From Acidobacteriota bacterium (GTDB lineage: Bacteria; Acidobacteriota; Terriglobia; Terriglobales; Acidobacteriaceae), in NCBI GenBank assembly GCA_021846945.1, contig JAJZVZ010000043.1, positions 1 to 32,635 of the forward strand: 32,635 nucleotides of DNA, read 5' to 3'. Below the pieces are notes generated by a model that made no database searches, was not told where the DNA came from, and saw only the letters and a program-made list of their open reading frames with translations. A program made the position numbers and the translations under genes. Shown piece by piece: positions 1-32,635 of this stretch; the stretch's first letter is position 1, and every line of letters starts with the position of its first letter.

Positions 1-980
1 TCTTCGATTTGCCGCATCCCTTCATAATTGAAAAAGACGAAGTCCCTATCTTTACGGATGCGCCCTCCTACGCTCGCTCCAAACTGATTCTGCTTGAATG
101 GAGCAAGAGGTCCCGGATTGAAGAAATCCCGCGCATCCACTATGTTGTTCCGGAGGAATTCATAGGCTTCTCCGTGATAATTGTTGGTTCCAGACCTTGT
201 AATGACACTGACCACTCCCGGTTCAGGCCCTAAATCGGGCATAAAGAAGCCGTAGTGCACCTTAAACTCGTCTACCGCGCTCGGAGAGATATTCAGGCCA
301 ACATTTCCCGCCCTGGTTCCTCGAACCTCGACTCCATTAATGAGGTACCCGGTGAAATCGTTATTATTTCCGCCTACGTTGATGGCAACGTCGGGAACAC
401 CGACTTGACCGGCAACGGTATCATCTCCTAGCCCGGTGGGTAGAGTTGCCCCTGACAGCAAAGCGAGCTGGAGAAAGTTGCGACCATTCAGCGGGAGTTG
501 CGCCACTGCTTGTGTTGCAATTACATTTCCGAGATCATTCGAACCCGATTCCAGGAGTTGGGCCAGTCCACCGGCGGTAACAGTTACCTTCTCTGTCGCA
601 GACCCGAGCTTTAAAACGACGTTCTGCGAGAGCGCCTGGCCGGCGATCACTTGAAACTGGGTAAGGTCATACTCCTGAAAACCCGCCTTCATCACCCTCA
701 ATGAATACGTTGCCCCTGGCGGAACCGCAGGGAAGGCGTAGCGCCCCTCCGAATTTGTCTGGGTTGTTAATCTTACCCCTGTCCCTAGATTGGTCAGCTT
801 AACACTGGCTTCGGGAACCAGCGCGCCGGAAGGATCCGTAATCGTTCCAGCTATCGAAGCGCTCACACTCTGGGCTAGAGTTATCCTTCCATTGAGAAGC
901 GTCAGCAGCCCACAAGCGCCCAGCAACAATATACCCAGGACACTCGTGAGCTTCTGCAGGACTTTCCTATATTGCGTCAT
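1..980 (-). CDS. TonB-dependent receptor, N-terminal part (runs off the left edge)
   Basis: This is an outer-membrane receptor of the Oar-like type that probably imports a large ligand such as a glycan fragment, driven by TonB. Translating the minus strand from the ATG at 980 gives about 326 codons with no stop, open at the window edge, so the C-terminal barrel is missing. Visible parts are a hydrophobic signal segment (about residues 10-37, ending near LAQS), a carboxypeptidase-regulatory-like domain (about 40-125, including AGTITDPSGALVPEA), and a plug region with QLPLNGRNFLQLALL and a later TRSGTNNYHGEAYEF. The motif L-P-L-N-G-R-N is shared in near-identical form with the complete receptor at 15283-19173. 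A GAGG ribosome-binding site lies about 8 bases before the ATG. The family call is firm. The ligand cannot be inferred. Confidence 0.9.
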   Translation of the reverse strand, partial: MTQYRKVLQKLTSVLGILLLGACGLLTLLNGRITLAQSVSASIAGTITDPSGALVPEASVKLTNLGTGVRLTTQTNSEGRYAFPAVPPGATYSLRVMKAGFQEYDLTQFQVIAGQALSQNVVLKLGSATEKVTVTAGGLAQLLESGSNDLGNVIATQAVAQLPLNGRNFLQLALLSGATLPTGLGDDTVAGQVGVPDVAINVGGNNNDFTGYLINGVEVRGTRAGNVGLNISPSAVDEFKVHYGFFMPDLGPEPGVVSVITRSGTNNYHGEAYEFLRNNIVDARDFFNPGPLAPFKQNQFGASVGGRIRKDRDFVFFNYEGMRQIE

Positions 981-1164
981 CGTCAAACCTCATATTTTGA
1001 ATTGAGCCGTTCCTTGATTTAGCCCGTTTGGTGTCTTAGCCTCTTGAATAGTGTGAGGCAATAGGTGAGTAAAGGTTTTCGTTCAAAGGCACATGGGCAG
1101 CAGCAATATACTCTGCACAAATCTGCTGTAGGGGCACACTTAGTAGCGATCGCGAAGCCGCAGG

Positions 1165-1176
1165 GAAAACGCTTAC
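1165..1176. promoter_or_regulatory. LacI/GalR-family-like operator
   Basis: GAAAACGCTTAC fits the general LacI/GalR half-site pattern G-N-A-A-N-C-G-N-T-T-N-C at every fixed position. It sits just downstream of the candidate promoter of the receptor gene, where a repressor would block transcription. LacI-type control of glycan uptake genes is common in bacteria. No LacI-family gene is in this window, so the regulator would be encoded elsewhere. Confidence 0.4.
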
Positions 1177-1191
1177 TTTAGACTCGAAAGG

Positions 1192-1221
1192 ACAGTATCA
1201 TCGCGTCAACACGCTTGTCAA
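1192..1221 (-). promoter_or_regulatory. Candidate sigma70-type promoter for the left-edge receptor
   Basis: On the minus strand a perfect TTGACA (1221-1216) is followed after 18 bases by TACTGT (1197-1192). Transcription would start near 1185, about 200 bases before the receptor start codon. The -35 box is a consensus match and the -10 box is weaker. This is a pattern call only. Confidence 0.45.
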
Positions 1222-1549
1222 GAATTTTTCAGCGGGTCTTTTCCCTGAATTTGTCAGACTAGCCAGATGAGGGGAGTTCAATCTGCGTCCGCGGGCGACT
1301 CATGCGGCGGCTGGAAGGTGCTGCCGGAGAGAACACGGCGCAGGCCATCGGCCAATGCATAGAAGCGGGGGAAATGCCAAGAAAGCGCTGCGAAATGACG
1401 AGCAGCTTTCCGGTCAAGATGCTCCGCTTCATCTGTAGTCTGAGGAAGGTGGCAGCGAAGTAAGCCACCGCCCTCACCAACACAACCAACCCCGCCGATA
1501 CTCGTGGGAAGTTCGATGTCGACGAGGGGCGCGAGCGATTAGCCTCATT

Positions 1550-1740
1550 GGTCCTGCCGGGGTATTGGCGATGGCATGTATGCAACGGGGCCCAGGCGCA
1601 ATACGGGAAACCCCTGCGGTTATCGCAGTCGGGATCAACTGGAATCTCACTTGGGACAGTCCGGGCCGTTCGCAATGTCGGCGAGGCTCATAGTACCGAA
1701 GAAGTCGGGTAACGGCGGGGGGAAGGAACCCGCATCCAGT
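1550..1740 (+). mobile_element. Group II intron remnant: start of the maturase (reverse transcriptase) gene
   Basis: From the ATG at 1675 the plus strand reads MSARLIVPKKSGNGGGKEP, which closely fits the start pattern M-S-x-R-x-I-V-x-x-K-x-G-N-x-x-G-K of intron-encoded reverse transcriptase/maturases of bacterial group II introns. The bases before it, with an AATACGGGAAACC stretch and a GGGACAGTCCGG stretch, also resemble the usual sequence upstream of such genes. After about codon 20 the similarity stops, and none of the reverse transcriptase blocks (such as the YADD motif) appear before the next gene. It is therefore a short dead fragment. Its exact ends are not visible. The call rests on memory of the family rather than a search. 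Confidence 0.6.
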
Positions 1741-1935
1741 AACGCCAACGCACGCCTGCTCCGGTCTTGCAGCGGGTCAGCGCTCCTCCGCACTCCTTGG
1801 GGTCGCGTCCATTTGAAGGCTACGGCTTCGGGATACAGCATCTCTGGTTTTGCTATATTCATGCAGAGATCAACAGGTCTGCGATTCACAACCAACTGGC
1901 TTGCAACGTTCCCACGGTGTATCCTCATCTCGCCT

Positions 1936-2727
1936 ATGAATATCCGTTTCTCGAAGCTTCTTGCACTTACCTCTTTGATCGTGGCAATCGCCCTGGTTGC
2001 CGGCCAGGAATCGCCAAAGCCGAATCCGAAAGACACCGACGTCTGGGAACCTGCGCCTCCGGTCGTCACCCCGGGCGCCACAGATGATGACCCGCCCTCG
2101 GACGCAATTGTCCTTTTCGACGGCAAGAATCTGGATGAATGGATCTCCGCCCAGGACCACACGCCTGCGCGGTGGTTCGTGCACGATGGCGTTATGACCG
2201 TCAACAAGGCACACGGCGTGGGCAACCTCGAAACGAGGCGAAAATTCAAAGACTACCAGCTTCACATCGAGTGGCGGATCCCGCCAGACATTACCGGCAG
2301 TGGCCAGGCCCGCGGTAACAGCGGCGTGTTTCTTGCCTCCACTGGTCCCGGCAATGACGGCTACGAGCTCCAGGTTCTCGACTCTTACGGGAACAAAACC
2401 TACGTCAACGGTATGGCCGGTAGCCTCTATAAACAAAGCATTCCTCTGGCCAACGCCGCGCGCAAACCGGGCCAGTGGCAGTCCTACAACGTCATCTGGA
2501 CCGCTCCGACTTTTAATAGAGACGGCTCGCTCAAAACGCCCGCTTACGCAACCGTCTTTTGGAACGGCGTGCTGGTCGACAACCATTTCGAGCTGAAGGG
2601 ACAAACACTCAACATCGGCAAGCCCTTCTACAGGGCTTACGACCGCGCGCCCATCAAACTTCAGGCTCATGGGGACAAGAGCGAACCCATCAGTTATCGC
2701 AATATCTGGGTGCGCGAACTGCCGTAA
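1936..2727 (+). CDS. DUF1080 / 3-keto-disaccharide hydrolase-like secreted protein
   Basis: The 263-residue product has a signal peptide (about 1-23, ending near LVAG) and one beta-jelly-roll domain of the DUF1080 family. Family marks are IVLFDGKNLDEWIS near the start, a GVMTVNKAHGVGNLETRRKF segment, GNSGVFL, GYELQVLDSYGN, and a C-terminal PIKLQAHGDKSEPISYRNIW ending in an I-W-V-R-E-L type strand. Some members of this family cleave 3-keto-glycosides. Others are only sugar-binding. The frame stays open upstream to 1576, but that part has no signal peptide and overlaps the intron remnant, so the ATG at 1936 was chosen because it places the signal peptide at the N terminus. The SDR gene follows 122 bases later on the same strand and could be co-transcribed. 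Its substrate is unknown. Confidence 0.85.
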   Translation: MNIRFSKLLALTSLIVAIALVAGQESPKPNPKDTDVWEPAPPVVTPGATDDDPPSDAIVLFDGKNLDEWISAQDHTPARWFVHDGVMTVNKAHGVGNLETRRKFKDYQLHIEWRIPPDITGSGQARGNSGVFLASTGPGNDGYELQVLDSYGNKTYVNGMAGSLYKQSIPLANAARKPGQWQSYNVIWTAPTFNRDGSLKTPAYATVFWNGVLVDNHFELKGQTLNIGKPFYRAYDRAPIKLQAHGDKSEPISYRNIWVRELP

Positions 2728-2849
2728 TCCGCGGAACCCAAGTCAGCAGAGCGGGATCATATGTCGTCGCGCCGGTATGGCCGTCAATTCACGATTGATT
2801 CAATGCCCACGAGAGAAACACGGAACGACCGATTTTGGGGAATGCATCG

Positions 2850-3605
2850 ATGCGGCTCAAAGACAAGGTAGCGGTGATAACAGGCGCGGCAAACGGAATT
2901 GGCCGCGCCATTGCGATTCGGTTCGCGCGAGAGGGCGCCAGGGTGGCCATCAACGATATTGACAGGGCTGCGGGGCAGGCGCTCGAATCTCAAATCGAAC
3001 TTGACGGTGGCACATCGTTCTATCTCTATGGAGACGCTTCTTCCGAGCGCGATGTGTCGACTCTCATGACTGCAGCGAAGGATAGATTCGGTGGGCTGGA
3101 CATACTCGTAAACAACGTGGTGGCGGTGGAGGCTCTTCTGGCCGCGAACCAATGGGACACTTTAACCGAGATTTGCCTGAAGAGTTACTGGATTTCGATG
3201 AACGCCGCATTTCCCTTCATGCAGCATTCGGGTTCGAGCATCGTAAATATATCGTCAGTCAATGCGCTGATGGGGTTCGGAAAGGATCATCTGTACAGTA
3301 GCATGAAAGCTGCAATCTTGGGTCTGTCCCGTTCAATGGCTGGCGAGTTCTCTCCGCGTGGCATCCGAATCAATTGCATTTGCCCTGGGACAATCGTCAC
3401 CGAGAGATGGAAAGCGCGTTTTGCGCGAGATCCGGAAATGGAAGAAAGGCTGAAGAATCTCTATGCAATCGGGAGGCTGGGAACTCCCGAGGATGTTGCC
3501 AATGCCGCTCTCTTTCTTGCCTCCGACGAAGCTTCGTTTATCACTGGCGCAGTGCTGACCGTAGACGGAGGGCTGACCGCAGTCAATACGGCATTCGTTA
3601 AGTAA
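2850..3605 (+). CDS. SDR-family NAD(P)-dependent oxidoreductase
   Basis: This 251-residue cytoplasmic enzyme is a classical short-chain dehydrogenase/reductase that oxidises or reduces a hydroxyl/keto group with NAD(P)(H). The cofactor motif TGAANGIG lies near residue 12, NNV follows in the middle, the catalytic serine is in NISSVNA, and Y-S-S-M-K supplies the catalytic tyrosine and lysine. ICPGTIVTE and a C-terminal FITGAVLTVDGG are also typical. The aspartate at the end of beta-2 (NDID) suggests a preference for NAD. An in-frame TTG lies 15 bases upstream, but the ATG at 2850 gives the usual MRLKDKVAVITG start and has GGGG about 9 bases before it. Its position after a DUF1080 gene suggests a sugar or keto-sugar substrate, but that is inference. 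Confidence 0.9.
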   Translation: MRLKDKVAVITGAANGIGRAIAIRFAREGARVAINDIDRAAGQALESQIELDGGTSFYLYGDASSERDVSTLMTAAKDRFGGLDILVNNVVAVEALLAANQWDTLTEICLKSYWISMNAAFPFMQHSGSSIVNISSVNALMGFGKDHLYSSMKAAILGLSRSMAGEFSPRGIRINCICPGTIVTERWKARFARDPEMEERLKNLYAIGRLGTPEDVANAALFLASDEASFITGAVLTVDGGLTAVNTAFVK

Positions 3606-4097
3606 CCCGGAAGATCGCCGAGCGGCCTGAGTGATCGTCGAAGGTCACTTGCGCTGGATCCACTCCAGTTCCAGCAGGGTGCGCAACGACAACGAAAGTG
3701 CGCCAGGCGCCACGAGGAGCGAGACGCTTGCGGGGACGCTCTTACCCCCGCTGCAGCGTTTTCGATTCTGCTGTTTACAGAATGCAGGATGCCAAGTGGC
3801 TTTTTCCTTAGGCAAGGTCACAACTTCAACATTTAAATGATTTTGGCAGATATAGAACGGCCTATAGAGGCTAAAACTGAGTGTCTCTTGGTCCCGAAGT
3901 GGTCCCGGGAATCCTTCTGACCCTGTCTCGAAAAACTAGTTCGTGACCGCTGGCGCCCGCCGGCATCTCCTGCCCGGTGAAACCCTACGTTACACCCATT
4001 TGGTCGAGTGCTTTTCCAGAGAATGCAAATGCGGCGGACTGGCTTTCCGCTCAACTGCGCGGGAAAACAGGCCTGGAAGTTTTTCGGTCAGCAAAAC
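3606..4097. other. Unassigned region downstream of the SDR gene
   Basis: No recognised gene lies here. A minus-strand frame stays open from 3935 to the stop at 3645 (96 codons) but contains no ATG. Its translation includes HLNVEVVTLPKEKATWHPAF and ends in LLELEWIQRK, with no domain I can name. The stretch borders the truncated transposase and may be mobile-element debris. Confidence 0.4.
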
Positions 4098-4589
4098 TCA
4101 ACTCAAGTGTCCGGCGTCAATGATTCTTTCCCGCCGGAACAGATTGCGGATGGTGTCGTCGGTGGGAAAGCGCTGGATGCCGGGCAGGGCGTGCAAGGCG
4201 CGATCACCGCGTACCAGACCGGCGTGAGCAAATCGTTTGGCCCCGGCCAGCACCGCGATCAAAAACGCCGTCAGGGTTATGGTGGGCTCGATCTGGTTAG
4301 GCGAAGTGAATCGGAAGGGTATATGCTCGCGCACCTTGCCGGCGAAGCTCAGCTTTTCAAGAAAAGCCACAAACACAGCCACGCCGCCTAACGGCGTTCC
4401 CGCGCGAGAACTCTCGCGCAAGACCATGCGCCGATGGGAGAACAGCGACCTGATCTCACGCGGCACTGAATTATCCGCGGTCTCTGGTTTCTTCCTCTTG
4501 TTTTCTCCGGTCTTGCTTGAAACAGAAAGCGGAACTTCGGGATTCAGGTTAGATTGAGATGGATCTAAGCCCCCGCGCCTTGGTCCCAA
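4098..4589 (-). pseudogene. Truncated IS1380-family transposase (N-terminal fragment)
   Basis: The minus-strand frame of 163 codons contains a stretch characteristic of the N-terminal third of IS1380-family DDE transposases: FVAFLEKLSFAGKVREHIPF, then SPNQIEPTITLTAFLIAVLA, then KRFAHAGLVRGDRALHALPG and QRFPTDDTIRNLFRR. The similarity stops abruptly at RNLFRR near 4135, and the frame ends a few codons later. Full-length members are over 400 residues with a catalytic DDE triad, and none of that triad is present. The element is therefore dead. No clear terminal inverted repeats could be fixed. Its upstream end touches the group II intron fragment, which suggests one element inserted into or recombined with the other. 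Confidence 0.8.
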
Positions 4590-4599
4590 GAGCTTCGCG

Positions 4600-4787
4600 A
4601 CCTCCGGCTCGCTCGCCCTGCACAGCAGTTCATCCTAACCGGTTCCTGTCCATCGGCCCGCAGCTTCGCTCCACGCTTCCTCCCCACAGTCGGTCGCCCT
4701 CGTACTGTTGCGCTTCGCTTCGTTCGCTGTGACCTGCTTACGGCGGGACTTGCACCCGCAAGAACGCGCCTATGCTGGGCGCATCAC
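4600..4787 (-). mobile_element. 5' end of a bacterial group II intron (domain I fragment), class C-like placement
   Basis: Read on the minus strand, the stretch begins GTGATGCGCCCAGC, close to the usual GUGYG-type 5' end. It then shows a GCGCC/GGCGC stem (loop CAGCATA), a GCGGG-TGCAAGT-CCCGC stem, a pairing of CACAG with CTGTG around a longer arm, and a GGAGGAAGC stretch, all in the order seen in domain I of bacterial group II introns. It starts two bases after a perfect terminator hairpin on the same strand. Class C (IIC) introns are known to insert directly after intrinsic terminators. No reverse transcriptase or domain V follows. The inner end is uncertain because the transposase fragment begins near 4589. 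Confidence 0.7.
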
Positions 4788-4788
4788 G

Positions 4789-4819
4789 AAAGAGCCCGCC
4801 TCCTGGAGGCGGGCTCTTT
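4789..4819 (-). terminator. Perfect intrinsic terminator hairpin of the small membrane-protein gene
   Basis: AAAGAGCCCGCCTCC is followed, after a single central base, by its exact reverse complement, giving a 15-base inverted repeat (about 14 base pairs when folded) with A and T tracts on both sides, so it could work in both directions. It lies 33 bases past the stop codon of the minus-strand gene at 4853. It also fits the terminator-type target of class C group II introns. Confidence 0.85.
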
Positions 4820-4852
4820 ACTTCGCAGCTTAATCGATCGGGGAGGCGGCTC

Positions 4853-5092
4853 TTAAACACCCACGCCGAACTCGCTGGCGGCTTTTTCGCCGGCGTTTGA
4901 ATAGAAGTCGTAAGGGGTGCGCCGCTTGAACCTGTACCGGCTGGTCAACTCGTATCCGACATAGATACCGAGCGCGGCCACCGCCATTCCCGCAGAGAAC
5001 CAGCCAATCACTCGCAAGGCGGTTGTCGAGCTTTCTTTTTCGCCGACGGAGGGATCTTCCCCGGGCAGAAGGGGTTCGGGTTCAGCAGACAT
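4853..5092 (-). CDS. Small single-pass membrane protein, unknown function
   Basis: The 79-residue product has an acidic N terminus (MSAEPEPLLPGEDPSVGEKE), one transmembrane helix (about residues 27-47, VIGWFSAGMAVAALGIYVGY) and a basic tail (SRYRFKRRTPYDFYSNAGEK). No named domain was recognised. The frame extends to an ATG at 5119, but an AGGAG element inside that extension better fits a start at the GTG at 5095 or the ATG at 5092. The gene lies 59 bases past the end of the deaminase gene on the same strand and ends at a strong terminator, so the two may form one transcript. Codon pattern and context support a real gene. Confidence 0.65.
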   Translation of the reverse strand: MSAEPEPLLPGEDPSVGEKESSTTALRVIGWFSAGMAVAALGIYVGYELTSRYRFKRRTPYDFYSNAGEKAASEFGVGV

Positions 5093-5178
5093 CACGCAGG
5101 CACTCTCCTGTTTCCCCATGATACCGCAGTTTTGATTGAGCTGGCAGGCGGCTGGCGGCGTGTTTTACAAGATCTTGA

Positions 5179-6195
5179 TTACTCAGTAGATTCAATTCGG
5201 GAAAGCCAGATCGCCTGTTCCGAAGCGGGCAGGAAGCTGGCGAGGATGGAGTTGGCGGCGAGCCGGCGGAGTTCTGCGCGCGTAAAGCCCTGTTCAGTAT
5301 GAGCCAGCAGGTACTCGCCCGCGAGATCGGAGCCGAAGAAGGCCGGATCGTCCGAGTTGACGGTGACGAGCAGGCCACGATCGAAGGCGCGGCGCAGCGG
5401 GTGCTCCGTAAAGCTGGGGCAGAGGCCGGTGCGGATGTTGGAGGTCGGGTTCATCTCCAATGGAATACTCCGCAGCTTCAGCTCTTCGATGAGCGCATCG
5501 TTCTGCAAGGCCGACAGGGCATGACCGATACGCTCGGAGCCGATGGAGAGCGCTTCCCAGATGGCCTCGGGGCCGGTGGTTTCACCGGCATGGTTGGTGA
5601 GGCGAAGACCGGCGTCGCGTGCCTCGGCGTAAAGCTCGCGATAGGGCGCGGAGCCGGTGCGGCGTTCATCGCCGCCGAGACCGATACCGATGATGGAGGG
5701 GTGCGCGGGGCGCAGCTCGGCGGCCTTGCGGAAGACGCGTCCGGCTTCTTCGACGCTGAAGTGGCGGACGGCGTCGAAGATCCAGTAGAGCGAGAGACCG
5801 AGTTCGCGCTCGGCGCGCCGGCGAGCACGCTCCAATGCTTCAAAGATAGGCTCGAAGGCGGCGGCTTCCTGTTTGCGCCAGTGGTAAATGACGCCGACGG
5901 AGACGTAAACCTCCGCGTGGACGACGCCCTGCGCGGCGAGCTGCTGCATCATGCGCCAGGCGGCGAGTTCATAGTCCGCGGGCGCCGCAAGCTGCTGGGT
6001 GACGGCCTTGAAGGCGAGCATGAAGCCGGTGAAGTCAGTGAAGTGGTAGAGGGCTTCCGCTTCGGCGAGCGTGATGGGCCGGGCATCGTGGCGCGTGCTC
6101 AGCTCGACGAGCGTGGCGGGAAGGATCGTGCCTTCAAGGTGAAGGTGCAGCTCGGCCTTGGGAAGGCGGCGAATGAAGGACTGGATCTCGGTCAC
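5179..6195 (-). CDS. add: Adenosine deaminase family protein
   Basis: The 338-residue amidohydrolase-fold enzyme deaminates adenosine or a related purine nucleoside in the cytoplasm. Metal ligands and catalytic residues are in place: PKAELHLHLEG (H17, H19), NHAGETTGPE (H202 and the catalytic E205), ERIGHA (H225) and NSDDPAFFG (D282, D283). The length matches the family. The start codon is a GTG with no strong ribosome-binding site, but it sits just before the conserved block. Some COG1816 members are 6-aminodeoxyfutalosine deaminases of the futalosine menaquinone route, and sequence motifs alone cannot rule that out. It is divergent from the EAL-HDOD gene. Confidence 0.85.
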   Translation of the reverse strand: MTEIQSFIRRLPKAELHLHLEGTILPATLVELSTRHDARPITLAEAEALYHFTDFTGFMLAFKAVTQQLAAPADYELAAWRMMQQLAAQGVVHAEVYVSVGVIYHWRKQEAAAFEPIFEALERARRRAERELGLSLYWIFDAVRHFSVEEAGRVFRKAAELRPAHPSIIGIGLGGDERRTGSAPYRELYAEARDAGLRLTNHAGETTGPEAIWEALSIGSERIGHALSALQNDALIEELKLRSIPLEMNPTSNIRTGLCPSFTEHPLRRAFDRGLLVTVNSDDPAFFGSDLAGEYLLAHTEQGFTRAELRRLAANSILASFLPASEQAIWLSRIESTE

Positions 6196-6374
6196 TCTTT
6201 GAGTGTAGCGGGAGCCGGGTTGGCAGAAGAGCTCCGAGGTGCGCAGTTACCGCATCCGGCTCCCGGCTTGCTGTTTTTTAGATGCGACAAAGCTTCAGGT
6301 ATGCCGGCATGCCCTGCGATCGAGTAGTTCTCAAGTTCAACCGACGATCACCGATAAGCATTGTGGAGAAGTGC

Positions 6375-7640
6375 GTGGCCACGCAAGTCAAGCCAGTGAG
6401 ATCTTCTGATTGCCCTTCGGATGAGCCGCCTGCTGAGCGGCGATATTTTGCGCGGCAACCGATCCTCGATGCGCGCCGCAGAGTCTATGCCTACGAACTC
6501 CTGTTTCGCAGCGGGCCTGAGGTGGTCTTTCGCGGCGATGGCGACCACGCGACACGCACCATGCTGGACACGACCGTTCTGTATGGCGTGGAGGAATTGA
6601 CAGGCGGCCCGCCGGCTTTCGTGAATTGCACCATGGACGCGCTGACAGGGCGCCTGGTGGATGTGCTGCTGCCCGGTTCAACGGTGCTGGAGATTCTGGA
6701 GACACTGGAGCCGACGCCGGGATTGATTGCCACCTGCCGCAACCTGAAGACCCTTGGCTTCAGAATCGCGCTCGACGATTTTGATTGGAAGCAGGGGATT
6801 GAGCCGCTGGTCGAAATTGCCGATTACATCAAGTTTGACTTTCTGCAACACGACCGCACCGCGCGCCAGGCATTGCTGGATCGGCTAAGCCGCTATTCGC
6901 ACACGCTTCTTGCGGAGAAGATCGAGACTCAGGGGGAATACGAAGCGGCATCGGCCGAGGGTTTCACGTTGTTCCAAGGGTACTATTTCTGCCGTCCGGC
7001 GCTGCTGGAAGCGCGCCAGATTCCGGGCAACAAAATCATGCAGCTTGAGATTCTGCGGGAAGTGCACAAGGACCCGATGGATCTGCACAAGGTCAGCCAG
7101 TTGGTCAGGCGCGACGCCGCCATTACCTATCGGCTGCTGCGGCTGGTGAATTCGCCGGCCTGCGCCATACGCCAGGAGGTGCGCTCGGTTGAGCTGGCGA
7201 TGATTGCGATCGGAGAGCAGGCATTCCGGCGCATTGCCACGCTGTCGATTGCCAGCGCGCTCAACTCCGATCAGCCTGCAGAGATTCTGCTCATGGCGTT
7301 GGCGCGGGCGCGCTTCTGCGAGCTTGCCGCCGGGCGCTGCCGGCTTGATCCGACAGAGCAATACCTGCTCGGGCTGCTCAGCCTGCTCCCGGCAATGCTT
7401 CGCGTTCCCATGCAGGACGCGTTATCGGCCCTGCCGCTGCGCCGGGAGATTCGCGAGGCCCTGACCGGGGTGCATAACAAAGAGCGCAGCCTGCTTGACT
7501 GGATCGAGGCGGCGGAATGCGGAGACTGGCCGCGATGCGATGCCGTTGCGCAATCGAAAACGCTGCACGAGAAGGAATTACAGCATTGCGCCGCGGAGGC
7601 AAGGATCTGGGCCGACCGCACGCTTCGCTCAGCGCAATGA
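6375..7640 (+). CDS. EAL-HDOD (YuxH-like) signalling protein
   Basis: The 421-residue cytoplasmic protein joins an N-terminal EAL-type domain to a C-terminal HDOD domain. The EAL part starts at YFARQPILDARRRVYAYELL and keeps counterparts of the usual metal and c-di-GMP contacts: E in YELLFR, N in FVNCT, E in ILETLEP, DD in ALDDFDW, K in IKFDF, E in EKIE and Q in FQGYYF. The loop after DDF is not the usual GTG. The HDOD part includes ITYRLLRLVNSPACA and SVELAMIAIGEQAFRRIATL. Such proteins act in signalling, motility and stress control, often without proven phosphodiesterase activity. The frame opens at an ATG at 6282, but the GTG at 6375 has a GGAGAA element at 6365-6370 and was preferred. Confidence 0.85.
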   Translation: MATQVKPVRSSDCPSDEPPAERRYFARQPILDARRRVYAYELLFRSGPEVVFRGDGDHATRTMLDTTVLYGVEELTGGPPAFVNCTMDALTGRLVDVLLPGSTVLEILETLEPTPGLIATCRNLKTLGFRIALDDFDWKQGIEPLVEIADYIKFDFLQHDRTARQALLDRLSRYSHTLLAEKIETQGEYEAASAEGFTLFQGYYFCRPALLEARQIPGNKIMQLEILREVHKDPMDLHKVSQLVRRDAAITYRLLRLVNSPACAIRQEVRSVELAMIAIGEQAFRRIATLSIASALNSDQPAEILLMALARARFCELAAGRCRLDPTEQYLLGLLSLLPAMLRVPMQDALSALPLRREIREALTGVHNKERSLLDWIEAAECGDWPRCDAVAQSKTLHEKELQHCAAEARIWADRTLRSAQ

Positions 7641-7715
7641 GTTGATCTTGACGGCCATCGAGCGTATTCGTCGAGCGTCGTTCAGCACTTTTTGCGCTGG
7701 CGGCCAGAGCGTCGG

Positions 7716-8357
7716 TCAACGTCCGGCGGGGCTCAGCGGCGCCAGGTGCTTGGTGTTCTGGTAGGTGTAGGTAATGCGATGGATGACGGTGATCGTGGAG
7801 AGCACGGCCAGCACCCACAGTACCGGCGCCATCACTCCCCAGCGGTTGAAGAGCGCGCCCAGAATGATGAGCACGATGCGCTCCGGCCGCTCCATGAAGC
7901 CCACTTTGCATTGCCCGATCAGCGCCTCGGCGCGAGCGCGCGTATAGCTGACCATGAGCGATGTGACCATGACGAAGGCGACCAGCACCACGTATCTGAA
8001 CCGGTTGATGCGCCCGTAGTAGACCAGCAGGCCGAAGAACAGCACCACGTCGGAGTAGCGGTCGATCACCGAATCGAAGAAGGCCCCGAAGACCGTCACC
8101 TGGTTGTTGCGCCGCGCCACGCGCCCGTCGACCATGTCAAAAATGCCGGCGCCGATGATCACCAGACCGGCGTAAAGAAACATCCGGACGCCGTTATAGG
8201 CGTTGGCGTGGCCGAAGAGAAAGGCCGCGGCAATGTTGATGATCAACCCAATGAACGTAAGGACATTGGGGGAGATGCGAGTAAGGGCTAATCCGTATAC
8301 GATGCGGTCGAGAAGCCAGCCGCATGCGCGGCCAAAAGCACTGGTCCAGGTGGTCAT
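7716..8357 (-). CDS. CDP-alcohol phosphatidyltransferase family protein
   Basis: The 213-residue integral membrane enzyme transfers a phosphatidyl group from CDP-diacylglycerol to an alcohol in phospholipid synthesis. The full family signature D-x2-DG-x2-AR-x8-G-x3-D-x3-D is present (D74, D77, G78, A81, R82, G91, D95, D99), with several hydrophobic helices around it. The acceptor (glycerol phosphate, inositol phosphate or another) cannot be told from the motif, so no symbol is given. The ATG has AAGGAAGA about 5 bases upstream. It follows greA by 14 bases on the same strand, so the two are likely one operon. It converges on the EAL-HDOD gene. Confidence 0.88.
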   Translation of the reverse strand: MTTWTSAFGRACGWLLDRIVYGLALTRISPNVLTFIGLIINIAAAFLFGHANAYNGVRMFLYAGLVIIGAGIFDMVDGRVARRNNQVTVFGAFFDSVIDRYSDVVLFFGLLVYYGRINRFRYVVLVAFVMVTSLMVSYTRARAEALIGQCKVGFMERPERIVLIILGALFNRWGVMAPVLWVLAVLSTITVIHRITYTYQNTKHLAPLSPAGR

Positions 8358-8371
8358 GCCGATCTTCCTTG

Positions 8372-8884
8372 CTACTGCTCCGCGCCGCCAGCTCCGTTTT
8401 GGGGAACCTCTTCGCCGGCTTCGTCGTGAATCGTAGTGAGTTTCAGGACCTCCAGTTCGCGTTTGCCATTGGGAGTGACAACGACGGCCACGTCGCCTAC
8501 CCGCTTGCCCACCAACCCCCGGCCGATCGGCGAGGTGGTGGAGATCTGGCCGTTGGCCACGTCGGATTCTTCGCTGGTCACCAGGCGGTAGATGATCTCT
8601 TCATCCTTGGTCGAGTCGTAGACCACCACGGTGGAACCAAAAGCGACCCGATCTTTGGGAATATTGGCCAGGTTGACCAGGGAGAGCTCAGCCATGCGCT
8701 TCTTCAGCTGCCCAAGCCGGGCGTTCACGAAGTCCTGGCGCTGTTTCGCCATGTGGTATTCAGCGTTCTCTGAAAGGTCACCCAGGGCCACCGCCTTCTT
8801 GATCTCGGCGGGAAGCTCATGGGCAAGCTCATGCTCCAGAAGCTTGATCTCTTCGAGAAGCTTTCTCTTGATGTGTTCGGGCAT
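8372..8884 (-). CDS. greA: Transcription elongation factor GreA/GreB family
   Basis: The 170-residue protein rescues backtracked RNA polymerase by promoting cleavage of the nascent RNA in the secondary channel. The N-terminal coiled coil (about 1-75) carries the acidic tip GDLSENAEY (D36, E39), which holds the catalytic Mg. The C-terminal FKBP-like domain includes FGSTVVVYD and SPIGRGLVGKRVGDVAVVV. The length is slightly above the usual 158 because of a short tail rich in Glu, Gly and Ala. It lies between ruvX (197 bases upstream) and the phosphatidyltransferase (14 bases downstream), with a candidate promoter in the upstream gap. Confidence 0.93.
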   Translation of the reverse strand: MPEHIKRKLLEEIKLLEHELAHELPAEIKKAVALGDLSENAEYHMAKQRQDFVNARLGQLKKRMAELSLVNLANIPKDRVAFGSTVVVYDSTKDEEIIYRLVTSEESDVANGQISTTSPIGRGLVGKRVGDVAVVVTPNGKRELEVLKLTTIHDEAGEEVPQNGAGGAEQ

Positions 8885-8948
8885 CTATGGTCCGTAGCGG
8901 GGAGCGAGGACGGCTCCGGCCGCGAGAGATGAACGATCTAGAGACTCC

Positions 8949-8978
8949 ATTATACGCGGAGAGCCCCCGGACCGTTGA
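8949..8978 (-). promoter_or_regulatory. Candidate promoter of greA
   Basis: On the minus strand a perfect -10 box TATAAT (8954-8949) lies about 65 bases before the greA start. The -35 position (TCAACG, 8978-8973, 18-base spacing) is a poor match. It could drive greA and the phosphatidyltransferase apart from ruvX. Confidence 0.4.
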
Positions 8979-9080
8979 CAGGCGGTTCCGGTCTTGTGCC
9001 CTTGCTTCCAATCCGGTCCGTCAGAAACCCGTCTGGGAGAACCGAATGATCCAAATAAAACCGTGGCAAATGAATGGCGG

Positions 9081-9593
9081 TCATCGTCGCTCATCGAGGA
9101 ATGATTGCAGGATCAGGGTGGCCGCTACCTGATCGACCATCCGCCGGTGCTGCTGGCGCTGGTGTCCTGCTTCGTAGAGGATCCGGTGAGCCTCGTGCGA
9201 GGTAAGCCGCTCGTCCCACATATGGATGGGGAGCCCGGTCAGCTCCCCTAACGCGGCGGCATAAGCCTGTGTTTTAGCGGCTTGCGCGCCTGGTTCTCCG
9301 GAAAGATGCAGCGGCATTCCTACCACAATCCCCGCCACGCCGAACCGCCGGGCCAGGCGGGCCAGGGAGCGCAGGTCTTCGCGGGGGTTGCGCCGGCGTT
9401 CCAGCGTGAGCACAGGCTGCGCCGTCAGCCCCAGCTCGTCCGAGACAGCCACCCCGATGCGGCGATTGCCGACATCCAGCCCGAGGTAGCGAGGATGAAG
9501 TACGTCTGCCAGCTTGCGGCTCCAGGATTCCAGCTTAATGCCTCCGGCTCCCGCAAGGAGTCCCGTATGTCTTTCCTGCCATGCCCGATACAA
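9081..9593 (-). CDS. ruvX: Putative pre-16S rRNA nuclease / Holliday junction resolvase-like YqgF (RuvX)
   Basis: The RNase H-fold protein belongs to the YqgF/RuvX family, which acts in 5' maturation of 16S rRNA and may act on DNA junctions. Motifs in order are YLGLDVGNRRIGVAVSDELG (catalytic Asp), GIVVGMPLHLSGEPG, MWDERLTSHEAHRIL and a C-terminal VDQVAATLILQSFL (last catalytic Asp). The longest frame starts at a TTG at 9593 with no ribosome-binding site and would add about 35 residues before the domain. A GGAGG element lies 7 bases before an in-frame CTG at 9533, so the true start may be a rare CTG there. It is divergent from mltG and leads the ruvX-greA run. Confidence 0.88.
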   Translation of the reverse strand: MYRAWQERHTGLLAGAGGIKLESWSRKLADVLHPRYLGLDVGNRRIGVAVSDELGLTAQPVLTLERRRNPREDLRSLARLARRFGVAGIVVGMPLHLSGEPGAQAAKTQAYAAALGELTGLPIHMWDERLTSHEAHRILYEAGHQRQQHRRMVDQVAATLILQSFLDERR

Positions 9594-9601
9594 TCAAAAG
9601 A

Positions 9602-9627
9602 TAAAGAGTCCCGCGGGGCTTTTTTTG
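9602..9627 (+). terminator. Terminator-like hairpin between ruvX and mltG
   Basis: AAAGAGTCC and GGGCTTTTTTT can pair around a CGCG loop (with G-U wobbles), and the hairpin is followed by a run of T on the plus strand. It lies upstream of mltG and downstream of no plus-strand gene, so it may attenuate a leader or stop antisense transcription. The pairing was worked out by eye. Confidence 0.4.
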
Positions 9628-9665
9628 CGTCTTTAATGAGTGATTCAAGAATCAGCAGAAACGGG

Positions 9666-10709
9666 ATGGCGAACCGCAAGCGCAGGAGCAGAAAAAAGAG
9701 GGGGAGCTCCGGAGTTGCGGGCGCTTTGCTGGGGTTGCTTCTGGCCGCGCTGGCCGCGTCCGGAGCCGCGGCATGGCTGATTCTGTCGCCGTACGGGCCA
9801 CATGCTGAGACGTTTGTCGAATTGGCGCCGGGATCGTCTTCAGTGCACATCGCCCGGCAATTGGAAGAAGCCGGGGTCATTCGGAGCCGGTTTGCCTTCG
9901 ATGTGCTGCGTGTGTGGAAGCGGGGAAGACTTGAGGCTGGTGAGTACCGGTTTGACCATCCCGCCCCGGCGATCGAGGTTTATGAACGGATAGCTCGCGG
10001 CGACGTGGTCACGCAAACTTTGACCGTCCCCGAGGGCGAGAACATGTTTGAGATCGCCGCGCGAGTCCAGGAAGCGGGGTTTGGCACTCGCCAGCAGTTC
10101 CTGGATGCGGCGAAGAACGAAGCCGGCCTGGTGTCTGATCTTGACCCCGGCGCAAAAAGTCTGGAGGGTTACCTGTTTCCGGATACGTACAAGTTTTCGC
10201 ACGATACGAGCCCAGCCCAGATTGCCGCCGCCATGGTTCACAACTTCCATGTAGTCGCCGCTGAATTGGGGCTGCGGACGAATGTGCACGAGGTGGTCAC
10301 GATTGCTTCGCTCGTAGAGCGCGAAACGGCGGTCGGCGTCGAGCGTCCCCTTGTGGCAAGCGTCTTTGAGAACCGGCTGGCCAAGCACATGCCGCTGATG
10401 AGCGATCCCTCGGTGATCTATGGGCTGGAACTTCAGGACCGCTGGCGGGGCGAGATCCACGAGAGCGACCTGACTTACAACACCCCGTACAACACTTACC
10501 TGCATGCGGGCCTGCCGCCGGGACCGGTGGCAAATCCCGGCATCAAGTCGCTGCGTGCCGCCATGCACCCGGCCAAAACGGATTATCTCTATTTTGTCGC
10601 CGCCGGCGCCGATGCTCAGGGACACTCGCTGTTTGCGCGCACGCTGGATGAGCACAAGCGAAACGTGGACGAGTACCGGCAGGCCCTGCGGAAGGCAGGT
10701 GAGCGATGA
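9666..10709 (+). CDS. mltG: Endolytic murein transglycosylase MltG
   Basis: The 347-residue inner-membrane enzyme cuts nascent glycan strands and so may end peptidoglycan polymerisation. A short basic N terminus (NRKRRSRKKRG) precedes one transmembrane helix (about 16-40), then a LysM-like region and the YceG catalytic domain. The catalytic glutamate is E218 in TIASLVERET, followed by MSDPSVIYGL and YNTPYNTYLHAGLPPGPVAN, both family hallmarks. The frame runs open from 9282, but the upstream part is antisense to ruvX. The ATG at 9666 gives the usual short basic start, and an ATG at 9636 is possible. Its stop overlaps the next gene by 4 bases (ATGA), so the two are translationally coupled. Confidence 0.92.
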   Translation: MANRKRRSRKKRGSSGVAGALLGLLLAALAASGAAAWLILSPYGPHAETFVELAPGSSSVHIARQLEEAGVIRSRFAFDVLRVWKRGRLEAGEYRFDHPAPAIEVYERIARGDVVTQTLTVPEGENMFEIAARVQEAGFGTRQQFLDAAKNEAGLVSDLDPGAKSLEGYLFPDTYKFSHDTSPAQIAAAMVHNFHVVAAELGLRTNVHEVVTIASLVERETAVGVERPLVASVFENRLAKHMPLMSDPSVIYGLELQDRWRGEIHESDLTYNTPYNTYLHAGLPPGPVANPGIKSLRAAMHPAKTDYLYFVAAGADAQGHSLFARTLDEHKRNVDEYRQALRKAGER

Positions 10710-11638
10710 AGTCGGTCCGCGGTCTGGCGCTCGTCTCGGCCCTCCTCCTCCCCTTCTTTCTTTCGGGGTGCTTTCTGGTATTTACCCGGCGCAAGCTGCC
10801 TGTGCCGAAGACTCCCACGGTGGTGCAGACCGTCACTCCGGATGAGCTGGTCGAACGCCTCAATCAGCGCTGGGACGGGCTGCAAACGCTGAGTGCGAAA
10901 GTCCAAATCGCGGCCACCGTGCTCAAAAGCAGCGAAGGTCTGGCCAAGGACTACACGACCTTTCGCGCCATGATCCTGATTCGCAAGCCAGAGGACCTGG
11001 GCGTCTTCGGGCAAATGCCGGTCGTGCATACATGGATGTTCTACCTGGTAAGCAACGGGCAGGACTTTACGGCTTATATCCCCTCAAAGAGCAAGGCCTA
11101 TCGAGGTTCGGACTCCTCGACAAAGAACATTCCGCCGGAAGAGGGCCCTGTCTCTTCGGCAAAGTCCGTGGTTGACCAACTGCTGAGCTTGCGGCCGGGA
11201 ATGTTCTTTAACGCGATGGTAGTGCGAGGCCTGTCGCCGGAAGATTACTACTCGGTAACTGCGGATACGGAAACGATGGAGGATCCGTCGAAAAAGCACC
11301 TCTATTCCATGCCCGAGTACATCCTGAGCATTACGCATCATGTTCCGGGCAGCCGGCGTGATATTCCGGTGCGCGTTATCACCTTCAACCGCGATGACCT
11401 CCTTCCGCATCAACAGGACATCTACGACGAAAATGGCAACGTGCAGACACAGGTAACCTACACAGACTACCAGGACTTCGGTTCAGTCAAGTTTCCTGCC
11501 ATCATCACGATGAAACGCCCGATGGAGGGCCTGCAACTTGTTCTGTCAGTCGAGAGTGTGAAGGAAAACATAAAGCTCTCAGACGATCAATTCGAGGTGA
11601 AGCTCCCCCCAGACACCAGAATTCAGAATCTGGAATAG
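10706..11638 (+). CDS. Putative outer-membrane lipoprotein, LolA/LolB-like fold
   Basis: The 310-residue product has a lipoprotein signal ending in the lipobox LSGC (C22). The mature part starts with a proline-rich linker and then VTPDELVERLNQRWDGLQTL and a string of beta strands (FRAMILIRKPEDLGVFGQMP, VRVITFNRDDLL, VTYTDYQDFGSVKFPAIITM) like the LolA/LolB/DUF4292 group of lipid-carrier folds. No specific ligand is known. It overlaps mltG by ATGA, pointing to coupled expression and a link to envelope growth. It ends two bases short of the convergent gene that follows. Confidence 0.75.
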   Translation: MKSVRGLALVSALLLPFFLSGCFLVFTRRKLPVPKTPTVVQTVTPDELVERLNQRWDGLQTLSAKVQIAATVLKSSEGLAKDYTTFRAMILIRKPEDLGVFGQMPVVHTWMFYLVSNGQDFTAYIPSKSKAYRGSDSSTKNIPPEEGPVSSAKSVVDQLLSLRPGMFFNAMVVRGLSPEDYYSVTADTETMEDPSKKHLYSMPEYILSITHHVPGSRRDIPVRVITFNRDDLLPHQQDIYDENGNVQTQVTYTDYQDFGSVKFPAIITMKRPMEGLQLVLSVESVKENIKLSDDQFEVKLPPDTRIQNLE

Positions 11639-11639
11639 C

Positions 11640-13400
11640 TCAGACTGCGGGCCGGATCTCGTACTCCAGCTTTCCAGCGGATTCCAATTTCACCACCGAA
11701 AAGGTCTTGCCGGGAACCGGGGAGTTGGCCCGCGTTTGCACGGCGGTTTGCGCGGCGGATGACACGCAGGCGGGATCAAATACCGGAATGTGTTCGACGA
11801 TCTCGCCGGGCCGTTCGACACTGACACGAATGCGATCCTCAGCGAAGACGACCTTTTTCTGCCCGCCGCCTGGCAGTGGATACCGAACCGCCGCGCCGTC
11901 ATCGAGGTATTCCGCCTCGAAGGGTGAGGCTTCCGCAGGCAGCGCTCCACCGGTCGATGTTCCCCATGCCGTCTCTCTGCCCTGCGTCTGCGACTGCAGC
12001 AGCACGCCTTTTGCCGGGGTCCACACAAATGTAAGGCCAAAGCGCTCCTGTTCCGAGGCGGCCTTTGCCGTGGAAGCAAAGGCGGCATAGTAGCCGGGGC
12101 GGCGCACATAGGTGAAGACAAATGGCAGGCGCGTGTCCTTGCGCTGCTCCACAAAGGACTGCTCGGCCAGCGGCCGCACCAGCTTGCGCGCCTCCACGAT
12201 CTGCTCCTCGGTCGGATGCCAGTCATAGTGCGCCCGCTGCAGGAAGAGATACGGCGTGAAGGCATTGAAGTCGCCCACCGGCAAGGGATCGACTTTGGGC
12301 CATTCCTTATCGAGCTTTTCGCGAGCCGCGCGAATCTGCTCGGCGCGCAGTTCCGGCGGTGTGGCAAAGGCCCGCATGATCGTGCACCGCTCTGCCAGCG
12401 GAGTGTCCACGTAGGTGTAGACCGCGTGTTTCTGGCGCGATTCGATGCTGCGGTTGAGAACGAGGAAATGCTGGCCCGGCTCGGGCAGCGCATTGAGCGC
12501 CAGCCAGCTACCGAAACGGTTCTCCTCATCCACAAGGATGTCTGCCAGCGGAGTGTTGCGCCAATAGTGATACGCCATCTGCAGGTTCTCGTGGTGAGTA
12601 TTCAGTGTGTAGCCGAGGTCCGGGCCATCCTTCTCGTACATGTAGCCGCATGGGCTCTGCAATACTTTGGGGCTGGCCTCAAGGCGCTCGCGCAGCTGCG
12701 CAAACAGCGTGGCGTCAGGGTATGCATTCAGAAATGCCGCCCCACCCGCGAAGATGTTGGTGTACTGATTGGTGTAGGTACGGCCGTGACGGTAGAGGTC
12801 GGGATCGTACAGAACCGCATGCAGCGCCTTGCGGCAGGCATCGACGGAGCGCTGATGAATCGCGGGCGAAATCGGCGGCCCGCTTTTGAGCAGACGCAGA
12901 GCCTCCGACATGAATTTGACCGCGAACGACGTGGCGGCCAGATTCCACTGCTGCGGCCCGTACTCACTGAACTTGCCATCGGGGCTTTGCAGATTGCACC
13001 AGTAATCGAGCGCCAGTTCCAGCCGGTAGCGCAGGGCCGCATTGCCCCGGTATTGATTCCACTTCTGCGGTGCGGTGTAGAACCATGCCAGCGTCAGGAT
13101 GCTCTCCATGATGCGCGCGTTATACGGGTGAAGATTGTTGGTTCCGCGCCACACTGAGATGTCGATGAATCCGCGGTCGGGCCCATCCAGCATGACACTG
13201 TTGGCCACGCGCGCCAGATAGCTGAGAGCAAAGGGCATTTCCAGATCGGCATCGGCAAAATCGGACGGGCGAATCTTTGCGGTATCGAGCGGCGGTACGG
13301 TGACGTCGGAAGGTGCCACCGGTCCATCGGCGGCCATCAGTCGAGGAATGCGCAGGAACGGCGCGGCGGCCGCGCTCCATAGAAATTCTCTCCGATTCAT
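11640..13400 (-). CDS. Tat-exported protein of unknown function, probable alpha/alpha-toroid fold
   Basis: The 586-residue product begins MNRREFLWSAAAAPFL, a twin-arginine (Tat) signal (R3, R4), so it is probably exported folded. The N-terminal two thirds are helical and rich in W, Y and N (SVWRGTNNLHPYNARIMESI, DYWCNLQSPDGKFSEYGPQQ), the look of an alpha/alpha toroid as in polysaccharide lyases and glycosidases. The C-terminal third is beta-rich (KKVVFAEDRIRVSVERPGEI). I could not assign a family or catalytic residues. A polysaccharide-degrading role is an inference from fold and neighbours. The ATG has AAGGGA about 8 bases upstream. It meets the lipoprotein gene tail to tail, one base apart. 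Confidence 0.7.
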   Translation of the reverse strand: MNRREFLWSAAAAPFLRIPRLMAADGPVAPSDVTVPPLDTAKIRPSDFADADLEMPFALSYLARVANSVMLDGPDRGFIDISVWRGTNNLHPYNARIMESILTLAWFYTAPQKWNQYRGNAALRYRLELALDYWCNLQSPDGKFSEYGPQQWNLAATSFAVKFMSEALRLLKSGPPISPAIHQRSVDACRKALHAVLYDPDLYRHGRTYTNQYTNIFAGGAAFLNAYPDATLFAQLRERLEASPKVLQSPCGYMYEKDGPDLGYTLNTHHENLQMAYHYWRNTPLADILVDEENRFGSWLALNALPEPGQHFLVLNRSIESRQKHAVYTYVDTPLAERCTIMRAFATPPELRAEQIRAAREKLDKEWPKVDPLPVGDFNAFTPYLFLQRAHYDWHPTEEQIVEARKLVRPLAEQSFVEQRKDTRLPFVFTYVRRPGYYAAFASTAKAASEQERFGLTFVWTPAKGVLLQSQTQGRETAWGTSTGGALPAEASPFEAEYLDDGAAVRYPLPGGGQKKVVFAEDRIRVSVERPGEIVEHIPVFDPACVSSAAQTAVQTRANSPVPGKTFSVVKLESAGKLEYEIRPAV

Positions 13401-13593
13401 TCTTTGAATCCCTTCGCTCTTCGTTGTTTGGATTTCCTCTGTACCCTACACCCCCTCCTATGGAAATTGTCAAGACGGCGCGCTGGGATGCGGACGAAGA
13501 AACGCTCGCAGAGCAGGAGAATCGCCGCGGCATTATCAGAGCTACTGCGGCATTTTCGGCATTGTGTGTGATCTTTGCAGGGGTCTTTCTCTG

Positions 13594-14898
13594 TTACCAG
13601 GTATCGACAGCCAGAATCGAAGGCGCGCCTGTTCTTCCATCGATGACCTTGAGTTTCAGGACCACCTCAATATTCCGGTTGGAAAAGTTCTTTCCCATCT
13701 GGCGGCGCAGCAGTTGCAGATAGTGGGCGCTGGTTGCGAAGTGAGCCGCGGCTTCCGTTCCATTCCGTCCCAATCCCGCGACCGCTACCACCCAGCCATC
13801 AAGGGTCGGGTCGTAGTACCTCGCCACCACGGCATAATCATCCGCGCTGGAGTAAGGGAGAGACTGGTCGCGCCGCCAACGATTCTGCGAATCCTTTCGG
13901 TCCAGAATGATTTCATCCGGCGCAGCCGAGAAGTGAAAGCGCAGCGGATCAAGCAATCGAAGGGTCCAGATGTTGTTGTAAGCGCCAACCAGAACGACGG
14001 AATGCTCGCGAAGTGTGGTTAATGGCGTGGCGGGAGAAAACACCAGCCGAATTGCTGCCCCCGAGTGTTCCACAGCGTCGCTGACCTGCGAGATGGCCGA
14101 AGCAATCTGCATGGAAAGGAACGGATAGTCAGCGTCTTTGTCGGCCGTGATCACGCCCGAATAGTTGTTCTTCGCAAAAACTACGCTTCCTGTGCAGACG
14201 AGGACAGACTGCTGAGCGCGCAGGACCGGAGCCCAGAAATCGTTGACGACAGCTTGCGGCTGGACGGCGCGCGATCGCCACCACCATCCCGCGGCGATCC
14301 CCGCCAGCACGAGCAAAGCAGCCAACAAGAGCAAGAAGACGCGCCAGCGATTGGCCCACCATCCTGCCAGCGGCGCACCCCGCTCCTGAACGGTCGCTCC
14401 ATTTGCCGGATCCAGGGGCGCAGTATGGCCCCATTCCTGCGCTTCGTGCTCTCCGCGAACATTTGCCCCCGCATCGCGCCTGACGCGCATCGCCTCGCCG
14501 CTCTCCATCGCATTCTGTGCGCTGTGCGGGTGGGTGAATTCCGGAACATAGGAGCCGGGCGGCAGAGAGATTTGAATTCTGGAACTCCGGCCATGTCCGG
14601 AGTAGTAAAGCAGGAGCCGTTTGCGCACTTCGCCCGCGGTGTAACGCACCACTGTGTCCGAATTGGTGTCATAGGTCGGAGAACGGCCGAAAACTTCAAT
14701 GCCTAGCGTGCGCTCTTTCAGCAACTCCGCTCGGCCCGCCAGCGTGTTCTCAACGATGTATTCGAGCAGCGCCGGGTAACGCTTACTGTTACAGAAGTGC
14801 GAGCTGGCAAGAATCGCGCGCAGTTCGCACAGGATCTCCTCCCGGTCCTCGCGAGACGCCAAGTGCCATGTTTCGGAGCGCTCATGGTCAATTTTCAT
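13594..14898 (-). CDS. Membrane-anchored putative regulator divergent from a TonB-dependent receptor
   Basis: The 434-residue product has three parts. Residues about 20-121 form a conserved cytoplasmic-looking domain (EILCELRAILASSHFCNSKR, LLKERTLGIEVFGRSPTYDT, VVRYTAGEVRKRLLLYY, ISLPPGSYVPEF), a type I know from acidobacterial and some proteobacterial proteins and which ends like the hairpin of a winged helix. A polar linker follows, then one transmembrane helix (about 186-207). The rest is periplasmic, with VVLVGAYNNIWTLRLLDPLR, DYAVVARYYDPTLDGWVVAV and AGLGRNGTEAAAHF. The layout recalls one-component ToxR-like sensors, but DNA binding is not shown. Its start lies 384 bases from the divergent receptor start, which suggests it controls that gene. 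No strong ribosome-binding site was seen. Confidence 0.7.
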   Translation of the reverse strand: MKIDHERSETWHLASREDREEILCELRAILASSHFCNSKRYPALLEYIVENTLAGRAELLKERTLGIEVFGRSPTYDTNSDTVVRYTAGEVRKRLLLYYSGHGRSSRIQISLPPGSYVPEFTHPHSAQNAMESGEAMRVRRDAGANVRGEHEAQEWGHTAPLDPANGATVQERGAPLAGWWANRWRVFLLLLAALLVLAGIAAGWWWRSRAVQPQAVVNDFWAPVLRAQQSVLVCTGSVVFAKNNYSGVITADKDADYPFLSMQIASAISQVSDAVEHSGAAIRLVFSPATPLTTLREHSVVLVGAYNNIWTLRLLDPLRFHFSAAPDEIILDRKDSQNRWRRDQSLPYSSADDYAVVARYYDPTLDGWVVAVAGLGRNGTEAAAHFATSAHYLQLLRRQMGKNFSNRNIEVVLKLKVIDGRTGAPSILAVDTW

Positions 14899-14965
14899 GG
14901 CAGATGGTCATGATACTCGCATTTCACGGTGAAGGCAAAGAACGTTTAACACCGGCCAGACCGAA

Positions 14966-14993
14966 TTTACAACTTGATAATTATGAATAATAT
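14966..14993 (+). promoter_or_regulatory. Candidate promoter of the large TonB-dependent receptor
   Basis: TTTACA (14966-14971) and TAATAT (14988-14993) are 16 bases apart in an AT-rich patch that stands out from the GC-rich surroundings. Transcription would start near 15000 and leave a leader of about 280 bases before the receptor ATG. The remaining 14899-15282 stretch holds no gene that I can support. Confidence 0.5.
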
Positions 14994-15282
14994 ACACTAC
15001 CCACCACGTTTCAAACGGTGAGACACTTGCCAGCCGCGTGTTCGCCATTGATAAAGATACGCAGCATTCAATGAGAACTCTGCCTGTTGCGCTGGCTCAT
15101 GCAGCGCTGTGGTGCCACTACAGCGCCTTCAGCGAACATCTGCCCATTGCCGGCAGGGAGATTCCTGACACATCGATCACCTTTTTCCTTTACCGAAGGG
15201 TTTCAGGCTCTCTTCGCGAGCCGATCCCACATTCGAACGACCAACCGGCAGTCCAAAAAAATCATTTGGAGGAAGCTTTTAG

Positions 15283-18200
15283 ATGAACAACTTAGCCAGA
15301 TGTCTGACGCGCATCTTCCTCAGGGGAAATGTGGCCATTCTTGCCCTGGCCACGGCAGTGGGCATGGCGATGTACTGCTCCAGCGCATGGGCGCAGAGCG
15401 GCGCGGGCTCGATACAGGGCACAGTGACGGATGCCACCGGAGCCGTTATTCCAGAGGCCAGGATTCACGTGGTCAATCAGGCCACTTCAGTAACCACAGA
15501 CACCACGTCCAACGGCGTGGGCTTCTACCAGGTGCCGGGATTGTTCACAGGCAACTACACCGTGACATATTCGGCGCCCAATATGAAGACCTATGTAAGG
15601 AATATCCAGCTCCTGGTGGCCCAGAACGCGGTCATCAACCCGGTAATGACCGCCGGACAAATCACGCAGCAGATCGAAGTGACAGCGGACGTGGTGCAGC
15701 TGACCACCAGCGACAACGGAACGATCTCTTCCACTCTCGAGAATAGCCGGATCAACCAACTCCCCATGAACGGGCGCAATATTCTGCAGTTGGTCGGCGA
15801 AACCACGCCGGGACTCGAGAGCTGTAACCAGGACAGCTTCGGCGCCTGCGCTAACGGATTGATGGGCTCGGCGACGGAGTATGTGGCCGATGGCGTGACC
15901 CTGACCAACCGCGAATTTGGAGGCTCGCACTCGGGGCAGATTCAATTTCCCGATCCGGATTCGATTCAGGAAGTCCGCGTGGAAACGACCGGCTTGAGCG
16001 CGCAATATTCAACACCGGCCGCGGGCGTGATCACCACCAAGTCGGGAACCAACAGCGTGCACGGCACCATGTTTGAGACGGCGCGCAACAGCTACTGGGG
16101 CATCGCCAAGACCCGGCAAAATCCCGCCAACTATACCTCGCCGCCCTACATCCGCAACGAATTCGGAGCTTCGGCCGGTGGCCCCATCGTTATTCCTCAC
16201 CTCTATCATGGGAAGGACAAGAGCTTCTGGTTTGTCGCTTTTGAGCGTTACTCTTTGGCGAGTATCGGCTTTGAGACGGCTCACGTGCCTACAGTAGCCA
16301 TGCGAACCGGCGACTTCAGCCAGTTGACGAATAGCTCGGGCGTTCTTCAGAAGCTTTACGACCCCGCCACCACGCAGTCGTCGGCGAATAACTGGGCACG
16401 CACCGCGTTCAACGGCAATATAATCCCGGCTGGCCGCATCTCGCCGACGTCAAAGATCATCTTCGACATCACGCCCCTGCCGACAACGGACGCCAATCCG
16501 ATGGTTACGACCAATCTGGACGCGGTTAACCCGAATGAAACGCGCGCTCCGAGCATCACTTTCCGGCTCGACCATGTCTTCAATGAAAACAACCGCGCAT
16601 ATCTGCGCTATACGGGGAGCCCTCAAACGCAGACAGTGCTGCGCAACCAGCCGTCCAATCAACCGGCGTCCATAGCGGCCGACGGATTTCCTTTTGCCGC
16701 CAGTGGCGAGACCTATTACCAGTTGGCAATGTTCAACACTTCGCTGGGCTATACGCACGTATTTTCGCCAACCTTCTTTTCAGAGACAGTTGTGAGCCAG
16801 CAGTGGTGGGGTGAACAAAACCAGGCAGGCGGCACGCCGCTGGTTAACTTCGAGCAAAAACTGGGATTGCCCAACAACTTCGGGGAGCCCGGCTTTCCCT
16901 ATTTCCAGAGCATCTTCTGTCCCTTCAACGGCACGCAGTGGATCTACGGTTTGACCCAGATTATCTCGACCATCGATGAAAATTTGACCAAGACCATAGG
17001 GAAAAATCAGATGGAGTTCGGCGGGCGCTTCCGGCATGAGCGCATTGGCTCGCGTCCCGACATGAGCACGGACTCGATCGGCTTCGGCTCCTACGCCACC
17101 GCTCTCCTTAACCCGTCCACGATTGCCACCAATGCCTATTCCGCCACTGCGAATACAGGCAACGCCAACGCCGATATGTTTCTTGGCGGCGCCTCAAGCT
17201 ACAGCGTGAACCTGCAGCCGCCCTATCAGCACATGCACGATATGGAGTTTGATCTCTATTTCCAGGACAACTACCATATCACCCGGAACCTGACGTTGAA
17301 TCTCGGTTTGCGCTATGAGGCGCATCCGGCTCCGTGGATGAAATACGGCATGATGATGAGTTTCGATCTGAAGAACGACGCGATTGTGCTGGCCACGACC
17401 CCGCAAAACCTGATTGCTGAAGGGTTCACCACACAAGCGATTATCGACAACCTCAAGAACGACGGAGCAAAGATCGAGACCTCACAGCAGGCAGGGATGC
17501 CCGCCGGCGTGCTGGTGAATAATTACGATTTCACCTTCGGCCCCCGCGTGGGAATTGCCTGGCAGCCTTTCGGCGGAAAGTACGGCACGGTCGTGCGCGG
17601 CGCATACGGACGGTATATCTATCCGACTCCGATGCGCAGCACCTACGTTGGCATCAACAAGAACGTTCCGTTCAAGGCCGGCTATTCAAGGAGCTACACG
17701 TCGGCTTCGCAGTCGCCGGACGGCTTGCCGAACTACCTGATGCGCGCGCCGCAGACGGCGACCGGGCCAGTGACTGAAGGCACGCCGATCATGGGCATTA
17801 ACTCCGCCAACGTGGTGGATAGCACGACCGTCAACTCCATTCTGCCGGGGATGAGCATCAACAGCCTCAATCCCAAATACCCGCCGAATTACGTAACGCA
17901 GACCAACCTCACAGTCGAACAGCCGCTGAAGGGAAATTCAGCGCTGCGGATAAGCTGGCTCTATACGCATGGACAGAACCTGGATCAGGCATTCGAGTAC
18001 AACTACCATCCGTCAAGTTACGTTTGGGAGATGAAGACCGGCATCACTGCGCCCAATGGCGGAGTCTCGACGATTGGAACCAATCAGTACTCCAGCACTG
18101 CGACCGGCCCGTACGACAACGTCACCTGGGGCAGTGGAAGCTACATGGAACAGAAGAGCGGCTGGTCAAACAATAACGCGCTGCAGGTGAATTACCAGCG

Positions 18201-19173
18201 GCTCTTCCATCATGGAAGTGCCTATCAGATCAGCTACGTGTGGTCCAAGCCCTTCCGTGTGGGTGGAAACTGGAACCGCGACAACCTGATCTATCCCAGC
18301 GCGGACTTTGCCAACTCCGGCATTTCCGTGATGACGCCATCTTATGGAACGGTGTATACCCCCGATCTGGGTCCGGCACAGCCCTCGGGAACGGCCCCTT
18401 ACGCGTATTACCGCGCGATGAACCGCTTCCTGAATTACACCGTGGATACGGCGACCCCCAAGCACCATGTCGAGTTCAATGGCATCATCGATCTGCCGTT
18501 CGGCCGCGGCAAGCGGTTCTTTGGCAACGCGAACCGGTTCCTGAACGAACTGTTGGGCGGCTTCCAGATTGCCGGCGATGGGCACGTTGTCTCCGAGGAC
18601 TTCACCGTCACCAATACGAACTGGGGGCCGACCAACCCGCTCCATGTTTACAAGCACGGAGCCCGTGTCACCGATTGCCGCAGCGGCGTGTGCTACCAGA
18701 ACTTCGAGTGGTTCAACGGCTACGTTGCACCCACGGCGATCGCCGGCAACGCATGCGCCGGATCTTCAACCAAGGTAGTCACCGGCCTTCCTTCCGGATG
18801 GGCCCCCTACCAGAGTCCGATTGACACGACCTGCACTGCGACATCGACCGACAAATATTACGGGCAGAACCCGGTGAATATCACTCTCGCAAACGGGAAG
18901 ACGGGTGAGATCGGCTTCGATCCCGGTCCGGCAGGCACAAACCCCTACTCGCACACCGTGCTGAACGGGCCGTTCAACTGGACCGCTGACGCCTCTCTCT
19001 TCAAGGTCTTTCCGATCAAGGAGACGGTCAACCTGCGATTCAATATGGACGTTTTCAACGCGTTCAATGTGCAGGGCTACAACAATCCGAGCGGCACGGA
19101 CGGCGTGGAAACCATGCTCTCGTCACACAACACGCCGCGCCAGGTGCAGTTCACGCTGCGCCTCTCGTTCTAA
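15283..19173 (+). CDS. TonB-dependent receptor, Oar-like, complete
   Basis: The 1296-residue outer-membrane receptor imports an unknown ligand using TonB energy. A signal peptide (about 1-38, ending SSAWAQS) is followed by a carboxypeptidase-regulatory-like domain (about 40-125, GSIQGTVTDATGAVIPEARI), a plug domain with QLPMNGRNILQLVGETTPGL and GVITTKSGTNSVHGTMFE, and a long beta-barrel with many aromatic strands. It ends in RQVQFTLRLSF, the C-terminal aromatic typical of outer-membrane barrels. Length and order match the acidobacterial Oar-like group. GGAGG lies 10 bases before the ATG. It is divergent from the membrane regulator and ends before a strong terminator, so it is probably transcribed alone. 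No neighbouring SusD or hydrolase identifies the substrate. Confidence 0.95.
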   Translation: MNNLARCLTRIFLRGNVAILALATAVGMAMYCSSAWAQSGAGSIQGTVTDATGAVIPEARIHVVNQATSVTTDTTSNGVGFYQVPGLFTGNYTVTYSAPNMKTYVRNIQLLVAQNAVINPVMTAGQITQQIEVTADVVQLTTSDNGTISSTLENSRINQLPMNGRNILQLVGETTPGLESCNQDSFGACANGLMGSATEYVADGVTLTNREFGGSHSGQIQFPDPDSIQEVRVETTGLSAQYSTPAAGVITTKSGTNSVHGTMFETARNSYWGIAKTRQNPANYTSPPYIRNEFGASAGGPIVIPHLYHGKDKSFWFVAFERYSLASIGFETAHVPTVAMRTGDFSQLTNSSGVLQKLYDPATTQSSANNWARTAFNGNIIPAGRISPTSKIIFDITPLPTTDANPMVTTNLDAVNPNETRAPSITFRLDHVFNENNRAYLRYTGSPQTQTVLRNQPSNQPASIAADGFPFAASGETYYQLAMFNTSLGYTHVFSPTFFSETVVSQQWWGEQNQAGGTPLVNFEQKLGLPNNFGEPGFPYFQSIFCPFNGTQWIYGLTQIISTIDENLTKTIGKNQMEFGGRFRHERIGSRPDMSTDSIGFGSYATALLNPSTIATNAYSATANTGNANADMFLGGASSYSVNLQPPYQHMHDMEFDLYFQDNYHITRNLTLNLGLRYEAHPAPWMKYGMMMSFDLKNDAIVLATTPQNLIAEGFTTQAIIDNLKNDGAKIETSQQAGMPAGVLVNNYDFTFGPRVGIAWQPFGGKYGTVVRGAYGRYIYPTPMRSTYVGINKNVPFKAGYSRSYTSASQSPDGLPNYLMRAPQTATGPVTEGTPIMGINSANVVDSTTVNSILPGMSINSLNPKYPPNYVTQTNLTVEQPLKGNSALRISWLYTHGQNLDQAFEYNYHPSSYVWEMKTGITAPNGGVSTIGTNQYSSTATGPYDNVTWGSGSYMEQKSGWSNNNALQVNYQRLFHHGSAYQISYVWSKPFRVGGNWNRDNLIYPSADFANSGISVMTPSYGTVYTPDLGPAQPSGTAPYAYYRAMNRFLNYTVDTATPKHHVEFNGIIDLPFGRGKRFFGNANRFLNELLGGFQIAGDGHVVSEDFTVTNTNWGPTNPLHVYKHGARVTDCRSGVCYQNFEWFNGYVAPTAIAGNACAGSSTKVVTGLPSGWAPYQSPIDTTCTATSTDKYYGQNPVNITLANGKTGEIGFDPGPAGTNPYSHTVLNGPFNWTADASLFKVFPIKETVNLRFNMDVFNAFNVQGYNNPSGTDGVETMLSSHNTPRQVQFTLRLSF

Positions 19174-19195
19174 CCACAACGCATCCAATCCACGC

Positions 19196-19231
19196 AGCAA
19201 GCCCCGGCCGATGATCTGGCCGGGGCTTGCT
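19196..19231. terminator. Strong intrinsic terminator, probably bidirectional
   Basis: AGCAAGCCCCGGCC (19196-19209) and its exact reverse complement (19218-19231) form a perfect 14-base-pair stem with an 8-base loop, 22 bases past the receptor stop. The following bases (GTTTG) give only a weak T tract. It lies between convergent genes and may serve both. Confidence 0.85.
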
Positions 19232-19286
19232 GTTTGTGCAGCGATTGCGCATTCCCCTCGCCGCAATCTCAAAAAAACAAGGCAGG

Positions 19287-20030
19287 CTATTGCGCCGGAG
19301 GGTTCCGTGGCATCCGCGGCATTCCTCCAGCGGGCATCACCACCACGGCCACCGAAGCGGCGGTAAAGGCGCCTTCCTTCACTGCGCCATCAACGCGCAC
19401 CGTGTCGCCCACGTGCACATCGGCCAGGGTGATGGGATTGCGGCGTTCGCGGAAGGTGGTGTTTTCGTCGGCCACAAAGGTGTGCTCGGCCTGATCGACG
19501 GCTCCCATCAGGGTCACCTTTGTGCCGTCAATTGCTGTCACCTTGCCCATCAGCCAGGTTTTGCCATAGTTGGCCATCATGGCGCGCATGCGCTGGGCAC
19601 GCTGGGGATCGAGTTGCATGATCATCATGGCGCCCACGGATTTGGCGCTGGAGTCCAGTTGCCCCATGGCGGCGATGTCGTCGCCCACCTTGATGTCGGC
19701 AGCTTTGATCTGTTCCGGCGGATTGCCGCGCATTCCCATGCCGCCCGAGCCGGCCACCTGTTTGAGGATGCGTGTATTGTTGCTGAAGTTTACGGTGTAG
19801 GTCTGGCCCTCATAACTCTTGACGGTAAAGTGGTCAGTGGCCACCGCGGTCACCGTGCCGGTGACTCCGCGGCCGGCTCCCATCATGCCCATGCCGCCAA
19901 AGCCGCGTCCGCCGCGCTGGCCGTATCCGCCGGGATTCTGGGCGGGGGAAGGAGCGGCATTCGCGGGCAAACCGCAGGCAGCGCTGAGCGCGAGGCCAAG
20001 GGCCGTTGCAATCAAAAAACGAATTTTCAT
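19287..20030 (-). CDS. DUF5666-like secreted protein with two OB-like repeats
   Basis: The 247-residue product has a signal peptide (about 1-26, ending PANA), a Gly/Met/Arg-rich stretch (about 34-55) and two repeats of a small beta fold. The first runs GVTGTVTAVATDHFTVKSYE and IKVGDDIAAMGQLD. The second runs LMGKVTAIDGTKVTLMGAVD and VHVGDTVRVDGAVKEGAFTA. That G-x-V-T-A-x-x-G-x-x-x-T-V ... V-G-D-x-V pattern matches DUF5666-type domains, whose function is unknown. AGGAGA lies just before the ATG. It follows the first TPR gene by 51 bases on the same strand, so co-transcription is likely. Confidence 0.75.
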   Translation of the reverse strand: MKIRFLIATALGLALSAACGLPANAAPSPAQNPGGYGQRGGRGFGGMGMMGAGRGVTGTVTAVATDHFTVKSYEGQTYTVNFSNNTRILKQVAGSGGMGMRGNPPEQIKAADIKVGDDIAAMGQLDSSAKSVGAMMIMQLDPQRAQRMRAMMANYGKTWLMGKVTAIDGTKVTLMGAVDQAEHTFVADENTTFRERRNPITLADVHVGDTVRVDGAVKEGAFTAASVAVVVMPAGGMPRMPRNPPAQ

Positions 20031-20081
20031 GGCATCTCCTGAGGACCGGGGAAGTTGGCCCTATCGGGATAGACGCCAAAA

Positions 20082-20927
20082 TCATCTCGGAAGACGACGG
20101 GGCTCGAGTTTTGCACTTTGCTGGCCGTCGTCTACACCGATAAGCTTCTCGAACGCAGGCGTTCCGTGCAAGCTGGCGAATCCGGTGTCCGAGGCAATCT
20201 CTCTGCGGTCGGCAAAGCCTTCATTGAGAGCCCTGCGCAAATATCCAATGGCGCAATTGGGATGGCCGGCCTGCACACAGCCCTTTGCCATGAAGTAGTT
20301 CAAGGCGCCGCGCTGCTGCACAGAAGATGGGTCGGCTGCTTTGGGATTGGAGGTCTTTTCAAAGATGGCGGGATCGAGGGCGAGCGCCTTTCTGTACATA
20401 TTCCACCCTTCCTCGAATTTGCGCCGCCTCAGCAGATTGGTGCCAAGGTTCTTGTAGATAAGAGCAGACGCAGGGCCGATTTTGAGCGCCTTGCGGTAGT
20501 CGCTCTCGGCAGCCCTGTAGTTCTTGCGCTCATCCTCTATGGTTCCGAGATTGTTGAGCACCTGCGCGTAGCGTGGATTCAATGCCAGGGACCTCTTGTA
20601 ACAGTCAGAGGCATCCACGAGATCGAACAACATCTGGTAGGCGATCCCCAATTTATTCCAAAGGACCGCAGTCATCACCGGCGATTTTCTGTACGCCGCA
20701 ATGGCGCTCTGATAACGCTGGTGAAACATCATCGCATCCCCGATCTCTTCGGGGGTGAATTGGGTTGGGGCGCTCGTTCGGATCTGCGGCACAGGTTGAG
20801 CCAGTGCCGGCGCAGCCGGGGAAAGATGCGTTAAGGTTTGAGCGGAGATTGCTTGGGGCCCGAAGACAAAAAGAGCCACGAGCAGACCTCCGGTGGGAAG
20901 CCAACTGATGCCAAAATGTGTAGACAC
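20082..20927 (-). CDS. Exported TPR-repeat protein, copy 1
   Basis: The 281-residue product has a signal peptide (about 1-30, ending AISAQ), a proline-rich linker and about four to five tetratricopeptide repeats, such as AVLWNKLGIAYQMLFDLVDA, AQVLNNLGTIEDERKNYRAA and ALIYKNLGTNLLRRRKFEEG, followed by a C-terminal segment with NYFMAKGCVQAGHPNCAIGY. TPRs scaffold protein complexes and no enzyme site is seen. The start is a GTG with a perfect AAGGAGGT 8 bases upstream. It is a clear paralogue of the gene at 21196-22002, with near-identical repeat order. The conserved cysteine pair (GCVQAGHPxC) is kept in both. Confidence 0.85.
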   Translation of the reverse strand: MSTHFGISWLPTGGLLVALFVFGPQAISAQTLTHLSPAAPALAQPVPQIRTSAPTQFTPEEIGDAMMFHQRYQSAIAAYRKSPVMTAVLWNKLGIAYQMLFDLVDASDCYKRSLALNPRYAQVLNNLGTIEDERKNYRAAESDYRKALKIGPASALIYKNLGTNLLRRRKFEEGWNMYRKALALDPAIFEKTSNPKAADPSSVQQRGALNYFMAKGCVQAGHPNCAIGYLRRALNEGFADRREIASDTGFASLHGTPAFEKLIGVDDGQQSAKLEPRRLPR

Positions 20928-21021
20928 AGGGACCGACCTCCTTCGAAGGGAATGTCGGGGGAGGATTCATAAAGACGGGGAAGAAACTGTGTCTTCGAGA
21001 TTATGGGGCCAATGTAGAACG

Positions 21022-21042
21022 GTTGCAATACATTTTTGCAAC
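21022..21042. promoter_or_regulatory. Inverted repeat GTTGCAA-N7-TTGCAAC upstream of TPR copy 1
   Basis: GTTGCAA (21022-21028) and TTGCAAC (21036-21042) are perfect reverse complements separated by 7 bases, about 95-115 bases before the start codon. This suits a dimeric regulator site. The copy 2 upstream region has the related palindrome GTTGCAAC at 22086-22093, at a similar distance from its start. Confidence 0.4.
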
Positions 21043-21051
21043 TTCACCATC

Positions 21052-21068
21052 TTTCCCTTTTTGGGAAA
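21052..21068. promoter_or_regulatory. Inverted repeat TTTCCC-N5-GGGAAA upstream of TPR copy 1
   Basis: TTTCCC (21052-21057) and GGGAAA (21063-21068) flank five T residues. It could be an operator or a small hairpin. It lies 9 bases from the GTTGCAA repeat. No related copy is obvious upstream of the paralogue. Confidence 0.3.
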
Positions 21069-21195
21069 ATAGAGAATCGGGAATACCGGGAAGCCTCACC
21101 GGGCGTGCCTGTGGGTCGGCCTGCGGTGAGGTCGCATCTTGCAATGGTTGCCTGTCTCCTATTGCGCGGCCGTTCAACGACCAGGCAGGAGAGCT

Positions 21196-22002
21196 TCACT
21201 GGCCTTTGTGCGCTTCAATCAGCTCGTCGAACTCAGGATTTCCTCGCAAGGTGGAGAATTCGATGTCGGCAGCAACCTTGCTGGGATTGGTGAAGCCTTC
21301 ATTGAGAGCCTTGCGCAAGTAATCGACGGCACAATCTGGATGGCCGGCTTGAACACAGCCCTTCGCCATGTAATAGTTCATGGCGCCGCGCTCCTCGAGC
21401 GAAGCCGGGTTCAACGCCCTGGGACTGGCGGTGTTTTCAAAGATAGTGGGATCGAGAGCCAGGGCTCGTTTATAGGCGTCCCAACCCTTTTGGAATTTGC
21501 GCTGGGTCAGCAGATTGGTGCCAAGGTTTTTGTAAATCAGTGCAGATCTGGGATCGATCTTGAGCGCCTTGCGATAGTAGCGTTCGGCGGATTTGTAGTC
21601 TTTGATGGCGTACTCGACGGTGCCGAGATTATTGAGCACCTGCGCCTTGCGGGGATTCAGCTTCAAAGACTTCTTGTAGCAATCGGATGCATCTTCAAGA
21701 TCAAACATCATCTGGTAAGCTATCCCCATTTTGTTCCAGAGGTCAGCGGTCATCTTCGGGGATTTCTTGTAAGCCTCAATGGCGGCCTGGTAGCGCTTGT
21801 GAAGCATGAAGGTATCGCCGAGTTCCTCCGGCGTGGGCTGGGGCTGTGGGGCGGTTTGAACCTGCGGCGCAGATTGCGTGGGATCAGATGCGACGGAAGG
21901 AAAGTGAGTGGAGGTTTGAGCGGAGGCAGCCTGCAATTCGATGAGAAGAACCGCCAGCCAGCCTGCGACCAGACGCCAAGTGAATGGATTGCACCTGGAC
22001 AT
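21196..22002 (-). CDS. Exported TPR-repeat protein, copy 2
   Basis: The 268-residue product has a signal peptide (about 1-30, WLAVLLIELQAASAQ), a linker rich in P and Q, and TPR units matching copy 1 line by line, such as DLWNKMGIAYQMMFDLEDAS, AQVLNNLGTVEYAIKDYKSA and SALIYKNLGTNLLTQRKFQK, then NYYMAKGCVQAGHPDCAVDY. The frame stays open far upstream but that part is antisense to egtB. The ATG at 22002 has AAGGAGG 5 bases before it and gives the signal peptide. It lies 268 bases upstream of copy 1 on the same strand, divergent from egtB. Function is unknown, with no partner visible beyond the paralogue and the DUF5666-like gene. Confidence 0.87.
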   Translation of the reverse strand: MSRCNPFTWRLVAGWLAVLLIELQAASAQTSTHFPSVASDPTQSAPQVQTAPQPQPTPEELGDTFMLHKRYQAAIEAYKKSPKMTADLWNKMGIAYQMMFDLEDASDCYKKSLKLNPRKAQVLNNLGTVEYAIKDYKSAERYYRKALKIDPRSALIYKNLGTNLLTQRKFQKGWDAYKRALALDPTIFENTASPRALNPASLEERGAMNYYMAKGCVQAGHPDCAVDYLRKALNEGFTNPSKVAADIEFSTLRGNPEFDELIEAHKGQ

Positions 22003-22242
22003 GCGCGCCTCCTTCTGAGGGAATTCCGGGGCGAGCAACCGGGGAAGAAGTATGTCCGATGAAATTATCGGTCCGGCGCTGCGCCGTTGCAACACCGTTT
22101 CCGGTATTTCGTCACCTTTCTTTCCGCCGAAGGTTGACGAATACGGAAGACGAGAAGTCCCAAAATCAGCCGCGAGTTGCGCCGGGAAGCGGCGGAGGCT
22201 CTGGCCTGGGGTTACACTCATCGCAGTGCGGGAAGGTGAGTC

Positions 22243-23523
22243 ATGAATGCCAAGATCGAGGATCATCTGCAAACAGAGATCGCTCTGCGATTTCGCGGTG
22301 TACGGCGGCGTACGCTGTCTCTCTGCGAGCCACTCTCGGCTGAGGACATGATGGTGCAGTCCTGCCCGGAGGCCTCGCCGGTCAAGTGGCATCTGGCGCA
22401 CACCACATGGTTCTTCGAGTCCTTTGTGCTCAGGGAGTTCCTGCCCGGCTACCGGCTCTTCCATCCGGATTTTTCCTGGCTTTTTAACAGCTACTACCAG
22501 AGCTTTTCTGCTTTTCCTGAAAAACGGCTGCGGTCGTCGTTTTCGCGCCCCGGACTGGATGAGATTTTGCGTTACCGGGAACATGTGGACGAGGCGATCG
22601 AAGAGTTGCTGGGTCAAAGCCCTGCGCCGGAGGCACTCCACCGCCTGGAACTGGGCGTAAACCACGAGGAACAGCACCAGGAGTTGCTGCTGACTGATGT
22701 TCTGCACGCGTTCTTCACCAATCCACTGCGTCCCGCGTATCAACCGGGAGAGGTGGAAATGGGCGCAGAGAGTGAAGCGCTGAGCTTTCTGGAGTTTGAG
22801 GGCGGGTTGCACGAGATCGGGCATGCGGGCAAGGGTTTCTGTTTCGATAATGAGCTGCCCCGGCATCGCGTCTGGCTGGAGCCGTTTGCGTTCGCGGGAC
22901 GCCTGGTCACATGTGGCGAGTTCGCATCGTTCATGGCCGATGACGGGTATAGCCGTCCGGAGCTTTGGCTTTCGGCAGGGTGGGACGCGGTGAAGAGTAA
23001 CGGCTGGCAGGCGCCACTCTACTGGACGCGACGAGACGGAAATTGGAACCTGTTTACGCTGCGCGGCGAGCTGTCCCTGGACAAGCTGAAAGCCGCTCCG
23101 GTGAGTCATGTCAGCTACTTCGAGGCTGACGCCTATGCGCGTTGGGCGGGGAAGAGGCTGGCCACCGAGTTTGAATGGGAGTTTGCGGCTGAAGACGCGG
23201 ACGAGATAGAAGCGGCGGACGGGAATTTGCTGGAGACGGGGCGGCTGATGCCCTGGCCCTCCACCGAACTGGCAGAAAATCAGGGCGGAGCGCAGTTTTT
23301 TGGCGATTGCTGGGAGTGGACGGCAAGCGCCTACCTGGGCTATCCGGGCTTCAAGCCGCTGGCCGGGTCGCTGGGCGAGTACAACGGCAAGTTCATGAGC
23401 GGGCAAATGGTGCTGCGCGGCGGCTCGTGCGTTACGCCAGGCGACCATATTCGCGCCAGCTACCGAAATTTCTTTGCGCCGGAGACACGCTGGCAATTTT
23501 CCGGCATAAGGCTTGCATCGTGA
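22243..23523 (+). CDS. egtB: Ergothioneine biosynthesis sulfoxide synthase EgtB
   Basis: The 426-residue non-haem iron enzyme joins trimethylhistidine (hercynine) to gamma-glutamylcysteine or cysteine as a sulfoxide, using oxygen. The N-terminal DinB-like domain supplies the iron ligands in WHLAHTTWFFE (around residues 50-53) and NHEEQHQELL (H-x3-H, near residues 141-145). The C-terminal formylglycine-generating-enzyme/sulfatase-modifying-like domain shows FDNELPRHRVWLEPF, PVSHVSYFEADAYARWAGKR and LRGGSCVTPGDHIRASYRNF. The length is typical. The ATG at 22243 has GGAAGG before it. EgtD follows 27 bases later, so the two form an operon. Confidence 0.93.
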   Translation: MNAKIEDHLQTEIALRFRGVRRRTLSLCEPLSAEDMMVQSCPEASPVKWHLAHTTWFFESFVLREFLPGYRLFHPDFSWLFNSYYQSFSAFPEKRLRSSFSRPGLDEILRYREHVDEAIEELLGQSPAPEALHRLELGVNHEEQHQELLLTDVLHAFFTNPLRPAYQPGEVEMGAESEALSFLEFEGGLHEIGHAGKGFCFDNELPRHRVWLEPFAFAGRLVTCGEFASFMADDGYSRPELWLSAGWDAVKSNGWQAPLYWTRRDGNWNLFTLRGELSLDKLKAAPVSHVSYFEADAYARWAGKRLATEFEWEFAAEDADEIEAADGNLLETGRLMPWPSTELAENQGGAQFFGDCWEWTASAYLGYPGFKPLAGSLGEYNGKFMSGQMVLRGGSCVTPGDHIRASYRNFFAPETRWQFSGIRLAS

Positions 23524-23550
23524 GAAAGTGAAGCGCATCGAACGAAGAAC

Positions 23551-24555
23551 ATGAGTCCTTATGCTTCCCCGTCTGTCGGCGTACGACTCGATGAAGGTAT
23601 CGCTTCTGCAGTGCGTATGGGACTTACGTCCGCTCCCAAATGGTTACCCCCGTGGCTGTTTTACGATGCGGCTGGCTCGCGGCTTTTTGAAGCAATCACC
23701 GAACTGCCGGAATACTATTTGACGCGCACCGAGCGGAGCATTCTGGCCGCACATGCGCCGGAGATGATTGCGCCGGCTCCGGCCCATACCGCAAACCATT
23801 TGAAATTGCGCATCACCGAGTTGGGCGCAGGTTCCGCGGATAAGACGCGGCTTCTGCTGCGGGCCGCGGTGGAGCGGCAGGGCACGGTGCGTTACGAACC
23901 GCTCGACGTCTCAGCCAGCGCGCTGCGAGCGGCCCGCGAGCGCATCGAGCGCGAGTTCCCCGCGGTGAGCGTGGCGCCGCAGGTTGTGGATTACACGCGC
24001 GGGAACGGAAGCGGACTCGGACTGGAGCCCGTAGAGAGCGGCGAACGGCGGCTGGTGCTTTACATCGGATCGAGCATCGGCAACTTCGAGCATGAGGATG
24101 CAATGCGGCTTTTACGCCGGGTGCGGGAGGCACTGCGACCTGGCGACGGTCTGCTGCTGGGCGTGGACCTCGTGAAAGAAGAACACACGCTGCTGGCAGC
24201 CTACAACGATGCGGCCGGCGTAACGGCAGCCTTCAACAGGAACATGCTGGAGCGTCTCAACCACGAATTGGGCGCCAACTTTGATGTTGATAACTTCGCG
24301 CACCGGGCCGTCTGGAATCGTGGCGCGTCGCGGATTGAGATGCACCTTGAAAGCCGATATGCGCAACGCGTGCGCCTCGCCTCCTTGGATCTTGACGTGA
24401 GATTTGCGCAGGGTGAAACCATTCACACCGAAAACAGCTACAAGTACGCGCCCGGCCAGGCAGAGGCCATGCTGGTTCAAGCTGGATTCAAAGCGGAGCA
24501 GTGTTGGATGGACGAGCGCGGATGGTTTGCAGTTTGCCTCGGAGAGGTGGCATAG
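23551..24555 (+). CDS. egtD: L-histidine N-alpha-methyltransferase EgtD
   Basis: The 334-residue SAM-dependent enzyme trimethylates histidine to hercynine, the first step of ergothioneine synthesis. The family start is WLPPWLFYDAAGSRLFEAIT then ELPEYYLTRTE. The SAM-binding motif is ITELGAGSADKTR (about 88-100), with GSSIGNFEHEDAM and LLLGVDLVKE further on and a C-terminal GETIHTENSYKY. It follows egtB closely in the same operon. No egtC or egtE homologue is seen, as in many two-gene ergothioneine clusters. It converges with the GH27 gene. Confidence 0.93.
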   Translation: MSPYASPSVGVRLDEGIASAVRMGLTSAPKWLPPWLFYDAAGSRLFEAITELPEYYLTRTERSILAAHAPEMIAPAPAHTANHLKLRITELGAGSADKTRLLLRAAVERQGTVRYEPLDVSASALRAARERIEREFPAVSVAPQVVDYTRGNGSGLGLEPVESGERRLVLYIGSSIGNFEHEDAMRLLRRVREALRPGDGLLLGVDLVKEEHTLLAAYNDAAGVTAAFNRNMLERLNHELGANFDVDNFAHRAVWNRGASRIEMHLESRYAQRVRLASLDLDVRFAQGETIHTENSYKYAPGQAEAMLVQAGFKAEQCWMDERGWFAVCLGEVA

Positions 24556-24568
24556 CGATTCGTGTTGC

Positions 24569-24594
24569 GCCCCATTCTACCGCCCGGATGGGGC
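24569..24594. terminator. Possible hairpin between convergent egtD and GH27 genes
   Basis: GCCCCAT (24569-24575) and ATGGGGC (24588-24594) are exact complements with a 12-base loop, just after the egtD stop. No T tract follows on either strand, so a terminator role is tentative. Confidence 0.35.
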
Positions 24595-24622
24595 TGCAGC
24601 CGGGGCGCCTACGGTTGCCCGC

Positions 24623-25849
24623 TTACTTTGGCTGCGGGAGGCGAACCAGCAGAATATCGTGACTGGCAATCTCGATCGGCATGTTGCTGGTCAGGGTCAC
24701 TTCCTTACCCGTCCACAGATCTTTGCCTCTCTGCGGCCCATGCAGACCGAGTTTAGCCAGGTTCAGATGGAATGGATGGGACGAGTAGCGATTAGCACCG
24801 GCGTTGAGCACGGCCACGGCCAGTGCGCCGCCGACGAGGTGGCGTGTCCAGACATCCACTTCGCCCTCAGTGTAAATGCGGCTTCCCTCGCGGCCTAGCC
24901 GGTCCTGGTCGAGTGCGATCACGTCGCGGTTGGTCAGGACGTCTCTGACCTCAGGGGTCATGTGCGGCAGGTCGTTGCCTGCGAGCAGCGGCGCGGCCAG
25001 CATGGCCCATATTGAGAAGTGGGAGCGGTCTTCAGCCAGCGTCAGTTTGCCGTTGCCCACCTCCAGCATGTCGGGATCGTTCCAGTGCCCGGGCCCCGCG
25101 TACCTTGCCAGTCCGTCCTGCTGGCTGAGGATCGCGTAAATGCGGTCCCAGTTGGGCTGAATGTCCCGCGTGGTGCGCCACAGGTTGGCGCCGGTTGAGG
25201 GTGCCCACTCCCACGCGGCATCCCGCCCGCCCATGCTGAGGGAGTAGACCATGGGACGGCCCGTAGCCCTGAGCGCGTTGCCCATCTTGGTGAAAGCTGC
25301 TTCCATCAGGCGCATCTGCTCAGCCGGGTCGTTCGGCGCCTGTGTGCGCATCACTCCGCGAAAGCTGCACAGGTCGTACTTCAGGTAGTCGATGCCCCAG
25401 GAGGCAAAGAGCCGGACATCCTGAGCTTCGTGGCCCAGCGACCCCTCAAAGCCGGCGCATGTCTTCGGTCCGGGCGAGGAGTAGATGCCAAGTTTCAGGC
25501 CTTTGGAGTGGACGTAATCGGCCAGTGCCTTCATGTCGGGAAACTTCGAGTTGCTCTGCAATTCGCCGTTCGCGTCCCGCTCGCCCTCCCATGTGTCGTC
25601 GATATTCACGTAGACATAGCCGGCGTCTCTCATCCCGGAGGCCACCATCGCATCGGCCGCGGCGCGGATGTCCTTATCGGTGACATTGCGGCGAAAGTAG
25701 TTCCAGCTATTCCAGCCCATGGGTGGCGTTTGCGCCACCATCTGCGACCGTGGAGGTTGGGTAGCCTTGTGCGTCCGCGGAGTTTGAGATGCCGCAGTAA
25801 GAGTGGCCAGGGCAAGTACGGCGATAGCGGATGAAGCAACGAGACGCAT
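24623..25849 (-). CDS. GH27 family alpha-galactosidase paralogue with altered pocket
   Basis: The 408-residue exported glycosidase cleaves, or once cleaved, terminal alpha-galactose. A signal peptide (about 1-21) leads to the TIM barrel starting TPPMGWNSWNYF. The catalytic nucleophile is D159 in YLKYDLC and the acid/base is D229 in WRTTRDI. NIDDTWEG, GLKLGIYSSPG and HWNDPDMLEVGN are also family marks. A small C-terminal beta domain follows. Compared with the tandem copy, the segment CQYGWD reads SMGGRD (205-210), and TTGDI reads TTRDI. That removes a cysteine expected to pair with the one after the nucleophile and an aromatic residue near the substrate. The ATG at 25849 was chosen because it starts the signal peptide and has GAGGG about 9 bases upstream. 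An upstream open extension looks spurious. Confidence 0.9.
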   Translation of the reverse strand: MRLVASSAIAVLALATLTAASQTPRTHKATQPPRSQMVAQTPPMGWNSWNYFRRNVTDKDIRAAADAMVASGMRDAGYVYVNIDDTWEGERDANGELQSNSKFPDMKALADYVHSKGLKLGIYSSPGPKTCAGFEGSLGHEAQDVRLFASWGIDYLKYDLCSFRGVMRTQAPNDPAEQMRLMEAAFTKMGNALRATGRPMVYSLSMGGRDAAWEWAPSTGANLWRTTRDIQPNWDRIYAILSQQDGLARYAGPGHWNDPDMLEVGNGKLTLAEDRSHFSIWAMLAAPLLAGNDLPHMTPEVRDVLTNRDVIALDQDRLGREGSRIYTEGEVDVWTRHLVGGALAVAVLNAGANRYSSHPFHLNLAKLGLHGPQRGKDLWTGKEVTLTSNMPIEIASHDILLVRLPQPK

Positions 25850-25894
25850 GAGTGAAACCCTCGCTGGAGAGCTATAGGGGAAATAGTATGCCGC
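25850..25894 (-). promoter_or_regulatory. Upstream box shared by the two GH27 genes (copy 1)
   Basis: The minus strand reads GCGGCATACTATTTCCCC beginning 45 bases before the start codon. The other GH27 gene has GCAGCATAGTATTCCTCT at 46 bases. The box probably marks a conserved -10 or operator region kept after duplication. Confidence 0.35.
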
Positions 25895-25990
25895 AGAAGA
25901 AGAATCGGTCGAGGTCCGTGATCCCCCATCCCGGCCGCACAAGCAAAGGCGCGGCAAGGATGGAGCATCCGGAGAAATGAGGGTTGAAGA

Positions 25991-27202
25991 TTACTTCGGC
26001 TGCGGGATGCGGACCAGCAGAATATCGTGGCTGGCAATCTCGATGGGCATATGGTCACTCAGCGTAACCTCTTTGCCCGTCCACAGGTCCTTGCCATTCT
26101 GCGGACCATGCAGGCCGAGCCTGGCCAGGTCCAGATGGAAGGGGTGTGTCGAGTAGCGGTCGGAGCCGGCATTGACGATGGCTACCGCCATAGCACCGCC
26201 GGAGAGATGGCGGGTCCAGATATCCACTTCACCCTCCGAGTAGATTCGCGTGCCCTCACGGCCCAGCCGGTCCTGGTCAATAGCAATCACGTCGCGGTTG
26301 GTCAGGATGTCGCGGACCTCGGGGGTCATGTGCGGCAGGTCGTTGCCTGCGAGCAGCGGCGCGGCCAGCATGGCCCACATGGAAAAGTGCGTGCGGTTCT
26401 CCGCCAGCGTGAGCTTGCCGTTGCCGACTTCGAGCATATCCGGATCATTCCAGTGGCCGGGACCTGCATATTTGGCCAGGCCGGCCTGCTCATTCATGAG
26501 CGAGTAGATACTTTGCCACTCGGGCCGGATGTCGCCTGTCGTCCGCCACAGGTTGCCGCCCACTGAGGGCGCCCACTCCCATACCGCGTCCCATCCGTAC
26601 TGGCAGAGCGAATACACGATGGGGCGTCCGGTTGCCCTCAGCGCCTTGCCCATTTTGTCGTAGGCGGCCACCATCAGGCGCATCTGCTCGGCCTTGTCAT
26701 TCGGCGCCTGCGCCGCCATCACGTCCTTGCGGAAGCTGCAGAGGTCGTACTTCAGGTAGTCGATGCCCCAGGAAGCATAGAGCTGCGCATCCTGAGATTC
26801 GTGGTCGAGTGAAGCCGGAAAGCCGGCACAGGTCCTCGATCCCGGCCCCGAATAGATGCCGAGCTTCAGGCCCTTGGAGTGAACGTAGTCTGCCAGCGCC
26901 TTCATGTCGGGAAACTTCGAGTTGGTGTGCAGCACGCCATTGGCATCGCGCTCGCCTTCCCATGTGTCGTCGATGTTGACGTAGATGTAGCCGGCATCTC
27001 GCATGCCCGAAGACACCAGAGCATCGGCGGCGTTGCGCACATCCTGGTCGGTCACGTTCCGGTGGAAATAGTTCCAGCTATTCCAGCCCATCGGCGGCGT
27101 CTGGGCCACTTTCGTCGAGGATGCGCTGGAGGATGACTGGGCTGCGGTAGCCATCGAGGCCAGGGCAAGTGCGGCAAGGCAGAGCGAAGCGGAAATGCGC
27201 AT
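25991..27202 (-). CDS. GH27 family alpha-galactosidase
   Basis: The 403-residue exported enzyme removes terminal alpha-linked galactose from glycans. A signal peptide (about 1-21, ending ATAAQ) is followed by a GH27 TIM barrel starting TPPMGWNSWNYF. The nucleophile is D153 in YLKYDLC and the acid/base D224 in WRTTGDI. The expected CQYGWD block (C200, Y202, W204) is intact, as are NIDDTWEGE and HWNDPDMLEV. A C-terminal beta domain includes GKDLWTGKEVTL and ends near PIEIASHDILLVRIPQPK. It is the likely active member of a tandem pair, 141 bases upstream of copy 1 on the same strand, and divergent from the GH43 gene. Confidence 0.93.
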   Translation of the reverse strand: MRISASLCLAALALASMATAAQSSSSASSTKVAQTPPMGWNSWNYFHRNVTDQDVRNAADALVSSGMRDAGYIYVNIDDTWEGERDANGVLHTNSKFPDMKALADYVHSKGLKLGIYSGPGSRTCAGFPASLDHESQDAQLYASWGIDYLKYDLCSFRKDVMAAQAPNDKAEQMRLMVAAYDKMGKALRATGRPIVYSLCQYGWDAVWEWAPSVGGNLWRTTGDIRPEWQSIYSLMNEQAGLAKYAGPGHWNDPDMLEVGNGKLTLAENRTHFSMWAMLAAPLLAGNDLPHMTPEVRDILTNRDVIAIDQDRLGREGTRIYSEGEVDIWTRHLSGGAMAVAIVNAGSDRYSTHPFHLDLARLGLHGPQNGKDLWTGKEVTLSDHMPIEIASHDILLVRIPQPK

Positions 27203-27248
27203 ACGTAAAAATTCTCCTGAAAACTTTTTCAGAGGAATACTATGCTGC
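27203..27248 (-). promoter_or_regulatory. Upstream box and palindrome of the GH27 gene (copy 2)
   Basis: The minus strand has GCAGCATAGTATTCCTCT starting 46 bases before the ATG, matching the box of the neighbouring copy. Between box and start lies the palindrome CTGAAAA-CT-TTTTCAG (27217-27232), directly next to the AGGAG ribosome-binding site. It could be an operator or a hairpin affecting translation. Confidence 0.35.
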
Positions 27249-27384
27249 CTGCCCCCGGTTGGGCAATCAAAGAGTGTATATGTTGTGAAGACGCCGGGAA
27301 ATGCTCACCGTCTTCAGCCTGCTGAGGAGTCTGCGCAGGTGAGCGCGCGAAAATGGAAACACTGATACATCTGAAGGGGATTCG

Positions 27385-28374
27385 ATGAAGAAACTTGCTT
27401 TTTGGGTGGCAGGACTTCTTGTGCTGCCGATGACGGCGGCGACCTTGCATGCGGCAACGGGAACCATCAAGCCCGGAGCGCCGTGGTTCGATACCAGCGG
27501 CCGGCGCATCCAGGCGCACGGCGGCGGCATGACGGTGTGGAAGCATACCTACTACTGGTTTGGCGAAGACCGCTCGCAGACCAACGATCCCGCCAAACGC
27601 TACGTTGCCTGCTACTCATCGAAGGATCTGGTGCACTGGAAGTTCCGCGGCCAGGCGCTGGCGCTCGCCGATCCTGAAAACCTGGGGCCGCACTGGGTAC
27701 TGGAGCGGCCGAAGGTGTATGTAAACCCGCGCACGCACAAGTTTGTGATGTATGCGCACCTGGACAATGCGCATTACCGGTTGGCCCGGGTGATGGTCGC
27801 GGTGAGCGACCACATCAACGGGCCGTACAAGTATGTGAAGAGCTTCAGGCCGCTCAACGAGGAGAGCCGCGACATCGGGCAGTTTGTGGATGACGACGGG
27901 GCGGCGTACCTGATCTTCGAGTCGCGGCCGACGCGAGGATTCTTCATCGCGAAGCTGACGGACGACTATATGAACGTGGAAAAGACCGCCTTCATTCACG
28001 CGCCGCTGGAAGGCGGAGCGCTGGTGCACTACGACGGGCTCTACTACGTGGTAGGGTCGCACATGACCGGCTGGCGGCCCAACCCGGACGTGTATGCAAC
28101 GGCCCCCGCCATCACCGGCCCGTGGACGGAGTTCAGGAACATCGCGCCGCCGGAGGCGAATACCTACAACGCGCAATCGACCATGCTTTTTGCGGTGAAG
28201 GGTTCGAAGAAGACCGCGGTCATCTTCATGGGAGACATCTGGGAGCCGCGCACGCTGTGGGATTCGCGCTACCTGTGGATGCCGCTGGAGATGGGGAACG
28301 GCACGATGCATCTGCCCCCGCCGCAGCCCTGGACGATCAACGTGAAGACGGGCGAGACTGCGCTCAAGCAATGA
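27385..28374 (+). CDS. GH43 family glycosidase, exo-beta-1,3-galactanase-like (GH43_24)
   Basis: The 329-residue exported enzyme has a signal peptide (about 1-24) and a five-bladed propeller domain. RIQAHGGGMTVWKHTYYWFG near the start is typical of exo-beta-1,3-galactanases, which release galactose from arabinogalactan main chains. Candidate catalytic residues are E107 in VLERPK, E209 in LEGGALVHYDG (acid) and Q264 in YNAQSTM. In the fungal enzyme Pc1,3Gal43A a glutamine in this position is thought to replace the usual aspartate base. No carbohydrate-binding module is attached. AAGGGGA lies before the ATG. It is divergent from two GH27 genes, which suits combined attack on galactose-rich plant polymers. 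Confidence 0.85.
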   Translation: MKKLAFWVAGLLVLPMTAATLHAATGTIKPGAPWFDTSGRRIQAHGGGMTVWKHTYYWFGEDRSQTNDPAKRYVACYSSKDLVHWKFRGQALALADPENLGPHWVLERPKVYVNPRTHKFVMYAHLDNAHYRLARVMVAVSDHINGPYKYVKSFRPLNEESRDIGQFVDDDGAAYLIFESRPTRGFFIAKLTDDYMNVEKTAFIHAPLEGGALVHYDGLYYVVGSHMTGWRPNPDVYATAPAITGPWTEFRNIAPPEANTYNAQSTMLFAVKGSKKTAVIFMGDIWEPRTLWDSRYLWMPLEMGNGTMHLPPPQPWTINVKTGETALKQ

Positions 28375-28398
28375 TTGCCCCAAGCGTGTTGGCGTCCC

Positions 28399-28433
28399 CC
28401 ATCCTTTCTGTGAAGGAGCTGCGGAAAGGATGG
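28399..28433. terminator. Hairpin between convergent GH43 and lipoprotein genes
   Basis: CCATCCTTTC (28399-28408) and GAAAGGATGG (28424-28433) are exact complements, a 10-base-pair stem with a 15-base loop, placed between two converging genes. No T tract follows, so termination would be inefficient or factor-aided. Confidence 0.45.
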
Positions 28434-28462
28434 AGCCGGCGTGAGCGCTATCACACAGGGGT

Positions 28463-29710
28463 CTATTCCTCTTCGACAATGAGATATGGGACTTGAGGCG
28501 GCCCCTCAAAGTAAACCAGCGTCGTGGGGTAGGCCGAATTCGGATTATTGGCCCATATGTCTGAGCCGCTCCCCGAGATCCCGACAGGCCGCGGCATCGT
28601 ATCGCCCGTGACCCGCATTCCGACCAGCGCGTAGCCGTTCGTATCGTTTCCGCCAAAGGCGCTTATGATGTATCCTTGATCGGCCATCGCCCGTGCCGCT
28701 GAAGCGATGTTCGGCGGCGAAACAATCTGCGCGGTGGTTTCGTAGGCGGTCGTGGTGTCGCCCTGCCAGCTGTAGGAGATGACGTCCGCCATTCCCGTAC
28801 TTGCGTCGAGACCCAAGGCGGTCACGACCCGGCTAGCGGCGCCGTCGGCTGCAACGGTGGTGGCAAGCTGCGATTGCGGCACGGTTTCCATCCGGTAATC
28901 GAAACCGCCGGCCTGCGTTTGCACCCAGGCTGCAGCAATCGTCCCGACCTGAGGTTCCGCGTCAAGACTGATGATGACAATGTTTCCTCGCGCATTGAGG
29001 GATTGTAGATCGGAGTTCATGGAGCTATAGCTCCCTTCCGAGTAATACATCGTCAGGCCGGTCATGCCCGCCGGGAGATTGTACGCCACGTAATTGTAAG
29101 CACAGTCAGTAGGACCACAGGCCGAGCTTGTTCCCAAAGTAAGCGGCGTACCGATGTAATTGGTGTAATAGCTATACACTCCCGGAATGATGTTGTCTTT
29201 TGTGCCGTGCTGCATAAAGCCTGGCGAGGGAATGGGGATTTGTTCGAAGAGCAGGTAACGCAGGTCGCCGATGGCTGGGGCGCGTGGGCCGGCGGTCAGC
29301 GTCGCAGCATTGCTCTCGACGTGGCTGGTGAGGTTGCTCACGATCACCTGATAGGTCGAGCCGCTATCGGCGAGTGTGATGTTGGGTGTGGTGTAAGAGG
29401 AACTGTTTGCGCCATCAATCGGGACGCCGTTCTTGAGCCACTCATAGTAAATGGGCGCGGTCCCGGTGGCAGCGACGGTAAACGTAGCCGGGCGGCCGAT
29501 GGGCACGGCCAGGTTTGCGGGCTGCGTGGTGATGGCGACGTCTTTTGGCGGAGTTGGTGCCGGCCCAGAGCCGTAGCCGGCTGGCGTCGAGCAGCCCGCC
29601 GTTAGGAGTGCGGCGCAAACAAGGAATGCGATTATGGGAATCCTCTTTTTGAAGTTCGCGGAGAAGCAGCGCGCTGAGTTGAGGGAAACAGGGGCGCGGG
29701 ACGAACGCAT
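28463..29710 (-). CDS. Lipoprotein with an Ig-like domain, unknown function
   Basis: The 415-residue product has a lipoprotein signal with lipobox LTAGC (C40) and a Thr/Pro linker. An immunoglobulin-like domain follows (about 55-130, from ITTQPANLAVPIGRPATFTV to DSGSTYQVIVSN). The remaining 280 residues show no domain I recognise. They contain ARGNIVIISLDAEPQVGTIA, FDYRMETVPQSQLATTVAAD and GYIISAFGGNDTNGYALVGM, the last resembling repeated sensor-like or beta segments. The start at 29710 has GGAG about 8 bases upstream. A GTG at 29746 is less likely. It ends with acidic EEE. The gene is 51 bases past the end of the DUF2846-like gene on the same strand. Confidence 0.75.
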   Translation of the reverse strand: MRSSRAPVSLNSARCFSANFKKRIPIIAFLVCAALLTAGCSTPAGYGSGPAPTPPKDVAITTQPANLAVPIGRPATFTVAATGTAPIYYEWLKNGVPIDGANSSSYTTPNITLADSGSTYQVIVSNLTSHVESNAATLTAGPRAPAIGDLRYLLFEQIPIPSPGFMQHGTKDNIIPGVYSYYTNYIGTPLTLGTSSACGPTDCAYNYVAYNLPAGMTGLTMYYSEGSYSSMNSDLQSLNARGNIVIISLDAEPQVGTIAAAWVQTQAGGFDYRMETVPQSQLATTVAADGAASRVVTALGLDASTGMADVISYSWQGDTTTAYETTAQIVSPPNIASAARAMADQGYIISAFGGNDTNGYALVGMRVTGDTMPRPVGISGSGSDIWANNPNSAYPTTLVYFEGPPQVPYLIVEEE

Positions 29711-29761
29711 GGTTGTTCTCCATTTCGTGGGCGGTGATCGAATCACTGCGCCGATTACGTC

Positions 29762-30340
29762 TCATTTTGGCTTCGAAACGCTCTGGGGATAGGAGGCGAT
29801 CATATACAGCGCTTGATCTCGATTGGTCTGATCAAATTCCAGACCGTGACCTTCGTATCCCGAAGATTGCCGTATGCGGAAGTAATAAACTCTTCCCGCT
29901 TCTGCCATAAGGGGAGCGAACTCCATCTCCCGGCCCGGGGAGAAATGCGACTGCGGATTTACGCAGAAGTGGTGTTCCCCCGGTGCCACGTAAACAGAAA
30001 AATAGGAATAATTTTGAACGGCTCCTATCCAGGCGCCATCCATTCCGACCTTGGTGGTAAATGCGCCAAGGAGATCATGCGTGCTTATCAAGCCTAAGTC
30101 CTGGATGAAATAGACGAGCGCCTTTTGCGGGTTAGGTTGCGTAAGCTCGTGCTGAGTATCGTCCAATTTCACATCAAAATTGATGCTTTTCGATCCGCAG
30201 GCTTGCTTCACAATGGCGGTCTTGTCCAGGGTCTGGGCGGACTCCGCTGCTGCCTGCTGCGGAAGTGCGCAAAACAGGAGGGGGATGCTCAGGAGGGCAG
30301 GCCAGAGGAATTTACGCGGGGGGGGTGAGTCGTGAAGCAT
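29762..30340 (-). CDS. DUF2846-like secreted protein
   Basis: The 192-residue product has a signal peptide (about 1-32, ending AAAES) and a beta-rich body with ALVYFIQDLGL, TTKVGMDGAWIGAVQNYSYF, VYVAPGEHHFCVNPQS and AEAGRVYYFRIRQ. That order, in which a carried molecule is presented through a P-G-x-H-x-F motif, matches DUF2846-type proteins, whose role is unknown. AAGGAG lies 9 bases before the ATG. It is preceded by a leader with a perfect 11-base-pair hairpin and a candidate promoter. Confidence 0.75.
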   Translation of the reverse strand: MLHDSPPPRKFLWPALLSIPLLFCALPQQAAAESAQTLDKTAIVKQACGSKSINFDVKLDDTQHELTQPNPQKALVYFIQDLGLISTHDLLGAFTTKVGMDGAWIGAVQNYSYFSVYVAPGEHHFCVNPQSHFSPGREMEFAPLMAEAGRVYYFRIRQSSGYEGHGLEFDQTNRDQALYMIASYPQSVSKPK

Positions 30341-30384
30341 TCATCGAATCTCCTTTTTGATCGTGCAACGTTCATCAGAAAGGT

Positions 30385-30420
30385 CATCGAACGCGGGTCC
30401 GGGCGGAGACGCGTTCGATG
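30385..30420. promoter_or_regulatory. Perfect 11-base-pair hairpin in the DUF2846 gene leader
   Basis: CATCGAACGCG (30385-30395) and CGCGTTCGATG (30410-30420) are exact complements with a 14-base loop. It lies 45 bases before the start codon and downstream of the candidate promoter. There is no T tract on either side, so a leader structure or operator is as likely as a terminator for the upstream dehydrogenase gene. Confidence 0.5.
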
Positions 30421-30461
30421 GCTAGGACATCGAGTTTCAATGCGTTGGAATTTCGGCTGCC

Positions 30462-30488
30462 AGTATACAGCCGAGATTAGCCAGTCAA
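30462..30488 (-). promoter_or_regulatory. Candidate promoter of the DUF2846-like gene
   Basis: On the minus strand TTGACT (30488-30483) and TATACT (30467-30462) are 15 bases apart, with TG just before the -10 box. The -10 is inside a small inverted repeat, CGGCTG-N8-CAGCCG (30454-30473), which may bind a regulator. The spacing is shorter than optimal. Confidence 0.4.
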
Positions 30489-30621
30489 GCAAAAATAATC
30501 CGGAAGGCATTACCAAAGTGCGAGAAAGATTGTGAATTATCTCGCGTGGATGGGAGATAACTCGCATCGATGGGACAGGATTTCGGAGACAGAATTCCGC
30601 AAATTCTCAACGAGGACCGCT

Positions 30622-31677
30622 CTACTTCAGCGAATTCAGCGAGCTCATGTCAATGACGAAGCGGTATTTGACGTCCTGCTTCAACATCCGCTCGAAGGCT
30701 TCGTTGATCTTCTGGATGGGGATGACTTCGACGTCGGCGGTGATGTTGTGCCGGCCGCAGTAGTCGAGCATCTCCTGCGTTTCGGGCATGCCGCCGATCA
30801 TGGAGCCGGCGATGGATGCGCGGCGAGTGATCAGGTTGAAGGCGTCAAAGGTGGGATGCTGCTCGGGCAGGCCGACGACGGCCATGGTGGCGTCCTGCTT
30901 GAGCAGAGCCAGGTAGTCATCGAGCGAGTGCTGCGCGGAGACGGCGTCGAGGATGAAGTCGAAGGAGTTGGCGTGGGCCTTCATGGCGTTGGCGTCAGTG
31001 GAGAGCACGACCTCATTGGCGCCGAGGCGGAGAGCATCTTCCTTCTTCCTGAGCGAGGTGGTGAACTGGACGACGTGCGCGCCGAAGGAGTGGGCAAACT
31101 TGAGCGCCATGTGACCGAGGCCGCCGAGACCCACAAGGCCCACCTTCATGCCGGGACCGACCTTCCAATGGCGCAGCGGCGAGTAGGTGGTAATGCCGGC
31201 GCAGAGCAGCGGAGCCACACCGGCCAGATCGAGATTGGCCGGCACGGTATGAGCAAAGCGCTCATCGACCACGTAATTATTTGAGTAGCCGCCCATGGTG
31301 ATGGAGCCGTCGACGCGGTCTTTGGAGGCGTAGGTCAGCGTGACGCCTTCCTGGCAGAAGTGCTCTTCGCCGCGCTTGCAGGGCGCGCACTGGCGGCAGG
31401 AATCCACAATCACGCCGATGGCGGCGATCTCGCCTGCCTTGAATTTGGTGACGGCGCTGCCGGCGGCGGTGACGCGGCCTACGATCTCGTGGCCGGGCAC
31501 AAGCGGGTAGATGGACTGGCCCCATTCGTTGCGCGCCATGTGCAGGTCAGAGTGGCAGACGCCGCAGTAGAGGATCTCGACAGCGATCTCCGTAGCGCCG
31601 GGTTCACGGCGGGTAAAGGAAAAGGGCGCGAGCGGGGAGTGTTTGTCAGATGTGGCATAACCTTTGGATGAGGGCAT
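30622..31677 (-). CDS. Zinc-dependent NAD(P)-alcohol dehydrogenase (cinnamyl-alcohol/YahK type)
   Basis: The 351-residue cytoplasmic MDR enzyme interconverts alcohols and aldehydes, probably with NADPH. Catalytic zinc ligands are in GVCHSDLH (C41) and PGHE (H63, E64). The structural zinc cysteines are in CRQCAPCKRGEEHFC (C94, C97, C100, C108). The cofactor fold carries GLVGLGGLGHMALKFAHSFG, and TTSLRKKEDALRLGANEVVL follows. The overall order matches broad-range aldehyde reductases of the YahK/AdhC group. The frame opens at 31797, but the ATG at 31677 has AAGGA about 9 bases upstream and gives the family start. It appears to stand alone. Confidence 0.9.
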   Translation of the reverse strand: MPSSKGYATSDKHSPLAPFSFTRREPGATEIAVEILYCGVCHSDLHMARNEWGQSIYPLVPGHEIVGRVTAAGSAVTKFKAGEIAAIGVIVDSCRQCAPCKRGEEHFCQEGVTLTYASKDRVDGSITMGGYSNNYVVDERFAHTVPANLDLAGVAPLLCAGITTYSPLRHWKVGPGMKVGLVGLGGLGHMALKFAHSFGAHVVQFTTSLRKKEDALRLGANEVVLSTDANAMKAHANSFDFILDAVSAQHSLDDYLALLKQDATMAVVGLPEQHPTFDAFNLITRRASIAGSMIGGMPETQEMLDYCGRHNITADVEVIPIQKINEAFERMLKQDVKYRFVIDMSSLNSLK

Positions 31678-31687
31678 AGTAATGATT

Positions 31688-31702
31688 CCTTTCGCGAAAA
31701 GG
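31688..31702. promoter_or_regulatory. Small hairpin covering the dehydrogenase ribosome-binding site
   Basis: On the minus strand CCTTT and AAAGG pair around TCGCG, and the right arm is the Shine-Dalgarno AAAGGA of the alcohol dehydrogenase gene. The stem of 5 base pairs could dampen translation. The pairing was found by eye and its stability was not computed. Confidence 0.3.
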
Positions 31703-31875
31703 TTGGAACGGCAGTTAGTTAGATAGTTATCGGATGAATAAATGGCCCAAACGGTGCAGGTTTCCGATGGCAGGCGTAGCACAACAATCGCATTCAATGA
31801 TCCGCCGCGCTGAAGCCGCGGGGGCTCCAGCGACGCACGGGCTTTGGGTCTGGGCCAACCGCTGCCGGGCCACAG

Positions 31876-32635
31876 CTACATGTTGGCCTGGCCAGCGCGC
31901 ATCGCCTCGTTGAACTTGGGCTTGGTGAAGTCAAGCGCGGATTCGAGGGCTGCCTGGTATTCGGCGGCGCGGGCCATCAGCGCGGGCGTGGCGGCGGCAA
32001 ACTCGCCGTCGAGTTGCATCAGCCCCTCACCGGCTTCATCGCCGGCCATGCGCAGCAGATCGGCCTCGGTGGTGTTGAGATATTGCGCGTCGCGCGGATC
32101 GGCGATCCACACCGGCTTGCCCTCGCCCAGCACGCCGGAGAGCCAGTAGACCTTGTTCTGCAGGAAGCGAAGGCGCTCGGCGTCATCGGTTTCAGTGAAG
32201 ACGAATTTCTCTTTCCAGCGGCTGTAGAAGCGGGTGGTGACGGGCACGGGCTGGCGGTTGCCAGACTTGAGGAACTCCAGTTGGCCCAGGTCGATCGTTT
32301 TGCGAACTGCGTTGTAAATGAAGCTCTCTGCGTAGGGCTGCTCCATGGCGGGCACAATCTCGGCAAAGGTCAGCGTGACGGAAGCGGCAATCTTTGCGTG
32401 CAGATTATGGGTGCCGCCGTCGGCCAGGTGGATTTCGCCGTGGACGATGTGGGTGTCGGCGCCGGAGGTTGAGCGATGGAAGGGCCACTGGAAGCGACCA
32501 AAAGCCACCGGCAGGCCGCCCAGCGTGACGTAGCACTCCGGGCGCGGATTGAGCAGGCGTTTGGCTTCGGCGGCCAGGTGAGCTGTCATCTCAGCGAGCA
32601 AGTGCGGCTTGTCGAAGTCAAATGCCTCGCTCAAT
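31876..32635 (-). CDS. Protein of unknown function, 5' end at or beyond the window edge
   Basis: The minus-strand frame codes for about 253 residues from the right edge and ends at 31876. The first in-frame start-like codon is a TTG one base from the edge, so the true start may lie outside. The sequence has ECYVTLGGLPVAFGRFQWPF, ADTHIVHGEIHLADGGTHN, KIAASVTLTFAEIVPAMEQP and VYWLSGVLGEGKPVWIADPR, with no signal peptide or membrane helix in view. I do not recognise the family. Steady GC-rich third positions and the absence of alternatives support a real gene. It is upstream of, and on the same strand as, the alcohol dehydrogenase, 198 bases away. Confidence 0.65.
   Translation of the reverse strand, partial: LSEAFDFDKPHLLAEMTAHLAAEAKRLLNPRPECYVTLGGLPVAFGRFQWPFHRSTSGADTHIVHGEIHLADGGTHNLHAKIAASVTLTFAEIVPAMEQPYAESFIYNAVRKTIDLGQLEFLKSGNRQPVPVTTRFYSRWKEKFVFTETDDAERLRFLQNKVYWLSGVLGEGKPVWIADPRDAQYLNTTEADLLRMAGDEAGEGLMQLDGEFAAATPALMARAAEYQAALESALDFTKPKFNEAMRAGQANM

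Follow-up and report, generated by a model that had tools for sequence, protein, structure and literature searches.

A 434-residue protein of the Acidobacteriaceae, which we call REG, is encoded beside a gene for a TonB-dependent receptor (TBDR), and the locus raises the question of what such a protein does there. We analysed it within the window, the whole stretch of 32,635 nt to which all coordinates refer. The first-pass annotation had described a divergent pair with the layout of a one-component transmembrane regulator controlling the receptor gene; a predicted structure lacking a DNA-binding-like fold, or the lack of a genomic association with receptors, had been set beforehand as refuting it.

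The divergent pair and the architecture of REG

Both ORFs were present exactly as claimed, REG at 13594-14898 on the minus strand (434 aa) and the receptor at 15283-19173 on the plus strand (1296 aa), transcribed away from a common gap of 384 bp. No ORF of at least 100 aa lay wholly inside this gap. The receptor, which is the predicted target of REG, had an Oar-like architecture of CarboxypepD_reg (1e-16), plug and OMP_b-brl_4 (6e-133), with the TonB plug match below its Pfam cut-off (20.7 bits vs. 23.9). The AT-rich promoter that had been placed in the shared intergenic region was recovered as an AT-rich stretch with three promoter-like matches, against 0.7 expected from shuffled sequences. 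Two of the elements found, TTGAAA-16-TATTAT and TTGCCT-17-TATCAT (14910-15014, minus strand), point towards REG and are consensus matches only. A weak element towards the receptor, TTGCCA-17-GATAAA (15027-15055, plus strand), was read by eye and is absent from the scanner output. The downstream gene (11640-13400) matched nothing in Pfam or the PDB and was not significantly similar to either of two ORFs from loci L174 and L173, and therefore gave no clue to the substrate.

Hydropathy revealed a single strong hydrophobic helix in REG, at residues 187-205 (14284-14340, minus strand). A helix peak was found in 80 of 84 family proteins, 77 of which had exactly one, in agreement with the single transmembrane helix proposed earlier. 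The positive-inside bias across the family (3.34 vs. 2.58 K+R) fitted weakly with an N-in orientation. With this topology, derived from hydropathy and charge, REG has the order N-terminal putative DNA-binding domain, single transmembrane helix, periplasmic C-domain. Conservation of the N-terminal domain was evident from six residues (L45, E62, V84, R85, R92, and Y117) that were invariant among 82 N-domain sequences.

AlphaFold2 predicted residues 16-122 (14533-14853, minus strand; pLDDT 83.8) to form a winged helix with a wing and a putative recognition helix at residues 83-101 (VVRYTAGEVRKRLLLYYSG; 14596-14652, minus strand). The 14 best structural neighbours of this model (VIA, 226 chains) were all OmpR/PhoB-type DNA-binding domains, with middling Z scores of 7.9-6.3, all below 8. 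The fold is DNA-binding-like by prediction, while none of the 55 matches that a plain Foldseek search of the PDB gave at E values up to 10 was at or below 0.001. REG had nothing above cut-off in Pfam and NCBIfam and no Trans_reg_C (PF00486) hit at E ≤ 1. Among the Pfam families hit by the 82 N-domains, Trans_reg_C had the best E-value (0.0045), in three members only and below cut-off. In profile comparisons with the Trans_reg_C, GntR, and MarR_2 domains of the same genome, Trans_reg_C came out best, still not significantly: with 10 of the 11 Trans_reg_C domains found put into the profile, hhalign gave a probability of 1.5% and a score of 16.4, vs. 14.3 for the reversed control. Sequence searches of the PDB with REG, the N-domain profile, and the C-domain profile yielded nothing significant.

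The periplasmic, sensor-like domain (residues about 214-434; 13597-14259, minus strand) was folded confidently by AlphaFold2 (pLDDT 90.2) and resembled BcsB and the N-domains of GH67, GH115, and GH84 enzymes (Z up to 10.7). The best match was to BcsB residues 535-722 (Z 10.7 over 160 residues, 3.2 Å, 11% identity), nearly equalled by the N-domains of GH67 glucuronidases (Z up to 10.5) and by an S-layer anchoring domain from an archaeon (Z 10.3). Because these matches tie, they indicate a fold class rather than a function. BcsB, which belongs to the cellulose synthase complex and is built from repeated carbohydrate-binding-like and flavodoxin-like domains (PMC11379886), shares the C-domain fold with REG but is not a regulator. 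In other genomes, the same N-domain was joined to malectin, PD40 propeller, or TPR C-terminal domains.

Linkage of the family to TonB-dependent receptors

The association with receptors was clear in each set of loci surveyed. The genome to which the window belongs has 16 N-domain matches, REG included, of which 15 adjoin a TBDR, 14 divergently; the paralogue at L023 is not beside one, and the receptor of L020, cut by a contig end, is known through BLAST only. With about 65 TBDRs in this genome (an approximate number, 65 of 96 candidates scored) and 4600 genes assumed, the probability of 14 divergent pairs among 16 is about 3e-25. As a control, one of 21 other HTH-family matches in the genome (11 Trans_reg_C, 4 GntR, and 6 MarR_2) had a TBDR within 2 kb (Fisher 3e-8 vs. 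15/16). ORFs of 96-276 aa, chosen by length alone, sit in the gap between the pair at L021, L022, L029, and L031.

Among 73 named loci, a TBDR lay divergently within 2 kb in 41 and within 1 kb, but in another arrangement, in a further 7; at least 6 of the 41 pairs (L036, L046, L048, L049, L051, and L052) are separated by another gene. For 48 unselected N-domain genes from 10 other Acidobacteriota genomes, a TBDR was adjacent in 30 (divergent in 24, next downstream in 6) and not in the remaining 18. The family reaches 19 members per genome, and some of them adjoin enzymes, without an adjacent TBDR. One surveyed member (L121) adjoins an ECF sigma gene.

A predicted operator and its recognition-helix class

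Comparative footprinting revealed a conserved predicted operator in the intergenic region, which accompanies the regulator and its targets through rearrangements. The motif GCAAGTGACTCACSGTTTG was found upstream of 21 of the 23 REGs with a DT[VI]VR[YF] recognition helix and of none of the 117 without it (22 + 1 and 118 − 1, L032 having been placed in the clade by hand; L175, discovered via its site, lies outside the count). These numbers take no account of shared ancestry, and L043-L045 are near-identical. The two remaining clade members, L036 and L039, had no operator within 450 bp. Since the helix class predicts the presence of the operator, this result, the strongest evidence overall, supports the assignment of residues 83-101 as the recognition helix. 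In 20 loci a distance of 187-200 bp separated the operator from the start of the N-domain, and its bases carried 1.65-1.87 bits each, vs. 0.1-0.6 in the flanks (19 of 21 rows used).

The window protein fits this clade, with the DT[VI]VR[YF] helix and, upstream, the site GCAAGTGTCTCACCGTTTG (15012-15030, minus strand), which has one mismatch to the clade consensus GCAAGTGACTCACCGTTTG. The first hexamer of TTGAAA-16-TATTAT, on the REG side, overlaps this site, as does TTGCCA-17-GATAAA. Even when 3 mismatches were allowed, its genome contained no match besides the window operator, which was absent from the other paralogues there. Part of a sister clade, including the paralogue on contig C326, has the related but different site GCAAGGCTGATACCGTATG; the N-domain of this paralogue is predicted to recognise GCAAGAGTGATACGGTATG in place of the site in the window. 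In a motif search of five small clusters, cluster 8 stood modestly above shuffles (13.5/18 vs. a maximum of 12.5 in 8 shuffles), while clusters 9, 13, 41, and 50 were at or barely above them and had no clear motif.

Genome-wide, GCAAGTGACTCACSGTTTG with up to 2 mismatches occurred at 16 sites in 12 genomes, vs. 0.8 expected by chance, and 15 of these lie at REG, TBDR, or alginate-lyase genes: 12 at REG, 2 before a TBDR away from the upstream region of REG, and 1 ahead of an alginate-lyase gene whose cluster also carries a TBDR. The last of the 16 is within a TBDR-like ORF. With up to 3 mismatches, 30 sites were seen vs. about 13.5 expected (67 Mb), and reversed-pattern controls at this setting gave 1 hit in 12 genomes and 2 in 7 genomes. 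Five loci (L035, L037, L040, L087, and L173) have an operator copy ahead of a TBDR whose upstream region is not the one used by REG, and they include all three clade loci with a same-strand TBDR beginning no more than 1 kb downstream of REG. At L036 (the near TBDR), L039, L041, L045, and L056, a TBDR is present that is not directly preceded by a site.

We tabulated 32 of 40 sites, inspecting one side of each within 450 bp. The eight omitted (L177-L184) each have 3 mismatches and no REG in the surrounding DNA, with a TBDR about 5 kb off at L184; five further 3-mismatch sites lie outside the 40. Of the tabulated sites, 28 have within 253 bp a gene that reads away from them and encodes a TBDR (13), a GH2 enzyme (8), or an alginate lyase (7), 27 of them 4-253 bp ahead of the target ORF and one overlapping it. 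Because the predicted targets include GH2 and alginate-lyase genes, the sequences look like those of a control of polysaccharide utilisation and not of the receptor alone.

Mode of action, alternatives and meaning

REG is probably a transmembrane one-component transcription regulator of polysaccharide-utilisation genes with a SusR/ToxR-like way of working. The one-component transmembrane layout had already been proposed by the first-pass annotation and is supported by the winged-helix prediction and the receptor association. The cytoplasmic winged helix would bind GCAAGTGACTCACSGTTTG as a dimer or in tandem. The periplasmic domain, of the BcsB/alpha-glucuronidase N-domain fold class, would sense an oligosaccharide, perhaps derived from a uronic-acid-containing or pectin-like polysaccharide; we infer that this ligand is the one imported by the neighbouring TBDR. 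Its binding would alter the DNA-binding state and most likely switch on the receptor gene on the opposite strand; in relatives, genes for GH2 enzymes and alginate lyases would be activated as well. Autoregulation may also occur, because a promoter-like -35 of REG overlaps the operator. Paralogues would follow this pattern with operators of their own and, outside this genome, partly with different C-terminal domains.

CadC has the order winged helix, one transmembrane helix, periplasmic domain. REG shares this order with the ToxR/CadC-type activators and has OmpR/PhoB-type domains as its best structural neighbours, yet it lacks a Trans_reg_C hit and a significant profile match, and its predicted regulon consists of TBDR and glycan genes. 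SusR of Bacteroides thetaiotaomicron combines a periplasmic sensor with a cytoplasmic DNA-binding domain and controls a TonB-dependent glycan-uptake locus, and the DNA motifs of its family were obtained by comparative genomics (PMC3878776). Compared by description, REG would share with SusR the part of a membrane-bound regulator of TonB-dependent glycan uptake, with which its gene context and predicted operator agree. They differ in that the DNA-binding domain of SusR is C-terminal, and said to be without similarity to other families, whereas the putative one of REG is N-terminal; furthermore, the SusR family is called unique to Bacteroidetes (PMC3878776), whereas REG is from Acidobacteriota. 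ChiS and TfoS of Vibrio cholerae are described as membrane-bound regulators that answer to chitin and bind the tfoR promoter directly (PMC11856585). Set beside REG by description, they are different proteins, whose target in that paper is the tfoR promoter and not a TBDR.

Four other explanations were weighed. It is possible, though we think it rather unlikely, that REG represses its targets until the ligand relieves this, and is not an activator. Promoter-like hexamers on the REG side and on the receptor side (the latter read by eye) overlap the operator, and the placing of nearly all classified sites shortly ahead of their target ORFs would suit a repressor, but similarly built regulators are described as activators, namely CadC (PMC5430869), ChiS/TfoS (PMC11856585), and SusR (PMC3878776). 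A FecR/FecA-like arrangement, in which the periplasmic domain would read the occupied receptor by direct contact and not the free ligand, is improbable. The receptor is indeed adjacent in most loci, but in 13 of the 15 own-genome pairs (two with cut receptors omitted) REG distances did not track those of the receptor (Spearman 0.04-0.16, permutation p 0.09-0.29, not significant), whereas those of the N- and C-domains of REG tracked each other (0.52, p 0.001). In addition, the receptor's Pfam hits did not include a signalling (STN) domain, and some family members stand beside enzymes without an adjacent TBDR.

We give little credence to a soluble regulator that would bind the conserved site, with REG a merely co-regulated membrane protein of the same loci. 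Most sites do lie in loci also bearing REG, and binding of REG to the site is a prediction; but the site follows the helix class of REG even though the facing gene varies (TBDR, GH2, or alginate lyase), a different site precedes TBDRs in part of the sister clade, and the predicted fold of the N-domain is a winged helix. That the N-domain is a protein-protein module, with the receptor association otherwise caused (for example, by an inner-membrane energising or assembly partner), would suit the lack of a significant sequence link to any DNA-binding family but is very improbable given the operator specific to a helix class, the predicted wing and recognition helix, and the joining of this N-domain in other variants to malectin, propeller, or TPR domains.

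Literature searches on the family and its setting, which covered few subscription journals, returned no paper describing the REG family and no account of how Acidobacteriota TBDRs are controlled. Acidobacteriota are reported to be widespread and abundant in soils (PMC3174227), and a genome of this phylum can hold dozens of TBDRs (about 65 here). Returning to REG as a transmembrane regulator, it seems reasonably likely that the family forms a phylum-level glycan-sensing system, an Acidobacteriota counterpart of Bacteroidota SusR/HTCS, in which a diverged winged helix and one transmembrane helix are combined with exchangeable periplasmic domains (BcsB/glucuronidase-N-like, malectin, beta-propeller, or TPR), each member having its own helix-coded operator, built on the frame GCAAG-N6-ACSGTNTG or derived from it. 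Anchored in the inner membrane, this little-studied family of soil Acidobacteriota appears to sense periplasmic material and to control neighbouring outer-membrane uptake receptors and polysaccharide-degrading enzymes via a conserved DNA site. The predicted operator, its target genes, and the helix-to-operator rule would make the assignment of substrates to receptors testable, as SusR/HTCS regulons do for gut Bacteroidota, and the REG family offers a natural series on how a membrane-tethered winged helix changes its DNA specificity.

The divergent gene pair and the predicted domains of the proposed regulator

The first-pass annotation had proposed a membrane-anchored one-component regulator divergent from a receptor. 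Both genes were indeed present: the 434-aa protein (REG, a name also used here for its family; 13594-14898, minus strand) and an Oar-like TonB-dependent receptor (TBDR) of 1296 aa (15283-19173, plus strand) lie on opposite strands, on either side of a 384-bp gap from which both face away. REG contained one transmembrane helix (residues 187-205, by hydropathy). A Pfam search of the protein gave no match, and an NCBIfam search a sole, sub-threshold one. The 586-aa protein encoded directly downstream on the same strand (11640-13400), whose N-terminus we take to be Tat-like, had no match in Pfam or PDB.

The model of the N-domain (pLDDT 83.8, built on 82 sequences), with a wing of two strands and helices at residues 16-31, 40-53, 62-68 and 83-101, was in line with the DNA-binding role suggested earlier, as it is a predicted winged helix. 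Foldseek gave nothing significant with this model, and VIA-align, run on Foldseek's 226 chains, put OmpR/PhoB-type DNA-binding domains in ranks 1-14, all with Z below 8 (PrrA 7.9, SaeR 7.2, PhoB-DNA 6.7), followed by ScpB (6.2). Among the Pfam families met by the 82 N-domains, Trans_reg_C had the lowest E (0.0045, 3 members); an endonuclease family equalled it in member number (3 of 82; E 0.17).

The C-domain model (pLDDT 90.2) resembled BcsB, which made up 11 of the first 12 Foldseek rows (probability 0.96-1.00, E about 1e-3) and gave a VIA-align Z of 10.7 across 160 residues. The model also matched an archaeal S-layer anchoring domain (Z 10.3) and, with Z of 8.5-10.5, the N-terminal domains of enzymes from families GH67, GH115 and GH84. 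The structural matches of the predicted C-domain are mostly carbohydrate-handling proteins, which indicates a fold class and is no proof of sugar binding. The same N-domain was also found joined to malectin (loci L104, L157), a PD40 propeller (L124, L135, L146) or TPRs (L103, L131, L153); four of the five malectin and PD40 variants, all except L157, were divergent from a TBDR.

Elsewhere in the window, a second TBDR (3-986, minus strand), cut by the contig end, showed 31% identity to the first across 305 alignment columns. At 22243-24555 (plus strand), the genes for an FGE-sulfatase/DinB_2 protein and, after it, a histidine-specific methyltransferase (Methyltransf_33) together resemble the ergothioneine EgtB-EgtD pair. 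Two neighbouring alpha-galactosidase-type (Melibiase_2) genes (24623-27202, minus strand), perhaps a tandem duplication, lie alongside a GH43-type gene (27385-28374).

Linkage of the family to TonB-dependent receptors

The genome assembly to which the window belongs (99% complete, 339 contigs) contained 16 N-domain matches. The C-domain could be aligned in all 16 proteins, with W222 and G375 invariant, and BLAST at 1e-3 matched that of REG in just 7 of the 15 other paralogues; hydropathy indicated a transmembrane helix in 15 of 16. A TBDR adjoined 15 of the 16 and was divergent in 14, the other being L019, on the same strand as its TBDR and downstream of it; L023 had no adjoining TBDR. ORFs of 96-276 aa, chosen by length, were present inside the gap of L021, L022, L029 and L031. 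For comparison, this genome also gave 21 matches to Trans_reg_C, GntR or MarR_2, just one of which had a listed receptor at 2 kb or less. Signalling by contact between REG and its receptor is somewhat disfavoured, since REG distances were uncorrelated with receptor distances among 13 REG-TBDR pairs of this genome, a weak negative.

For an unselected sample, we turned to a draw of 99 genomes from the phylum, 11 of which, the present one included, carried the domain (up to 19 per genome), and took all 48 N-domain matches of the other 10. Half of them (24) were divergent from an adjacent TBDR, which, with the 14 paralogues, upholds the proposed receptor association; in 6 the next gene downstream, on the same strand, was a TBDR, and 18 had neither arrangement. 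Scanning beside 8 of these 18 gave sulfatase, GH28, GH3, GH2 (four cases) and a GFO/IDH/MocA protein. Products of other kinds were met as well: a PI-PLC-C1 protein, an ECF sigma factor and a weak match to PHP.

Among 73 named loci, chosen by similarity to the window subgroup, 41 had a divergent TBDR no more than 2 kb from the start of the N-domain, with another gene between the two in at least 6. Of the others, 5 had the TBDR downstream and 1 had it upstream on the same strand, each time at a distance of at most 1 kb; it was convergent in 1 and farther off in 8. A contig end truncated 2 loci, and no TBDR was present in the DNA examined for the remaining 15. All bore acidobacterial titles except L074 (no label) and L050, L066 and L072, on contigs labelled Methanoregulaceae, Formivibrio and Rhodanobacteraceae. 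The REG-TBDR pairs of these three resemble acidobacterial ones, and the contigs are perhaps mis-binned.

A predicted operator and its candidate targets

Side-by-side comparison of the gaps revealed a common 20-mer; allowing 2 mismatches at most, 12 of the 79 gaps of divergent pairs contained it. GCAAGTGACTCACCGTTTG (up to 2 mismatches, up to 450 bp upstream) was found in 21 of 23 REGs with the recognition helix DT[VI]VR[YF], the window REG included, a group to which L032 was assigned by hand and in which L043-L045 are near-identical. It was found in none of the 117 REGs with another recognition helix, the count over all 140 covering upstream sequence to 450 bp or its available end. The predicted operator of the window, at 15012-15030, differs from GCAAGTGACTCACCGTTTG by one change. 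In the 20 other members of this clade that have it, the operator lay 187-200 bp upstream of the N-domain start. It carried 1.65-1.87 bits per base versus 0.1-0.6 in the flanks. The core, GTGACTCAC, forms an inverted repeat centred on one base. Between operator and REG, the clade loci showed another element of weak conservation (about 0.4 bits per base), similar to GTTGTGTCAAACGTT and located roughly 75-90 bp from the operator on its 3' side when read in the REG direction; it may serve as a second half-site or belong to a REG promoter.

In 12 genomes, we found 16 operator matches at up to 2 mismatches versus 0.8 expected, and the reversed pattern gave one match with up to 3 mismatches. Twelve sites were at a REG, two preceded a TBDR apart from the REG upstream region (L087, L173), one (L174) preceded an alginate lyase gene whose cluster also has a TBDR, the stretch examined containing no REG, and one (L176) was inside a TBDR-like ORF. 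L037, L040 and L087, the three clade loci in which a TBDR starts downstream of REG at a distance of up to 1 kb, had a second copy 27-108 bp ahead of the TBDR ORF, oriented relative to it as in divergent pairs. In L035, where a GH2 gene separates REG from the TBDR, copies lay between REG and GH2 and before the TBDR. Of 32 tabulated sites, the side examined (for sites adjoining REG, the opposite side being REG itself) held a TBDR in 13, GH2 in 8, alginate lyase in 7, and otherwise a beta-helix/GH141-like protein (L037), a contig end (L045), an unclassified 674-aa ORF (L174) and the L176 site. L036 had no site at REG and one at a TBDR about 13 kb away; L039 had just a 3-mismatch site, 31 bp before a GH2 gene. 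No site directly preceded the TBDR in L036 (near TBDR), L039, L041, L045 and L056, and an alginate lyase stood between operator and TBDR in L046, L048, L049, L051 and L052. As judged from its placement, the predicted operator follows the candidate targets.

A sister clade (helix DPVVR...) in part carried another sequence, GCAAGGCTGATACCGTATG, best in L050, L053, L054, L057-L059 and the own-genome paralogue L017. Its mean match over 24 members was 12.65/18 versus a shuffled maximum of 11.17, so that it is well kept in part of the cluster only. Its single match in the window's genome (3 mismatches) lay between the L017 REG and its TBDR; because one match was obtained with the reversed control too, uniqueness is weak evidence and position the better evidence. 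Both operators share the frame GCAAG-N6-ACSGTNTG, and predicted specificity varies with the recognition helix. Another cluster (VRVTIAE helix: L069, L072, L074, L081, L091) had a weaker upstream motif near TGTGCAGGGTCTTTCTGG, at 202-214 bp and slightly above shuffles.

Relation to known systems and proposed role

REG is proposed to work like SusR (PMC3878776) and the transmembrane regulators CadC (PMC5430869) and ChiS/TfoS (PMC11856585), as far as the available parts of these sources describe them. SusR is set apart by its described domain order. Because of this order, and because the Trans_reg_C sequence test was negative, we filed REG with neither family. In its available part, PMC3174227 speaks of winged-helix and of TonB-receptor paralogues in one acidobacterium without any mention of the REG family, and a literature search aimed at the family found no description.

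From the receptor linkage, the predicted folds and the predicted operator, we conclude that REG is probably a transmembrane one-component regulator of polysaccharide-utilisation genes. It would sense an oligosaccharide, itself bind the operator and activate the candidate target genes. The enzymes encoded at loci of its clade (alginate lyase, GH2, one GH28) hint that the substrate may be uronic-acid or pectin-like; no enzyme of these kinds was recognised adjoining REG in the window itself.
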